From assembly GCF_000372885.1 (NCBI RefSeq), contig NZ_KB889967.1:248001-312000 (forward strand): a stretch of 64,000 bases of DNA, read 5' to 3'. Each line of letters begins with the position of its first letter. The stretch's first letter is position 1. Origin of the DNA: Methyloversatilis thermotolerans (lineage in GTDB: Bacteria; Pseudomonadota; Gammaproteobacteria; Burkholderiales; Rhodocyclaceae). The notes beneath the pieces were generated by a model that had not been told where the DNA came from, ran no database searches, and saw only the letters and a program-made list of their open reading frames with translations. Both the position numbers and the translations under genes were made by a program. Positions 1 to 64,000 of the stretch are shown one piece after another.

Positions 1-53
1 GACGCGTCGCCGCGCACGGCCAGAACGACAACGCAAGGACACGTGCCCGACCC

Positions 54-653
54 ATGCATTTCCTGATAGTGGATGATCACGCGCTGTTCCGCGAAGGGCT
101 GCGCGCCATGCTGCAAAGTCTGGATCCGGCGCTGGCGGTGACCGAAGCCGACAGTTGCGAAGCCGGCCTCGCGCTGGACGAATCCAGCGATTTCGATCTC
201 ATCCTGCTCGATCACACATTGCCCGGCATGAATGGCGTACGCGGCGTGCGCGCGTTCCGCCAGCGCTATCCGACCAGTCCGGTGCTGCTGGTGTCGGCCA
301 GCTATGCCCCGGCGCTGATCGACGACGCACTGACGGCGGGGGCGCGCGGCTTCATTCCCAAGTCGGTGAGCTTCGCCGTCATGCGCGACGCCATCGAACA
401 GGCTCTGTTGCGCCAGGTGGTGCTCGCCCCGTCCGTCAACGGTCAGAGCGCCCAGCCTCCGGTTGTCCTTACCCCGCGCCAGATGGACGTGCTGCAACTC
501 ATGCGCGGCGGCCTGACCAACAAGCAGATCGCGCAGGCGCTGGGCAGCAGCGAGTACACCGTGCGTTCGCATGTGTCGGCCATCCTGCAGACGCTGGGCG
601 TGGATACCCGCACCGCTGCGGTCACCGCCGCCCGCGACAAGGGCCTGATATGA
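54..653 (+). CDS. NarL/LuxR-family response regulator
   Basis: Two-component response regulator of 199 residues. The receiver domain (about residues 1-120) has the acidic pair D7-D8 and the phosphoacceptor D53 in LLDHTLPGMNG. It is followed by a LuxR-type helix-turn-helix (about 139-195) with the signature LTPRQMDVLQLM and LTNKQIAQALGSSEYTVRSH. It is a cytoplasmic DNA-binding regulator expected to be phosphorylated by the hybrid kinase encoded next, whose ATG overlaps this stop codon (ATGA), so the two are translationally coupled. No strong Shine-Dalgarno is visible; AGGA lies about 15 nt upstream. The neighbouring TPS adhesin operon is the obvious candidate target, but that is inference from position. 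The regulated genes cannot be read from the protein. Confidence 0.93.
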   Translation: MHFLIVDDHALFREGLRAMLQSLDPALAVTEADSCEAGLALDESSDFDLILLDHTLPGMNGVRGVRAFRQRYPTSPVLLVSASYAPALIDDALTAGARGFIPKSVSFAVMRDAIEQALLRQVVLAPSVNGQSAQPPVVLTPRQMDVLQLMRGGLTNKQIAQALGSSEYTVRSHVSAILQTLGVDTRTAAVTAARDKGLI

Positions 654-2425
654 GGATGCGGGCATCCGCCGTCCCGGATGCCCGGCTGCTCGCCGAGCAG
701 GTCGACCTGCTGTACCGGCATGCGCCGTCGATCTACGCCGGCAACGCCTTCGCCGCGACCGGGCTGGCCATCATGCTGTGGTCCTCGGTCGATCAGGCGC
801 GGCTGCTGGGCTGGCTGACCGCGCTGGCGCTGCTCACGCTGCTGCGCGCGCTGCTGGTGGCGGCGCGGCGCCGTCGACCGGATGCCTGTGACAGCCTGCG
901 CTGGGCACACCTGTTCGCGACAGGTGCTGCCGCGTCCGGCTGTCTGTGGGGCCTCATGGGCTGGATGTTCTCCGCGCCCGAACCGTTGCAGATGGCGTCG
1001 ACCGGCATCGTGCTGGCCGGCCTGGTGTCGGCGTCGGTGTCCTCGCTGTCGGTGCATTACCCCGCTTACGCGGTGTTCGCGCTGCCCGCCATCCTGCCCA
1101 TCGTCGCGCGCTGCCTGCAGTCGGCTGACGGCTTCATGCGTGGCTTCGCGCTGATAGCGACCGGCTTCCTCGTCATCTGTCTCATTTTCGCCTGGCTCAA
1201 CAACCGTTCGATACGCGCCGCCATCCTGCTGCGCTTCGAAAACCTCGACCTGCTGCGCGAGGTGTCGGCGCAGCGCGAACAGGCGACCGCCGCGCGCGAA
1301 CAGGCGGAACAGGCGAACCTCGCGAAAACCCGCTTCCTGGCCGCCGCCAGCCATGATTTGCGCCAGCCGCTGCAATCGCTGTCGCTGTTCATCGATGCAC
1401 AGGCGCAGGATGCCGACGCGGATCGCATGCACGCGATCAACCGCCGCATGCGCGAGGCGGCCGACGCCATGGGCAAATTGCTGGACGAACTGCTGGATTA
1501 CGCGCGCATCGAGAGCGGTTCGCTGACGCCGACCCTCGCACCGCTTGCATTGCAGGCCTCGTTCGACCGGCTGGCGCGCGAGTTCCAGCCGATTGCCGAA
1601 GCGGCCGGCCTGCGGCTGCGCTTCCGTCCGACGCGCTGCTGGGTGCATACCGATCAGGCCCTGTTCGAACAGATACTGCGCAATCTGGTCGGCAATGCGC
1701 TGCGCTACACCGGGCAGGGCGGCGTCATGGTGGCTTGCCGGCGCCGCGGCGGGCGCTTGCGGGTCGAGGTGCGCGACAGCGGGGTGGGCATTCCGGCTGA
1801 CCGGCTGGACGATGTGTTCAGGGAGTTCTACCAGCTCGGTAATCCGGAACGCGACCGCCGCAAGGGACTGGGCCTCGGGCTGTCCATCGTCGATGGCCTG
1901 GCGCGTGCGCTCGATCACCCGGTCAGCGTGCGCTCGCAGCCGGGGCGCGGTTCGGTGTTTGCGCTCAGTATGCCGCCGGCGCAGGCCCAGGCCAGCGCAG
2001 CGCGCCACCGCGTGGCGGCTCCCTCAATGCGCCTGGCCGGGCACAGCGTGCTGCTGATCGACAACGAGCCGGACATCCGTGAGGCGCTGGCAGCGTTGAT
2101 GCGCCCGTGGGGTGTCGTCGTGCATACCGCGGAAAGCGCGGCCGACGCGCTGGCAAGCCTGCCGTGCCGGCCGGACTGTGTGCTGGCGGACTTCCGCCTG
2201 CTCGACGGGCATACCGGCATCGATGCCATCGCGGCGCTGCGCGACCGTTTCGGTGCCGACCTGCCGGCTGCGCTGATCACCGGCGACACCGACCCGGCGC
2301 GCATCCGGGACGCGCGTGCCGCGGGGTTCGCACTGTTGCAGAAGCCGACACCGGCGCACCGCCTGCTGGCGCTGCTTGAATTCCTTCTGCAGCCGCCCGA
2401 GTCCGCGCCACCCCGGGCGGCGTGA
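650..2425 (+). CDS. hybrid sensor histidine kinase with C-terminal receiver
   Basis: Membrane sensor kinase of 591 residues. Several hydrophobic segments fill residues ~25-190 with no large periplasmic domain, so it probably senses a membrane or intracellular cue. A short coiled coil (EQATAAREQAEQANLAKT) leads into the HisKA domain with phospho-acceptor H235 in ASHDLRQPLQSL. The HATPase domain has N box NLVGNALRY, G1 DSGVGIP and G2 GLGLGLS. A C-terminal receiver starts near LLIDNEPDIREAL and keeps its Asp (about D514, LADFRLLDG). The start is the ATG overlapping the response-regulator stop; the same frame is open further upstream, but those codons lie inside the regulator gene. It probably phosphorylates the regulator encoded before it. 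Signal unknown. Confidence 0.92.
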   Translation: MRMRASAVPDARLLAEQVDLLYRHAPSIYAGNAFAATGLAIMLWSSVDQARLLGWLTALALLTLLRALLVAARRRRPDACDSLRWAHLFATGAAASGCLWGLMGWMFSAPEPLQMASTGIVLAGLVSASVSSLSVHYPAYAVFALPAILPIVARCLQSADGFMRGFALIATGFLVICLIFAWLNNRSIRAAILLRFENLDLLREVSAQREQATAAREQAEQANLAKTRFLAAASHDLRQPLQSLSLFIDAQAQDADADRMHAINRRMREAADAMGKLLDELLDYARIESGSLTPTLAPLALQASFDRLAREFQPIAEAAGLRLRFRPTRCWVHTDQALFEQILRNLVGNALRYTGQGGVMVACRRRGGRLRVEVRDSGVGIPADRLDDVFREFYQLGNPERDRRKGLGLGLSIVDGLARALDHPVSVRSQPGRGSVFALSMPPAQAQASAARHRVAAPSMRLAGHSVLLIDNEPDIREALAALMRPWGVVVHTAESAADALASLPCRPDCVLADFRLLDGHTGIDAIAALRDRFGADLPAALITGDTDPARIRDARAAGFALLQKPTPAHRLLALLEFLLQPPESAPPRAA

Positions 2426-2484
2426 AGCGCGCCACGAAGCGACGCAGAAGAGGTCCCGTGACGAGGGGTTGGCGCCCGGCACTG

Positions 2485-2526
2485 CTACAGATGTAGGATT
2501 TTTTCCGACACCGGCCACGCTAGATT
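2485..2526 (+). promoter_or_regulatory. candidate activator-dependent promoter of the first TPS operon
   Basis: In the 129-bp gap before the TPS transporter there is an interrupted palindrome CTACA-GA-TGTAG (2485-2496). It runs into TAGGA-N5-TCCGA (2494-2508), and a -10-like TAGATT follows at 2521-2526. The place where a -35 box should lie (about 2498-2503) is a run of A/T with no TTGACA match. An inverted motif at a missing -35 is what an activator-dependent promoter looks like, and a NarL-type regulator is encoded directly upstream. Binding by that regulator is inference. Confidence 0.35.
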
Positions 2527-2554
2527 CGGTCCACAAGAATTCCGGATCTCGCCC

Positions 2555-4228
2555 ATGCCGCGCCTGCGCATCGCCTTCCTGCTGAGCTGTCTGCCCGCGC
2601 TCGCCTTTGCCCAGCAAGCCGACATCGAACGCGCGATCCAGGCGTCGCAGCGGCTGCTGCTCGAAGAGCAGCAAAGGCAGGCGCGCGAGCGCGAGGAACT
2701 GGAACGGCGCCGGCCGCGCAGCGAGGGCGCCGATCTGCAGGCGCAGCCGCCGGCACCGGCCGCGCCTTCCGGCTGCTTTCCGATACGCGAGGTGCAGCTC
2801 GATGGCGCCACCCTGCTGGCCGACGCTGAGCGCCAGCGGCTGATCGCGCCCGGTGTCGGCGACTGCATCAACCTGACGCAGATCAACGCGGTGATGCAAG
2901 GCATCACCAATCACTATCTGGTGCGCGGATACACCACCACGCGTGTCTATCTGCCGGAACAGGATCTGGGCTCCGGCACGCTCAGGCTGCTGGTGCTCGA
3001 AGGCCTGATCGAACAGTTCCGGCTGGACGGCGAGGGCGTGAACCTCGATACCGCCTTTCCCGGCTTGCGCGGACGCCTGTTCAATCTGCGCGACATCGAG
3101 CAGGGGCTGGACCAGATCAACCGGCTGCGCTCGAACAGCGCCACCATGGACATCGAGCCGGGCGGTACGCCGGGCGCGTCGCAGATCGTGGTCCGCAACC
3201 GCCCGCGCAAGCGCTGGTCGGTCAATGCCGCGCTCGACAATACCGGCTCGCAATCCACCGGGCGCGAGCTGGTGTCGGCTGCGTTGGCCATCGACGGCCC
3301 GCTCGGCCTGAACGATTTCCTCAACCTGTCCGGCCGCATCAATACCGACGCCGACCATGACGACAAGCTGTCGCAGTCGGTGTCGCTGCTGTATTCCATT
3401 CCTTACGGTTACTGGACCTTCACGCTGACGGCGAGCGAATTCGACTATGCGAGCCGGGTGCGGGGCAGCGTGGTCAGCTTCAACAGCAGCGGCCAGTCGA
3501 CCCTCTACGGTCTGCGCGTGGACCGCGTGCTGTTCCGCGACCGCGATGCCAAGGTGTCGCTGTTCGGCAATCTGGGATTCAAGGATTCGCGCAACTATCT
3601 GAACGACACGCTGCTGGAAACCAGCTCGCGCCAGCTCGCCACGCTGGATCTCGGCGTATCGGCATCCACCGTGTTGTCCGGCGTGCTGCTGTCCGGCGAT
3701 ATCGCCTGGGTACAGGGCCTCGACGCCTTCGGTGCGCTCAAGGATGCACCCGGCCAGGACAGCGCCGCGCCGCGCGCGCAGTTCGACAAGGTCGTGCTGA
3801 ATGCCTCGGCCGCCGTGTCGCTGCCGGTCGCCGGTCGCACGCTGGCGCTGTCGTCCACGCTGTCGGCGCAGCGTTCGACCGACACCCTCTACGGCACAGA
3901 GCAGTTCTTCATCGGCGGACCGTTTTCCGTGCGCGGCTTCCGTCGCTACAGCATCGCCGGGGATTCCGGTGCCTGGCTGCGCAACGAGGTGGCGCTGCCG
4001 CTGCAGTGGGGCGAGGCGCGCCTGCGGCCCTTCCTGGGCTGGGACATCGGTCACATCCGCGCCGACGAGGTCGGCCCGGGCGGCACGCTGGCCGGCTTCA
4101 CCGTCGGCATCGGCGCCAATCTCGGTGCGCTGGCGATGCAGCTCGCACTTTCCGCACCCACCGCGCTGCCGGCGCGGCTGGGCAATCACGACAGTTACGC
4201 ACAGTTCCGCGTGGCCATGGACTTCTGA
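2555..4228 (+). CDS. TPS outer-membrane transporter (ShlB/FhaC/HecB family, TpsB)
   Basis: Omp85-superfamily pore that secretes the large exoprotein encoded next. It has 557 residues, typical for TpsB. The signal peptide is MPRLRIAFLLSCLPALAFA, with probable cleavage after residue 19. A charged Glu/Arg/Gln-rich segment follows (about 20-55, likely the plug helix and linker), then POTRA-like sequence (about 75-230, including IREVQLDGATLL and GYTTTRVYLPEQDLG). The C-terminal barrel contains FFIGGPFSVRGFRRYS, which matches the conserved loop 6 VRGF/VRGY motif, and ends in Phe (RVAMDF) as outer-membrane barrels do. The exoprotein ATG is 2 nt after this stop, so transporter and substrate form one operon in B-A order. 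Confidence 0.95.
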   Translation: MPRLRIAFLLSCLPALAFAQQADIERAIQASQRLLLEEQQRQAREREELERRRPRSEGADLQAQPPAPAAPSGCFPIREVQLDGATLLADAERQRLIAPGVGDCINLTQINAVMQGITNHYLVRGYTTTRVYLPEQDLGSGTLRLLVLEGLIEQFRLDGEGVNLDTAFPGLRGRLFNLRDIEQGLDQINRLRSNSATMDIEPGGTPGASQIVVRNRPRKRWSVNAALDNTGSQSTGRELVSAALAIDGPLGLNDFLNLSGRINTDADHDDKLSQSVSLLYSIPYGYWTFTLTASEFDYASRVRGSVVSFNSSGQSTLYGLRVDRVLFRDRDAKVSLFGNLGFKDSRNYLNDTLLETSSRQLATLDLGVSASTVLSGVLLSGDIAWVQGLDAFGALKDAPGQDSAAPRAQFDKVVLNASAAVSLPVAGRTLALSSTLSAQRSTDTLYGTEQFFIGGPFSVRGFRRYSIAGDSGAWLRNEVALPLQWGEARLRPFLGWDIGHIRADEVGPGGTLAGFTVGIGANLGALAMQLALSAPTALPARLGNHDSYAQFRVAMDF

Positions 4229-4230
4229 TC

Positions 4231-7200
4231 ATGAACGCACCGTCCCGCCCCTTCCGCACCGACCGTCCGGTCACCCGCGCGCGCCGCTGGCTCGCCCGCG
4301 TCATGACAGTCGTGCTGAGCCTGCCCGGATCGCCGCTGCTGGCGGCGCCGCCGGTTGCGGCCGATGGTCGCACCCAGGTCGACGTTTCGCCGAATGGCGT
4401 GCCGGTGGTGGACATCGCGGCGCCGAATGCGGCCGGTGTGTCGCACAACCGGTACCAGAACTTCGACGTCGATCGCCAGGGTCTGGTGCTGAACAACTCG
4501 ACCGAGGTGCAGCGCTCTGTGCTGGCGGGCACGGTGCGCGAGAATGCCAATCTGCAGGGGCGGGCGGCGGCGATCATCCTGAACGAGGTGGTGGCGGCCA
4601 ACCGTTCGCAACTCGATGGCTATATCGAAATCCACGGCCAGCGTGCCGAACTGGTGATCGCCAACCCCTATGGCATCACCTGCGATGGCTGCGGCTTCAT
4701 CAACACGCCGCGCGTCACGCTCACCACCGGTCTGCCCACGTTCGAACAGGATGGCCGGCTGGGCGGCTTCCAGATCCGCCAGGGCGACATCCTGGTCGGC
4801 GCCAACGGCGCGGATGCCAGCGAGTCCGCCTGGTTCGACCTGCTTACCCGCACGCTGCGCGTCGATGGTCCGGTGTGGGCGCAGGCGCTGGCGGTCACCA
4901 CGGGCCGTTTCGACCAGACCTATGCCGGGCGCGCAACGACGGTATCGAGTGATGGCGCGGGCGCGCCCACCGTGTCCATCGACGTTTCCGCGCTCGGCGG
5001 CATGTACGCCAACCGCATTCGCCTGATGTCCACCGAGGACGGTGTGGGCGTGCGGGTGCGCGGCGACATGGCCGCCACCGTGGATGACGTGGTGATCGAC
5101 GCCGCGGGGCGTCTGTCGCTGGCCGGTCGTGTCAGCGCGGCCCGGGACATCGTGGCGCAGTCGCGCGGCGCCCTCGATACCGGCCGCACGGGTGCGACCG
5201 GCAACGAGTCCTTCGTGTTCGCCGGTGGAGCGCTCTCCCTGTCCAGTCAGGGTACGCTCGATCTGGGCGATGGCCTGATCGGCGGCGAGGCCGCGCTCAA
5301 GCTGTCCGGCGCCGCGCTGGACGACCGCGGTGCCGCGAGCGCGGAGCGATACAGCGCCGGCGATATCGACATCGAGGTGGCCGGCCGCGCCGACATCACC
5401 GCCGCGCGCTGGGACGCGGGCGGCGGCCTCCGGCTGCAGGCGGCGGATGTCGTGGCGCTTGCCGGCGGGGTGCTCACCAGCCGCGGCGCCGACGGCGTGC
5501 TGTCGGTGTCCGCTCGCGCCATCGATGTGGATGCGGCCCGACTGCGCGCGGTGAACGATGTGACGCTGGATGCGCGGGAGGCGATCACGCTGGCCGAAGC
5601 GGATGAAGCCGGCATCGCCGCAGGTCGCGATGTGATGCTGGACGCCGCCTCCGCCACGCTGGCCGGCGGCGTCGAGGCTGGCCGTGACATCCGTGCCACG
5701 GCGAGCGGTGTGCTGGACGGTCGGCAGACCTCCTGGCTGGCATCCGGCCGCGATCTGGCGCTGGCCGCGGATGTGCTGCAGCAACAGGGCGCGCAATGGT
5801 CGGCATCCGCCACCGCCCGCCTGCGTGCGCGCAGCATCGCGCTCGCCGGACAGACCGTGGGCACGCGCGTCGATGCCGACGCGCGTGACACGCTCATGCT
5901 GGGCGACGAGGCGCTGGTCTATGGCGTGAATGATGTCGTGCTGGCGGCCGAGCTGCTGCGGCTCGACGCGGGCACCGTCTACGCCGGTCGCGATGCATCG
6001 CTGGCCGGACGCGGCAGTCTGGTCGACAGCGGCCCGGGGCAGCGCGTGGCGGGGCGCACGCTGAGCGTCGCGTCCGGTCAGGATCTGGTGATCGCTGCCG
6101 GCCAGCGTTATGACGCAGGCAGTGCGCTGTCGCTGCACGCGGCGCGCGATCTCGTGCTGGGCGGTGAAGGCGCCGACAGCGATGCGGTGCTGCTGTCCTC
6201 CGGTGGCTCGCTGACGCTGGATGCCGGCCGCGACTTCACCGTCACGCGTCACGCGCGCGCGGTGGCGAATGGCGCGCTGGAGGCGAGCGCCGGCCGTCTG
6301 CTGTCGCTGCGGACGCACGCCGCAACCGATGGCATCCAGGACTATGCGCTGGGCGCAGGCGGCGATGCGGTGCTGCGCTTCACCCTGCTCGGCGAGGACG
6401 AAACATTCACCGGCGCGGTCGCCACCGGCGGTGACCTCACGCTGGTGCAACGAGGCGCAGGCCGTGATCGCAGCGCGCTGCGCTTCGTGAGCGGATCGCG
6501 GCTCGATGTCGGCGGCACGCTGCGGGCAGAGCGCGACGATGGCGGGTCGGGCAGCATGCTCGAGGTTTATCTCGAATCCGGCGCGGTATGGGCCGCTGAC
6601 GCCTTCCAGCTCGAACTCGCACGTCTGGACATCCAGACCGGCGCCATCTTCCGCGGGGGGGCCGGGCGGTCGGACATCACGCTGAACCAGCTGTGTTCCT
6701 CCGGCATATTCAGCGCCGACTGCGCCGAGTTCACCGGTGTGTTCATGGGCAGCGCGACCACACGACTCACCGTGTATGGCGATTTCGTCAATGCGGGCCG
6801 TGTCGGCAATGCCGAAACCTGGGTGGATGGGGCGGACTCCCATCTCGACCTGCGCATCCAGGGCAGTTTCACCAACACGGCCAGCGGTCTGGTCGCCGCG
6901 TCCGATCGACTGAGCATCGCGGTGGGCGACGACGCCAGCCTGCGCAACGAAGGACTGATCTACAGCTCGGGCAACATGATGCTGGGCGGTGGCCGCAATG
7001 TGCACATCGTCAATGACAGCGGTGCCACGCTGCTGATGGGCGGTGCGCGCAGGGGCAGGGATGACAACCGTTCGGTGATCGGCGGTACCGACGCGGAGGC
7101 TGCGACCCGCTCGTTCGCGAACCACGGTCGCGTGGAAGCGGTGGACCAGGATGTGCTGATCCAGGTCGGCAGCTTCATCAACGCCTTTGCAAGCCGGCCG

Positions 7201-10200
7201 GCCACGCACTTCGTGTTCGACACCAGCTACGGACAGCGCTGGTTCATCTGCCCGGACCGGCTCGCCAACTGCCGCTTCACCGGCAACGCCTATGTCGACC
7301 CGGCCACCGTGTTCTATCCGCGTCCGCGCGAAACCGGCGATCCGCTGAGCGCCAGCCCGACCTGGGACCGCGACGACCAGATAGGCTGGAACATCGATCT
7401 GCGCGGCGATGCCTCCAATCAGGATTCAGGTTTCTTCCCGATCTATGCCGGCGGCAAGGAAAACTATTACGCCGGCCAGAAGGCCTATTTCGTGCAGGAC
7501 CTCGGCGAGGTGAGGCAGGACTGGTATGTGGTCCAGCGCTACCAGGAGGTGTTTTCGGATCCGGCCGCGGTGGCCGCCGCCACGCCCACGGTTGCGATCG
7601 AAGGCGGCAATCTCGTCATCAGGACCGATGCCGGTCGCAATGAGGGCGGTCTGCTCAGCACGACGAACACGATGCAGATCGAAGGACTGACCGCCAGCCA
7701 TGTCAGCAGCTTCGCCAACACCTCGCTGCTGCTGGCCAGCCACGAGTACCGGCAGGAGGTGATCCGCAAGTACGGCTGTGCGACCGACGGCCTGGTCGGC
7801 AGCGTCTGCGACAAGCTGAACTGGCTCGGCAAGTCGTCCTATCTCACCGGCTACAGCGACACCGTGTGGCGCGATTTCACGCTGAGCGATGTGAGCCATG
7901 CCTCCGGTGTCAGCGGCACCGTGAAGGCGTTCGAAATCAAGGCCACGGTCGGCAACTTCACCAATACCGGCACCGGCAGCGGCGTGTCCACCGAGTCGCC
8001 GGTGATCGAAGGCGTGGTCGGCGCGCGCGGCATCGAGCCGGCACAGCGGCAGCAGGTCGCCGCGACCGGCCCTTCGGCCACCTCGCTCACACTGCCCGGC
8101 GGCAGCAACGGACGATTCGTCACTGCCCGCGATCCATCCGCCGGCTATCTGGTGGAAACCAATCCGCTGCTCATATCCTTCGACAATCCCTACCTCGGTT
8201 CGGATTACCTGATGCGACGACTCGGGCTGCAACCCGAGAACTACCTGCTGCGCTTCGGCGATGCCGCCTACGAGGCGCGGCTCATTCGCGAACAGGTGCA
8301 GGCGCAGACCGGCGCCGCGCTGCTGCGCACCGCATACAGCGACTACCAGCAGCAGTCCATCCTGATGGATAACGCGGTGGCGGAGGCCGCGCGCCTGCAG
8401 CTCAATCTGGGCACTGCGCTGAGCGCCGGACAAGTGGCGGCGCTGAAGCAGGACATCGTGTGGATGGTGAGCACCGAGGTGGCCGGCAAGACCGTGCTGG
8501 TGCCGGTGGTCTACCTCACCGATGCCACGCGTGCCGCCGGCAGCAACAGCCAGGTGCTGGCCGAGCGCGCAATGATCCAGGCGGACAGCTTCACCAACCG
8601 TGGCGGCGACATCAATGCCAACTCGCGACTGCAGATCGTGTCGCGCGGTGACCTGGACAATATCGGCGGCCTGATCGGCGGCGGCAATGTGTCGCTGCGA
8701 TCGGTGGCCGGCAGCATCAACAACATCACCGAAACGCGGCGTGTCGGCGACGACCGCAACTACTACACGGTGGCCGGCCCGCGCGGCGGCATCGTGGCGA
8801 GCGGCAATCTGCTGCTCGACGCCAACCAGGACATCAACATCACCGGGGCCGATGTGGTGGCCGACGGCCGCGCCGCGCTGATCGCCGGTCGCGACGTCAA
8901 TGTGACCGCGCTGGTGCTGGAAACCCGGAACGAGTACGGCACCTCGCGCAGCGGCGGCCTGAGCCGCGAGTCGTCCAGCGTGACGCAAACCGTGCAGTCG
9001 GCGAGCGGCGCGCGGGTGACGGGCGGTCAGGGCGTGCTGGTGGACGCCCGGCGCGATGTCGACGTCGCGGGCTCGGATGTCGACGGTGGCGAGGGGCTCG
9101 CATTGCTGCGCGCGCGCGAAGGCGATGTGACCATACGGTCGATCGAACTCACCAGCACCGCATCGGGCAGCGAGGAAAGGGAGGGCTTCTTCGCGGAAGG
9201 ACGCGCCAACAGCACCTCGGACGCCAGCAAGGGCACGCCGTTTTCGGCATCCGGCTTCACCGGCTACGAAATGAGCCGCAGCAGTCATGACTCGACCAGC
9301 GTGAGCAACGCCGGCAGCCGGGTCGGCGGCAGGGGCGTGGCGGTGGTCGCCGACAAGGGCTCGGTCACGCTGCAGGGTTCCGACATCATGGCTGGCGAAG
9401 ACGGCGCGCTGATCGATGCGGCGAAGGACGTCAATATCGTCGCCAGCTACGACCGCAGCGCAAGCCGCAGCAGCGCCGAGCAGCACCGCTTCGGCATTTC
9501 CGCCGATGCGAGCACGGAAGGCGTGATGGGTGGCCTCAAGACCCAGGGCGGCACGCTGGAAACCGAAAGCGGCAGTCGCAGCGCCAATACCAGCAGCATC
9601 CGTTCCGAAGGCGGCATTTCGGTGCGCGCGGGCGGCACCCTGAGACGCGAGGGCGCGCAACTCGACGCAGCGGGCAATATCGACATCGAAGCCGATCGCA
9701 TCGAGGATCGCGCCGCGCGCAACGAAACGAGCTATCGGGAGTCGGGCCGCACCTACGAGGCCGGCATATCGGCCGGCGTCACCTCCGGTCTCGGCGGCAC
9801 GGTGGCGGGCATCGCCAGCGGCGAAGCGAAACAGGTGAACATTTCTTCGCCGCAGTCGCAGGTGGTGATCGGTGGGTCCGGCGCCAGCTTTTCGGCCGGC
9901 GAAGACAGCAGCACGGCGGTGGTGACGCAGATCCGCGCCGGCGGCAACGTGACCGTGACGGCGAACAAGGACATCGTCGAAGAGGGCACGCGCTACCGTG
10001 CCGGCGGCGATATCGACATCGGTGCCCGGTCCTACGAGAACCGTGCGGCGGCCAATACGCGGCGCGCCGACAGTGACACGTCGAGCGCGAATTCCTCGCT
10101 CACGGTGGCGGTGAATGCAGCCTCCGAAGCCAGCGCCACGCTGACCGCGTCGGGCAGCAACGAGAAGCAGGGCAGTGCTTCGTCGCAGGCGGTGGTGGGG

Positions 10201-13200
10201 GGCTTCGACGCCGGACGCAAGGTGATCATCCGCACCGACAAGGATCTGCGGCTCGAAGGTTCCGGCGTGAAAGCCGGCGGCGACGTGTCGCTGGTGGCCG
10301 GTGGCGCGCTCAAGCTGGATCAGGCCAACGATACCGCGTCCGCATCGTCGTCCGGCAGATCAGGGGGCGCCACGGTGTCGGTGAGCGCCTGCGCCGATCT
10401 CACCTGCGCGGGTGGCAGCGTGGCGGCCAACGCGCGCACCGGTGAAAGCAATGAAACGAGTCGTACCGGACGGGCGGTCACCCTGCAGTCCGGCGGCGCC
10501 ACGACGCTTGCATCGGCTGGCGACATGCGCCTGCAGGGCACGGCGGTGAGGGCGGGCGGCAATGTGACGCTGGATTCGGGCGGCAAGATCGACTATCAGG
10601 CGCTGAGCAGCGAAACCTCGCGTACCGCGACCGCCGATGGTGCCGGCGTGCAGGCCGGTGTGAACGTCGGCAAGACCATGAATCTGGCGAAGGAGGGCGG
10701 TGGCAGCGCGTCGGTGGATTTCGAGCGGGTGCGCGAGAACGAAAGCAGCGACACCCGGCGCGGTGGCAGCATCGAATCCGGCGGCACGCTCACCGTCCGC
10801 AGCGCCGGCGACACGTGGCTGGAAGGCACCCAGGCCCGGGCGCGCAATGCGAGCGTGAATGTCGGTGGCAATCTGCTGATGGAGTCGGCGCAAAGTACCG
10901 AAAAGGTCGACACCAGGAATGTGGCCGGTGGCCTGTCGGTATCCGCCGGACGCAATGCCGGCAGCGGCACCGGAGCGGGCGGCGGTGCCGGCAATGCGGC
11001 GGCGGTGGACGATGGCAGCAAGTCCTTCGGTTTCAGCGCGAAGGCCGATGTCGATCTGCGCGACAAGGACAATCTCACCCACCAGAATGCGCTGATCCAG
11101 ACCACGGGTGCTACCGAACTGAATGTTGCCGGCGATGCTACGCTGGCCGGCGCCAACATCCGCGCCGGTGGCGGCGTGAGCGGCGAGATCGGCGGCAAGC
11201 TCACGGTGCAGACGCGCACCGACCGCGTGAAGGAAAGCGCCACCCGCGTGGACGTCTATGCCGGGCTGTCCTCGGTCGACGTCGGCAAGAAGGGCGATGG
11301 CGACGGACCGATGAAGGCGGCCGACCGCTTCGACCAGCGTCAGGGCCAGATCACCGACACGCTGAATCACGTCGGCCAGAGCGGCGTGATGATCAAGGCG
11401 GAATCGTCCGGCACTGACAGCGTCACGCTCGCCGAGCGCAGTGGCATCGATGGCGGTGCGGTCGGGCTGGGTGGACTGACCGTGCGCCGGGGCGCGGAAT
11501 TCGTCAGCGCTGCCCCCGGCAGCGATGGCATGAACATCCAGGGCGAGGTCGCGCGCAGCGAGGTCACGACCTACACGCGCACTGCGCCGTCGGTCAGCAT
11601 CGATGTGCGCGGCACGGTGGCCAGTGCGCTGGGCTCGGACCAGGCCACCGGCGGCCAGGTGGCCGGCACCCTGGTCAAGGGCTCCAACATCTTCCGCGAC
11701 CCGGACAACAATCCGGCCAACAAGTCGCCGGTGCTCGGGCGCGACGATGCGCCGGACACCTCCGGAGTGCCGCTGCCGCGCCGCGCGAGCGACGACCTGC
11801 CGCCGGGTGGCGTGCGCCGAAAGGATCCGGAACCGCTGGCGGCGCCGGAACCGCTGCGCCTGCCGGCAGCCGATGCGCCGCAGGTCAGGCCGCGCGCCAA
11901 TGCGGTCAGCGAAGGCAGCACGCCGCGCCAGCCGGATATTCCCGACAGCGCGGCGCCCGCTGGCCGCCCGCGCGCGCAGACCGAGGCGCCGACGCCAGCG
12001 CGTCCGCGCGCGGCGGATGGCATGGATTCGCCGCGCCCGCGCAGCAACAGCGAAGCGCTGGCCGATGGTTCGGCGGCGCCGCGGCCGCGCGCCGGTGATG
12101 CCAAGGACCCCATGCCGCCGGCGCGCCCGGGTGAGGACGGCGGCGAGCGTCCGATCGCGGTGCGACTGCCCGCGGGCGGTGACCAGGATGTCGCGGTACG
12201 GCCGCGTACCGGCAGCACCAGCGCCGCCGCTGCAGGCTATTCCACCGTCGATGGCTACGCGACCGCGAGCGGCTATGACACCGTGCCGTCGTATGACGCG
12301 GTGATGAGCGCTCGTCCCGGTTCGCGTTCGCCGTCGGTGGGCGAAGCCGATGTCCCGCGTCCGCGTCTGTCTTCTTCGGCGGCCGACGACGATAGGGCGG
12401 ACGCGGCGCGCCTTGCCTATGCGACGTCGGGCTATTCGCCGGCGGACGGTGCATACGAGGCGGCGGCCCCGTCGCGCCCGGGCTCGCGATCCGCGTCGGT
12501 CGGTTCGGCCGACACCTTTGAACGTCCGCGCGCGCCGTCGTCGTCCGGAGAGGCTGACGGGGACACCGCAGGCACTGTGACGCCACGCGGACGCAGCGCA
12601 CTGCTGGACGACGCCGAGCGTCCCGGCTACGCGCTGCTGACGCCGTATGACGGCAAGACCGCCGCCGCGACATCGGCGTACGCGACGAACGACGAGCTGT
12701 ATTCGGTGGCGAAGGCGGATGCCGCGGCGGCGGATGCGGCGTTCCGCGAGCGGCAGCAGGCCTCGAACGCGGTCGAGCCGGTGTTTGCCCCGACGCGCGA
12801 ACAGTCCAACGGACTGATCGTGCGTGACCTGCCGGAGGTGTTCCACGGCGAGGATCAGGGGCAGGCACAGAAGCAGATACTGGTCGGCTACAAGGTGAGC
12901 TATTTCGACGAGGACCAGCGACGCGCGATGGAGGTCGCGGTCGACCGCGATAGCGGCAAGCTGTACTACGCGGCCGATGCGAGCCGTACGCCGATCAATC
13001 TCGGCGATGGCACGAGCGCACCCATCTTCGTGGTCGATGCGCAGGGCCGCATGTTCGTGCATGCCGCGCCGAGCGCGGGCGAAATCCATCATTCCAGCCT
13101 GGCGGCCGGTCAGCCGGTGGCACTGGCCGGCCAGCTCGTCGTCAAGGACGGCTACATCGTCCATATCGACAATATGAGCGGCCATTACCAGCCCACGCTG

Positions 13201-13572
13201 GAACAGCTCAATCGCACACGCGGCTACCTGAAGAAGGTGCTGGGTGCCGATCTGGACCATAGCTCGCGCATCGGGGTGGTCGGGAGCTGGGTGAAGGACG
13301 CAAGCGGCCAGCAGAAGCGCTCGGTCACCTGGGTGGACATGGACCGGCGCGAGGCGATCCCGGCGGTGGATGTGAAGTCCTTGTGGCAGAAGCCGCTGGC
13401 GCCGGCCCCGCAGGCGGGGACACGCCAGACCCCGGCCGGCGTACCGCGTCGCCGGCACGCCGTGCGCCCGGGCGAGCGCGCGCGCCGCAACGGCGGGTGC
13501 GGCGGGCGTTGCCGCCTGGCACGCCGGACTGCCGGCGCCATCTCGGTCCCGGCGCACGCACTGCATCAATAA
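4231..13572 (+). CDS. filamentous haemagglutinin-type TPS exoprotein (TpsA)
   Basis: Giant secreted adhesin-like protein of 3,113 residues. The start is the ATG 2 nt after the transporter stop; it gives a long Arg-rich N-terminus and hydrophobic core ending ...PLLAAPP, a typical TpsA signal region. The TPS secretion domain follows (about 45-300), with the NPYGI motif at about residue 145 and a CDGCG cysteine pair just after. Most of the chain is repetitive beta-helix of haemagglutinin-repeat character (LxxAGRDxxL, GGNVTL). From about residue 2510 to 2800 it becomes Pro/Arg/Ser/Tyr-rich (RPRA, RPGSRSPSVG). A globular C-terminal domain contains HHSSLAAGQPVALAGQ and SGHYQP (about 2951-3003). The last ~50 residues are Arg-rich and poorly folded in appearance. 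No known toxin motif or downstream immunity gene was seen. Confidence 0.93.
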   Translation: MNAPSRPFRTDRPVTRARRWLARVMTVVLSLPGSPLLAAPPVAADGRTQVDVSPNGVPVVDIAAPNAAGVSHNRYQNFDVDRQGLVLNNSTEVQRSVLAGTVRENANLQGRAAAIILNEVVAANRSQLDGYIEIHGQRAELVIANPYGITCDGCGFINTPRVTLTTGLPTFEQDGRLGGFQIRQGDILVGANGADASESAWFDLLTRTLRVDGPVWAQALAVTTGRFDQTYAGRATTVSSDGAGAPTVSIDVSALGGMYANRIRLMSTEDGVGVRVRGDMAATVDDVVIDAAGRLSLAGRVSAARDIVAQSRGALDTGRTGATGNESFVFAGGALSLSSQGTLDLGDGLIGGEAALKLSGAALDDRGAASAERYSAGDIDIEVAGRADITAARWDAGGGLRLQAADVVALAGGVLTSRGADGVLSVSARAIDVDAARLRAVNDVTLDAREAITLAEADEAGIAAGRDVMLDAASATLAGGVEAGRDIRATASGVLDGRQTSWLASGRDLALAADVLQQQGAQWSASATARLRARSIALAGQTVGTRVDADARDTLMLGDEALVYGVNDVVLAAELLRLDAGTVYAGRDASLAGRGSLVDSGPGQRVAGRTLSVASGQDLVIAAGQRYDAGSALSLHAARDLVLGGEGADSDAVLLSSGGSLTLDAGRDFTVTRHARAVANGALEASAGRLLSLRTHAATDGIQDYALGAGGDAVLRFTLLGEDETFTGAVATGGDLTLVQRGAGRDRSALRFVSGSRLDVGGTLRAERDDGGSGSMLEVYLESGAVWAADAFQLELARLDIQTGAIFRGGAGRSDITLNQLCSSGIFSADCAEFTGVFMGSATTRLTVYGDFVNAGRVGNAETWVDGADSHLDLRIQGSFTNTASGLVAASDRLSIAVGDDASLRNEGLIYSSGNMMLGGGRNVHIVNDSGATLLMGGARRGRDDNRSVIGGTDAEAATRSFANHGRVEAVDQDVLIQVGSFINAFASRPATHFVFDTSYGQRWFICPDRLANCRFTGNAYVDPATVFYPRPRETGDPLSASPTWDRDDQIGWNIDLRGDASNQDSGFFPIYAGGKENYYAGQKAYFVQDLGEVRQDWYVVQRYQEVFSDPAAVAAATPTVAIEGGNLVIRTDAGRNEGGLLSTTNTMQIEGLTASHVSSFANTSLLLASHEYRQEVIRKYGCATDGLVGSVCDKLNWLGKSSYLTGYSDTVWRDFTLSDVSHASGVSGTVKAFEIKATVGNFTNTGTGSGVSTESPVIEGVVGARGIEPAQRQQVAATGPSATSLTLPGGSNGRFVTARDPSAGYLVETNPLLISFDNPYLGSDYLMRRLGLQPENYLLRFGDAAYEARLIREQVQAQTGAALLRTAYSDYQQQSILMDNAVAEAARLQLNLGTALSAGQVAALKQDIVWMVSTEVAGKTVLVPVVYLTDATRAAGSNSQVLAERAMIQADSFTNRGGDINANSRLQIVSRGDLDNIGGLIGGGNVSLRSVAGSINNITETRRVGDDRNYYTVAGPRGGIVASGNLLLDANQDINITGADVVADGRAALIAGRDVNVTALVLETRNEYGTSRSGGLSRESSSVTQTVQSASGARVTGGQGVLVDARRDVDVAGSDVDGGEGLALLRAREGDVTIRSIELTSTASGSEEREGFFAEGRANSTSDASKGTPFSASGFTGYEMSRSSHDSTSVSNAGSRVGGRGVAVVADKGSVTLQGSDIMAGEDGALIDAAKDVNIVASYDRSASRSSAEQHRFGISADASTEGVMGGLKTQGGTLETESGSRSANTSSIRSEGGISVRAGGTLRREGAQLDAAGNIDIEADRIEDRAARNETSYRESGRTYEAGISAGVTSGLGGTVAGIASGEAKQVNISSPQSQVVIGGSGASFSAGEDSSTAVVTQIRAGGNVTVTANKDIVEEGTRYRAGGDIDIGARSYENRAAANTRRADSDTSSANSSLTVAVNAASEASATLTASGSNEKQGSASSQAVVGGFDAGRKVIIRTDKDLRLEGSGVKAGGDVSLVAGGALKLDQANDTASASSSGRSGGATVSVSACADLTCAGGSVAANARTGESNETSRTGRAVTLQSGGATTLASAGDMRLQGTAVRAGGNVTLDSGGKIDYQALSSETSRTATADGAGVQAGVNVGKTMNLAKEGGGSASVDFERVRENESSDTRRGGSIESGGTLTVRSAGDTWLEGTQARARNASVNVGGNLLMESAQSTEKVDTRNVAGGLSVSAGRNAGSGTGAGGGAGNAAAVDDGSKSFGFSAKADVDLRDKDNLTHQNALIQTTGATELNVAGDATLAGANIRAGGGVSGEIGGKLTVQTRTDRVKESATRVDVYAGLSSVDVGKKGDGDGPMKAADRFDQRQGQITDTLNHVGQSGVMIKAESSGTDSVTLAERSGIDGGAVGLGGLTVRRGAEFVSAAPGSDGMNIQGEVARSEVTTYTRTAPSVSIDVRGTVASALGSDQATGGQVAGTLVKGSNIFRDPDNNPANKSPVLGRDDAPDTSGVPLPRRASDDLPPGGVRRKDPEPLAAPEPLRLPAADAPQVRPRANAVSEGSTPRQPDIPDSAAPAGRPRAQTEAPTPARPRAADGMDSPRPRSNSEALADGSAAPRPRAGDAKDPMPPARPGEDGGERPIAVRLPAGGDQDVAVRPRTGSTSAAAAGYSTVDGYATASGYDTVPSYDAVMSARPGSRSPSVGEADVPRPRLSSSAADDDRADAARLAYATSGYSPADGAYEAAAPSRPGSRSASVGSADTFERPRAPSSSGEADGDTAGTVTPRGRSALLDDAERPGYALLTPYDGKTAAATSAYATNDELYSVAKADAAAADAAFRERQQASNAVEPVFAPTREQSNGLIVRDLPEVFHGEDQGQAQKQILVGYKVSYFDEDQRRAMEVAVDRDSGKLYYAADASRTPINLGDGTSAPIFVVDAQGRMFVHAAPSAGEIHHSSLAAGQPVALAGQLVVKDGYIVHIDNMSGHYQPTLEQLNRTRGYLKKVLGADLDHSSRIGVVGSWVKDASGQQKRSVTWVDMDRREAIPAVDVKSLWQKPLAPAPQAGTRQTPAGVPRRRHAVRPGERARRNGGCGGRCRLARRTAGAISVPAHALHQ

Positions 13573-13602
13573 CAGACCCTCGTTCCACGCAGAGTGCGTA
13601 CA

Positions 13603-13632
13603 GACGGAAGGCGGCGGATGCCGCCTTCCGTC
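13603..13632. terminator. strong hairpin terminator after the TPS exoprotein
   Basis: A perfect 13-bp stem GACGGAAGGCGGC with loop GGAT and its complement, followed by GTTTACC. It lies 31 nt after the exoprotein stop and before the efflux-operon promoter, so it separates the two transcription units. The T-run is short, so efficiency is uncertain. Confidence 0.75.
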
Positions 13633-13696
13633 GTTTACCGCGACCCGGTTTCGTCGTGCCGCCGTGTGCAATTGCAAAAAATCTTGCATCGACCTT

Positions 13697-13725
13697 TTAA
13701 ACATACACGAATGTATGTTTATAAT
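13697..13725 (+). promoter_or_regulatory. efflux-operon promoter with AcrR-box-like operator
   Basis: A perfect inverted repeat AAACATACA-N4-TGTATGTTT occupies 13699-13720, directly overlapping a consensus -10 TATAAT at 13720-13725. A weak -35 (TTAAAC, 13697-13702) lies 17 bp upstream of the -10. The arms closely resemble the TACATACA/TGTATGTA half-sites of the E. coli AcrR box, which is known to control acrAB. A TetR-family repressor bound here would block the promoter of the AcrAB-type genes starting at 13884. No tetR-family gene lies in this window, so the repressor must be encoded elsewhere. Confidence 0.8.
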
Positions 13726-13883
13726 CGCGCCACGCTCAACCTGCCCGGCATTCGTGCCGATGCCGGTGGGGCATCCAGCAGAATGTGGCATGCATTGGCG
13801 GCACTGGACGTACGCGTACTCCATTCTGCTCGATGCACTCAATAATTGCGCGACACCGTCGCGCCTTGATTCCGGGATTGAAA

Positions 13884-15101
13884 ATGACGACGAGGACGGA
13901 TCTGATTCGGCGTGCAGGCCTGTTGTCCGCCACGGTTCTTGCACTGGCGCTGGCAGCGTGCGGCGACAAGCAGGAGGCGGGACATGCCAATGGTGGCATG
14001 CCTCCGGCCGCCGTGAAGGTGGTTGCGGTGGCGCCACAGGACGTGCCGGTGCAGTTCGACTATGTCGGCCAGGTGGCCGGTTCGCGCGAAATCGAGGTCC
14101 GTGCGCGCATCACCGGCATCGTCGAGAAGCGGCTGTACGAAGAAGGCGAGCGCATCAAGGCGGGGCAGATCATGTTCCGCATCGACCCTGCGCCCTACCA
14201 GGCCGCGGTGGCTGCCGCCGAAGCGCAGCTCGAACAGTCGCGTGCGCAATTGAAGCAGGCCGAGCGCGAATATGCGCGCATCAAGCCGCTGGCCGATGCT
14301 GAAGCGGCCAGCCGCAAGGATGCCGACGACGCCGAATCGACGCGCGATCTGGCGCGTGCCGCGGTGAAGGCGGCCGAGGCGCAGTTGCAGACGGCACGCA
14401 TCAATCTCGGCTACACCGATGTGCGCGCCCCGCTCGGCGGCGTGGCCGGCCGGGCAGAGAAGGTGGAAGGTGCGCTTGCGGTGGCGGGCGGCGACAGCCT
14501 GCTCACCACGCTGGCGCAGACCGATCCCGCCTATGTGAATTTCGGCGTCGGCGAGGTCGAGTATCTGCGCACGCGCGACGAAATGGCCAGCGGCGCGCTC
14601 AAGCTCGATCCCCAGGGTTTCACCGTGCGGCTGAAGGGTTCCGATGGCGCGGACATCCCGCGCACCGGCAAGCTGGGCTTCCACGACTACAAGGCGGACA
14701 CCAGCACCGGCGCCTTCGCGGTACGCGCCACCTTCGACAACAAGGACGGCTTGCTGTCGCCCGGCCAGTTCGTGCGCGTGCAGCTGACCGGCGCCACGCG
14801 CGCCGGGGCCATCGTGGTGCCGCAGCGCGCCGTGCTCGACAGCCCGCAAGGCAAGTTCGTCTATGTGATCGGCGAGGCGGACGGCAAGACGCTGGCACAG
14901 CCGCGTCCGGTCAAGCTGGGCGAATGGGCGAAGCTGGACGGTGAGCTGGGCAATGCCTGGGTGATACGCGACGGTCTCAAGGCCGGCGAACGGGTCATCG
15001 TCGATGGCATGGCGCGCATCTTCGTGCCCGGTTCTCCGGTCGTGATCGATGACGGAAAGGCCGCTCCGCAGCCCGCTCCCGCCGCGCCGGCCGGCCACTG
15101 A
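13884..15101 (+). CDS. RND efflux periplasmic adaptor lipoprotein (AcrA/MexA type)
   Basis: Membrane-fusion protein of 405 residues linking the inner-membrane pump to the outer-membrane channel. The ATG at 13884 gives a lipoprotein signal with lipobox LALAAC (Cys26), as in AcrA/MexA. It then has a lipoyl-like half (GQIMFRIDPAPYQAAV), an alpha-helical hairpin rich in Ala/Glu (about 105-180), the second lipoyl half (INLGYTDVRAPLGGVAGR) and beta-barrel/membrane-proximal domains. Three genes follow in a compact operon: adaptor, pump (11-nt gap) and outer-membrane factor (20-nt overlap). The upstream AcrR-like operator suggests induction by toxic hydrophobic compounds. Upstream in-frame codons lack a lipoprotein signal and were not used. 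Confidence 0.95.
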   Translation: MTTRTDLIRRAGLLSATVLALALAACGDKQEAGHANGGMPPAAVKVVAVAPQDVPVQFDYVGQVAGSREIEVRARITGIVEKRLYEEGERIKAGQIMFRIDPAPYQAAVAAAEAQLEQSRAQLKQAEREYARIKPLADAEAASRKDADDAESTRDLARAAVKAAEAQLQTARINLGYTDVRAPLGGVAGRAEKVEGALAVAGGDSLLTTLAQTDPAYVNFGVGEVEYLRTRDEMASGALKLDPQGFTVRLKGSDGADIPRTGKLGFHDYKADTSTGAFAVRATFDNKDGLLSPGQFVRVQLTGATRAGAIVVPQRAVLDSPQGKFVYVIGEADGKTLAQPRPVKLGEWAKLDGELGNAWVIRDGLKAGERVIVDGMARIFVPGSPVVIDDGKAAPQPAPAAPAGH

Positions 15102-15112
15102 GGAGACGCCCC

Positions 15113-18100
15113 ATGTTCTCGCGTTTCTTCATAGACAGGCCGATCTTCGCCTTCGTCATATCCATCATGATCGCGCTGGCCGGCCTGGCCGCCATGCGCA
15201 CATTGCCGATCGCGCAGTATCCGGAAATCGCGCCGCCCGAAGTGATGGTGCGCGCCACCTATCCGGGCGCGTCCGCGGAAACCATCGCACAGACCGTCGC
15301 CGCGCCGCTGGAAAGCGTCATCACCGGCGTCGAGGGCATGATGTACATGCGTTCGACCTCCACCTCGAATGGCGTGGTCGAGATCTATGTCACCTTCGAG
15401 ATCGGCACCGATCCGGACAAGGCGGCGGTGAACGTGAACAACCGCGTCAAGCAGGCCGACGCGCGGCTGCCGGAAGAGGTGCGCCGGCAGGGTGTGGTGG
15501 TGGAGAAGGGCTCGTCCGCCTTCCTCACCGTCATGGCTTTCTACTCGCCCAACGGTACGTATGACCAGTTGTACACGTCGAACTACGTGACGCTGAACGT
15601 GCTGGACAACATCAAGAAGATTCCCGGCACCACCAATGTGCAGATATTCGGTGCCAAGGACTACGCGATGCGCATCTGGGTGCGGCCCGACCGCATGACC
15701 CAGCTCGGCGTCACCGTGCCGGAAGTTGCCGCTGCGCTGCAGGAACAGAACGCCCAGTTCGCACCCGGCAAGATCGGCCAGCCGCCCAATGGCGGCGGCC
15801 AGGAAATGGTCTATACCATCACCGCCAAGGGCCGGCTGAACACAGTCGAGGAATTCGAGAACATCATCATCCGGTCCAATTCCGACGGCAGCAAATTGCG
15901 GCTGCGAGACGTCGCACGGGTCGAACTCGGTTCCAAGGACAACGACTTCAACGGCACCTACAACGGCAAGCCGGCGGTGCTGATGGGCGTGTTCCTGCAG
16001 CCGGGCGCCAATGCGCTGGACGTGGCCGACCAGGTGAAGGCGTCGGTGGCCGACATGGCAACGCGCTTCCCGGCCGACATGGTGTATTCCATTCCTTACG
16101 ACACGACGCGCTTCGTGGAGGTGTCGATACACGAGGTGGTGAAGACGCTGGGCGAAGCCATGCTGCTGGTGTTCGTCGTGGTGTTCATCTTCCTGCAGAA
16201 CGTGCGCGCCACGCTCATTCCGGTGCTGGCGGTGCCGGTGTCGCTGCTCGGCACCTTCGCCGGCCTGTACATGCTGGGTTACTCCATCAATACGCTCACG
16301 CTGTTCGGCATGGTGCTGGCCATCGGCATCGTGGTCGATGACGCCATCGTGGTGCTGGAGAACGTCGAGCGCATCATGCACGAGCAGAAGCTCGGCGCGC
16401 GCGAGGCTGCGCTCAAGGCCATGCACGAGGTAACCGGTCCGGTCATCGCCATCGTGCTGGTGCTCACCGCGGTATTCGTGCCCATCGCCTTCCTCGGTGG
16501 CCTGACCGGCGAGCTGTACCGCCAGTTTGCGGTCACCATCTCGATCGCCGTGGTGCTGTCCGGCCTGGTGGCGCTCACCATGACACCGGCGCTGTGCGTG
16601 GCGATGCTGCGTCACGAGCACAAGAGCACGGCACGCATCTTCGTGTGGTTCAACGACTGGTTCGCGCGCGTCACCCATCGCTACACCGGCGCCGTGACCT
16701 GGATGATCCGTCGCTCCGCGGTCGGCGTGCTGCTGTTCATCGGCATGGTGGTGGTGACCGCCGGCCTGTGGTCCAAGACGCCGGGCTCGCTGGTGCCGGA
16801 CGAGGACCAGGGCTATTACATCGCGGCGGTGTTCCTGCCCGATGGCGCAACGCTGGAACGTACCGACGCCGTGGTGAAGGAAGTGATCGCGGCCATCCAG
16901 TCCAACCCGGCTAACGAGCACGTGATGGCCTTTTCCGGCATGGACTTCATCGGCGGCGGTTTCAAGAACAGCGCGGCCACCATCTTCGTGAGCCAGAAGC
17001 ACTGGGACGAACGGCAGATGACCACGCAGCAGCTCGTGGGCGAGCTGTTCGGCAAGACCGCCGGCATCAAGGAGGCGCTGGTGCTGGCGTTCAACCCGCC
17101 GGCCATCTTCGGCCTGGGCAATACCGGCGGCTTCGAGTTCTACCTGCAGAACCGCGGCGATGGCGGTACCGCGCAACTGGCGCAGAACATGGGCGCGCTG
17201 ATCGGCGCCTCGCACCAGAGCCAGGTTCTGGCCGGCGGTCTGCAGACCTTGTGGCGACCGAATGCGCCGCAGCTCTATGTCGACGTGGACCGCGAGCGCG
17301 CCAAGTCGCTCGGCATATCGCTGGACGATGCCTTCACCACGCTGTCCGGCACGCTGGGCACCTATTACGTGAACGACTTCAACAAGTTCGGTCGCGTATG
17401 GCAGGTGCTCATGTCGGCGGAAAGCCAGTACCGGCGCACGCCGGAGGACATCGGCCGGCTGTACGTGAAGAACGCGGCCGGCGACATGGTGCCGGTGTCC
17501 GCCTTCGCCAAGGTGAACTACAGCTCGGGCCCGGATACGGTGGACCGCTACAACAACCTGCCAGCGGTGAAGCTGATGGGGCAGGCCGCGCCGGGCTATT
17601 CGTCCGGTCAGGCCATCGCCGAGGTCGAGCGGCTGACCCGGAATCTGCCGGGTGACACCAGCTTCGAATGGACCGGCGCCGCCTTCCAGGAAAAGCGCGT
17701 GTCCAGCGCCGCGGTCACCGCGCTGCTGATGGCGGTGGTGATGGTGTTCCTCATCCTGGCGGCGCAGTACGAAAAGTGGTCGCTGCCGCTGTCGGTGCTG
17801 CTGGCCATGCCCTTCGGTATCTTCGGATCGCTGGTCGCGGTATGGCTGCGCGGCATGACCAATGACGTGTACTTCCAGATCGGTCTGGTGACGCTGCTCG
17901 GGCTGTCGGCGAAGAACGCCATCCTGATCGTCGAATATGCGGTGCTCAAGCACCAGGAAGGCTATCCGGTCGCCGCCGCGGCGATCGAGGCAGCCCGCCT
18001 GCGCCTGCGCCCCATCATCATGACCTCGCTCGCCTTCATCCTGGGCGTGGTGCCGCTGGCCTTCTCCAGCGGTGCCGGCGCCGGCGCGCGGATTTCGGTC

Positions 18101-18259
18101 GGCACCGGTGTCATGGGCGGCATGCTGGCAGCCACCTTCCTCGCGGTGTTCTTCGTGCCGCTGTTCTACAAACTGATCATTGACCGCAGCCTGCGCACGC
18201 CGCCGGAAGAGCTGGTGCCCCCGAAACTGGAGACTACGCATGAACCGTCCGCTCATTGA
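15113..18259 (+). CDS. RND multidrug efflux pump, HAE1 family (AcrB/MexB type)
   Basis: Proton-driven inner-membrane exporter of 1,048 residues, the usual length for AcrB/MexB. The N-terminal FFIDRPIFAFVISIMIALAG is the first transmembrane helix. The proton-relay aspartates are intact in GIVVDDAIVVLENVERI (D409-D410), and the partner lysine is in LSAKNAILIVEYA. Two large periplasmic loops and 12 transmembrane helices are laid out as expected. A GAGGAGA Shine-Dalgarno precedes the ATG. It should take drugs, dyes, bile-like detergents or solvents from the periplasm and outer leaflet and pass them to the channel encoded next. The C-terminal tail overlaps that gene. Confidence 0.97.
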   Translation: MFSRFFIDRPIFAFVISIMIALAGLAAMRTLPIAQYPEIAPPEVMVRATYPGASAETIAQTVAAPLESVITGVEGMMYMRSTSTSNGVVEIYVTFEIGTDPDKAAVNVNNRVKQADARLPEEVRRQGVVVEKGSSAFLTVMAFYSPNGTYDQLYTSNYVTLNVLDNIKKIPGTTNVQIFGAKDYAMRIWVRPDRMTQLGVTVPEVAAALQEQNAQFAPGKIGQPPNGGGQEMVYTITAKGRLNTVEEFENIIIRSNSDGSKLRLRDVARVELGSKDNDFNGTYNGKPAVLMGVFLQPGANALDVADQVKASVADMATRFPADMVYSIPYDTTRFVEVSIHEVVKTLGEAMLLVFVVVFIFLQNVRATLIPVLAVPVSLLGTFAGLYMLGYSINTLTLFGMVLAIGIVVDDAIVVLENVERIMHEQKLGAREAALKAMHEVTGPVIAIVLVLTAVFVPIAFLGGLTGELYRQFAVTISIAVVLSGLVALTMTPALCVAMLRHEHKSTARIFVWFNDWFARVTHRYTGAVTWMIRRSAVGVLLFIGMVVVTAGLWSKTPGSLVPDEDQGYYIAAVFLPDGATLERTDAVVKEVIAAIQSNPANEHVMAFSGMDFIGGGFKNSAATIFVSQKHWDERQMTTQQLVGELFGKTAGIKEALVLAFNPPAIFGLGNTGGFEFYLQNRGDGGTAQLAQNMGALIGASHQSQVLAGGLQTLWRPNAPQLYVDVDRERAKSLGISLDDAFTTLSGTLGTYYVNDFNKFGRVWQVLMSAESQYRRTPEDIGRLYVKNAAGDMVPVSAFAKVNYSSGPDTVDRYNNLPAVKLMGQAAPGYSSGQAIAEVERLTRNLPGDTSFEWTGAAFQEKRVSSAAVTALLMAVVMVFLILAAQYEKWSLPLSVLLAMPFGIFGSLVAVWLRGMTNDVYFQIGLVTLLGLSAKNAILIVEYAVLKHQEGYPVAAAAIEAARLRLRPIIMTSLAFILGVVPLAFSSGAGAGARISVGTGVMGGMLAATFLAVFFVPLFYKLIIDRSLRTPPEELVPPKLETTHEPSAH

Positions 18260-19730
18260 TGCCCGGCCGTCCGGTCCGGCCCGGCGCAGCCTGGTCGCCG
18301 TGGCCGTAGCGGCTGCGCTGCTGTCCGCCTGCGCCCTCACGCCCAAGGCCACGCCGCAGCTCGATCTGCCCAGCGTGGCCAGCCAGCCGGCGCCGGCCGA
18401 CATCGAGCGCTGGTGGGAAAGCTTCCAGGACCCGGTGCTCGATGGATTGATCGCCGAGGCACTGGAGCGCAACAACGATCTGCTGATCGCAGTGCAGCGC
18501 GTGCAGTCCTCACGGGCCACACTGGCGCTGACGCGCATCAACCGCCTGCCGGACGCCAGCCTGTCGCTGTCCGGCACGCGCGCGCAGTACAGCCTCGAAC
18601 GACCGCAACCCGGCATATCGCGCCAGTACAACACGGTCAATGGCGGCCTGAACGCGTCCTACGAGATCGATCTGTTCAACCGCCTGTCGGGCGAGCGCGA
18701 TGTCGCGCGGCAGCAACTCGCTTCCAGCCGCTACGCACTGGAAGGCATGCGTGCCTCCATCAGTGCCCAGGTGGCACGCGCCTATTTCTCGCTGCGCGCG
18801 CTCGATGCCGACGAGGCTTTGCTGTCGCAGACCCTGGCCACGCGCGAAGCCTCGCTCGCGCTGCGCGAGAAGCAGTTCGCTGGCGGCACCATCAGCCGCT
18901 ACGATCTGGAAGTGTCACGTTCCGAGCGCGCCAGCGCGGCGGCATCGCTCGCCAGCACACGCAGTTCGCGCGAACAGGCGGAAACCGCGCTCGCCGTGCT
19001 GCTCGGCCGTACCCCGAAGGAACTGGCGGAGAAGATTCCGGACCGCGGCAAGGCGCTGTCCACGCTCGCGGTACAACCGGAGATTCCTGCCGGGCTGTCG
19101 TCCGATCTGCTGACCCGCCGCGCCGACATCCGCGCCGCCGAAGCCGATCTGTCGGCTGCTGCACTGAGCGTGGAAGTGGCGCGCACGCAGTGGTTCCCGA
19201 CCATATCGCTGACTGCGGCGCTGGGTGGGCAAAGTTCGGCGCTGGGCAATCTGGTCGACAGCGCGGCGCGCACCTGGAGCCTCGGCGCCACGATCACGCA
19301 GCCTCTGGTCGGGCTGCTCAGCACGCGCGCCCGGGTGGACCAGTCCGAAGCGACACGCGCGCAGACCGAGCTGACCTACCGGCAGACGGTACAGAACGCC
19401 TATGCCGATGTGCTCGATGCGCTGTCGGCCGCGCGCGGTGCGCGCGACGCGATGCAGGAAACCGCGGCGCTGGCAGACGCAACGCGCAAGGCGCGCGATC
19501 TCGCCGCGCAGTCGTACGAAGCGGGGCGCGCGTCACGTCTTACACTGCTCGACGCGGAACGCGAACTGCTGTCGGCCGAGCGCCAGCTCATCACCACCCG
19601 CCTGAACCGTGTGACCGCCCTGGTCGACACCTACCAGGCACTGGGCGGCGGTTGGTCCGGCCAGATCCAGACCGGCGACGACGAGAAGCTCGAGAACGCG
19701 CCGGCAGGCGAGCCGACCGCGAGCAACTGA
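18240..19730 (+). CDS. outer-membrane efflux channel lipoprotein (OprM/NodT family)
   Basis: TolC-like channel of 496 residues completing the tripartite pump. The ATG at 18240 lies inside the end of the pump gene, and the frame stays open above it, but this start gives a clear lipoprotein signal with lipobox LLSAC (Cys31). The typical OprM opening (WWESFQDPVLDGLIAEAL) and two repeated outer-membrane-efflux segments follow, with LLTRRADIRAAEADL in the middle. Translational coupling to the pump is likely because of the 20-nt overlap. It ends shortly before the REP array, and no clear terminator hairpin lies between. Confidence 0.95.
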   Translation: MNRPLIDARPSGPARRSLVAVAVAAALLSACALTPKATPQLDLPSVASQPAPADIERWWESFQDPVLDGLIAEALERNNDLLIAVQRVQSSRATLALTRINRLPDASLSLSGTRAQYSLERPQPGISRQYNTVNGGLNASYEIDLFNRLSGERDVARQQLASSRYALEGMRASISAQVARAYFSLRALDADEALLSQTLATREASLALREKQFAGGTISRYDLEVSRSERASAAASLASTRSSREQAETALAVLLGRTPKELAEKIPDRGKALSTLAVQPEIPAGLSSDLLTRRADIRAAEADLSAAALSVEVARTQWFPTISLTAALGGQSSALGNLVDSAARTWSLGATITQPLVGLLSTRARVDQSEATRAQTELTYRQTVQNAYADVLDALSAARGARDAMQETAALADATRKARDLAAQSYEAGRASRLTLLDAERELLSAERQLITTRLNRVTALVDTYQALGGGWSGQIQTGDDEKLENAPAGEPTASN

Positions 19731-19784
19731 CGCACGGGAGCTCGCCCTCACCCCTGCCTCCTATGGCGGCCTGAGCGAGCACCG

Positions 19785-20536
19785 GTGGGAGCGGCCTCTG
19801 GCCGCGATGCGGCCTGAGCATGCCGCGGGCTTCGTTCGAGGCTGCATCGCGGGCAAGCCCGCTCCCACCAGACCCCGGCTCCGATGGCGGTTCGGGCGAG
19901 CTTTTGTGGGAGCGGCCTCTGGCCGCGACGCGGCCTGAGCACGCCGTGGGCCTCGTTCGCGGCTGCATCGCGGGCAAGCCCGCTCCCACCAGACCCCGGC
20001 TCCGATGGCGGTTCGGGCGAGCTTTTGTGGGAGCGGCCTCTGGCCGCGACGCGGCCTGAGCACGCCGTGGGCCTCGTTCGCGGCTGCATCGCGGGCAAGC
20101 CCGCTCCCACCAAACCCCGGGCTCCGATGCCGGTTCGGGCGAGTTCTTGTGGGAGCAGCCTCTGGCCGCGATGCGGCTGATGCGGGCCGCGGGCTTCGTT
20201 CGCGGCTGCATCGCGGGCAAGCCTGCTCCCACCAGACCCCGGGCTCCGATGCCGGTTCGGGCGAGTTCTTGTGGGAGCAGCCTCTGGCCGCGATGCGGCC
20301 TGGGCATGCCGCGGGCTTCGTTCGAGGCTGCATCGCGGGCAAGCCTGCTCTCACCAAACCCCGGGCTCCGATGGCGGTTCGGGCGAGCTTTTGTGGGAGC
20401 AGCCTCTGGCCGCGATGGGGCTGATGCGGGCCGCGGGCTTCGTTCGAGGCTGCATCGCGGGCAAGCCCGCTCCCACCAGACCCTGGCTCCGATGGTGGCC
20501 TGAGCGAGCTGTTGTGGGAGCGGCCTCTGGCCGCGA
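19785..20536. repeat. REP/BIME-like tandem array, seven phased units of 121-122 bp
   Basis: Unit starts (GTGGGAGC) are at 19785, 19906, 20027, 20149, 20271, 20393 and 20514, the last truncated. Each full unit carries two inverted palindromes facing each other: GTGGGAGC + GCGGCC-TCT-GGCCGC, and GCGGGC-AA-GCCCGC + GCTCCCAC. Both are hairpin-forming and share the outer GTGGGAGC/CGCGA ends, as in REP pairs (BIMEs) of pseudomonads. Long open frames across it on both strands are an artefact of the repeat. It fills the gap between the efflux operon and the riboswitch promoter. Confidence 0.9.
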
Positions 20537-20554
20537 CGCGTCATTGCATTCCGC

Positions 20555-20582
20555 TTGACCGGCGCTTTTCCGATCGCATACC
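20555..20582 (+). promoter_or_regulatory. candidate sigma-70 promoter of the cobalamin operon
   Basis: TTGACC at 20555-20560 is followed after 16 bp by CATACC at 20577-20582. It sits just after the last REP unit and just before the riboswitch aptamer, the expected position for the leader promoter. The -35 is good and the -10 is weak. Confidence 0.5.
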
Positions 20583-20595
20583 CTGTGCGGGCTTC

Positions 20596-20783
20596 AGGTG
20601 TCCCGCGCGGCGTGCGCTGCGCGGGGTGAAACGGGAAGCCGGTGCGCATCCATCGTCGATGGATGCAAGGCCGGCGCTGCCCCCGCAACGGTAAGCGAGT
20701 CGTAGTCCGTCACACGGCCACTGTGCGCAAGCACGGGAAGGCGGCGGACACATTCTCCCTCGCAAGCCCGGAGACCGGCCTGA
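20596..20783 (+). promoter_or_regulatory. cobalamin (B12) riboswitch
   Basis: The conserved blocks of the cobalamin aptamer occur in order: AGGTG near the 5' end, GGGTGAAACGGGAAGCCGGTG-like sequence around 20624-20644, GCTGCCCCCGCAACGGTAAGCG-like sequence around 20676-20697, GGGAAGG around 20734, and the B12 box AAGCCCGGAGACCGGCCT at 20764-20781. About 205 nt of leader follow before the first ATG. They include GCCGGC-N7-GCCGGC just upstream of the AGGAGA ribosome site (20978-20983), a plausible expression platform. By the known behaviour of the family, high cobalamin should repress the genes downstream. Confidence 0.92.
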
Positions 20784-20988
20784 TGCGCGGTGCCGAGCCT
20801 TTCACTGAAAGGATCGCGGCGCTGACGACCGATGGCTGCGGTGGGCGGCCAGGGGGCGCATGCCGTCGTGTCCGTCCAGCCGTCTCGCGGCCGGGCGTCC
20901 TCTTCCTGTGCGTATCCTGCGCAATCCTTGCGCGCCATCGGGTTTTCCATCCAGCCGGCGGGTGTTGCCGGCATGACAGGAGATCCGC

Positions 20989-21792
20989 ATGCGTTTCGCA
21001 CGTACCACACTATCCATCGCCGCCACGCTGGCGCTGTCCGCGCCGGCATTCGCCGGACCTTTCGCACCGGCGGCCGGCCAGAGCGGTTCCACAGCCATCC
21101 ACAAGGACAGCGCACTGTTCGCCGGCTGGGCCACCGGCTGGGAGGACTACACCGTAAGCGCGTCGACTTCGGCGGTCGCCAATAGCTGGCGCACGCCCGA
21201 AAAGGCGCTGGGCAAGGCGGTCGGCGATTCCTACGACATCGTGTCGCTGGGCAATGGCGGCAGCATCACGCTCACCTTCGATGGCTACATCTTCGACGGA
21301 GAGGGCGCCGATTTCGCGGTGTTCGAGAACAGCTTCAGCGCCGCCTTTCTCGAACTCGCTTTCGTCGAAGTGTCGTCCAACGGCATCGACTTCTTCCGCT
21401 TCCCGACCTATTCGTTCACGCCCTCGCCGGTCAATGCCTTCGGTGCGGTCGATCCGACCAATATCGACGGCTTTGCCGGCAAGTACCAGCAGGGCTGGGG
21501 CACGCCCTTCGACCTGTCGCTGCTGGCCGGCACCGCCGGGCTGGATATCCAGCGCGTCACGCACATCCGCCTGGTCGACGTAGTGGGCAACGGCAGCGAG
21601 TACGACAGCTTCCCGGCTGCCTACGGCGGCCCGAACAAGATCTACGACCCGTACAACACGACGGGCAGCCAGGGCTTCGACCTCGATGCCATCGGCGTCA
21701 TCCATCTGGCCGCGGCAGTGCCCGAGCCGTCGCAGATCGCGCTGTTCGCGGCCGGTCTGGGTGTGCTCGCGCTGCGTCGCCGCCGCGTCTGA
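20989..21792 (+). CDS. PEP-CTERM surface protein, first gene of the B12 operon
   Basis: Secreted protein of 267 residues. The signal peptide (MRFARTTLSIAATLALSAPAFA) is followed by a beta-rich domain with GNGGSITLTFDGYIFDGEG, DFAVFENSF, LELAFVEVSSNGIDFFRFP and FDLDAIGVIH. It ends in a PEP-CTERM sorting tail: VPEPSQ, a hydrophobic helix, then RRRRV. A good AGGAGA site precedes the ATG. From memory, this beta-domain is common in Bacteroidetes 'cell surface protein' entries encoded near cobalamin TonB receptors, which would fit the riboswitch here. The tail predicts processing by an exosortase (not in this window) and display or release at the surface. Direct B12 binding is a hypothesis; no ligand residues can be identified. 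Confidence 0.85.
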   Translation: MRFARTTLSIAATLALSAPAFAGPFAPAAGQSGSTAIHKDSALFAGWATGWEDYTVSASTSAVANSWRTPEKALGKAVGDSYDIVSLGNGGSITLTFDGYIFDGEGADFAVFENSFSAAFLELAFVEVSSNGIDFFRFPTYSFTPSPVNAFGAVDPTNIDGFAGKYQQGWGTPFDLSLLAGTAGLDIQRVTHIRLVDVVGNGSEYDSFPAAYGGPNKIYDPYNTTGSQGFDLDAIGVIHLAAAVPEPSQIALFAAGLGVLALRRRRV

Positions 21793-21872
21793 GCGCCGCG
21801 CTGTCGTTCTTCCCCGATCATTTTCCACACGAAGCGGGTCGCGCCTCGCGCGGCCCCGAGAGGATACCGTCC

Positions 21873-22670
21873 ATGAATACCTTCGTCCGTTCCGTGCTCG
21901 TCACCGGCCTTTCCATGCTTGCCGGCCAGGCGCATGCCGTCACCGTCACTTTCGACGAACTGCCCCTGGCCGCCGAAAGCCACTACTTTCCCGAAGTCGC
22001 CACCACCTTCCGCAGCGGGCCGGCGAGCTTCAACTTCAACTACACCGAGTGGTACCCGGGTTGCTGCCACAGCGGCTGGGTGTATTCCAACCGCACCGAC
22101 ACCACGACGGCCGGCTATCTGAACCAGCACAGCGCCTTTGCCGGGAGCGGCGCCGACGGCTCGGCCAGTTACGCCATCGCCTACTACTCCCTGAGCGGCG
22201 ATCCGGCACCCGTCATCACCTTCGACAGCGCGGTCGTGGTCGCCAGCGCCGCCTTCACCAACACCACCTATGCCGCGCTGTCCATGCTCGATGGTGACGG
22301 CTTCGCGAAGAAATTCGGCGGTGCGAGCGGCAACGACGAGGACTGGTTCAAGCTCACCGTGACCGGCTGGAACGGCACCGCCCGGACTGGCGCGCTGGAC
22401 ATCTACCTCGCCGACTATCGCTTTGCCGACAACAGCCTGGATTACATCCTGAGCGACTGGACGACTTTCGACCTGAGTGCGCTGGGCAGCGTGACCGCGC
22501 TGGACTTCGCGCTGTCCTCCAGCGACACCGGTGACTGGGGCATGAATACGCCGGCCTATTTCGCGCTGGACAGTCTCAGCGTGAGCACCGTGCCTGAACC
22601 GGCGCAGGCCGCGCTGCTGCTGGCCGGTCTCTCGCTGGTCGGTGCCGCGTCCCGCCGCCGTCCGGGCTGA
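21873..22670 (+). CDS. DUF4465-like PEP-CTERM surface protein
   Basis: Secreted protein of 265 residues, second gene behind the cobalamin riboswitch. It has a signal peptide (MNTFVRSVLVTGLSMLAGQAHA), then a beta-sandwich-like domain with an early cysteine pair (YPGCCHSGW), DGDGFAKKFGG, GNDEDWFKLTVTGWNG, IYLADYRF and NTPAYFALDSLSV. This pattern matches my recollection of DUF4465. It closes with VPEPAQ, a hydrophobic stretch and RRRPG, a PEP-CTERM tail. An AGAGGA site lies about 10 nt before the ATG, and the gap to the previous gene is 80 nt with no strong terminator. It is probably co-expressed with the TonB receptor that follows, and is a candidate substrate-capture or receptor-accessory protein. 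The function is not demonstrated. Confidence 0.85.
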   Translation: MNTFVRSVLVTGLSMLAGQAHAVTVTFDELPLAAESHYFPEVATTFRSGPASFNFNYTEWYPGCCHSGWVYSNRTDTTTAGYLNQHSAFAGSGADGSASYAIAYYSLSGDPAPVITFDSAVVVASAAFTNTTYAALSMLDGDGFAKKFGGASGNDEDWFKLTVTGWNGTARTGALDIYLADYRFADNSLDYILSDWTTFDLSALGSVTALDFALSSSDTGDWGMNTPAYFALDSLSVSTVPEPAQAALLLAGLSLVGAASRRRPG

Positions 22671-22671
22671 G

Positions 22672-24765
22672 GTGTCGTACCGTCGGTTCCCGCGCCGCGT
22701 GATGCGGTGCGGGCGCGCGCTCGGCCTGTTGCCGGGGCTGATCGCCGCCTGTGCGCCGCTGGCGTCTGCGCAGCAGGGTTCCATCCTGCTGGCGCCGGTG
22801 CCGGTGCGTGCGGAGCGGATGAGCGAGCTTTCCGCCGAGGGACACAGCACGACCGAGATCGATGCTGAAGACATCGAACGTTCGGCCGCGACCAGCGTGG
22901 CCGAGCTGATCGCGCGCGAAGCGAACGTGAATCTGCAGAGCCTGTTCGGCCACGACAAGCGCGCTTCGCTCGATCTGCGCGGCATGGGCGAGACGGCGAT
23001 GAGCAATGTCATCATCCTGGTTGATGGCGTGCGCCTGAATGAAATCGACCTGTCGGGCAGCGACCTGTCCACGCTCGCCCTGTCGCGCATCGAGCGCATA
23101 CGCATCGTGCGCGGTGGCGGCGCGGTGCGGGTCGGGGATGGGGCGGTCGGCGGCGTCATCGACATTACGACGCGTCGCCCCGAGGCCGGTCGCGTCACGG
23201 GCTCGATGCGCGCGGAAGCCGGGGCGTATGGCACGCGCAAGCTCGACCTGTCGGTCGCTGCCGGCAACGGGCCACTGTCGCTGGCACTGCGCGCCGCGAG
23301 GTCCGACAGCGACGGCTTCCGCCGCAACGGCTATCTGTATGCGCGCGACGGATCGGCGGAACTGCGCTTCACGCCGGATGCGCCGGTATCCGCCTTCGTG
23401 CGCATCAGCCGGCATGTCGATGAATACGGTCTGCCCGGGCCGCTGCCGGCCGCCGTGCTGTCGCAGCGCGCATCGGCGCGCCGGGCGACGGCGAACCCCG
23501 ACGACGGCGGTCGCACCGACGACATGCAATATGTGGCGGGTGGCGACATCGACTTCGGCCGCTTCGGCGTGAGCCGGCTGCAGGCCAGCGCGCGCCGGCG
23601 CGACAATCCCTTCGTCGCAAGTTGCGACGGCCCGCCATGCAGCGAAGCGCCCATCCATTCGTCGCGTAATGCGCTGCAGTTCGATCACCAGATCGACATT
23701 CCGTCCATGGTCGAAGCCAGGCCGCATCGCATCGGCATCGGCGTGAACAACTGGAATGGCGATTACGCGCGCTACAGCGGCGATCCCGCCACGGTGGGCA
23801 CGAACCGGGTGAGCGGCGATGTGCACAGCCACGGCGGCTATGCCGATCTGTCTCTGCGCGTCGCGGAACGCTGGACCGTGCATGGCGGGGCGCGCATCGA
23901 CCGCTTCCGCTCGCGGCGGGTGACCGAAACCCTGCGCCAGCCGACCCTGGCCATACCGGTGCCACCCTTCGTCATGCCCTGCGCAAGTTGCCCGCCGGTC
24001 TGGACAGCAAGCGAAGCGACGTCCGACGGCCGTTGGCGCAACCATGCGCGCGAACTGGGCATGCGCTGGGAAGCCAGCGACGCGCTGTCGCTGCACTTGA
24101 GCACGACGCGGCATTTCCGCAGCCCGAACATCGACGAACTCGCGCTGGCCGAAGCCACGCTGCGGCCCCAGCACGGCAGCACGACGGAAGCCGGGTTCAC
24201 CTACCGCCCCGGTGCGCGGCGGGAACTGGCGCTGTCGGTTTTCCGCATGCGCATCGAGGACGAAATCCATTACGGCCCGGAACAGCTCGCCGGCGGCGAA
24301 TCGCGCAACCGCAATCTGCCGGTGCCCACCGTGCGGCATGGCCTGGAGTTCCAGCTCCGCTGGCCGCTCGCGAACCGGCTGGAGGGTGCCCTGAACTTCG
24401 GCTATGTGAGGCCGCGCCTGCAGGGGCTGGATATGGACGTGCCGTCGGTGCCGCGGCGCACCGCCAGCGCGCGGCTGAACTGGCAGATGTCGGACAGTCT
24501 GGACCTCACGCTCGCCGTGCGTCACGCATCGAGTTCAGCCGACGGCAATGCGGTGGATGCGAGCCAGACCTTTGCCCGGCTCGCATCCTGGACCGTGGCG
24601 GACGCAGGCATGCGCTGGGCGCCGGCCGGCCTGCACGGCAGACCGGTGGTCACACTGGCGATCAACAACCTGTTCGACCGCGCCTACGCCACCAAGCAGT
24701 ACAACGGCAGCGTCTATCCCATGCCGGACCGACACTTCATGCTTGGCTGCAACACCAGTTTCTGA
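22672..24765 (+). CDS. TonB-dependent outer-membrane receptor, probable cobalamin uptake (BtuB-like)
   Basis: Gated outer-membrane porin of 697 residues. The chosen start is a GTG one nt after the previous stop; an in-frame ATG at 22702 also leaves a complete signal peptide (ending LASAQQ). The TonB-box region (ILLAPVPVRAER) is followed by a plug domain with SLDLRGMGETAMSNVIILVDG and RIRIVRGGGAVRVGDG. The 22-strand barrel has two extracellular-loop cysteine pairs (CDGPPC and CASC) and a C-terminal Phe (CNTSF). Position behind a cobalamin riboswitch with no other transporter in the operon points to corrinoid uptake. Sequence alone would not separate it from other catecholate/corrinoid receptors. 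The periplasmic and inner-membrane BtuFCD partners are not in this window. Confidence 0.88.
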   Translation: MSYRRFPRRVMRCGRALGLLPGLIAACAPLASAQQGSILLAPVPVRAERMSELSAEGHSTTEIDAEDIERSAATSVAELIAREANVNLQSLFGHDKRASLDLRGMGETAMSNVIILVDGVRLNEIDLSGSDLSTLALSRIERIRIVRGGGAVRVGDGAVGGVIDITTRRPEAGRVTGSMRAEAGAYGTRKLDLSVAAGNGPLSLALRAARSDSDGFRRNGYLYARDGSAELRFTPDAPVSAFVRISRHVDEYGLPGPLPAAVLSQRASARRATANPDDGGRTDDMQYVAGGDIDFGRFGVSRLQASARRRDNPFVASCDGPPCSEAPIHSSRNALQFDHQIDIPSMVEARPHRIGIGVNNWNGDYARYSGDPATVGTNRVSGDVHSHGGYADLSLRVAERWTVHGGARIDRFRSRRVTETLRQPTLAIPVPPFVMPCASCPPVWTASEATSDGRWRNHARELGMRWEASDALSLHLSTTRHFRSPNIDELALAEATLRPQHGSTTEAGFTYRPGARRELALSVFRMRIEDEIHYGPEQLAGGESRNRNLPVPTVRHGLEFQLRWPLANRLEGALNFGYVRPRLQGLDMDVPSVPRRTASARLNWQMSDSLDLTLAVRHASSSADGNAVDASQTFARLASWTVADAGMRWAPAGLHGRPVVTLAINNLFDRAYATKQYNGSVYPMPDRHFMLGCNTSF

Positions 24766-24984
24766 GCGCGTCGCGGCGCCGTCCGGAATACCCCATTTTT
24801 TGCGACGAGCCTCGTGTGCATTGCACCCGGCGGCATGTCGCGCTTCAGGAATGTATGGTCAATGTCCGGTCGCCATGCGATGCTGTCTGTCGGCATGCGC
24901 TTGTGAAGCGGACGTCCTGGTGCGTCTGTTCCTTCGTTCCGGGGCCGCCTGCATACCAGTACCCGCTTTTCCCGGACCCCGTTC

Positions 24985-26343
24985 ATGACCGATTTTCCCC
25001 GTTCCGAGCCGGCGCATGTGGATCTGCCGTCCAGGTTCATCGACCGTCTGGTACCGACCTTCAACCGCTTCCTCCACATTGAGGCAGCCGGCGGCGCTGT
25101 CCTGCTTGTGTGCACCGTGCTGGCCCTCATCCTGGCCAACTCCCCGTGGGCCACGCCATTTGCCGGCCTGTGGGACAGCCGCCTCGAAATCAGCCTGGGG
25201 CCGTTCGAATTCGGACGCTCGCTGCGCGGATGGGTGAATGACGGGCTGATGACATTGTTTTTTTTCCTTGTGGCGCTGGAGCTCAAGCGCGAGCTGGTGC
25301 TCGGTGAAATGCGCAATCCGCGCATGGCGGCGCTTTCGGTTGCCGCAGCACTGGGTGGCATGCTGGTGCCTGCGACGCTTTATCTTCTTCTGCAGTGGGG
25401 GCAGCCCGGACAGCACGGTTGGGGCATCGTGATGGCGACGGATACCGCCTTCGTCATTGCCTGTCTGGCCCTGCTCGGAGCGCGCATACCGCACAGTCTG
25501 CGCGTGTTCATGCTCTTTCTGGCCATCGTGGACGATATTGGCGCCATCCTGGTGGTGGCGGTCGGCTACAGCAGCCATCTCGACCTGCGGGCGCTCGGAG
25601 CCGCCGTGCTTTGTCTCGTCGTACTGCGCATGCTCGCTCACATCGGAATACGAAGCTTGCCCATCTTCGTCGCCGTCGGCTGCGCAACCTGGGTTGCAGT
25701 CGATGCGTCGGGTCTGCACGCTACTGTCACCGGCGTGATCCTGGGCCTCATGACGCCAGCCCGACGCTGGGTCAGCGACAGTCGGCTCTATGCCATCCTG
25801 AGCCAGGTCGTCGCCCATCCGGCGGTCGATCTGGGCAGTGGGGACACCCGTGATCGCAGTACGCTGCAGCTTGCCGAGATTGCTGCACGGGAATCGCTGT
25901 CGCCACTCGAACGTCTCGAAATGGCGCTGCATCCCTGGGTCAGCTTCTGCGTCATGCCTGTATTTGCGCTGGCCAATGCCGGTCTGGTGCTGTCGCGCGA
26001 GGCGGTTGTCCAGCCGCTCGCGATTGCCGTATTCGTAGGGCTCGCACTTGGCAAGCCGGTAGGCATTCTTCTTTTCAGCTGGCTAGCGCTGCGTTCCGGT
26101 TTCGCCATCCGCTCGCCCGATCTGCTGTGGGGCCGGCTTGCGGGCGGCAGCCTTCTCGCCGGCATCGGCTTCACCATGGCGTTGTTCATTACCAACCTGG
26201 CCTTGTCCGGACCGCTGGTCGACAGCGCGAAGGTCGGTATCTTCATGGCATCGGTCACCTCGGCGGTGGCCGGCATCTCGCTTCTCGCCTGGCATTCGGC
26301 GCGTCGTCCCGACGGGGCCGGGCGTTCGTCGCTCGATGACTGA
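24985..26343 (+). CDS. nhaA: Na+/H+ antiporter NhaA
   Basis: Electrogenic sodium/proton antiporter of 452 residues. It exports Na+ in exchange for H+, for pH and salt homeostasis. Family signatures are present: HIEAAGGAVLL at the N-terminus, LMTLFFFLVALELKRE, MATDTAF, and the essential aspartate pair in LAIVDDIGAI (D183-D184, the equivalents of E. coli D163-D164). It is longer than E. coli NhaA (388 aa), mainly from a short N-terminal extension, an insertion near residues 270-305 (GSGDTRDRSTLQLAEI) and a C-terminal tail. Such longer NhaA forms are common. It stands alone, 219 nt after the TonB receptor. Confidence 0.96.
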   Translation: MTDFPRSEPAHVDLPSRFIDRLVPTFNRFLHIEAAGGAVLLVCTVLALILANSPWATPFAGLWDSRLEISLGPFEFGRSLRGWVNDGLMTLFFFLVALELKRELVLGEMRNPRMAALSVAAALGGMLVPATLYLLLQWGQPGQHGWGIVMATDTAFVIACLALLGARIPHSLRVFMLFLAIVDDIGAILVVAVGYSSHLDLRALGAAVLCLVVLRMLAHIGIRSLPIFVAVGCATWVAVDASGLHATVTGVILGLMTPARRWVSDSRLYAILSQVVAHPAVDLGSGDTRDRSTLQLAEIAARESLSPLERLEMALHPWVSFCVMPVFALANAGLVLSREAVVQPLAIAVFVGLALGKPVGILLFSWLALRSGFAIRSPDLLWGRLAGGSLLAGIGFTMALFITNLALSGPLVDSAKVGIFMASVTSAVAGISLLAWHSARRPDGAGRSSLDD

Positions 26344-26373
26344 CTCGCAGGGTAGGCCGCGACCGCCTGCGAG
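26344..26373 (+). terminator. possible terminator hairpin after nhaA
   Basis: CTCGCAGG (26344-26351) pairs perfectly with CCTGCGAG (26366-26373) across a 14-nt loop immediately after the nhaA stop. There is no T-run, so this may be only a 3'-end stabilising hairpin. Confidence 0.35.
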
Positions 26374-26460
26374 ATCCACAGCCTCCGGGCATGCGACCCG
26401 TCGGGTCAGACTACCCGCCATGCATGAGTCTGCACGAACCTGCGACCAGCGAAAGTCATC

Positions 26461-27055
26461 ATCGCGGACGGCGATGCATCACTGAAAGGGGCGCTCGTAT
26501 CGGCGATCGCAGTGGCGAGGGACCTGGTTGCAGTGTTGCGCAACGATGAACTGCTCAAGGCGCTCAGCGATGCCGGCGGCGCTGGCCGTAGCGCGGAACT
26601 GGAACGCAGGCTGTCCGTGCTCGAACGCGAGAACGCACAACTGAAGGTCAGCACCGAAAGCACGCAGAACAAGGTGGCCGACGCGATACAGGCCAATACC
26701 CCGCTGGTGGAGCGGGCACTGTCCACGCTGAGTCCGGCGCAGCGCAGCGCAGCGAGCCGGGCCGCTCGGCCTGTACCGTCGGCTTGCAGACCCTGGGCGT
26801 GGACGACGCGGAGCGCATCGCACTGAATGACGGTCTGCGCGGCGAAGGTTTCGCGCTCGATCCCGTTACCTATTCCTGCGCCGCCGGCGTGCGTCCGAGC
26901 GGGTTCCCGGATCGCTCCACCGTGTTCTACTACGCCAGCTCATCCCGGGCCATGGCCGAACAGGTCGCCGCCTACCTGAAAGCCCGCACCGGCCAGGACT
27001 TCACCGTCCGCCGCGCAAGGCCCATGCCTTGTTCGTGCATGACATCCGGCGTTGA
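26461..27055 (+). pseudogene. decayed copy of the coiled-coil membrane protein gene at 36574-37374
   Basis: Close nucleotide identity to the intact gene at 36574 shows this was a full copy. Four lesions are visible. The start codon is ATC (26461) where the intact copy has ATG, and the GGGAGG ribosome site is gone. A 183-bp in-frame deletion, with GCGC at both junctions, removes the equivalent of residues 28-88, including the only transmembrane helix. An extra GCAGC (in the GCGCAGCGCAGC run around 26750) shifts the frame. A 28-bp deletion near the end (CCGCCGC joined to GCAAGGCC) removes the VDPAR region. Short open frames remain (26512-26826 and 26784-27263) but neither can give the original product. 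Confidence 0.9.
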
Positions 27056-27235
27056 GGCCCGTGTGCGGGGGATGCGGAGGCATGCGGGCTTGACACGGCG
27101 CGCAGGCGATGAAAAGGTCCGGTCTGGCGGGCCGCCGGGCCATGTCCTCCATCGTTCCATCCTGTCTCCGTTGCCGTCAGCTTCGCCTGGTGGCGGCGTT
27201 CACCTCCTGCGACTGCGCTTCATCTGGATCAACCC

Positions 27236-28762
27236 ATGCTGCAGACCGCCGACCTTGTCGTGATCGCGATCTATCTGTTCGTCACCGTGCTGGTATGCCT
27301 GCGGGTGTCGCGCGCGGCTCCGGATGCGGACGAACTGTTTCTTGCGGGGCGCAGCCTTGGGCCGCTGGCGATCGGCCTGTCGCTGTTCGCGTCGAACATT
27401 TCGTCGACCACCCTCATCGGCCTGCCCGGTGCTGCCTACGAGAGCGGCATTTCGGTGGCGAACTACGAGTGGATGGCGGCGCTGGTGCTGGTGTTTTCCG
27501 CGGTATTCGTTGTGCCGGCCTTCATCGGCGGCAGGATCACGACCGTGCCCGAACTGCTCGAGCGACGTTTCGATGCGCGTCTGCGATGCTATCTGTCGGC
27601 GACTTCCCTGTTCCTGAGCCTGATGCTCGACACTGCAGGCAGTCTCTACGCGGGCGCGCTCATCCTGTCCCAGATGCTGCCCGGTCTCACGCTGGGCACT
27701 GCCTGTGCCGGCCTGGCTGTTTTTGCCGGCCTCTACACCGCAGCCGGAGGTCTGCGTGCGGTGGTCTATACCGATGTGCTGCAGGCGCTCGTGCTGCTCG
27801 CCGGCTCGGCAATCATGTGCTTCGTCGTGTTCGGTCAGTTCGACCATGACTGGTCACGGCTGGTCGCCGCGGTGGAGCCGGAGAGACTTTCGCTGCTGCG
27901 TCCGCTGGATGATCCAGTGCTGCCCTGGCTGGGGACGCTGATCGGCCTGCCCATTCTCGGTTTCTACTACTGGACCATGAATCAGTATGTCGCCCAGCGC
28001 CTGCTCGGCGCGCGCGATCTCAGGGCGGCCGGGCAGGGCGCCTTGATTGCCGCCGCGCTCAAGCTGCTGCCCCTGTTCCTGATGGTGATGCCGGGGGTGA
28101 TGGCGTCGGTGCTTCTGCCCGGTCTGGACCGACCGGACACGGTGTTCGTCGAACTCATCCTGCACTACGCACCGGTCGGCCTGGCCGGCCTCATGGTGGC
28201 GGGTCTGATCGCCGCCATGATGTCCAGCGTGGATTCAGCGCTCAATTCGGCATCTACGCTGCTGATACGCGATTTCGTGCTGCCGCGGCGTCCGGCCTTG
28301 AGTGCGCGCGGACAGGCCAGGCTGGGCCGGTTCGCGACGCTGGGCTTCACCTTGATCGCCGCGCTATGGGCACCGCAGATCGCACACTTTCCTGGCCTGT
28401 TCGCCTATCTGCAGCAGGCATTTGCCTGCGTCGTGCCGCCCCTGGTGGCGGTGTTCGCGATCGCGCTGACGCGCAACCGCATCGGCGCTTCCGCCGCGCT
28501 GCGCGCCCTGCTCACCGGACACGTCGTCAGCGCCGGGGTGCTGCTGGCGGGCGTATACGGCCTGCCCATGCCTCACTTCACCATCACCGCGGGCCTGCTG
28601 TTCGCCTTTACCTGGCTCGCGGCTCTCGCCTGGCAAGCCATCATGCCCGACCGGCAGGGTATGCCGCTGCCGGACGCGTCCGCACCGGCGCCACGTTTCG
28701 TCCGCCTGGGCGCGGCCGCGCTGGCGCTGACCGTGCTGGCTCTGGTCCTGCTGTTCCGTTGA
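27236..28762 (+). CDS. sodium:solute symporter (SSS/SGLT family)
   Basis: Na+-coupled uptake permease of 508 residues, with 13 or more hydrophobic segments spread over its whole length. Family features include the N-terminal LFLAGRSLGPLAIGLSLFASNISSTTLIGLPG region (sodium-site helix 1), the TVPELLERRFD loop and LIAAMMSSVDSALNSASTL, the conserved SSS helix containing Na+-coordinating serines. The substrate (sugar, amino acid, organic acid) cannot be told from sequence. A TTGACA -35-like box at 27090-27095 lies in the 180-nt gap upstream, but no good -10 accompanies it. No enzyme genes are adjacent to suggest a pathway. Confidence 0.92.
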   Translation: MLQTADLVVIAIYLFVTVLVCLRVSRAAPDADELFLAGRSLGPLAIGLSLFASNISSTTLIGLPGAAYESGISVANYEWMAALVLVFSAVFVVPAFIGGRITTVPELLERRFDARLRCYLSATSLFLSLMLDTAGSLYAGALILSQMLPGLTLGTACAGLAVFAGLYTAAGGLRAVVYTDVLQALVLLAGSAIMCFVVFGQFDHDWSRLVAAVEPERLSLLRPLDDPVLPWLGTLIGLPILGFYYWTMNQYVAQRLLGARDLRAAGQGALIAAALKLLPLFLMVMPGVMASVLLPGLDRPDTVFVELILHYAPVGLAGLMVAGLIAAMMSSVDSALNSASTLLIRDFVLPRRPALSARGQARLGRFATLGFTLIAALWAPQIAHFPGLFAYLQQAFACVVPPLVAVFAIALTRNRIGASAALRALLTGHVVSAGVLLAGVYGLPMPHFTITAGLLFAFTWLAALAWQAIMPDRQGMPLPDASAPAPRFVRLGAAALALTVLALVLLFR

Positions 28763-28800
28763 GCGCCCGACCGGCGGGTGCCGCGATCCAGGCCGTTTCC

Positions 28801-28827
28801 ACCGGCGCCGTGCGGGTCGGCGCCGGT
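28801..28827 (+). terminator. hairpin terminator after the symporter
   Basis: A perfect 10-bp stem ACCGGCGCCG with a 7-nt loop TGCGGGT and its complement, followed by TTC, 38 nt after the symporter stop. The poor T-run lowers confidence that it acts alone. Confidence 0.5.
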
Positions 28828-29228
28828 TTCACGTGGCAACGATTCCTCGATGCCATGGATAGGGTGATGCGCGATGCGCGCGAACACGCCGCGCGGAGCA
28901 GGCCGCCGGGCGCAGTCCGATCGTCCTGGCCGAACCGTTCAGGCTGCAGATCGCGGCCGCATGACGGCATCGGCCATCCGACCCGGCGAACAGGTCGTTC
29001 TTGCGTCCAGGCGCAACGCCGCCCGGCGCGCGTCCGGCGGCGTCGTTCTCGAGCACGATGCGCCGGTCTTCTGTCCGGCATACCCGCGCCGGTCAGTGCT
29101 TGAGCGCGCATCGTATCGAATCACCGAAGCCGGATCTGCGCGACACGCGGCGGCTCCGCGTGACCAGCCTAGCCGGGCGCCGATGTGGCGTGCTTCCCGA
29201 ACGTACTCCAGGGTTGCTCACCAGCCGG
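28828..29228. other. non-coding gap between convergent genes
   Basis: About 400 bp between the symporter hairpin and the end of the second TPS exoprotein gene, which is on the other strand. Open frames exist on both strands, but none has a ribosome site, a recognisable domain or normal codon use, and they overlap each other. I see no RNA gene or mobile element here. Confidence 0.5.
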
Positions 29229-32200
29229 CTAATCCGCGCGTTCCGAGATGACGATGGTGGTGGTTTGCGTGCCTATCGTCACCACGACCTGGACCGGGAA
29301 AGCTCCATCGGGTACGGCCGCGGCAGAGAAGCTGCGCGTGGCAGGCACATAGCGCAGCCAGCCGGGCAACGCACCGCCCCCCGCAAGCGACACCTTGACC
29401 TCGGCGTCCTTGCCCGACGGTACACCCTCGAACACCTGATCGGGCAAAGGGAAACTGAAGCCGGTGCCGCTGGTCGCCGTTTCCCTGGGCACGGCGACGG
29501 CAATCACGCCCGACACTTTCGCCGAAGGCGACTGGACGACCGACACCTCGATCGACTGGCTCGTGCCCGGCACAGGCACCTTGAATGAGGTCGGCGGCGC
29601 AGTACTGGGCGTGTCCGGCGCGGAAGATTCACCGCTCCGCTTCGCCGGCTCACTCGCGGACAGTGTCAATGGCGGCGGGCTTGTTTCAGGCTTGGGGGAG
29701 GGCGCTACCGGGGGCGGTGCCGGAGGTGCCGGCGGCTCCAGAGGCGCGGTGATGCTGAGCACGCCACCCGCGTAGGCCACTGCGTAGCCGAGGCCATTGC
29801 TCAGATTGCCGGTCGTCGTTATTGCATGCTCTCCGATCGTGGTCGCCGTCCGAGCCGGCCCCGCCACCATCACGGTGCCGCTGAAAACGCTGCTGCTGTC
29901 GCCATTGGCCAGATCGTTGTAGGTGAAGGGGAAGCTGCCTTCATAGGTCTTTGCGTCGTAGGTCTTGCTCACATCGGTGGCGCGCACAGTCACTGTCGGC
30001 TGTTCGCGATAGATCGCATTGATGCCGGCGGTGAGCGCGGTCGCATAGTTTGTCGCTGCTTCATCGCTGTTGTAGCGGAATCGGCCACTGCCACTGCCGA
30101 CCATCGCGGTCAGGCCGCTGCTGCCGCCGATGCGGCCACTGTACAGAGTGGCAAAGCCTCCATTGCCCACACTTACACCGGCGCCGTCGCTCACGACGAT
30201 GTCGCCGCCACTGGCCGTGCCGGCCGCACTGTCCTTGCCGGCGATGAGACGCACCGCACTGGCGGTGCTGTCCGTGGTGCTGACATTCCTGGCCAGCGTG
30301 AGATTGCCGCTCAAGGTTGCGACATCCACGGTGCTGCTCGTCGTGATGCCATCGACCCCGCCCACGCTGCCGATCGTGAGCGCGCCGCCATTGTTGAAGG
30401 CCAGAGAACCGCTGCCGATATCTGCCGCCAGGGTTCCGACGGCATGAGCGGTGGCGCCATCGAGCTGATAGTTGGCGCCGCTGCCATTCAGCAGCAGATA
30501 GCTTGCCGTGATGGTGCCGTTGCCGCTGACGTTCTGGCCGCTGCCAGCGGTCAGCGTCAAGGTTTGGCCGCTGGCATCCAGATTGCCGTCGAGGGCGATC
30601 GCGCCGTTGCTGATGAAGGCTGTGGTGTCATTGAGCGTGGTTGCCCCGCCCACGGTAATCGTTCCGCTGGTCGCATCACCTATGGTGATGCTCGAGAAGC
30701 CATTGGCAAACGTGTTGGCGAAGTCATTGCTGCTGAGCGCCAGCGTACCTGCGCCGCCGGAAATTCCAATGGTCGTGCCGGCCGTGCGCGGCTTGATGGC
30801 AAGCGCCCCGCTGCTCACGACGCGCATGACATTGTCGCCACCGAAATTGAAGGTGTTGCCGGACAGGGTGATGTTGCCGGTCATGCTGCTGGAACCGATG
30901 CGGCTGCCAGTGCCGCCGGTGTAACGGATGTCGATGTTGTCGGCACCGGTGCCCCCGGTGCCGGTGAATACGATGCTGGCCGCGCCGAGTGACTCGTAAC
31001 GGCCTCCTTCGATCAGAATGCCCCAGCAGCCAGTGCTCGTACAGGTGCCGCCCGTGCCGGTAACGTTCAGCGTGCCGGTCACCCCGCTCCCCATCCTGAA
31101 CACGCCGCCACCCCGCGCATTGACGCCGATGTTGTAGCTGTTGCCACTGCCTCCGGTACCGTTGATGGTCATTGTGCGGTTGCTGCCGCTCAGAATTTCC
31201 ACCAGCGCATTGTTGTCGAGCTTGACACCTTCCTGATTGTCGTTGGTACCCGACGTGGAGCCCTGACCGGTCATCGAAATATTGCCGCCACCCGTCGTGC
31301 GAACAATCGCACTGGCATCGACAAGAATGCCCACCCGCCCGCCGGCGCTGCCTGCGCCCGTGCCATGGATGCTGATATCGCCACTGGTGCTTTGCACCAG
31401 GGCCGAACTGCCGGTAATCAGCACACCGATGCCGCCGCTGCTTGCACCCGTGCCACGCAGGGAGATCGTTCCTGTTCCCGCATTCACCTGCGCGTCGAGT
31501 ATGCGGATACCTGCGGCATAGGTGGCGTTGCCGGTGGCATTGCCGCTGCCCGGCGTGCTGCCGCCCCCCATGGTGACATGTCCACCGTTGGTGGTGATGC
31601 TGGATCCGGTGTCGAGATTGATCGCGCCACCGTTCGAGTCACTGTCTGCATTCAGAACGACATTCAGCCTGTTGCTGCTCGATGTGATCGACTTGCCGCT
31701 CGCGAGCGTCACATTGTCGGTCGCTTTCAGCGTCAGGGTGGCATCGTTACCTGCGCTCTTGATGATGTTCTGATCGACACCTACCGACCCCGCTGACGCG
31801 GTGACCGTCACATTGCCTGTTGCCGTGATGCCGCTGGTGCTGCCCGCAGTGCCGATCGACAGGCCATTCGCATCGACGAAGTTTACGGCGCCCGTGCTGG
31901 CAGCCAGTGTCGTGACGTCATTCAAGCTGCGGGTGAGCGAGAAGTCGCCGCCGGTGCCGGTCAGCGACAGCGCATTGGCGATGATGCTGCCGCTGCTGGT
32001 CTGAGTGGCCGCCCCGGTGCTGATCAAGGACACATTGCCCGTGGTGTTGATGAAGGCATTTTCCAGATTCATGCTGTTGGCGTTGAGCACGATATCGCTG
32101 CCATATGTGGTCGTGCCATCCGTTCCGACATACAAACGACCGCCATTGGCCTGGGCGATGCCGCGTGCCGCATTGCCGTTGTTGTCGCCGGTACCGTTCA

Positions 32201-34337
32201 GCGTGATGGGTCCCCCCCCGGTGGAATAGATGTAGCTGGTGCTGGTTTCGTAGTTGATGCCGGCATTGCGGCTCTGGCTTGCGGTTCCGCCACCGGTGCC
32301 GGTCAGGGTGATGGCGCCGTTCTGGGTGATGACGGTGGCGGCCGTTCCGCTGGCGATGTACATGTTGATACCGGGTGCAGTGCCGGAAGTCGGAGAGCCG
32401 CCCACCCCGACGACCGTGATCGTGCCGCTGCCCGTGGTCTGCATGATGCTGTTGAACGAGAAATCGACACCGATCGGCGTCGCCGCACCCGAACCCGACC
32501 AGCCCTGGCCGCGCACCAGGATATTGCCGCCCGCGGCATCGAGGTTCACGTTGTCGAGGAACACGCCACGGTCACGATTACCCGTGTTGGCGCTACCGGT
32601 GGCGTAGCCGGTGTTCACATCCAGGCCACCGCTCAAGGTGATGTGGCCGCCGTTGCTGAGAATGCTGGCACCGGTATTGAGGGAAATGTTGCCGCCCTGG
32701 GTTGCGTCGCTGTCACTGTGATACACCACATTCAGCGCACCGCTGGTCGAACTCACACTGACCCCCGCGTTCTGCACGATGTCCCGATGGGCTTTCAGTG
32801 TCAGCGTTGAGGCACCGCCGCTGGTCTTGGTGATGTTGCTGGCGATGGTGATGTCACCACCGCCCTGGCCATCTCCTTCGGTACCGCCGGTCTGTATGGT
32901 CACATTGCCCGAAGCCAGCGCCGTGGCGATATCGCTGGCAAGAATCACGCTGGTGCTGTTGGCGGTGTAATTGGAAGAGAAGGCCGTGCCACTGGCACCC
33001 GCGGCGGCGATCGTGATGTTGTAGGGGTCAAGCAGCCAGTTGCCGTATTGGCCTGCGGTCGCATGTGTATCGATCGTGATACCCGCGACATCGAGCCAGT
33101 GTCCCGATGTTTCGATCACCCCGCCATTCCCGCCATGGGCACCGCCGTGGACGGCGATCGAACCATGGGCGCGGGTCTGACTCCGGTCGTTGTGAATGTC
33201 ACTCCACAGCACCACCTTGCCGCCATCACCTTGCGTGATCGCGCTGGCATCGATGCTCGCACCCTGGGACTGCGTGACCGTCACGGCCTGACGCAATGTG
33301 CCGCCACCCTGCCAGTCGCCGCCGACCAGTACCGTGCCACCGCCGGTGGCACCTCTGGCTTCGATACGGCTGCCTGCGTCGAGACGGATGTCGTCGCCTT
33401 CCAGCACCACGCGTCCGCCCTTGCTCACGAGGCTGGTGGCGGAAAGAGTGCCACTGTTGCGCACGACGCTGCCTTGCAGTTGATTGGCTGCATTGGCCGA
33501 AAGAATGATGAGGCCGCCGGGTGCTTCCACCGCGTTGCCGTTCTCCACCAGCGCGCGCAGGGTGCCGGGCTCGACGCGGACATTCGACAGACCGTTGCCG
33601 TTGAACTGGACGTCAAAGGCGTCTCCGGCGGCGAGTGCCACCGTGCCAAGCTGGGCGACGATCAGGCCGTTGTTGCGCACCTCCGGGGCCAGCAGCGCGA
33701 TATAGCCGCCCATGCCGCTCTTCAGGGTGCCCTCGTTGACGATGCTGCCGCTTGCGCCATCGCGCGTGAAGCGGTCATTCCCCGCCATGAAATCGGTCGT
33801 GCTGATGTTGTGGGTGGTGACCAGCAAGCCACCCACCTCGACGCTCGCGCCGGGCGCGAAATACACGCCATTCGGATTGGTGAAGAACACCTGGCCGGTG
33901 GCGTTGATGCGCCCGAAGATCTGGCTCGGGTTGCTGTCCAGCACGCGATTCAGCGTGACGCTGCTGGCTGAGGGCTGATTGAAGTTCACCGTTGCGGCCG
34001 CACCGACGTTGAACGTGTTCCAGTCAATCGCCGCGCGCTGCGAGCCCTGGTCTATCGTCATCACCGCACCGCTCTGCGAAATCGACGCTTGCCCGGCAGT
34101 CACCGTTCCGCCGGTGGGCAACTGGGTGGCGCCGGGCGTCTGCGCGGTGGCGTTGCCCAGGGCGAGCGCCATGGAGGCCGCAAGCGCAGTCAAGCGAGCC
34201 GGCGGCAGGTGACGGAGAGGGAGAGCGGCGAGCCCGCGCTGATGCCGGTTCCCCGCACGGCGCATGCGCAGGCGTTCAGAAACGGCAATGCCGGCATGCG
34301 TCAACGCATTCCGGATCAATTGAAAATTCTTGGTCAT
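29229..34337 (-). CDS. second TPS exoprotein (haemagglutinin-like, with MBG-type and Ig-like C-terminal domains)
   Basis: Secreted adhesin-like protein of 1,702 residues. The start MTKNFQ gives a long extended signal region (about residues 1-66, ending ALGNATAQ), and upstream in-frame codons belong to the transporter gene. The TPS domain (about 70-310) carries NPNG at residues 154-157. The body is low in charge and very rich in Gly/Thr/Ser/Asn, with short repeating units such as NITLSG, GGHIT and TGNVT, typical of a parallel beta-helix stalk. Near the C-terminus is an MBG/YDG-like domain (KTYDAKTYEG), then a Pro-rich hinge (PPAPPAPPP) and a final Ig/cadherin-like module (LPGWLRYVPATRSFSA). 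It differs from the first exoprotein in length and tail, so the two are not recent duplicates. Confidence 0.92.
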   Translation of the reverse strand: MTKNFQLIRNALTHAGIAVSERLRMRRAGNRHQRGLAALPLRHLPPARLTALAASMALALGNATAQTPGATQLPTGGTVTAGQASISQSGAVMTIDQGSQRAAIDWNTFNVGAAATVNFNQPSASSVTLNRVLDSNPSQIFGRINATGQVFFTNPNGVYFAPGASVEVGGLLVTTHNISTTDFMAGNDRFTRDGASGSIVNEGTLKSGMGGYIALLAPEVRNNGLIVAQLGTVALAAGDAFDVQFNGNGLSNVRVEPGTLRALVENGNAVEAPGGLIILSANAANQLQGSVVRNSGTLSATSLVSKGGRVVLEGDDIRLDAGSRIEARGATGGGTVLVGGDWQGGGTLRQAVTVTQSQGASIDASAITQGDGGKVVLWSDIHNDRSQTRAHGSIAVHGGAHGGNGGVIETSGHWLDVAGITIDTHATAGQYGNWLLDPYNITIAAAGASGTAFSSNYTANSTSVILASDIATALASGNVTIQTGGTEGDGQGGGDITIASNITKTSGGASTLTLKAHRDIVQNAGVSVSSTSGALNVVYHSDSDATQGGNISLNTGASILSNGGHITLSGGLDVNTGYATGSANTGNRDRGVFLDNVNLDAAGGNILVRGQGWSGSGAATPIGVDFSFNSIMQTTGSGTITVVGVGGSPTSGTAPGINMYIASGTAATVITQNGAITLTGTGGGTASQSRNAGINYETSTSYIYSTGGGPITLNGTGDNNGNAARGIAQANGGRLYVGTDGTTTYGSDIVLNANSMNLENAFINTTGNVSLISTGAATQTSSGSIIANALSLTGTGGDFSLTRSLNDVTTLAASTGAVNFVDANGLSIGTAGSTSGITATGNVTVTASAGSVGVDQNIIKSAGNDATLTLKATDNVTLASGKSITSSSNRLNVVLNADSDSNGGAINLDTGSSITTNGGHVTMGGGSTPGSGNATGNATYAAGIRILDAQVNAGTGTISLRGTGASSGGIGVLITGSSALVQSTSGDISIHGTGAGSAGGRVGILVDASAIVRTTGGGNISMTGQGSTSGTNDNQEGVKLDNNALVEILSGSNRTMTINGTGGSGNSYNIGVNARGGGVFRMGSGVTGTLNVTGTGGTCTSTGCWGILIEGGRYESLGAASIVFTGTGGTGADNIDIRYTGGTGSRIGSSSMTGNITLSGNTFNFGGDNVMRVVSSGALAIKPRTAGTTIGISGGAGTLALSSNDFANTFANGFSSITIGDATSGTITVGGATTLNDTTAFISNGAIALDGNLDASGQTLTLTAGSGQNVSGNGTITASYLLLNGSGANYQLDGATAHAVGTLAADIGSGSLAFNNGGALTIGSVGGVDGITTSSTVDVATLSGNLTLARNVSTTDSTASAVRLIAGKDSAAGTASGGDIVVSDGAGVSVGNGGFATLYSGRIGGSSGLTAMVGSGSGRFRYNSDEAATNYATALTAGINAIYREQPTVTVRATDVSKTYDAKTYEGSFPFTYNDLANGDSSSVFSGTVMVAGPARTATTIGEHAITTTGNLSNGLGYAVAYAGGVLSITAPLEPPAPPAPPPVAPSPKPETSPPPLTLSASEPAKRSGESSAPDTPSTAPPTSFKVPVPGTSQSIEVSVVQSPSAKVSGVIAVAVPRETATSGTGFSFPLPDQVFEGVPSGKDAEVKVSLAGGGALPGWLRYVPATRSFSAAAVPDGAFPVQVVVTIGTQTTTIVISERAD

Positions 34338-34375
34338 ACTCGTATCCAGAGAAGCGACTTGCAATGCGGACGCAA

Positions 34376-36064
34376 TCAGAAGGGCATGCTGGCGGTCAGC
34401 CAGAAGCGATCCTTGTGCAGCGTGCCGTCCTGATCGAGGCCCGTGCTGGTGGCATTGGGGTTGTCGCCGATGCGGCGTGCCCAGGTGAGCCGGAGGTTCA
34501 AGCCCTGGCTCGACTGCCAGCCCAGCGCGAGACCCGCGCCGCGCAGACTGAAGCTGTTCACGGCGGCCGCGCCGGTGAACCTGTTGTTGCGATTCACCGT
34601 GACATGGCCCCAATCGTAGAAGCCGCTGAGCAGGAAGGCCTCGTTCAGCTTCCAGCGCAGCTCCAGATTGACCACCTTGCCTTCCGCGCCACCGCCTTCA
34701 TTGAGCGGATAGGCGCGCACGCCATTCAGGCCACCCAGGTAGAACTTCTCGGATGAATCGAGGTTCTTGCTGGCCTCCTGTCCCGACAGCATGGCCAGAA
34801 AGGACAGGGTCGGGGTCAGAGACTGCTGGCGCGCCAGCGTATAGCGCAGCTTTTCATAGCGACCGGCGGTGCGTGTGGTGGTGGCATCGGCCGCACGATT
34901 GGGCGAGCCATCGAGATCGAGATCGCCGTGGGTAAACAACAGGGTGGCGCTGTTGGCGCCACCGCCACCCAGGCCATCGAACAGATTGCCGCTCAGACCG
35001 ACGGTGCCGGACCTGGCGCCGTAACGGCTGGATATGGCGCCGTCCGAAGTGTTTTCGAAGGTCTTCTGGTCGTAGTTCATGACCAGATACAGGTTCTGCC
35101 GACGCGAGCGGATCAGTGGATACGTCGCATCCAGGCCCAGGGTGCTGGACTTGCCGCGGGCGTTCAGTGCGGAGAATTCGGGCGAAACCAGGGAATAGTG
35201 CAGCGTCGAACCATTCACACCCAGGCGCAGGCCGTCATGGCCGATCGGTACGCTGTAGCCCACGCGTGCATAGTCGAGTCCCTGACTGTGAATGGCGTGG
35301 ATACTGACCAGATCCCCGATGCCGAAGGGGCTGGCTATTCCCACGCTGGCGGCAATGCGCTCGCGGCCTGTCGAGCGCATGCCGGCATTGTCAATGCCGA
35401 CGTCGCCGATCACCAGCGGTTCATCGGTCAGCTTGAGGACAAGATCGGTCTCGCCCTCGCCAGCGCCGGCGCGCAGCGCGCCGCTGGCGGCCACTCCCGG
35501 AAGATCGTCGACCAGCAGGATGGCGCGCTCCAGCGCCTCTGCATTGAGCGGTTCCCCTTTTTTCTGGCGTGACTCGAGAGACGACAAGGCGTAATCGAGC
35601 TTCAACCGTGTGGGCTCTGCGCCTTCCACCTGCACCTTGCCAAACCTGGCTTCGTCGATGCGGATGATGACCGTGCCGTCGGTCACATCCTGCCGCGGCA
35701 GATAGGTGCGGACCACCCAGCCCGCGTCGCGATAGGCGTCGGCAACCGCCGCGGCAACCGCCTGCAGTTGTTCGAAGCTCAGTGGGCGGTTCAGATAGCC
35801 GGCGACGACGGCCTGCAATTGCGCGTCGCCGAGCAGCGTATTGCCCTCGAAGCGGAAGGTGTTGACCGAAACGGTGCTTGTTGCCGTGGAGGGCGTCACC
35901 GGCGGATCACCACGCAATTCGGGCGCGGCCTGGCCAGGCAGCCGGTTCAACCGGTCCTGATCAAGCTGCTGGCGCAGCGAACCCGCATCCGGTGCGGTTT
36001 GTGCGTGTGCGAAACAGCTGATGACCGAAAAGCAGATCGCGCGTTGTATGAACGTCCTATTCAA
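34376..36064 (-). CDS. second TPS outer-membrane transporter (ShlB/FhaC family)
   Basis: TpsB pore of 562 residues encoded just before (38 nt) its exoprotein on the minus strand. I chose the TTG at 36064 because GGAGA lies 6 nt upstream and it gives a clean signal peptide (NRTFIQRAICFSVISCFAHA); the frame is open to 36130 without a better site. The POTRA region (about 50-210) shows VNTFRFEGNTLLGDAQLQ and GWVVRTYLPRQDVTDG. The barrel has YLGGLNGVRAYPLNEGGG, the conserved VRAY/VRGY loop 6 motif, and ends in Phe (TASMPF). It secretes the exoprotein at 29229-34337 by the known TPS mechanism. Confidence 0.94.
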   Translation of the reverse strand: MNRTFIQRAICFSVISCFAHAQTAPDAGSLRQQLDQDRLNRLPGQAAPELRGDPPVTPSTATSTVSVNTFRFEGNTLLGDAQLQAVVAGYLNRPLSFEQLQAVAAAVADAYRDAGWVVRTYLPRQDVTDGTVIIRIDEARFGKVQVEGAEPTRLKLDYALSSLESRQKKGEPLNAEALERAILLVDDLPGVAASGALRAGAGEGETDLVLKLTDEPLVIGDVGIDNAGMRSTGRERIAASVGIASPFGIGDLVSIHAIHSQGLDYARVGYSVPIGHDGLRLGVNGSTLHYSLVSPEFSALNARGKSSTLGLDATYPLIRSRRQNLYLVMNYDQKTFENTSDGAISSRYGARSGTVGLSGNLFDGLGGGGANSATLLFTHGDLDLDGSPNRAADATTTRTAGRYEKLRYTLARQQSLTPTLSFLAMLSGQEASKNLDSSEKFYLGGLNGVRAYPLNEGGGAEGKVVNLELRWKLNEAFLLSGFYDWGHVTVNRNNRFTGAAAVNSFSLRGAGLALGWQSSQGLNLRLTWARRIGDNPNATSTGLDQDGTLHKDRFWLTASMPF

Positions 36065-36573
36065 GCGGAGTCTCCGGGACAGCGTCGTTGATACCCATAA
36101 AGCCTGTACATCATGTCGCGGGCGCCTCACCTGCTACCGGCCCCTCGGCCCGTCTGAAACTCGAAGGGATGGTTTCCCGAGCGCGATCCGGAAGTCAGGT
36201 ACAGGGGTGACAGGAGCACTGTGGCCGCTCACTGCCCGCGAATGCGGTTAACGGCAATGCGGCCGCGAACTTCACCGGCACCGGACACGATGGTCTGCCA
36301 AGCAGGCAGTAAAACGGCCAGGTCTGCCCGATGCCGGGCCGCCATCTTCTGCTCGGCGTCAGCGCGACCTTCTGAGCGCATGTCGCGGCCGAGGTCGGCG
36401 CGCCGCAGCCGCGAGCCGCTGGCGGCGTCCGGCATGCGGCGCGCGCGTCCATCAGGAGCCATGACCGGCGTGATCCGGCATCGCGCGGCCCGCAGGTCGC
36501 GACAGCCGGCGCACGCTGGCATGCAGACCTCTCATGGATTAGTCTGGATGCCATGAACATCGGGAGGTCCATC
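36065..36573. other. divergent intergenic region
   Basis: About 510 bp between the second TPS operon (leftward) and the coiled-coil membrane protein gene (rightward). It must hold both promoters, but no convincing -35/-10 pair is visible. A 97-codon minus-strand frame (36229-36522) has no ribosome site and no recognisable domain and is left out. A GGGAGG ribosome site at 36562-36567 belongs to the rightward gene. Confidence 0.45.
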
Positions 36574-37374
36574 ATGGCGGAGGGCGATGCATCACTGAAA
36601 GGCGCGCTCGCATCGGCGATCGCCGTGGCCAGGGACCTGGTCGCGGTGTTGCGCGACGGCGCGCTGTTCCTGCTGGCGGCGCTGCTCATCCTGTTTCCGG
36701 CCACTTTCAATTCCATCCTCGTGAATGCCGGTTTCGAGGAGGGCAGCCTGGTCGGCTTCAAATGGAAATCCAAACTGATCGAATCGAATTCGGCACTCGA
36801 GGAGGCCCAGGCCACCATCGCCCAACTGCAGGCGCGCAACGATGAACTGCTCAAGGCGCTCAGCGATGCCGGCGGCGCGGGCCGCAGCCCGGAACTGGAA
36901 CGCAGGCTGTCCGTGTTCGAACGCGAGAACGCACAACTGAAGGTCAGCACCGAAAGCACGCAGAACAAGGTGGCCGACGCGATACAGGCCAATACCCCGC
37001 TGGTGGAGCGGGCACTGTCCACGCTGAGTCCGGCGCAGCGCAGCGAGCCGGGCCGCTCGGCCTATACCGTCGGCTTGCAGACCCTGGGCGTGGACGACGC
37101 CGAGCGCATCGCACTGAATGACGGCCTGCGCGGCGAAGGTTTCGCGCTCGATTCCCTTACCTATTCCTACGCCGCCGGCGAGCGTCCGGGCTGGTTCTCG
37201 GATCGCTCCACCGTGTTCTACTACGCCAGCTCATCCCGGGCCATGGCCGAACAGGTCGCCGCCTACCTGAAAGCCCGCACCGGCCAGGACTTCACCGTCC
37301 GCCGCGGCGCCGGCCTCGGCGTCGATCCGGCGCGCAAGGCCTATACCTTGTTCGTGCATTACATCAAGGCCTGA
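36574..37374 (+). CDS. uncharacterised single-pass membrane protein with coiled coil
   Basis: Unrecognised protein of 266 residues. The ATG at 36574 is preferred over one at 36553 because GGAGG lies 6 nt upstream of it. A short amphipathic N-terminus (MAEGDASLKGALASAIAVAR) leads to one transmembrane helix (about 30-50, LFLLAALLILFPATF). A heptad-like coiled coil follows (about 68-130, rich in Glu/Gln/Leu), then a globular C-terminus (about 145-266) with TVGLQTLGVDDAERIA and RSTVFYYASSSRAMAEQVAAYL. The last part, which pairs two strands around a helix and ends VHYIKA, recalls LytR-C or SPOR-like folds, but that is only a guess. A mutated second copy lies 9.5 kb upstream. Confidence 0.8.
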   Translation: MAEGDASLKGALASAIAVARDLVAVLRDGALFLLAALLILFPATFNSILVNAGFEEGSLVGFKWKSKLIESNSALEEAQATIAQLQARNDELLKALSDAGGAGRSPELERRLSVFERENAQLKVSTESTQNKVADAIQANTPLVERALSTLSPAQRSEPGRSAYTVGLQTLGVDDAERIALNDGLRGEGFALDSLTYSYAAGERPGWFSDRSTVFYYASSSRAMAEQVAAYLKARTGQDFTVRRGAGLGVDPARKAYTLFVHYIKA

Positions 37375-37402
37375 ACGCGCGTCGGCGCGCAGCGCTCAGG
37401 CC
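37368..37402. terminator. bidirectional hairpin spanning two stop codons
   Basis: GGCCTGA (37368-37374) pairs with TCAGGCC (37396-37402), and the interior CGCGC/GCGCG can extend the stem. The two arms contain the stop codons of the rightward membrane-protein gene and of the leftward synthase gene, which are only 21 nt apart. It probably serves both genes as a shared terminator. Confidence 0.5.
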
Positions 37403-39630
37403 ACCTCCACCGGCGCAGCGACCGCGGCGAGGAATTCCTCGCCCCAGCGCACGATGTCGTTGTGCTGCACGATGCCGAACAGTTCGCGCAGCCGGCTTTC
37501 GGCTTCCGCGCGATGCATGTTCAGTGCGTACAGGCATTTGTCGCGCAGGTCGTTCGGGTCGTGCGGATTGGTGAGCACGGCGCCGTGCAGTTCGGCGGCG
37601 GCGCCGGCGAATTCCGACAGCACCAGCACGCCGCCGCCCTGCATCAGGCCCTGGGTGGCGGCGTATTCCTTGGCCACCAGATTGAGGCCGTCGCGCAGCG
37701 GGGTGATCCACATGACGTCGGCGATGGCGTAGTAGGCCACCAGTTCCTCGAACGGTATCGGCCGGAAGAAGAAGTGCACCGGCGTCCAGCCCACGCGCGA
37801 GAAGCGGCCGTTGATGCGGCCCACCGCCTGTTCGATCTGCACCTTGAGCGCGTCGTATACGGTCATTTCGCGCGCCGCCGGCACGCACACCGCAATCAGC
37901 GTCACCTTCTGCTGCAGTTCGGGGTTCTGGTCCAGCATCTGTTCGAAGGCGATCAGTTTTTCCAGCGTGCCCTTGGTGTAGTCCAGCCTTTCCACCGACA
38001 GGATGAGACGCTGGCCGGACAGTTCGCGGCGCAGCCGGTCCATGGTGCGGGTGGCGGTCGGTTCGCCGAGCAGGCGGCCGACGCGCCGCACGTCCAGGCC
38101 CACCGGGTGGGCGCCGATGCCGATGCGGCGGCCGTGCACCTCGATCGCGGTGGTCATTTCGTCCAGCCCGACGGCGCAGCCATAGGTCAGGAAGCGCGGC
38201 GCGCAGTTGCGCGTTTCCAGCACGGTGACCGGTGCCACGCCGCGTGCCACGTCGACGAAGTTCTCCGCCTGGCGCGGGATGTGGAAGCCGATGTAGTCGC
38301 ACTGCAGCAGGCTGCCCACGATGTCGCGCCGCCACGGCATCACGTTGAACACGTCGGCCGACGGAAAATAGGTATGGTGGAAGAAGGCGATCTTCAGGTC
38401 GGGCCGCAGTTCGCGCAGCGCGGCCGGCACCATCCACAGGTTGTAGTCGTGCAGCCACACGGTGGCGCCATGCGCGGTTTCGGCCGCGGTGCGTTCGGCG
38501 AACAGCCGGTTCACCTTCAGGAACACCTGCCAGTCGTCCTCGCGGAACTGGGCGCGTTCCCAGAAGGTGTGCAGCGTGGGCCAGAAGGCTTCCTTGGAAA
38601 AGCGCTTGTAGAACACGTCGACATCGTCCTTGCTCAGTTCGACGCGCGCGCAGCGCAGGCCGGGGTAGCGCACGCGATCGACATCGGTATGCGTTTCGAA
38701 GCCGGCTTCGCCGGCATTCGTGCTGGACCAGGCGATCCACGAGCCGGCGCGACCATCGGCGAAGAAGCTGAGCAGGGTGGGGATGATGCCGTTGGGCGAG
38801 GTGTGGCCGCGGCGCATGACGCGGCCGTTCTCGATCACCTCCTCGTAGGGCAGTCGGTGATAGACGATGGCCAGCTCGGAGCGGCCGCAGGGCGTGACAT
38901 CCGGTGCCGGGGCCAGGGTGGCATGGTCCAGGAAGCGGAAGAAGGCGAGTGCCTCAAGAATGCCGGCGCAGCCGACGCGATGCGAATGCAGCACACGGGT
39001 GCGGTCGGTGGTGGCAGCCAGCAGGGCCGGTTCGGATTCGCCGACGCACACGCCCTTGAAGCCCTGTTCGAACATCGACAGGTCATTCAGGGTGTCGCCC
39101 GCCACCAGCACCTTCTGCGGATCCATGCCCAGGTGATGTACCAGCTGCTTCAGGGTACTGCCCTTGTTGATGCCGCGCGGCAGGAAGTCGAGATAGCGGT
39201 CGGCGGAATACAGGACGTCGCAGCCGAGCGAATCGGCGATGCGATGAAGTTCTTCGGTGAGCGCGGACGCTTCGCAAAAATACGAACAGCGCCGCTGCTG
39301 CGGCACCTCCTGCCGGCGCAGGCCGGGAAAGCCCTGCAGTGCCTCGGCCACCACCTGTTCGCCCGGCCATTGCGCGTCGATGTCAGCCTGCAGCGGCTGC
39401 ACCGCCTGACGCGTGCGCCCGTCGACCACGGTGGCGCCGACGTCGGAAATGACGTAATGCGGCACCGGGATGGCCGGGTCGGACAGTATAGGCAGCACGG
39501 CTTCCAGGCCGCGGCCGGTCACGAACACCAGCGTGATGTCGGGGTCGGTGGCGATGTGCTGGTACAGCTTCTGACGCGCTTCGGTGTCGCCGGCCAGGAA
39601 GGTGCCGTCGAGGTCGGTGGCGATGAGCAT
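37396..39630 (-). CDS. ggpPS: bifunctional glucosylglycerol-phosphate synthase/phosphatase
   Basis: Fusion enzyme of 744 residues making the compatible solute glucosylglycerol from ADP-glucose and glycerol-3-phosphate. The N-terminal ~245 residues are a HAD phosphatase: DLDGTFL nucleophile motif at residues 6-12, GINKGSTLKQLV lysine motif and GDTLNDLSMF. Residues ~250-740 are a GT20 glycosyltransferase with HDYNLWMVPAALRELRPD, FFHHTYFPSADVFNVMPWR, LLQCDYIGFHIPRQAENF and SVERLDYTKGTLEKL. These fit GgpS better than trehalose-phosphate synthase OtsA, and HAD-GgpS fusions are known as GgpPS. The frame is open further upstream, but MLIATDLDG with GGAGA 6 nt before it is the clear start. It lies 44 nt after the MFS gene, probably in one operon, and is likely salt-induced by family knowledge. 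Confidence 0.85.
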   Translation of the reverse strand: MLIATDLDGTFLAGDTEARQKLYQHIATDPDITLVFVTGRGLEAVLPILSDPAIPVPHYVISDVGATVVDGRTRQAVQPLQADIDAQWPGEQVVAEALQGFPGLRRQEVPQQRRCSYFCEASALTEELHRIADSLGCDVLYSADRYLDFLPRGINKGSTLKQLVHHLGMDPQKVLVAGDTLNDLSMFEQGFKGVCVGESEPALLAATTDRTRVLHSHRVGCAGILEALAFFRFLDHATLAPAPDVTPCGRSELAIVYHRLPYEEVIENGRVMRRGHTSPNGIIPTLLSFFADGRAGSWIAWSSTNAGEAGFETHTDVDRVRYPGLRCARVELSKDDVDVFYKRFSKEAFWPTLHTFWERAQFREDDWQVFLKVNRLFAERTAAETAHGATVWLHDYNLWMVPAALRELRPDLKIAFFHHTYFPSADVFNVMPWRRDIVGSLLQCDYIGFHIPRQAENFVDVARGVAPVTVLETRNCAPRFLTYGCAVGLDEMTTAIEVHGRRIGIGAHPVGLDVRRVGRLLGEPTATRTMDRLRRELSGQRLILSVERLDYTKGTLEKLIAFEQMLDQNPELQQKVTLIAVCVPAAREMTVYDALKVQIEQAVGRINGRFSRVGWTPVHFFFRPIPFEELVAYYAIADVMWITPLRDGLNLVAKEYAATQGLMQGGGVLVLSEFAGAAAELHGAVLTNPHDPNDLRDKCLYALNMHRAEAESRLRELFGIVQHNDIVRWGEEFLAAVAAPVEVA

Positions 39631-39674
39631 GCGGGATCTCCTTTGCAAGATTGAAGGTGGCAGGGCGGAAAGGA

Positions 39675-40928
39675 TCAGGTCGTCTCCTTGGTCGGGGTGT
39701 CGGGGTCGGCCGGCGCGCGTCCGGCCAGTTCGAATGCGGTGGTGTGGGTGCGCACCATGGGCATGAAGCGGGTCTGCAATGCGATGACGCCGGGCAGGCC
39801 GCGCAGCAGCGAGGACGTAAGCACGGCGAGCAGGCCCTGGGTGAGCGCGCACCACAGCGGCAATGCCATCGGGCCGAGGATGTTCATCGCCACGCCGGCC
39901 ACCAGCGGGCCGATGGCAGCGCCGATGCCGTGCACGCGCAACAGGCCGCTGCCGCCGGCCAGCACCTCGTGCGGCTCTAGACGGTCCACCATGCGTGCCA
40001 TCGCCAGCGGATACAGTGCGAAGGCGAAGCCGCCATAGAGGAAACCGGCGGCCGCAGCGGCATCCACGCCGTACGGGGCGGCGAACATGGGCAGCAGCGC
40101 GCTGGCCGCTGCCAGGAAAGCCACCACGGTAATTACCCGCCCGCGGTCGTGACGGTCCGACCAGCGTCCGAGCGGCCACTGGAACAGTGCGCCGCCGACT
40201 ATGGTGGCGCTCATGAAGGCGGCCACGCCGGCGGTACCGAGGCCGCTGCGGTCGGCCCATACCGCGCCCAGGCCCCAGAAGGCGCCCATGGCGAGGCCGG
40301 ATGCGAAAGCGGCATCGAAGGCGATGGGCGCCTTGCGATACAGCGTGCGCAATGCCGGCGGGGCGACGCTATCCAGCACCGGCTGGCTCAGGCGCGTGGC
40401 CGCCACCGGCATCACGGCGGCACAGATGAGCAGCGCCGCCAGCACGAACAGGATGTGGCCCGCCGCGTCGCCCGCATGCAGCAGTTGCTGCGCCAGTGCG
40501 AGTGAACCAAGGTTCACTGCCATGTACACGGCGAACACCCGGGCGCGCGACTGCGCCGCGGCCTGGCTGTTGAGCCAGCTCTCGACGATGGCGTACAGGC
40601 CGACCATGGCGATGCCGGTCGCCAGCCGCACCGGTGCCCAGATCCACGGGCTCACCGCCAGATCGTGCAGCAGCACGCTGCACGCCACCGCCGACGTGAA
40701 GAAGGCGAAGGCGCGCACATGGCCGACGCGACGGATCAGCCGCGGCGCGAAATGGGTGCCGATCAGGAAGCCGGCGAAGAACAGCGAACCCATGAGACCC
40801 ATGAAGGGCTCGCTGAAGCCTTCGATGCCGCCGCGCACCGCGAGCAGTGTGGTGAGCAGGCCGCTTCCCAGCAGCAGCAGTGCCGTGCCGCCGAGCAGCG
40901 CGGCCAGGGGCATGAGCTGAATGAACAC
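39675..40928 (-). CDS. MFS transporter (YcaD-like)
   Basis: Major facilitator of 417 residues with about 12 transmembrane helices. The GTG at 40928 is chosen because GGAG lies 8 nt upstream and it places the first helix (PLAALLGGTALLLLGSGLL) at the N-terminus; an ATG follows 15 nt later (40913). Features are GTHFAPRLIRRVGHVRAFAFF in the A-motif loop, YAIVESWLNSQAAAQSRAR (the WLN segment of YcaD-like carriers) and QWPLGRWSDRHDRGRVI in the second half. The substrate is unknown. It precedes ggpPS by 44 nt on the same strand, so a link to osmolyte or sugar traffic is possible but unproven. Confidence 0.88.
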   Translation of the reverse strand: MFIQLMPLAALLGGTALLLLGSGLLTTLLAVRGGIEGFSEPFMGLMGSLFFAGFLIGTHFAPRLIRRVGHVRAFAFFTSAVACSVLLHDLAVSPWIWAPVRLATGIAMVGLYAIVESWLNSQAAAQSRARVFAVYMAVNLGSLALAQQLLHAGDAAGHILFVLAALLICAAVMPVAATRLSQPVLDSVAPPALRTLYRKAPIAFDAAFASGLAMGAFWGLGAVWADRSGLGTAGVAAFMSATIVGGALFQWPLGRWSDRHDRGRVITVVAFLAAASALLPMFAAPYGVDAAAAAGFLYGGFAFALYPLAMARMVDRLEPHEVLAGGSGLLRVHGIGAAIGPLVAGVAMNILGPMALPLWCALTQGLLAVLTSSLLRGLPGVIALQTRFMPMVRTHTTAFELAGRAPADPDTPTKETT

Positions 40929-41326
40929 GAATCCATCTCCGTGCTGCCGGCGCTGCGCGAGAAGCTTCACGTATGGCCGGCGGATTAACGGAGGGCAGAC
41001 AGCGATGTCCGCCGCGATTGATCGGGCACAGGGTCCCGAGAGATCTGTCCGCGGTCGCAGGACCGCGATGCAGAAAAGGACGGCAAGCCATCCGGAGGTT
41101 CCGGTCGCACAGCCGTGCGCCGAAGGCAGCCGGTCAACATTATCCTTCCCGCTCGCTGGCGTCTGTAGGAACCGGCCGACCCGTGCGCCACTCAACGCCC
41201 GCGTAACATCGCGTGCCGGCATGCCCTGCGTCTGTTTACATCGCATTCACAAGCCGGCGCCTTGCATTGCCGCGCGATTAACAGGCCTGGACCATACTTG
41301 CGCACCGCGCCGGATCCGATCGACCG
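40929..41326. other. divergent intergenic region between MFS/ggpPS and mdtABC
   Basis: About 400 bp that must carry promoters for both directions. I found no consensus -35/-10 pair and no clear operator palindrome. Short frames here overlap each other on both strands and lack ribosome sites. Confidence 0.4.
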
Positions 41327-42787
41327 ATGACCGACGGCCACAGAATGAAGAATGACGAGCGCTCCTCCATGACCACGCCCGAAACGAAAGCCGCCAGCGC
41401 CCGCCGCAAGCCGCGCTGGCCCTGGATATTGATGCTGTTGCTGCTGGCCGGCCTGGTGGCAGGCGGTTACTACGCCTATGTGAAGACCCAGCCGGAAGAG
41501 GGTGAGTGGGGGCCACCGGGCATGGGACCGGGGGGGCCGCCCGGCATGCGTCCAGGCGGCGGTCAGGCCGGCATGCGTCCGTCGCCCGGTGGTCCCGGTG
41601 GCCCGCCCGGCGGCGGCCGCCGCTTCGGCGGCGATCCGCGTGTCGGCAGCGCGCTCGCCGAAAAGCGCGATCTGCCGGTCACCCTGGTCGCGCTGGGTAC
41701 GGTCACCGCTCTTGAGAGCGTGACCGTGCGCAGCCGGGTCGAGGGTGAACTGCTGTCGCTGCATTTCACCGAGGGCCAGCGTGTGAAGAAGGGCGATCTG
41801 CTGGCGCAGATCGACCCGCGCGCCTTCGAGGTCGAACTGGCGCAGGGTGAAGCCAACCGCGCGCGCAACCAGGCGCTGCTGGCCAACGCGCGCGAGGATC
41901 TGGCGCGCTACGAAACGCTGCTGGAGCAGGATTCCATCGCCGCCCAGCAGGTGACCAACCAGCGTTCGCTGGTGCGGCAATACGAGGCGGCCGTCGCCGC
42001 CGATGACGCTACCATCGCCAATGCAAGGCTGTCGCTGAAATACGCGCGCATCACCGCGCCCATATCCGGCCGCGTCGGCCTGCGTCAGGTCACGCCGGGC
42101 AACATCGTGCGCAGCTCCGACACCGAGGGCCTGCTGTCGATCACCCAGGAAGCGCCGATATCGGTTGTATTCGCGCTGCCCGAGCCGCAACTGCCGCAGG
42201 TGCGCGCGGCCATCGCGCGCGGCGGTCTGCCGGTCGAGGCGCGCGATCGCGACAACCGCACGGTGCTCGCCACCGGCACGCTGCGCATACTCGACAACCA
42301 GATCGATACCAGCACCGGCACGGTGAAGGCGCGTGCGCTGTTCGAGAACCGCGACAACGTGCTGTTCCCCAACCAGTTCGTGAATGTGAAGCTGAAGCTG
42401 GACACGATAGCCGGCGCCACCGTGGTGCCGGTGTCGGCGGTGCAGCGCGGCGCCAGCGGTGCCTTCGTCTATGTGGTGGGTGCGGACAAGGTGGCGCGCA
42501 TGCGCACTGTGGGCACCGGCGTTCTGGAAGGCGAACTGCAGCAGATCGTCGATGGCGTGCAGCCGGGCGAGCGCGTGGTGACCGATGGCGTGGACCGCCT
42601 GCGCGACGGGGATACGGTGCGCATCGATGACGCGCCGCCGGCCGGCCGTCAGGGCGCTGCGGGCGGTCGCGACGCGGCGCGGACCGGGCCGCCGGGGGAG
42701 CGCGCGCAGGGCGGACGTCCCGGCGATGCGGCGGGCGCGCCGCGCGAGCCGGGCGAACGCCGTCGCGATGGACTGCCGCCGCCCTGA
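41327..42787 (+). CDS. mdtA: RND efflux periplasmic adaptor (MdtA family)
   Basis: Membrane-fusion protein of 486 residues, first gene of an MdtABC-type operon. It is anchored by an N-terminal transmembrane helix ([22 protein letters not shown]) rather than a lipid. An unusual Gly/Pro/Met-rich linker ([18 protein letters not shown]) comes next, about residues 62-103. The adaptor core has lipoyl halves [18 protein letters not shown] and [16 protein letters not shown] flanking a helical hairpin, then [15 protein letters not shown], typical of MdtA. The C-terminal ~45 residues are again Gly/Arg/Pro-rich. In-frame ATGs at 41345 and 41369 are alternative starts; no ribosome site decides among them. 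It is followed 8 nt later by mdtB. Confidence 0.93.
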
Positions 42788-42795
42788 GCCGAACG

Positions 42796-45700
42796 ATGAA
42801 TCCATCCCGGCTGTTCATACTGCGACCGGTCGCCACATCGCTGCTCATGGTGGCGCTGCTGGTGGCCGGCTTCATCGCCTACCGCCTGCTGCCGGTGTCG
42901 GCGCTGCCGCAGGTCGACTATCCGACCATGCAGGTGGTGACCTATTACCCGGGCGCCAGCCCGGAACTGACCACTTCGCTCATCACTGCGCCGCTCGAGC
43001 GCCAGTTCGGGCAGATGCCCGGACTGGTGCAGATGAATTCCATCAGCGCTGCCGGCGCCTCGGTGGTGACGCTGCGCTTCGGTCTGGACATATCGCTCGA
43101 TACCGCGCAGCAGGAGGTGCAGGCGGCGATCAATGCGGCGACCACGCTGCTGCCGGACGAACTGCCGGCGCCGCCGGTCTACAGCAAGGTGAATCCGGCC
43201 GACGCACCGGTCATGACGCTGGCCATCAGTTCGCAGGCGGTGCCGCTGCATCTGCTGGAAGAGGCGGTGAGCAGCCGCCTCGCGCAGAAGATATCCCAGC
43301 AGTCGGGGGTCGGCCTGGTGAGCATTTCCGGCGGGCAGCGCCGCGCGGTGCGTGTGCGCGTGAATCCGTCGGCGGTGGCGGCCTATGGTCTGAGTCTGGA
43401 ACAGTTGCGCGCGGCGGTGGTGAGCACCAGTTCCAACCAGGCCAAGGGCAGTTTCGACGGTCCGACCCTGGCCACCACGCTGGATGCGAACGACCAGTTG
43501 CGCTCGGCCGACGAGTACCGGCGCAGCATCATCGCCTGGAAGAACGGCGCGCCGATCCGGCTGCAGGACGTGGCCGAGGTGGTCGACGGCCCGGAGAACC
43601 GCCTGCTTGCCGCCTGGGCCAACCGCACGCCGGCCCTCATCCTGAACATCCAGCGCCAGCCCGGTGCCAACGTGATCGACGTGGTGGCGCGCATCCGTGC
43701 GCTGCTGCCGGAACTGGAAACCTCTCTGCCGGATGCGGTGGACGTGCAGGTGCTGACCGACCGCACCGAATCGATACGCACCTCGGTGCGCGACGTGCAG
43801 ATCGAACTGGCGCTCGCCGTGCTGCTGGTGGTGGCGGTGATTTTCCTGTTCCTGCGCAATGGCCGCGCCACCGTCATTCCGGCGGTGGCGGTGCCGCTGT
43901 CGCTGATCGGCAGCTTCGCCTTCATGTACCTGGCCGGCTTCTCGGTGAACAACCTGACGCTGATGGCCATGGTGATCGCCGCCGGCTTCGTCGTCGACGA
44001 TGCCATCGTGATGACCGAGAACATCGCGCGCCACCTCGAGATGGGCAAGAAGCCGCTGCAGGCCGCGCTCGATGGTGCGCGGGAAATCGGCTTCACCATC
44101 ATTTCGCTCACCGTGTCGCTGGTGGCGGTGCTCATTCCCCTGCTGTTCATGCAGGACGTGGTGGGGCGGCTGTTCCGCGAATTCGCGCTCACGCTCACCA
44201 TCGCCATCCTGCTGTCGGCGGTGGTGTCGCTCACGCTCACGCCCATGATGGCGGCGCGGCTGCTCCGGCCGGAAGGCGGCGCGGCGGAGCGGGGCGTCGC
44301 CCAGGGCGCGGCGCACGAAGGCTGGTTCGGCGCCTTGCTCGCCGGCTATGCGCGCACGCTGGACTGGGTGCTGGCGCACCGCGGTCTCACCCTGGTCGCC
44401 ACCGTGGTCACCTTCGCGCTCACCGCCATGCTCTACCTGCTGGTGCCCAAGGGCTTCTTTCCGCAGCAGGACACCGGGCTGATACAGGGCCTGTCGGAAG
44501 CCGAGCCCACCTTGTCCTTCGCCGCGATGAGCGAGCGCCAGCAGGCGCTGGCCGACGTGCTGCTGCGCGATCCGGATGTCGAGAGCATCAGTTCCTTCAT
44601 CGGCGTCGATGGCCAGAACGCGACGCTGAACACCGGCCGCATGCAGATCAAGCTCGCTCCGCTGTCGGCGCGCGGCGAGCGCGCGCCGCAGATCGCGGCG
44701 CGGCTGGAAAGGGCGGCGCAGCAGGTGCCGGGCGTGCGGCTGCATCTGCAACCGGTGCAGGATCTGACCATAGATGACCGCGTCAATCGCGCGCCCTACG
44801 CCTTCGTCGTGCAGGCCACGCGCGAGGCCGACCTGCTGGAATGGATACCGCGACTGACCGCGGCCATCGAACACACCGGCCGCGCCAGCGAAGTGAGCAA
44901 CGATCTGGCCACCGATGGGTTGCAGGCCTGGGTGGACATCGACCGCGCCGCGGCGGCACGACTGGGGGTGACCGTGGCCGACATCGACGCCGCCCTGTAC
45001 AACGCCTTCGGCCAGCGCCTCATCGCCACCGTGTTCACGCAATCCAGCCAGTACCGCGTGGTGCTGGACGTGCAGCCGCAGTTCCAGCGCGGTCCGGAGG
45101 CGATAGGCCAGTTGCACGTGCTGTCATCCGACGGCACCCAGGTGCCTCTGGCCAGCCTGGTGCGCGTGGAACAGCGGCCGACGCGGCTGGCCCTCGGGCG
45201 GCAGGGGCAGTTCCCCGCGGCGACCGTGTCCTTCGATCTGCCGCAGGGGGTGGCGCTGGGCGAGGCGGTGTCGGCGATCGAGGCGCTGCCCGGGCAACTC
45301 GGCATGCCGGCCACCATGACCATGAAGTGGGAAGGCGCGGCCGAGGCCTTCCGCGCCTCGCTGAGCAATACGCTGTGGCTCATCCTGGCCGCGGTGGTCA
45401 CCATGTACATCGTGCTCGGCGTGCTGTACGAAAGCTATGTCCATCCGCTCACCATCCTGTCCACGCTGCCCTCTGCAGCCATCGGTGCGCTGCTCGCGCT
45501 GCTGCTGGTCGGCCACGCGCTGGACATGATTGCGGTGATCGGCATCATCCTGCTCATCGGCATCGTGAAAAAGAACGCCATCATGATGATCGACTTCGCG
45601 CTCGAGGCCGAACGCCATGAGGGCCGCAGCCCGGTCGAGGCGATACGCCAGGCCTGCCTGCTGCGCCTGCGCCCCATCCTGATGACCACCGCCGCCGCGC

Positions 45701-45894
45701 TGCTCGGCGCGCTGCCGCTGGTGTTCGGCGGCGGCATGGGCTCGGAGCTGCGCTTTCCGCTCGGCCTGTCCATGGTGGGCGGCCTGCTGGTAAGCCAGGT
45801 GCTCACGCTGTACACGACGCCGGTGGTGTACCTCGCCTTCGGTCGCCTGTTCCGCCTGCGCCCGGCTGCCGCACGGCAGGGGGGCGAAGCATGA
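42796..45894 (+). CDS. mdtB: RND multidrug efflux pump subunit (MdtB type)
   Basis: Inner-membrane RND exporter of 1,032 residues. MdtBC pumps differ from AcrB in working as a B2C heterotrimer. The opening [20 protein letters not shown] and [20 protein letters not shown] are MdtB-like. Proton-relay residues are intact ([16 protein letters not shown] and [15 protein letters not shown]). Known substrates of E. coli MdtABC include novobiocin and bile salts. Its stop overlaps the mdtC start by 4 nt (ATGA), giving coupled translation in equal amounts. Confidence 0.95.
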
Positions 45895-48800
45895 GCGTGT
45901 GGTCAGGGGCCATCCACCGACCGGTCGCCACCACGCTGATCACCGCGGCGATCGCGCTGGCCGGTGCGCTGGCGTTCAGCTTCCTGCCCATTTCCGCGCT
46001 GCCGCAGGTCGATTTTCCGACCATTTCGGTGAGCGCGACGCTGCCCGGCGCCAGCCCCGAGGTGATGGCCTCCACGGTGGCGACGCCGCTGGAGCGCACG
46101 CTGGGGCGCATCGCCGGCGTGACCGAAATGACCTCGTCCAGTTCGCAGGGCACGACCCGCGTCACGCTGCAGTTCGAACTGGACCGCGATGTCGAGGGGG
46201 CGGCGCGCGACGTGCAGGCGGCCATCAACGCCGCGCGCGCCAGCCTGCCCACCAGCCTGCCGTCCAACCCGACCTATCGCAAGGTGAATCCGGCCGACGC
46301 GCCTATCATGATCCTCGCCATCACGTCGGACACCGTGCCCATCGCCCGGCTGTACGACGTGGCGTCCACCGTGCTGGCGCAGAAGATTTCGCAGATCCAG
46401 GGCGTGGGAGAGGTGACCGTGGGCGGCGGCGCGCTGCCCGCCATCCGCGTGCAGGTGAATCCGGATGCGCTGTACCGCAACGGGCTTACGCTGGGCGATG
46501 TGCGTACCCGGATCACGGAATCGAATGTGAACCGGCCCAAGGGCTTCGTCGAACTGGGCGATCGCTACTGGCAGATCGAGGCGAATGATCAGGCGCGCCG
46601 CGCAGAGGACTATGTGCCGCTCATCCTGCGTCATGTGTCCGGGGCCGCCCTGCGTCTGGGCGACGTCGCAACCGTGGTGGAGTCGGTGCAGGACGTGCGC
46701 AATCTCGGTCTGTCCAACGGCCGCCCCACGGTGCTGCTGGTCATGACCAAGCGCCCGGGCAGCAATGTGATCGAAACCACCGAACGGGTGCGCGCCCTGC
46801 TGCCGGAGCTGTCCGCCAACCTGCCGGCCGCCGCGCGCATGGATGTCGCGATGGACAGTTCGGTCACCATACGCAGCGCGCTGCACGAGATCGAGCTGGC
46901 GCTGGTCGTATCGGTGGCACTGGTCATCCTGGTGGTGTTCCTGTTCCTGCGCAACGTGCGCGCCACGCTCATCCCGGCGGTGGTCGTGCCGGTGTCGCTG
47001 GCCGGCAGTTTCGCGCTCATGTATCTGTTCGGCTTCGGCCTGAACAATCTGTCGCTGATGGCGCTCACCATCGCCACCGGCTTCGTGGTCGACGATGCGG
47101 TGGTGGTGATCGAGAACATCGCGCGCCACCTCGAGCGCGGTCTCAAGCCATTCGAGGCGGCCATCGCCGGCGTACGCGAAGTGGGCTTCACCGTGATGGC
47201 GATCAGCGTGTCGCTGGTCGCGGTATTCATTCCCATCCTGCTGATGGGGGGCATCGTCGGCCGTCTGTTCCGCGAATTCGCGCTCACGCTGTCGATCGCG
47301 GTGCTGGTATCCATGGTGGTGTCGCTCACCGTGGCGCCCATGATGGCGGCGCGCCTGCTGCGCGCCGGGCATGTCGCGGACGAGGCGCGCTGGCAGCGCG
47401 CGCTGGCGCGCGTGTTCGACGATCTGCAGATCGCCTACGCGTCCAGCCTGGACTGGGCCTTGCGCCATACCCGCATCGTCATGCTCATCTTCCTGGGCAC
47501 CATCGCGCTCACCGTGTGGCTGTTCGTGATCGCGCCCAAGGGCTTCTTCCCGAACCAGGATACCGGCCGCCTGTTCGGCAGCCTGCGCGCCGACCAGAGT
47601 ACATCCTTCCAGGCCATGACCAAGAAGATGGCGCAGGCGGTGGACGTGATACGCGCCGATCCGGCGGTCGACAATGTGGCGGCCTTCACCGGCGGCGGGC
47701 GCGGCGGTGGCGCCAACAATGCCAGTTTTTTCGTGAGCCTGAAGCCGCTGGCCGAGCGCAAGGTGTCGGCCGACAAGGTGATCGGCCGGCTGCGCGGCAA
47801 GCTCGGGCGCATCGAGGGCGTGCAGCTTTTCCTGGTATCGGCCCAGGACCTGCGCATCGGCGGCATGCGTTCGTCGTCGCAATACCAGTTCACGCTGACT
47901 GCCGACAGCCTGTCCGATCTGCGCGAATGGGCGCCCAAGGTGCGCGATGCGCTGCGCGATCTGCCGCAACTGGTGGATGTGGGCACCGATCAGGAGGACC
48001 GCGCTTCGCAGACGCGGCTGGTATACGACCGCGACACGCTGGCGCGTCTGGGCATGACACCCGGCCTGGTCAATGGCGAACTGAACGACAGTTTCGGCCA
48101 GCGCCAGGTGAGCACGCTGTACGAGGCGCTGAACCAGTACAAGGTGGTGCTGGAGGTGGCGCCGCCGTTCGCGCAGGACCTGTCGGCGCTGGATCATGTG
48201 CGGGTGGCCGGCAGCGACGGCGCGCTGGCGCCGCTGGCCAGCTTCGCGCGCGTGGAGCAGGGCGTGATGCCGCTGTCCATCGCCCATGTCGGTGGACGCG
48301 TATCCACCACCATTTCCTTCGGCACCGCGGATGGCGTGACCCTGTCGCAGGCCATGGACGCGGTGCGCGCGAGCATGGCCGAACTGCGCGTGCCGGCCTC
48401 GGTCAATGCCGGCTTCCAGGGTTCGGCGCGCGCCTTCCAGGATTCGCTCAGGAGCCAGCCGCTGCTGATACTGGCTGCCATCGTCGCCGTCTATCTGGTG
48501 CTGGGCATCCTGTACGAAAGCCTGATCCACCCGATCACCATACTGAGCACGCTGCCATCCGCCGGCATCGGCGCGCTGCTGGCACTCATGGCCTTCCACA
48601 TCGAATTCGGGCTGATCGCGGTGATCGGCCTGCTGCTGCTGATCGGCATCGTCAAGAAGAACGCCATCATGATGATCGACTTCGCGCTCGATGCCGAGCG
48701 CACGCGCGGCATCGAACCGCGCGCCGCCATACGCGAGGCCTGCCTGTTGCGCCTGCGTCCCATCCTGATGACCACGCTGGCCGCCATGGTGGGCGCGTTG

Positions 48801-48989
48801 CCGCTTGCCATCGGGTTCGGCGAAGGTTCGGAGCTGCGCCGTCCGCTCGGCATTGCGGTGGTGGGCGGGCTGGCGCTGAGCCAGTTGCTCACGCTCTACA
48901 CCACCCCGGTCATCTATCTCTATCTCGAACGTTTCAGCCGCGCCTGCGCCCGTTTTTTCGCGCGCCGCGCGCGCCCGGTCACGCCATGA
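45891..48989 (+). CDS. mdtC: RND multidrug efflux pump subunit (MdtC type)
   Basis: Partner RND subunit, also 1,032 residues, encoded directly after mdtB with an ATGA overlap. The N-terminus [20 protein letters not shown] and the [20 protein letters not shown] segment are typical of MdtC. The relay aspartates are in [16 protein letters not shown] and the lysine in [19 protein letters not shown]. About residue 600 there is a [10 protein letters not shown] stretch in a periplasmic loop, a common MdtC feature. It overlaps the outer-membrane-factor gene by another ATGA, so the last three genes are chained by overlapping stop/start codons. Confidence 0.95.
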
Positions 48990-50389
48990 AAAAGTCGCTG
49001 CCCCTGTTCCTGTCCCTGCTGCTGACCGCCTGCACTTCGGTCGGTCCGGATCATCAGCGGCCGGAGGTCGACATGCCGCAGCACTATCGCGGCAGCGAAG
49101 GCTGGAAGCCGGCCGAACCGGCGGATCACTTGCCGCGCGGCGACTGGTGGCGCGCCTATGAAGACCCGGCCCTCGATGCGCTGATCGCGCGGCTGGATGC
49201 CGCCAACACCGATATCGCGGTCGCGCTCGGCAACTATCGCCAGGCGCGCGCCACTGCGGCCGAGGCACGCGCCGGCTTCCGGCCGGAAATCAGCCTGTCG
49301 GCATCCGCCCAGCGCAGCCGCAGCGCGGCCATCCAGGGGCGCTCGGCCAATCAGTCCAACACCACCCAGCTCGGTCTGGACGCGAGCTGGGAAGCCGATC
49401 TGTGGGGACGCATCGGCCGCAATGTCGAGGCGGCCGTCGCCGACGTGGATGCCAGCGCGGCCGATCTGGGGTCGGTACGCCTGTCCATGCAGGCCGAGCT
49501 TGTGCAGAACTACTTCCAGTTGCGCGCCACCGATGCGCAGCGCGCACTGTATGCGCGCACCGTGGCCGCCTATCGCAAGGCGCTCGACATCGCGCGCAAC
49601 CGCGTGGTGGCGGGTGTCGCCGCGCGCGGCGACGAAGCGAGCGCGCTCGCGCAGTTGCGCGCTGCCGAGGCGCAGGCGGTGGACCTCGACATCACGCGCG
49701 GCCAGCTTGCCAATGCGATCGCGGTGCTGGTGGGCGAAGCCGCGTCGTCGTTCTCCATCGCCGAAGCGGACTGGGCGCTGGCCCCGCCGGACACCCCGGT
49801 CGGCCTGCCGTCGGCGCTGCTCGAACGCCGCCCCGACGTGGCTGCCGCCGAGCGCCGCGTCGCGGCCGCCAACGCGCGCATCGGCGTCGCCCAGGCCGCC
49901 TGGTTCCCGTCGCTCACGCTGTCCGCCTCCACCGGCTATGCCGGCAACAATTTCGCGCAGTGGTTCAATGCGTCCAATCTGGTGTGGTCCTTCGGCCTGT
50001 CGGCCGCCCAGGCGGTGTATGACGGCGGCCGTCGCGATGCGCAGATCGAATCCGCCCGCGCCGCGCACGAAGTGACCGTGGCACAGTATCGCCAGACCGT
50101 GCTCGGCGCATTGCAGGAGGTCGAGGACAACCTGATCGCGCTGCGCCTGCTCGACGACGAAGTCAGGTTGCGCAGCGAAGCGCTGGCCGCCGCGCGCGAA
50201 GCCGAAGCGCTGGCGCTGAACCGTTACCGCGCCGGCACCGCCAGCTACACCGAAGTCGTCACCGCCCAGACCAGCGCGCTCGACAACGAGCGCACGCTGA
50301 TGCAGTTGCGCGGCCGCCAGTATTCCGCCAGCGCGCTGCTGAACAAGGCGGTGGGCGGGGGATGGGGGGATGCTTCTCCCCGGCCCTGA
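48986..50389 (+). CDS. outer-membrane efflux channel lipoprotein (OprM/NodT family)
   Basis: TolC-like channel of 467 residues ending the mdtABC operon. The open frame extends far upstream inside mdtC, but the ATG overlapping the mdtC stop gives a short lipoprotein signal with lipobox LLLTAC (Cys16). Family features are GDWWRAYEDPALDALIARL, LGLDASWEADLWGRIGRNVE, LLERRPDVAAAERRVAAANA and LNRYRAGTASYTEVVTAQT. It provides the outer-membrane exit for the MdtABC pump; E. coli uses the separately encoded TolC, whereas many beta- and gammaproteobacteria have such a dedicated channel. The last ~10 residues are Gly-rich. Confidence 0.94.
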   Translation: MKKSLPLFLSLLLTACTSVGPDHQRPEVDMPQHYRGSEGWKPAEPADHLPRGDWWRAYEDPALDALIARLDAANTDIAVALGNYRQARATAAEARAGFRPEISLSASAQRSRSAAIQGRSANQSNTTQLGLDASWEADLWGRIGRNVEAAVADVDASAADLGSVRLSMQAELVQNYFQLRATDAQRALYARTVAAYRKALDIARNRVVAGVAARGDEASALAQLRAAEAQAVDLDITRGQLANAIAVLVGEAASSFSIAEADWALAPPDTPVGLPSALLERRPDVAAAERRVAAANARIGVAQAAWFPSLTLSASTGYAGNNFAQWFNASNLVWSFGLSAAQAVYDGGRRDAQIESARAAHEVTVAQYRQTVLGALQEVEDNLIALRLLDDEVRLRSEALAAAREAEALALNRYRAGTASYTEVVTAQTSALDNERTLMQLRGRQYSASALLNKAVGGGWGDASPRP

Positions 50390-50420
50390 TCCACGGTGAT
50401 CGGGGCGCGCTTCCGCAGAA

Positions 50421-51162
50421 GCGACCCCCAGGTCGCGACCCGGCCCATGCAGGCCGCGGGCTTCGTTCGGGGGTGGGGTCGCGAGCTGCGCTCGCTCCTA
50501 CGACCCCCCGGCTCTGGTTGCGGTCAGGGCGTGCTCATGGACAACTCCGACCCCATTCGTGGTCGGGCGCGATCATGGACAACTCCCGCTCCGCTCGTTG
50601 CTTGGGCGAGCTTTTGTGGGAGCGGCCTCTGGCCGCGATGCGGCTTATGCAGGCCGCGGGCTTCATTCGGGGATGGGATCGCGAGCTGCGCTCGCTCCTA
50701 CGACACCCCGGCTCTGGTCGCGGTCAGGGCGTGCTCATGGACAACTCCGACTCCATTCGTGGTCGGGCGCGGTCATGGGCAACTCCCGCTCCGCTCGTTG
50801 CTTGGGCGAGCTTTTGTGGGAGCGGCCTCTGGCCGCGATGCGGCTTATGCAGGCCGCCGGCTTCATTCGGGGATGGGATCGCGAGCTGCGCTCGCTCCTG
50901 CGACACCCCGGCTCTGGTCGCGGTCAGGGCGTGCTCATGGACAACTCCGACTCCATTCGTGGTCGGGCGCGGTCATGGGCAACTCCCGCTCCGCTCGTTG
51001 CTTGGGCGAGCTTTTGTGGGAGCGGCCTCTGGCCGCGATGCGGCGTGTGCAGGCCGCGGGCTTCGTTCGGGGGTGGAATCGCGAGCTGCGCTCGCTCCTA
51101 CGACACCCCGGCTCTGGTCGCGGTCAGGGCGCGCTCTTGTGGAGCGACCCCCAGGTCGCGAC
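50421..51162. repeat. REP-like tandem array with 200-bp units
   Basis: GTGGGAGCGG elements recur at 50616, 50816 and 51016, exactly 200 bp apart, with a partial copy before the first. Each unit carries GCGGCC-TCT-GGCCGC, then a second palindrome around TCGCGAGCTGCGCTCGCTCC, and a spacer including CATGGACAACTCCGAC. The whole array is bracketed by two identical 19-bp copies of GCGACCCCCAGGTCGCGAC (50421-50439 and 51144-51162). Long frames through it on the plus strand are repeat artefacts. The hairpin family is shared with the array at 19785-20536, but the unit length and spacers differ. Confidence 0.9.
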
Positions 51163-51273
51163 GCGGCGCCGGCGGGCCGCCGCGCCCGGGTCTTCCGCAC
51201 CTCGTGCGGCAATCGACGTGATTCGCATATCGTACGGCCCTACAATGCTTGAAACGTCCGACCGGAGATTGCC

Positions 51274-52902
51274 TTGCCCTCGCACTCCCCCCGTGGTCCG
51301 GCCCGCGCACTGGGCTGTCTGGTGTTCGCCCTTCTGTTCGCCTCCAGCGAGCTCAAGGCGGCCGACTTTTCCTATGAGGTGAAGCCGGGCGACAACCCGT
51401 GGAACCTCACCCAGCGCTATCTGAAGGACCTGTCCTACTGGCCGCGCATCCAGCGCTACAACCAGATACGCGAGCCGCGCCGGCTCAAGCCGGGGTCGGT
51501 GCTGAAGATTCCCGAACAGTGGCTGCGGCTGCAGACGCGCGAGGTGCGCATCGATTCGCTGCGCGGCGATGTGCTGATCGAGGCGGCGGGCGGCCGCCGA
51601 GCGGCGGTGGCAGGCGAGAAGCTGGACGCCGGCGTGCGGCTCGTCACCGGCGAGGGCGGCAGCGTGGCGCTGGCATTTGCCGATGGCAGCCGTGTGCAGT
51701 TGCGCGGCGGCAGTGAAATGAGCGTGCTGCAGTCGGGCGATCTTGCCGCCGGCGCGGGGTCCTGGGTGCGGCTGCATCTGCTGCGCGGCTCCCTGGAAAG
51801 CCTTGTGGCGCCGCGCGGCGGCCCGATGGGACGTTTCGAGATCGAAACGCCGGCCGCGGTCGCCGCGGTGCGCGGCACGCATTTCCGCGTGCATGCCGAC
51901 GATGCCATCACCCGCAACGAGGTGCTGGAGGGTCGGGTGGATTTCGGCAACGATGCGGGCCGCCAGTTGGTCGCTGCCGGGCGCGCGTCGGCCGCCGGAC
52001 CGGGGCGGCCGGCCGCGCCACCGGTCGAGCTTCTGGCGCCGCCGCGGGCGGCGGCACTGAAGGCGGACCGTGTGCCGCTCAATCTGCCGTTCGCGCCACT
52101 GGCCGAGGCTGCAAGCTACCGCATCCAGATTGCGCAGGACGCCGGATTCGACACCGTGCTGTCGGACCTGCGCAGCACGCGTCCGGCGGTGGTGGCAAAG
52201 GATCTGCCGGATGGCGACTATCGCGTGCGCGCGCGTGGCGTGGACGCGGCGGGCTTCGAAGGTCGGGACGGCGAATGGGCGCTCACCGTCGATGCGCGGC
52301 CGGAGCCGCCGGTCATGGCGGAGCCGGCGCCGGATGCGCGGGTGAGCGACGAGCGGCCTCAGTTCCGCTGGTCGCGGGCGCGGCCGGACGAGCGCTGGCG
52401 CCTGCAGATCGCCGACAACCCGGCATTCGATTCGCCGCGGGTGGATCGGCCTGCACTGACAGACCCGGCCTTCCGGCCGGACGAGGCGCTGGCGCCCGGC
52501 ACCTGGTACTGGCGGGTGGCGAGCGGCAATCCGGACGAGGGCGTCGGCCCGTTCAGCGATGCGCAGACCTTCCGGCGACCACAACCCGGACCGGCGCTGG
52601 AAGCCCCGGAAGCCGGCGCGGAAGGGCTGTCGCTGCGCTGGCGCAGCGCGGGCGAGGGCATGCGCTACCAGATACAGATCGCGCGCAGCGCGGATTTCGC
52701 GCAACCCGAAATCGATGCCTACACCGATGAGCCGGCCTATCTGCTGCGCGATGCCGCACCCGGCACGATCCATCTGCGCGTGCGCAGCTTCGCCAGCGAC
52801 GGTTTCGCCGGCGACTGGGCGCCCACACAGGCCATTACGGTGCCGGAGCCGCCGCCGACCTTCCGCCTGTGGTGGTTGCTGCCCTTGCTGCTGCTGATCT
52901 GA
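51274..52902 (+). CDS. LysM and FecR domain envelope protein
   Basis: Secreted or envelope protein of 542 residues. The TTG start has GGAGA 6 nt upstream and gives a signal peptide ending SSELKAADF. A LysM peptidoglycan-binding module follows (about 33-80, YEVKPGDNPWNLTQRYLKD), then a FecR domain (about 95-225, including VAAVRGTHFRVHADD, the hallmark of this domain) and two to three fibronectin-like beta modules with repeated YRIQIAQDAGFD / YQIQIARSADFA. A hydrophobic C-terminus (LWWLLPLLLLI) ends the chain with almost no tail. It is 1 nt upstream of a CHASE2-GGDEF-EAL gene and is likely its periplasmic or wall-contacting partner. This pairing recurs in betaproteobacteria. A TACAAT -10-like box lies at 51241-51246. 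Confidence 0.88.
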   Translation: MPSHSPRGPARALGCLVFALLFASSELKAADFSYEVKPGDNPWNLTQRYLKDLSYWPRIQRYNQIREPRRLKPGSVLKIPEQWLRLQTREVRIDSLRGDVLIEAAGGRRAAVAGEKLDAGVRLVTGEGGSVALAFADGSRVQLRGGSEMSVLQSGDLAAGAGSWVRLHLLRGSLESLVAPRGGPMGRFEIETPAAVAAVRGTHFRVHADDAITRNEVLEGRVDFGNDAGRQLVAAGRASAAGPGRPAAPPVELLAPPRAAALKADRVPLNLPFAPLAEAASYRIQIAQDAGFDTVLSDLRSTRPAVVAKDLPDGDYRVRARGVDAAGFEGRDGEWALTVDARPEPPVMAEPAPDARVSDERPQFRWSRARPDERWRLQIADNPAFDSPRVDRPALTDPAFRPDEALAPGTWYWRVASGNPDEGVGPFSDAQTFRRPQPGPALEAPEAGAEGLSLRWRSAGEGMRYQIQIARSADFAQPEIDAYTDEPAYLLRDAAPGTIHLRVRSFASDGFAGDWAPTQAITVPEPPPTFRLWWLLPLLLLI

Positions 52903-52903
52903 C

Positions 52904-55870
52904 ATGGCCTCGCGGGCGGGATCCGGATCGGGTGCGCACGCGGGGCACGCGCATCCGCGCCTCTGGCAGCCCGACCGTTACCGCTTGCCGTGGCTGGGCG
53001 CGTTGCTGCTCGCGGGGCTGCTAGCCTGGTTCAAGCCGGCGTCCCTGTCCCGGCTCGATCTGTTGCTGCATGACGTGATGACCGAGGTGGTGGCGACGGC
53101 GCCGCCGGTGCAGGCGGAACTGGACGAGCGCTGGCCACTCATCGTGGCGATCGACGACGCGAGTGTGCGCGCGCTCGGAGCGTGGCCTTGGCCACGCCAA
53201 CGCCACGCCGAGCTGGTGGAGCGCCTGTCGCGTGCGGGCGTGTCGGGGATCGCCTATGCGGTGATGTTCGCCGAACCGTCCGCCGAACCGGCCGGCGACG
53301 CGGCACTGGTCGAAGCCGTGCTGCGGGCGGGCAATGTGGTGCTGCCGGTCGCACCGGTGGCGCGCGAGGGGGGCGGGGTGATGGCGCTCAAGCCCTGGCC
53401 CGCGCTGATGGCGGCAGCGGTCCGCTTGGGTCATGTCGACGTCGAGGTCGATGCCGATGCCCTGTCGCGCCGGCTCTACCTGCAGGCGGGCGTCGGCAGC
53501 AGCACCTGGCCGGCACTGTCTCTGGCGCTGGCTGACCTGTCGCGGCTGACCGGGCCGGCTTCCGCCTATGGCGCGCGCCGGCCGCCGCACACGCCCGCGG
53601 CCGGGCAATCCGGCCTGTGGGTGCGCGATAACGAGGTGATCGTGCTGCCCGGCCAGCCGTGGCCGGTGCCGCGCATTTCGGCGCTCGATGTGCTGCGCGG
53701 ATCGGTGCCGGCCCACGTGCTGCGCGGGCGCAACGTGCTGGTGGGTGTCACGCTGACCGGTGCCGGTGGCGAGCTGGCCACCCCGCTGTCCGGCCTGTCC
53801 GCACCGATGCCGGCGGTCGACTTTCATGCGCGGGCCTATTCGGCGCTGCAGGCAGCCACCACGACCGCGCCGTTGTCGCCGCTGTGGATGTGGCCGCTGC
53901 TGCTGGGCGTGCTCGCGGCGCTGTGGTGGCGAGCGCCCCGTTTGCGGCCGGTGGACGCGGTGGCAGTGGCGCTTGCAGTTGCGACACCGCTGCTGCTGAG
54001 CGCTGCACTGCTGGCACTGGCACGAATATGGCTCAGCCCGACGCTGGCAGTCGCGGCATCGTTTCCGGCGGCCCTCGCCTGGGCCCTGATAGGCAGCGCC
54101 GATCTTGCCCGGCGTCTGGCCAGGGCGAACGCACGTGCCCGGATCACGCTGGGTGCCATCTCGGACGCCGTGCTGCAGTTCGACCAGCGACTGTCGGTCT
54201 GTTACATGAATGCCCGTGCCGAGACACTGTGCGGATGCACGCTGCGTCAGGTGCAGGGATGCGGCCTGGACGCTCTGCCGGCGCTGACCGGACCGCTGGG
54301 CCGTGCGCTGGATGAGTTGCTGCGCCGCTGCCGCGACGAGGCGCGGCTGCAGCAACCCGGCAGCCACCTTATGAAACCGGCCGGTCCCGACAGCCCGGCA
54401 CGCGCCTTGCGGCCGGTCGCCACCCCCTTGTTCGATGCCATCGGTCGTGTGGATGGCGTGGTGCTGGTGCTGAGCGATGTCACCGACACCGTGGCCGCCG
54501 CCGAGAAGCTGGCCTATCAGGCGACCCACGACGCGCTGACCGGTCTGCCCAACCGCCTGTTGCTGCGTGACCGGTTGCGCCAGGCGCTGGTCCAGCGCCG
54601 CAGCGGCCTGGTGGCGGTACTTTTCGTCGACCTCGATCGTTTCAAGCGCATCAACGACAGCCTGGGCCATCAGCAGGGCGATCAGGTACTCACCACGCTG
54701 GCGTCACGTCTGCGCGCCGTGTGTCGCGCGGGCGACACGGTGGCGCGCTGGGGCGGTGACGAATTCATGATCATCCTGCAGGGTCTGGTCGATCGCGATG
54801 CGGTCACCCGCGTGGCGTCCAAGGTGATGCAGGCTGTGGGTGAGCCGATCACGCTGGACGAGGTCGATTTCCGCTTCACCTGCAGCATAGGCATCGCCAT
54901 CGCGCACGAAGACAGCGACGACGCTGACGTGCTGTTCGCGATGGCCGACACCGCGATGTACCGCAGCAAATCGCAGTCCGGAGCCGCCATCCATTTCTAC
55001 GCCCAGGACATGAGCGCCGGCACGCGCGACTGGATCGAACTGGAAGCGGATCTCCGGCTCGGTCTGGAGCAAGGTCGTTTCGAGGTGCATTACCAGCCGC
55101 AGTACGAACTGGCGACCGGGCGACTGGCCGCTTTCGAGGCCCTGCTGCGCTTCCGCCGGCCCGATGGCGTGCTCTTGCCGCCGTGCGATTTCATGACGGT
55201 GGCCGAGGAGTCCGGACTGATCGAGGCGATCGGCGACTGGGTGCTGCACGAGGTCACTTTCCAGATCGCCGAATGGTCGCGCCAGGGCTACCGCGTGGTG
55301 CCGATCGCGGTCAATGTGTCGGCGCGGCAGTGCCTGGGCCGTTCGCTGGTGCGCCGGGTCGAACATGCGCTGCACAGCTCGCGCATCGCACCGTCCCTGC
55401 TGCGTCTGGAACTGACCGAAACGACGGCGATGGGCGACGTCGATCATGTGGCCACGCTGCTGGCCGACATCCGCGCGTTGGGCGTCAGCCTGTCGGTGGA
55501 CGATTTCGGCACCGGCTATTCGTCACTGTCCTATCTGAAGCGCTTCCCGATAGACGAACTGAAGGTGGATCGCTCTTTCGTGCGCGATCTGGTGAGCGAC
55601 AGCGACGACGCCGCCATCGTGCGCGCCACCATCGCGCTGGCGCACGGGCTCGGCATGCGCGTGGTGGCCGAGGGCGTCGAGGACGTGGAACAGCTCAACA
55701 TGCTGGCCGGGCACCACTGCGATCTGGTGCAGGGCTATCTGTTCTCCAAGCCGGTCGACGCGCACACCGTGGTCGAGGAAAACCTGTTGCCCATGCATGA
55801 CGAGGATGCGGCCGGCTCGCCGGCCGCAGGGCCGGCGGGCAAAGCGGCGCGCGCGGAACAGCGGCCCTGA
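52904..55870 (+). CDS. CHASE2-PAS-GGDEF-EAL c-di-GMP signalling protein
   Basis: Inner-membrane protein of 988 residues that can make and/or degrade cyclic-di-GMP. After a first helix (about 28-45) comes a periplasmic CHASE2 sensor (about 50-325), then three hydrophobic segments (about 325-400) and a PAS-like region (about 410-520). The GGDEF domain has the intact motif GGDEF at 617-621. The EAL domain begins with EAL at 745-747 and keeps DDFGTGYSSLSYLKRFP and the EGVE motif. Both catalytic signatures look complete, so net activity is not predictable. CHASE2 domains sense unknown extracellular cues. It is translated right after the LysM/FecR protein (1-nt gap) and is likely functionally tied to it. 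Confidence 0.95.
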   Translation: MASRAGSGSGAHAGHAHPRLWQPDRYRLPWLGALLLAGLLAWFKPASLSRLDLLLHDVMTEVVATAPPVQAELDERWPLIVAIDDASVRALGAWPWPRQRHAELVERLSRAGVSGIAYAVMFAEPSAEPAGDAALVEAVLRAGNVVLPVAPVAREGGGVMALKPWPALMAAAVRLGHVDVEVDADALSRRLYLQAGVGSSTWPALSLALADLSRLTGPASAYGARRPPHTPAAGQSGLWVRDNEVIVLPGQPWPVPRISALDVLRGSVPAHVLRGRNVLVGVTLTGAGGELATPLSGLSAPMPAVDFHARAYSALQAATTTAPLSPLWMWPLLLGVLAALWWRAPRLRPVDAVAVALAVATPLLLSAALLALARIWLSPTLAVAASFPAALAWALIGSADLARRLARANARARITLGAISDAVLQFDQRLSVCYMNARAETLCGCTLRQVQGCGLDALPALTGPLGRALDELLRRCRDEARLQQPGSHLMKPAGPDSPARALRPVATPLFDAIGRVDGVVLVLSDVTDTVAAAEKLAYQATHDALTGLPNRLLLRDRLRQALVQRRSGLVAVLFVDLDRFKRINDSLGHQQGDQVLTTLASRLRAVCRAGDTVARWGGDEFMIILQGLVDRDAVTRVASKVMQAVGEPITLDEVDFRFTCSIGIAIAHEDSDDADVLFAMADTAMYRSKSQSGAAIHFYAQDMSAGTRDWIELEADLRLGLEQGRFEVHYQPQYELATGRLAAFEALLRFRRPDGVLLPPCDFMTVAEESGLIEAIGDWVLHEVTFQIAEWSRQGYRVVPIAVNVSARQCLGRSLVRRVEHALHSSRIAPSLLRLELTETTAMGDVDHVATLLADIRALGVSLSVDDFGTGYSSLSYLKRFPIDELKVDRSFVRDLVSDSDDAAIVRATIALAHGLGMRVVAEGVEDVEQLNMLAGHHCDLVQGYLFSKPVDAHTVVEENLLPMHDEDAAGSPAAGPAGKAARAEQRP

Positions 55871-56548
55871 TCAGGTCTTGCGGCTGCGCGCCGCAGCAGG
55901 CTTGGCAGCGGGTGCGGCCGGCGCGGTCTTCGCGGCCGGCTTCTTGGATGGCGACGCCTTGGCCGCCGGCTTGCGGGCGGGGGCCTTTTTCGGTGCGGGG
56001 GGCTTGACCGCATCGGCAGCCGGTGCCTCGGCAGAGGGCGTGGCGGCGCGCGTGGCGGCGGCTGCCACCGTACCGAACTGCTGGAAGGCGGTGCGGGTGG
56101 CAGAACTGATCTGCTCGAAGGCGAGACGGGCCTTGTCCATGGCATCCTGCATCGAACCCATGGATTTCTGGCTGCTGATCGGCATGCCGGCAAGCAACTT
56201 GCGCAGACTGTCCATCAGGTCGGTGCCGCCGCTGTTGAGCTGTTCGCCGACCAGACGGCCGAACTCGGCCTGGGTTTCCGCGGTGATGTCGGCGATCTGC
56301 CGCGCGCAGGCGAGCATCTTTTCGGTGGTCGAGCGCGCCAGCCGCGCGCGCAGTTCGACCTGCGCCGACGGTTCGCGCGATTCGGATACCGCGCGCGCAT
56401 TGGCCACGCTTTCCTCGAACAGCGCCCGCGCCGTTTCGACCTGCAGCTGCATGATGCGCTGCGAGTTATCCATCGACATCTGTGCCAGCCGCATCGCGGC
56501 TTCGATGTTTTTCTTCTGCAGCTCGGACATCTGTTCGGTCTTGCTCAT
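55871..56548 (-). CDS. phasin family protein
   Basis: Probable polyhydroxyalkanoate granule-coat protein of 225 residues. The ATG at 56548 follows an AGGAG site and gives MSKTEQMSELQKKNIEAAMRL, the typical helical phasin opening. Long amphipathic helices with coiled-coil character fill residues 1-140. The C-terminus (about 155-225) is Ala/Pro/Lys-rich with repeats of the KKAPARKPAAK / KKPAAKTAP type, like histone H1 or PhaF-like tails that bind DNA. PhaF-type phasins are known to link granules to the nucleoid, so that role is plausible. Its stop codon abuts the stop of the convergent c-di-GMP gene with no gap. Confidence 0.85.
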   Translation of the reverse strand: MSKTEQMSELQKKNIEAAMRLAQMSMDNSQRIMQLQVETARALFEESVANARAVSESREPSAQVELRARLARSTTEKMLACARQIADITAETQAEFGRLVGEQLNSGGTDLMDSLRKLLAGMPISSQKSMGSMQDAMDKARLAFEQISSATRTAFQQFGTVAAAATRAATPSAEAPAADAVKPPAPKKAPARKPAAKASPSKKPAAKTAPAAPAAKPAAARSRKT

Positions 56549-56623
56549 CGTGCGGAACTCCTCTCCAGGAAAAGAACGCGGTGCCAACCGTCCATCGGTC
56601 GGCGCGGCGACCGGCCCATGCGC

Positions 56624-58201
56624 TCAACACGCATTGTGCCGCCACAGCGCCGCCAGCGCCATGCGCGCCGGCCCGAATATCGCGGGCAGCATGCCCGCCG
56701 GCGAGCCGGACATGCCGGGCAGGAAATCCATGTGCGCCAGGACGTCGCGGTGCAGATCGATGCCGGGCGCGATTTCCAGCAGTTCCAGGCCGTCGTCGGC
56801 CAGCCGGAACACGCACCGCTCGGTCACGTACAGCACCTGCTGGCCGCGTCGCCGCGCTTCGCGGCCACTGAAGCTGCGGTGCTCCACCGCCTGCACGAAC
56901 TTGCGTGCGCGTCCTTCGGCGATGATGTGCAACTGACCATCGCGCACCGCGATGTCGGCATCGCCGGCGGTGAAGCTGCCGACGAACACCAGCCTGCGCG
57001 CGTTCTGCGAAATATTGATGAAGCCGCCTGCACCGGCCAGCCGGTGTCCGAAGCGCGACACATTCACATTGCCTTCGCCATCCACCTGGGCCATGCCGAG
57101 GAAGGCGATGTCCAGACCGCCGCCGTCGTAGAAATCGAACTGGTAGGGCTGATCGATCACCGCCTGCGTATTCACCGCCGCGCCGAAATCCAGGCCGCCG
57201 GACGGTATGCCGCCGATGACGCCGGGTTCGGCGGTCAGCGTGACCCGGTCAAACACCCCTTCTTCCGCCGCCACGGCGGCCACACCTTCCGGCATGCCGA
57301 TGCCGAGGTTCACGACATCCCCGGCGCGCAGTTCAAGCGCGGCGCGGCGCGCGATCACCTTGCGCGTGTCCAGCGGCATGGTGGGCAGCGTGTCCGGCGG
57401 TACGCGCACTTCTCCCGCATAGGCCGGGCTGTAGCCAGTGGCGAAGGTCTGCTGGTGATGCTCCGGTGGCGCGACGACGACGCAGTCGACCAGCACGCCG
57501 GGTACCTTGACCTGGCGCGGATTCAGCGCACCGCGCTCCACCGTGCGTTCGACCTGCACGATGACCAGGCCGCCGCTGTTGTGTGCCGCCATCGCCACCG
57601 CCAGCGCTTCCTGCGTCAGTGCCTCGCGCTCCATCGTGACATTGCCGTCGGCATCGGCGGTGCTGCCGCGCACCAGCGCGACATGAACCGGGAAGGCGCG
57701 GTAGTACAGCCACTGTTCGCCATCGATGGTGACGCGGCTCACCAGTTCGCGCGTGGTGCGCGCATTCATGCGGCCGCCGCCATGCAGCGGATCGACGAAG
57801 GTGTCCATGCCGACGCGGGTGAGCTGGCCGGGTCGATGCGCGGCAATGTCGCGGAAAAGCTGTGAAATGACACCTTGCGGCAGATTCCACGCCTCGATCT
57901 GGTTGCTCACCGCGAGTGCCTGCAGCCGCGGCACCAGCCCCCAGTGGCCGCCGATCACGCGGCACACGAGGCCGGCATGGCCGAAGTGGTTCAGCCCGCG
58001 GTGCTTGCCGTCGCCCTGGCCGGCGGCATATACGAGAGTGAGATCGCGCGGTGCGCCGGTGGCCAGGAAGCGCTGTTCGACCGCGATCGCCAGATGTTCG
58101 GCGAAGCCTATGCCGACGAAACCGGTGGTAGCCAGCGTCGCGCCATCCGGAATGCGCGCGACCGCCTCGTCCGCGCTCATGATCTTGCCCGCGTCCGTCA
58201 T
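56624..58201 (-). CDS. acetate/propionate-type CoA-transferase (YdiF/Pct family)
   Basis: Class I CoA-transferase of 525 residues with alpha and beta parts fused, as in Pct and YdiF. It moves CoA between short-chain acyl-CoAs and free acids. The N-terminal half has [20 protein letters not shown] and [15 protein letters not shown]; the C-terminal half has [18 protein letters not shown] and the catalytic-Glu region [18 protein letters not shown]. The ATG at 58201 (MTDAGKIM) is preferred, with a GAGGGCGAG purine-rich site; the frame is open to 58255. It lies upstream of the phasin gene on the same strand (75-nt gap), so both may serve short-chain acyl/PHA metabolism. The exact substrate is unknown. 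Confidence 0.88.
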
Positions 58202-58255
58202 CCGCTCGCCCTCGCCATGACTTGCGGCTACTTTACCTGAGCCGGCGGCCGGCAC

Positions 58256-58388
58256 ACGCCGCGTCGCGACCTGGGGGGCGCTCCTACGGAAGCCCGCCTT
58301 GACTGCGAACGAACCCGGGGTGCCCAGGAGCGAGCGCCGCTCGCGACACCACCCTCAACCGAAGCCGCCGGCCCGTGTTTGCCGCTGG
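58256..58388. repeat. scattered REP-like palindromes
   Basis: The same hairpin families seen in the 50.4-51.2 kb array appear singly here: GTCGCGACCTGGGGGGCGC at about 58263 (close to the reverse of the bracketing element) and GAGCGAGCGCCGCTCGCGAC at about 58329. No gene is supported. Confidence 0.65.
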
Positions 58389-58502
58389 CCCTCACCCGGC
58401 GCTGCACGCCACCCTCTCCCGCTGATGCGGGCGAGGGTCACATCGGCGACGGCGCCTGCCTCCCCTCGCCCACATCAGTGGGAGAGGGGCCGGGGTTGAG
58501 GG
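58389..58502. repeat. MITE-like element with imperfect terminal inverted repeats
   Basis: CCCTCACCC at the left end faces GGGTTGAGGG at the right end. Internal CCCTCTCCCGC-type and GGGAGAGGGG-type arms also pair, so the ~114 bp can fold into one long imperfect hairpin. Elements of this look recur between genes of many beta- and gammaproteobacteria. It encodes nothing. Confidence 0.6.
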
Positions 58503-58735
58503 CGAGCGGGCTTGCCCGAGATGCAGCTTCGAACGAAGCCGGCGGCCTGCATAAGCCGTATCGCGGCCAGAGGCCGCTCCCACAAGAACTCGCCCGGACC
58601 CCGAATGCAGCCGCTTGTCAGGCCCACCAAAGCGCGCCCGGATCGCGAACGAGCCGGAGTTTGGTGGGAGCGGGCTTGCCCGCGATGCAGCTTCGAACGA
58701 AGCCCGCGGCCTGCATGCGCCATGCGGCGACCCGG
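58503..58735. repeat. REP/BIME-like pair, same family as the 19.8 kb array
   Basis: Two reversed copies of the 19.8 kb unit: GCGGGCTTGCCCG near 58507 with GCGGCC-AGA-GGCCGC near 58564, then GTGGGAGCGGGCTTGCCCGC at 58664-58683. The spacer GCAGCTTCGAACGAAGCC is shared (in reverse) with the first array. This establishes a third locus for the same dispersed family. Confidence 0.75.
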
Positions 58736-58822
58736 AGGGTGCTCGTGCAAGCGCGCGCCGAGCGCGCATGGCGCCGGGGTATTGTCAGGGCCGGAATTTG
58801 ACGCACATCAGGCCGGGGGCTG

Positions 58823-58849
58823 TTGAAATGCGGTCGGATTGCCCCAGAT
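58823..58849 (+). promoter_or_regulatory. sigma-32 (heat-shock) type promoter of clpB
   Basis: TTGAAA (58823-58828), a 13-bp spacer and CCCCAGAT (58842-58849) match the heat-shock consensus CTTGAAA-N13-17-CCCCATNT, 30 bp before the clpB ATG. This is the expected control for the chaperone. Confidence 0.75.
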
Positions 58850-58879
58850 AGCGACCAGACAAAGTTCACGGAGGCGTTC

Positions 58880-61468
<2,589 letters not shown>

Positions 61469-61474
61469 TGTGCG

Positions 61475-61507
61475 GCAACGGTCGCCGGCCACAACGGCGA
61501 TCGTTGC
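61475..61507 (+). terminator. hairpin after clpB
   Basis: GCAACGGTCGCCG (61475-61487) pairs with CGGCGATCGTTGC (61495-61507) with one mismatch and a 7-nt loop, 6 nt after the clpB stop. No T-run follows. Confidence 0.5.
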
Positions 61508-61518
61508 AGCGGCCGCGT

Positions 61519-61542
61519 CACATGGTCCATACGGACCATGTG
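61519..61542. promoter_or_regulatory. perfect 24-bp palindrome, operator-like
   Basis: CACATGGTCC-ATAC-GGACCATGTG: two perfect 10-bp arms around a 4-bp centre, in the 212-bp gap between clpB and the GDPD gene, about 140 bp upstream of the latter. The size and symmetry fit a dimeric repressor site. The protein that binds it is not known; it could instead form RNA structure. Confidence 0.45.
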
Positions 61543-61598
61543 CGACCACACGCGTACGCCGAATGGATCATGAATCCGGCGCGGCCCGCATGACGCGG

Positions 61599-61616
61599 CT
61601 GTAACCGGGCGTCCAT
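61599..61616 (+). promoter_or_regulatory. weak Pho-box-like sequence before the GDPD gene
   Basis: CTGTAAC-CGGG-CGTCCAT has the 7-4-7 layout of the PhoB box (CTGTCAT-N4-TTGTCAC), with several mismatches in the second half. Control by phosphate starvation would suit a phosphodiesterase, but the match is poor. Confidence 0.2.
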
Positions 61617-61680
61617 AGACTTTCTGGCCGCGCAGGCATTCCGCCGGCGCGGCTTTCTTGTCTGTGGAGTGTCCCGAGTC

Positions 61681-63390
61681 ATGAACCATCGTCACCGTCC
61701 GCTGCGTCCGCACCTGCTCGCAGCGCTCATGTCCGTCTGTATCGCCGGTACCGCCCAGGCGGCCGGCAATGCCGCCGCCTATGCGTCCAGCGTGCTGGCA
61801 TCCGATCCGCTTGCCTACTGGCAACTCGACGCGGTTGCGGGACAATTGAGCGGTGTCGACGCCAGTGGCAACGGCCTGAATGCCACACCCTTGGGCAGCG
61901 GCAGCCTGGTGAGCGGTCTGTTCGGCGGCGCGGCGGCCGGTGGCGGCAATTACCTGAAGGCGCCGTCCATTCCGTCGCTGACCGGCAGCAATGCGGTCAC
62001 CATCGAGGCGTGGATCAAGCTCGATGCGCCGCTCGGTTCCATCGGCGAGAGCTTTGCCGGCATCTATGACAGTTCGCAGGACCACTATGCGCTCTATCTC
62101 GATCGCGGCAACGGCGAACTGCGCTTCAAGGTCACCACGGCCAACGGCTACGCGGAGCGCCCGGGTGCGTCGTCCTACATCGTGAACAAGAAGCAGGGCG
62201 AGTGGATACATGTGGTGGGCATGCTGGACCCGAACGATGCGGCGGGCGCATCGGCCAAGATCTATGTCGACGGTGTGCTGCGCGATCGCCATACCGCTGC
62301 GAAGCTTGCTTCCACCCTGCCCGCGGGTCAGGCCGCCGCAATCGCTGCCGACTGGAACGCCGGCAAGCCGAACCGCCTGTACGAGTTGGGGGGCGTGGAT
62401 CAGGTGGCCATCTACGACCGCGCGCTGAGCGAGTCGGAAATCCGCAGTCATTTCGAACTGGGCAGCGGTCGGAGCTTCATCGCGTCGGCGCCGCGCCCGA
62501 CCAGCGTCGCTGAAGGATTCGAGGTGATTGCACATCGCGGCAATTCGATGTTCGCGCCGGAAAACACGCTGGAATCCAACCGCCAGGCCATCGCGCTCGG
62601 CGCCGACCGCTTCGAGACGGACGTCTGGGTGACCAAGGACGGTATCGCGGTGAACATGCACGACGGCACGACCACGCGTACCACCGGCGTGAACCGCAGC
62701 ATCGCCAACAGCACGCTGGCCGAACTCGAGGCGCTGTCGGCCGGCTACAGCGATGTGTTCGGCGATCGCTATGCCGGCGAGAAGATTCCGACGCTGGTCG
62801 AGACACTGACCCTGGCGCGCGATGCCGGAGCCAAGGTGGTACTGGATACCAAGGATGCCAAGGCAGGCGCGGCGATCGCGCGCGCGGTCGAGGAAACCGG
62901 CTTCGACCTGCGCAACGCGGTCGCCTTCGGCTGGAGCGACGCGTCGGTGGCCGACCTGGTGACTCATCTCGACGGTGCCGAGGTGTTCCACCTGGGCTTC
63001 TTCTCGACCTTTGTCGCGCGCGGCTCGCTGGATGCGCGCGGAGACTATCTCGATGCGCTGAAGGCGGCCGGTGTGGATGGGCTTGCGCTGTCATTCGCCG
63101 ATCTGCTGAGCCAGGGCGAACCGCTGTGGGGCGATCTGCTGGCGCTGGCGGAGAGCCGCGAACTGCGGGTGTTCACCTGGACGGTGAACGAGGCGGAAAC
63201 CATGGCCGACCTGATGTCGATGAGCGCCACGCGCGTGATCGACGGCAAGACCGTGGTCGGACGCCTGTCCGGCATCATCACCGACGATCCTGCGACCGCG
63301 CTGGCACTGGTGTCCTCGGTGCCCGAACCCGGGAGCTGGGCGATGTTCCTGCTCGGCGGTGCCGTGCTGCTCATGCGCCGCCGCCGCTGA
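61681..63390 (+). CDS. PEP-CTERM glycerophosphodiester phosphodiesterase with LamG domain
   Basis: Secreted enzyme of 569 residues. The signal peptide ends GTAQAAG. Residues ~35-265 form a LamG/concanavalin-like module (NAVTIEAWIKLD, GEWIHVVGMLD, QVAIYDRALSESEI). Residues ~275-545 form a GDPD barrel with H285-R286 in IAHRGNSMFAPENT, the metal-binding FETDVWVTKDG and the catalytic H327 in MHDGTTTRTTG. By family knowledge it hydrolyses glycerophosphodiesters to glycerol-3-phosphate plus an alcohol. The tail VPEPGSWAMFLLGGAVLLMRRRR is PEP-CTERM, so the enzyme should be exosortase-processed and act at or beyond the outer surface. A GTG 12 nt upstream is in frame, but GGAG overlaps it, so the ATG is preferred. 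Confidence 0.9.
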   Translation: MNHRHRPLRPHLLAALMSVCIAGTAQAAGNAAAYASSVLASDPLAYWQLDAVAGQLSGVDASGNGLNATPLGSGSLVSGLFGGAAAGGGNYLKAPSIPSLTGSNAVTIEAWIKLDAPLGSIGESFAGIYDSSQDHYALYLDRGNGELRFKVTTANGYAERPGASSYIVNKKQGEWIHVVGMLDPNDAAGASAKIYVDGVLRDRHTAAKLASTLPAGQAAAIAADWNAGKPNRLYELGGVDQVAIYDRALSESEIRSHFELGSGRSFIASAPRPTSVAEGFEVIAHRGNSMFAPENTLESNRQAIALGADRFETDVWVTKDGIAVNMHDGTTTRTTGVNRSIANSTLAELEALSAGYSDVFGDRYAGEKIPTLVETLTLARDAGAKVVLDTKDAKAGAAIARAVEETGFDLRNAVAFGWSDASVADLVTHLDGAEVFHLGFFSTFVARGSLDARGDYLDALKAAGVDGLALSFADLLSQGEPLWGDLLALAESRELRVFTWTVNEAETMADLMSMSATRVIDGKTVVGRLSGIITDDPATALALVSSVPEPGSWAMFLLGGAVLLMRRRR

Positions 63391-63459
63391 GCGGCCGGCT
63401 CGCCGTTGCCGGGCCGGGTGCAGGATAATCGGCGCCTTTGCCGCCGTTTCCTGCAACCG

Positions 63460-64000
63460 ATGTACCCAATGGATCAGGCCGGTGCTGTCGCACCGGCCGT
63501 ATCTCGAGCTGCGCCCCGCCTGCTGCTCGCGCCGATGGAAGGGCTGCTCGACGCGCGCCTGCGCGCCGTGGTGACGTCGCATGCCGGCTACGACTGGTGC
63601 GTCACCGAGTTCATACGGATCACCGGCAGCGTGCTGCCGGCGCGCAGTCATCTGCGCGTGGCGCCCGAACTGGCCAGCGGCTCGCGCACTGCGGGCGGTG
63701 TGCCGGTGCGTGTGCAACTGCTGGGGTCCGACCCGGGCAGCCTGGCCGACAATGCGGCGCTGCTCGCCACGCTGATGCCGGCAGGTATAGACCTCAACTT
63801 CGGCTGCCCGGCGAAGACCGTGAACCGGCATCGCGGCGGCGCGGTTCTGCTGGACGAGCCGGAGCTGATGCACCGCATCGCCTCTTCCGTCGATCGCGCG
63901 ATTGCCGGTCGCCTGCCTTTCACGGCCAAGATGCGGCTGGGCGTGCGCGATGCCTCGCGCGCCGTCGAGGCCGCGCAGGCGCTGGCCGATGGTGGCGCAC
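63460..64000 (+). CDS. dusC: tRNA-dihydrouridine synthase DusC type (5' part, runs off the window)
   Basis: The first 180 codons of an FMN-dependent enzyme reducing uridine to dihydrouridine in tRNA. After a short N-terminal tail come [18 protein letters not shown] (the DusC form of the APMxG flavin-binding opening), [15 protein letters not shown], and INFGCPAK-type sequence [17 protein letters not shown] with the catalytic Cys and adjacent Lys. AKMRLG follows near the window edge. Starts at ATG 63460 or 63469 are both possible. DusC rather than DusA/DusB is chosen from PMEGLLD and CVTEFIRIT; the C-terminal RNA-binding domain is outside the window. Confidence 0.9.

Follow-up and report, generated by a model that had tools for sequence, protein, structure and literature searches.

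What is known of surface-assisted vitamin B12 capture comes mostly from gut Bacteroidetes, where it relies on lipoproteins. In Bacteroides thetaiotaomicron, BtuB is accompanied by the surface lipoproteins BtuG, BtuH and BtuJ, whereas the canonical proteobacterial BtuB-BtuFCD system has no surface capture proteins. BtuJ proteins belong to the DUF4465 family, for which B12 binding has been published in several phyla (PMC13398666, PMC12751083). Eight members of the family bound B12, and an NTPAY motif in the HI loop with a B12-binding Tyr has been described (PMC13398666).

In the window (the whole 64-kb stretch of DNA that was analyzed) we identified a locus that we consider likely to be a B12-repressed operon for cobamide uptake across the outer membrane, with surface capture by two secreted proteins, P1 and P2, as its predicted function. 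Its features are the following:

20579..20797, + strand: cobalamin riboswitch aptamer, RF00174 (cmscan 110.5 bits, E 8e-27; model positions 1-189, full length)
20798..20988, + strand: leader from the aptamer to P1, without a terminator-like site
20989..21792, + strand: P1, secreted protein with a BtuH-like domain (residues about 22-242) and a PEP-CTERM tail (243-265); signal peptide by eye
21715..21783, + strand: PEP-CTERM signal of P1 (PF07589 E 1.3e-5, above the Pfam cut-off)
21873..22670, + strand: P2, DUF4465 (BtuJ-type) protein with a PEP-CTERM tail (PF14717 E 1.6e-52); signal peptide by eye
22545..22559, + strand: HI-loop motif NTPAY of P2, published as B12-binding (sequence context GMNTPAYF)
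22587..22661, + strand: PEP-CTERM signal of P2 (PF07589 E 5.6e-6, residues 239-263, above the Pfam cut-off)
22672..24765, + strand: TonB-dependent outer-membrane receptor, starting at GTG 22672 or ATG 22702 (Plug 7.8e-19, barrel 1.1e-32)

Riboswitch, P1, P2 and receptor follow each other in this order on the + strand, with 191 nt between riboswitch and P1, 80 nt between P1 and P2, and 1 nt between P2 and the GTG start of the receptor. A sequence-only reading of this DNA had proposed a B12 aptamer ahead of two PEP-CTERM proteins and a TonB-dependent receptor, all on one strand and with gaps of 1-80 nt between the genes. The RF00174, PF07589, Plug and barrel matches and the measured gaps agree with this layout. 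The aptamer cleared the Rfam gathering cut-off (110.5 versus 31.5 bits), and nothing else in the window reached this level. We found no terminator-like or promoter-like sites in 20400-25100, and the fold of 20798-21010 was not more stable than its shuffles (z -0.53). As the leader has no terminator-like site, the riboswitch more likely acts via translation.

P2 (265 amino acids) is a member of the DUF4465 (BtuJ) family. It scored 178.9 bits against PF14717, for which the cut-off is 25 bits, and matched 9hmu in a phmmer search (E 3.3e-30). Within its NTPAY motif, residues N225, T226, P227 and Y229 were invariant in all nine aligned P2 proteins. From its family and motif, P2 is predicted to bind cobamides. 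PEP-CTERM tails have a counterpart among the entries assigned to DUF4465 proteins, since we take IPR013424 to be the PEP-CTERM entry. C-terminal targeting motifs on DUF4465 proteins are already in print, with IPR026444 in 229 and IPR013424 in 88 of 824 proteins (PMC12751083).

The assignment of P1 (267 amino acids) required more sensitive comparisons. Its body matched no Pfam model, and PEP-CTERM was the sole family matched when 70 P1 domains were compared with Pfam at E <= 0.01. Searches of the PDB with P1 alone or with a 10-row profile gave no relative of note, and a 70-row profile retrieved BtuG1 (8blw_B) at no better than E 0.012. Comparison of the P1 profile A3 with a BtuH alignment by hhalign resulted in a probability of 91.5 (E 8.5e-7) over 48 aligned columns; on rerunning, the score was 52.6, while the highest of 150 column shuffles reached 23.0. 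The control comparisons of DUF4465 with BtuH and of A3 with DUF4465 had probabilities of 0.4 and 0.3, respectively. The BtuH alignment had just three rows because the BtuH domain of L131, used as a single query against 198 genomes, matched only itself. An AlphaFold2 model of the P1 domain was poor with 10 sequences (pLDDT 56.5) and needed 70 to reach a pLDDT of 96.3. In a Foldseek search of the PDB with this model, ranks 1-3 were BtuG1 (8blw_B) and BtuH2 (7biz_B and 7biz_A), with TM-scores by query length of 0.46-0.48 and with pectin-binding, discoidin and CBM32 folds close behind (E 1.2e-3 onwards). Asn399 of BtuH2, which contacts the B12 phosphate, aligned with an Asn in 70 of 70 P1 domains (residue 114 in P1) by hand-mapped numbering. 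The counterpart of Gln333, at the level of a motif, was Gln in 36 of the 70, and the B12 contacts His476, Tyr510, Trp511 and Trp577 could not be placed in the P1 alignment. Profile comparison, model and Foldseek thus point, remotely, to a relative of the B12-binding domain of BtuH, and P1 probably binds cobamides. P1 differs from the BtuH surface lipoproteins in that its N-terminal stretch contains no Cys (by eye) and its tail is of the PEP-CTERM type, and it is therefore classed as BtuH-like rather than BtuH.

The receptor had been called BtuB-like, and this held only in part. It has a TonB plug and barrel and stands in a fitting operon, but it scored below the cut-offs of both B12-receptor models, with 121.6 bits against a cut-off of 599.7 for TIGR01779 (TonB-B12). 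Its top NCBIfam match was a siderophore-receptor model, also below cut-off (151.7 versus 223.5 bits). A second BtuB candidate in the genome likewise stayed below the TIGR01779 cut-off, at 395.5 bits. Hence, we call the receptor BtuB-like loosely and by context only; its sequence has diverged and is not clearly that of BtuB. The higher-scoring candidate belongs to a second riboswitch operon, with late cobamide-synthesis genes. Away from the P1 operon, the genome has a riboswitch with BtuB-, BtuC- and BtuD-like genes (L003). Because of the second riboswitch operon, the operon of P1, P2 and the receptor is not the sole B12 route of the genome.

We analyzed the neighborhoods of 80 named P1 loci, chosen on similarity to P1 alone. 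An upstream riboswitch was present at 60 of them, a same-strand receptor at 54 and a same-strand DUF4465 protein at 59, where the receptor profile accepts any similar TonB receptor, B12-specific or otherwise, and the DUF4465 profile had its tail trimmed and P1 excluded, since fused ORFs draw in P1. All three partners were found at 40 loci and at least one at 74. A strict riboswitch regular expression (19/80 loci) was excluded from the counts because it missed two loci confirmed by cmscan. The upstream riboswitch was unconfirmed at 20 of the 80 loci, some of them near contig ends; others, such as L088, L089, L093 and L100, have 7 kb of DNA ahead of P1. Of 250 genomes from the order, 7 have P1 and exactly these 7 have DUF4465; a single ORF carries both in several lineages. 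The co-occurrence expected by the sequence-only reading therefore extends beyond this strain. With 75 PEP-CTERM matches genome-wide, two adjacent PEP-CTERM genes are unremarkable by themselves; it is the conservation of the set, which crosses phyla, that makes the operon more than chance.

The genome encodes two exosortases, and with PF07589 matches above cut-off both P1 and P2 qualify as candidate PEP-CTERM/exosortase substrates. They may reside on the cell surface or in extracellular polysaccharide, consistent with the link between PEP-CTERM proteins and exopolysaccharide made in PMC1569441. We propose that under B12 scarcity the riboswitch would permit synthesis of P1, P2 and the receptor, that P1 and P2 would be exported by the Sec pathway, and that exosortase would cut off their PEP-CTERM tails as they reach the cell surface or the extracellular polysaccharide. 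There, P2 with its BtuJ/DUF4465 fold would bind cobamides tightly, P1 with its BtuH-like fold probably likewise, and the two would pass them to the TonB-dependent receptor for import into the periplasm. The earlier idea of surface-assisted B12 capture in which exosortase-type signals replace lipoprotein signals draws support from homology, from linkage to a riboswitch and from joint occurrence in several phyla. The extra proteins are not unrelated stand-ins, however, as P2 is a DUF4465/BtuJ protein and P1 a remote BtuH relative. Since both are akin to B12-binding proteins of Bacteroidetes, their cobamide-binding chemistry is probably of an already known kind.

P1 could alternatively be a discoidin- or CBM-like domain whose role is to anchor the complex in the polysaccharide matrix, with B12 bound by P2 alone. 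This would fit the pectin-binding, discoidin and CBM32 domains directly after BtuH in the Foldseek list, the single B12-contact residue that is clearly kept, and the association of PEP-CTERM proteins with exopolysaccharide (PMC1569441). We consider such an anchor unlikely, as hhalign recovered BtuH (the profiles compared were BtuH and DUF4465), Pfam returned no family but PEP-CTERM for the 70 P1 domains, and the invariant Asn coincides with the phosphate contact of BtuH. The operon might also import another corrinoid or a related complex and so complement the second riboswitch-controlled receptor operon; an example is cobinamide, which has no nucleotide loop. The divergence of the receptor from BtuB (121.6 bits, versus 395.5 for the other receptor) and the riboswitch-btuB-like operon beside late cobamide-synthesis genes are compatible with such a division of labor. 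It is nevertheless rather improbable, given that PMC13398666 reports cyanocobalamin binding for the DUF4465 proteins that it took further and that the conserved Asn of P1 corresponds to a residue contacting the phosphate in the nucleotide loop. That P1 and P2 are structural proteins of matrix or floc, sharing no more than a transcript with the receptor and bearing tails that mark biofilm proteins, is suggested by the abundance of PEP-CTERM matches in the genome and appears very improbable in view of the function of the DUF4465 family and the persistence of riboswitch and receptor linkage in lineages where P1 carries other tails.

Within the favored reading of a cobamide uptake operon, we lean slightly towards P1 being an unannotated, cross-phylum, BtuH-related B12-capture domain that partners DUF4465 in a two-part trap, with lineage-specific sorting tails and with some fused chains cut in two. 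The tails would be of PEP-CTERM type in beta- and gammaproteobacteria, some planctomycetes and some verrucomicrobia, of type IX in Bacteroidota, and of GCF[IL] type in Desulfobacterota, while in other planctomycetes the chains would reach about 2,000 residues and include DUF4465 two or three times. Some betaproteobacterial P1-DUF4465 chains would contain an internal PEP-CTERM signal and an internal signal-peptide-like stretch, by which the chain would be cleaved into two separately sorted proteins. We did not find P1 as a widespread BtuH-like partner, P1-P2 fusions or this exosortase-type B12 operon in the open-licence PMC papers searched; two candidate prior descriptions of the operon, PMC12530212 and PMC7726332, were unrelated in the parts available.

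Overall, our analysis extends related capture modules, under a riboswitch of the same type, to proteobacteria, planctomycetes and further phyla, often with a different sorting system. It provides a specific ligand hypothesis for two PEP-CTERM proteins and for a widespread domain matched by no Pfam model here, and turns the role and destination of exosortase substrates into a testable question.

Among described proteins, the LIC_13355 family lipoprotein (NF033170) weakly matched 56 of 70 P1 domains, and P1 itself scored 19.7 bits, far under the model cut-off of 120; perhaps the two belong to one superfamily. ZepA, a zinc exoprotein of Anabaena, is also a PEP-CTERM exoprotein that helps to supply a scarce nutrient, and its authors hypothesize docking on a TonB-dependent receptor; it is a different protein from P1 and P2, acting on zinc and controlled by Zur (PMC10957091). 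With canonical BtuB-BtuFCD the operon shares the riboswitch and a TonB receptor, here a diverged one. P2 belongs with D5EK51, BtuJ1 and BtuJ2 in DUF4465 (IPR027828) and shares their NTPAY loop, but has a PEP-CTERM tail where BtuJ1 and BtuJ2 are lipoproteins. The cobamide loci of Bacteroides thetaiotaomicron likewise combine cobalamin riboswitch, TonB receptor, DUF4465 (BtuJ) protein and BtuH-type domain in one locus; in contrast to these, the operon in the window has a proteobacterial host, PEP-CTERM tails on both secreted proteins, no BtuG, and a remote BtuH-like domain without PKD domains.

Profile scores confirmed each element of the order proposed in the sequence-only reading, in which a B12 riboswitch precedes two PEP-CTERM genes (P1 and P2) and a TonB receptor gene on the same strand:

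20579-20797, +, full-length cobalamin riboswitch (110.5 bits, E 8e-27)
20989-21792, +, P1, C-terminal PEP-CTERM signal above the Pfam cut-off (1.3e-5)
21873-22670, +, P2, C-terminal PEP-CTERM signal above the Pfam cut-off (5.6e-6)
22672 (GTG start) or 22702 (ATG) to 24765, +, TonB-dependent receptor
24985-26343, NhaA antiporter gene, next after the receptor

We saw nothing that argues for counting the NhaA gene in the operon. Because no terminator-like site was found within 20400-25100, the riboswitch more likely acts at translation. Immediately 5' of it lies a tandem array of a 122-bp unit (19785-20540, 6.2 copies, 92% matches), and sequence resembling this array by eye is present upstream of a second riboswitch operon in the same genome (locus L003, about 6480-7050); the array is probably a dispersed genomic repeat. 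Elsewhere in the window, a very large ORF (29229-34613, -) looks by eye, from its translation, like a two-partner-secretion haemagglutinin-type surface protein.

P1 outside its tail matched no Pfam family at E <= 0.1. Among 70 P1 domains (alignment A3), PEP-CTERM was the sole Pfam family at E <= 0.01, in 21 domains, and 56 weakly matched the NCBIfam lipoprotein model LIC_13355 (E <= 0.01). Searching the PDB with the A3 profile gave four matches at E <= 10, of which three were unrelated and the best was BtuG1 (8blw_B, E 0.012) at residues 373-472, mostly inside its C-terminal BtuH domain. The same profile matched in 27 of 198 genomes of Bacteroidota, the phylum of the genome with locus L098. 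The weakest of these matches (L131, E 6.8e-5) is, judged by its PDB hits, a BtuH protein (8blw_B, 1.4e-67; BtuH2 7biz_A, 3.6e-57). The Bacteroidota proteins L111-L130 are intermediate between P1 and BtuH, with E 3.2e-20 to 1.5e-10 against the P1 profile. Profile-profile comparison of A3 with L131, BtuH2 and BtuG1-H gave a probability of 91.5 (E 8.5e-7, 48 columns). In a local rerun A3 scored 52.6 against BtuH, compared with a maximum of 23.0 for 150 column shuffles, 14.0 for the reversed alignment and 16.2 for A3 against DUF4465; the control of DUF4465 against BtuH had a probability of 0.4. An AlphaFold2 model from A3 (pLDDT 96.3, pTM 0.93) retrieved 8blw_B, 7biz_B and 7biz_A as the first three Foldseek matches (E 3.0e-4 to 1.2e-3), followed by pectin-binding, discoidin and CBM32 folds from E 1.2e-3. 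The TM-scores by query length were modest (0.46-0.48), and we therefore regard P1 as a predicted remote relative of BtuH. The B12-touching residues of BtuH2 are given in PMC8941943, and we placed them by hand via the L131-PDB alignment, where adding 100 to the chain index recovered the expected residue type at each of the six positions. In this hand mapping, Asn399 of BtuH2 corresponds to P1 Asn114, an asparagine in all 70 domains, Gln333 corresponds, by motif only, to a glutamine in 36 of the 70, and the other four contacts had no placeable counterpart.

The DUF4465 domain of P2 (PF14717, E 1.6e-52) has as its closest solved structure 9hmu (E 3.3e-30), reported as D5EK51 of Coraliomargarita in complex with B12 (PMC13398666). 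According to the same source, eight distantly related DUF4465 proteins bind B12, and the known binders of the family include BtuJ1 and BtuJ2 of B. thetaiotaomicron (PMC13398666). P2 contains the published binding loop NTPAY, the N, T, P and Y of which are invariant across all nine aligned P2 proteins, and P2 itself is predicted to bind B12. We take IPR013424 to be the PEP-CTERM entry. C-terminal targeting tails on DUF4465 proteins have already been counted in print, since PMC12751083 gives IPR026444 in 229 and IPR013424 in 88 of 824 members as extracellular targeting motifs; PMC13398666 differs, stating that >70% are predicted lipoproteins and the rest have periplasmic targeting signals.

With the window genome counted in each case, 4 of the 274 class genomes and 7 of the 250 order genomes scanned carry P1; DUF4465, searched in 250 genomes of the order, was found in exactly these seven (4 of 121 genera). 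Seven other genomes of the organism's family, present in both scans, had neither P1 nor DUF4465, hence the distribution is patchy. At the nine P1 loci besides the window in this first set (L014-L022), a riboswitch above the Rfam cut-off was found in eight (L020 begins at a contig end), a receptor in nine (incomplete in L020; in L021 with weak similarity to that of the window but confirmed by Pfam) and P2 in eight (L022 is cut). Scanning with a 10-row P1 alignment gave at least 534 relatives, from which the best 80 were taken on P1 similarity alone. These loci are phylogenetically non-independent and mix isolates and MAGs, for example Methylobacillus arboreus, Aquabacterium soli, Rhodopirellula europaea and Roseimaritima sediminicola; L014, L017, L019 and L021 recur there as L034, L040, L046 and L042, their contigs being judged identical by length. 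Riboswitches were searched in whole genomes for 79 of the 80 and placed on the loci by coordinates. A same-strand upstream riboswitch was confirmed at 60 of the best 80 loci, within 260 nt in 22 of them, with a profile from 44 of the same stretches and thus in a partly circular manner. At 54 loci a receptor lay on the same strand within 5 kb of P1 (opposite strand, 4); DUF4465 lay on the same strand within 6 kb, or in the P1 ORF itself, at 59 (opposite strand, 0). All three occurred together at 40 loci and one or more at 74. From 130 riboswitches across 79 genomes of roughly 4 Mb each, we estimate that chance would put one on the same strand within 6 kb upstream at about 0.1% of loci. Hence, the grouping of P1, riboswitch and receptor extends beyond the window strain, in class and order genomes as well as among the best 80 loci. 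A putative beta-propeller lipoprotein, BtuG-like by eye, lies near the receptor and P1 at L021:7476-8666 (= L042), L054 and L089; it has relatives via phmmer and only a sub-threshold Reg_prop match in Pfam, and suggests that BtuG-type parts exist outside Bacteroidetes.

P1 and P2 share a single open frame in six distinct sequences:

L015:7570-9219, P1-P2 fusion ORF
L016:7205-9064, P1-P2 fusion ORF
L018:9969-11663, P1-P2 fusion ORF
L019:7264-8958 (= L046), P1-P2 fusion ORF
L028:6761-8581, P1-P2 fusion ORF
L052:6785-8488, P1-P2 fusion ORF

At the junction, the P1 PEP-CTERM signal (VPEP, hydrophobic stretch, Arg cluster) is followed by a second stretch, signal-peptide-like by eye, and then by P2. 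A simple scan gave this second stretch its own hydrophobicity peak in L015, L016 and L019 and no separate peak in L018, L028 and L052. The fused chain is possibly a polyprotein from which exosortase and signal peptidase would release two sorted proteins, a reading that the scan only half supports. Planctomycete ORFs of 1118-2044 residues downstream of a cobalamin riboswitch combine P1 with two or three DUF4465 domains (L070, L077, L079, L080, L082, L090 and L094; L080 and L090 being incomplete at a contig end) and are apparent multivalent B12 traps, and L062 has DUF4465 and P1 in one 509-residue chain. This repeated fusion supports joint action of P1 and DUF4465.

The receptor had been called BtuB-like, which holds for its gene context but not for its sequence, as it scores 121.6 bits with TonB-B12 and is nearer to a siderophore-receptor model. 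The second cobalamin riboswitch of the genome, directly preceded by CobQ, leads into genes for a receptor (395.5 bits for TonB-B12, below the 599.7 cut-off), BtuC- and BtuD-like proteins (scores under their models' cut-offs), CobA and CobB.

The window genome has two exosortase genes and 75 PEP-CTERM matches. By a simple text pattern, the tails of the 80 P1 ORFs were PEP-/VPxP-type in 39 (chiefly beta- and gammaproteobacterial, plus some planctomycetes and verrucomicrobia), GCF[IL] in 12, giant ORFs in 7, other in 21 and cut in 1. The GCF[IL] tail, perhaps another C-terminal sorting signal, occurs mostly in Desulfobacterota or deltaproteobacterial loci (L043, L059, L061, L065, L067-L069, L071, L072, L074, L075, L083). 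In Bacteroidota, a P1 that was scanned (L106) ends in a type IX tail (PF18962, 4e-13). Given these classes and the L106 tail, the capture module appears to be shared and its sorting tail lineage-dependent.

Our best reading is B12-repressed capture by two binders and a receptor. B12 would repress production of P1, P2 and the receptor, P1 and P2 would act as two surface binders of cobamides, the receptor would import what they catch, and exosortase sorting would take the place of lipidation. Less likely, P1 would be a matrix anchor only, or the ligand would be another corrinoid. It is very unlikely that P1 and P2 are both matrix proteins with a coincidental operon link.

The families of P2, the riboswitch and the receptor are known already, and DUF4465 genes near TonB receptors are in print (PMC13398666). 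That source also places DUF4465 genes often near other DUF families, which it does not name, that resemble accessory B12 proteins (PMC13398666), and P1 may be among them. Our searches of open-licence papers, some of them consulted as listings, gave no description of P1, its relation to BtuH, P1-P2 fusions or an exosortase-sorted B12 operon. A partial precedent for P1 and P2 is ZepA, a PEP-CTERM exoprotein that helps to supply scarce zinc (PMC10957091). Capture by surface binders with import by a receptor has been proposed for BtuG and BtuH of Bacteroides (PMC10404256); those proteins are lipidated, whereas the window operon carries exosortase-type sorting signals instead.
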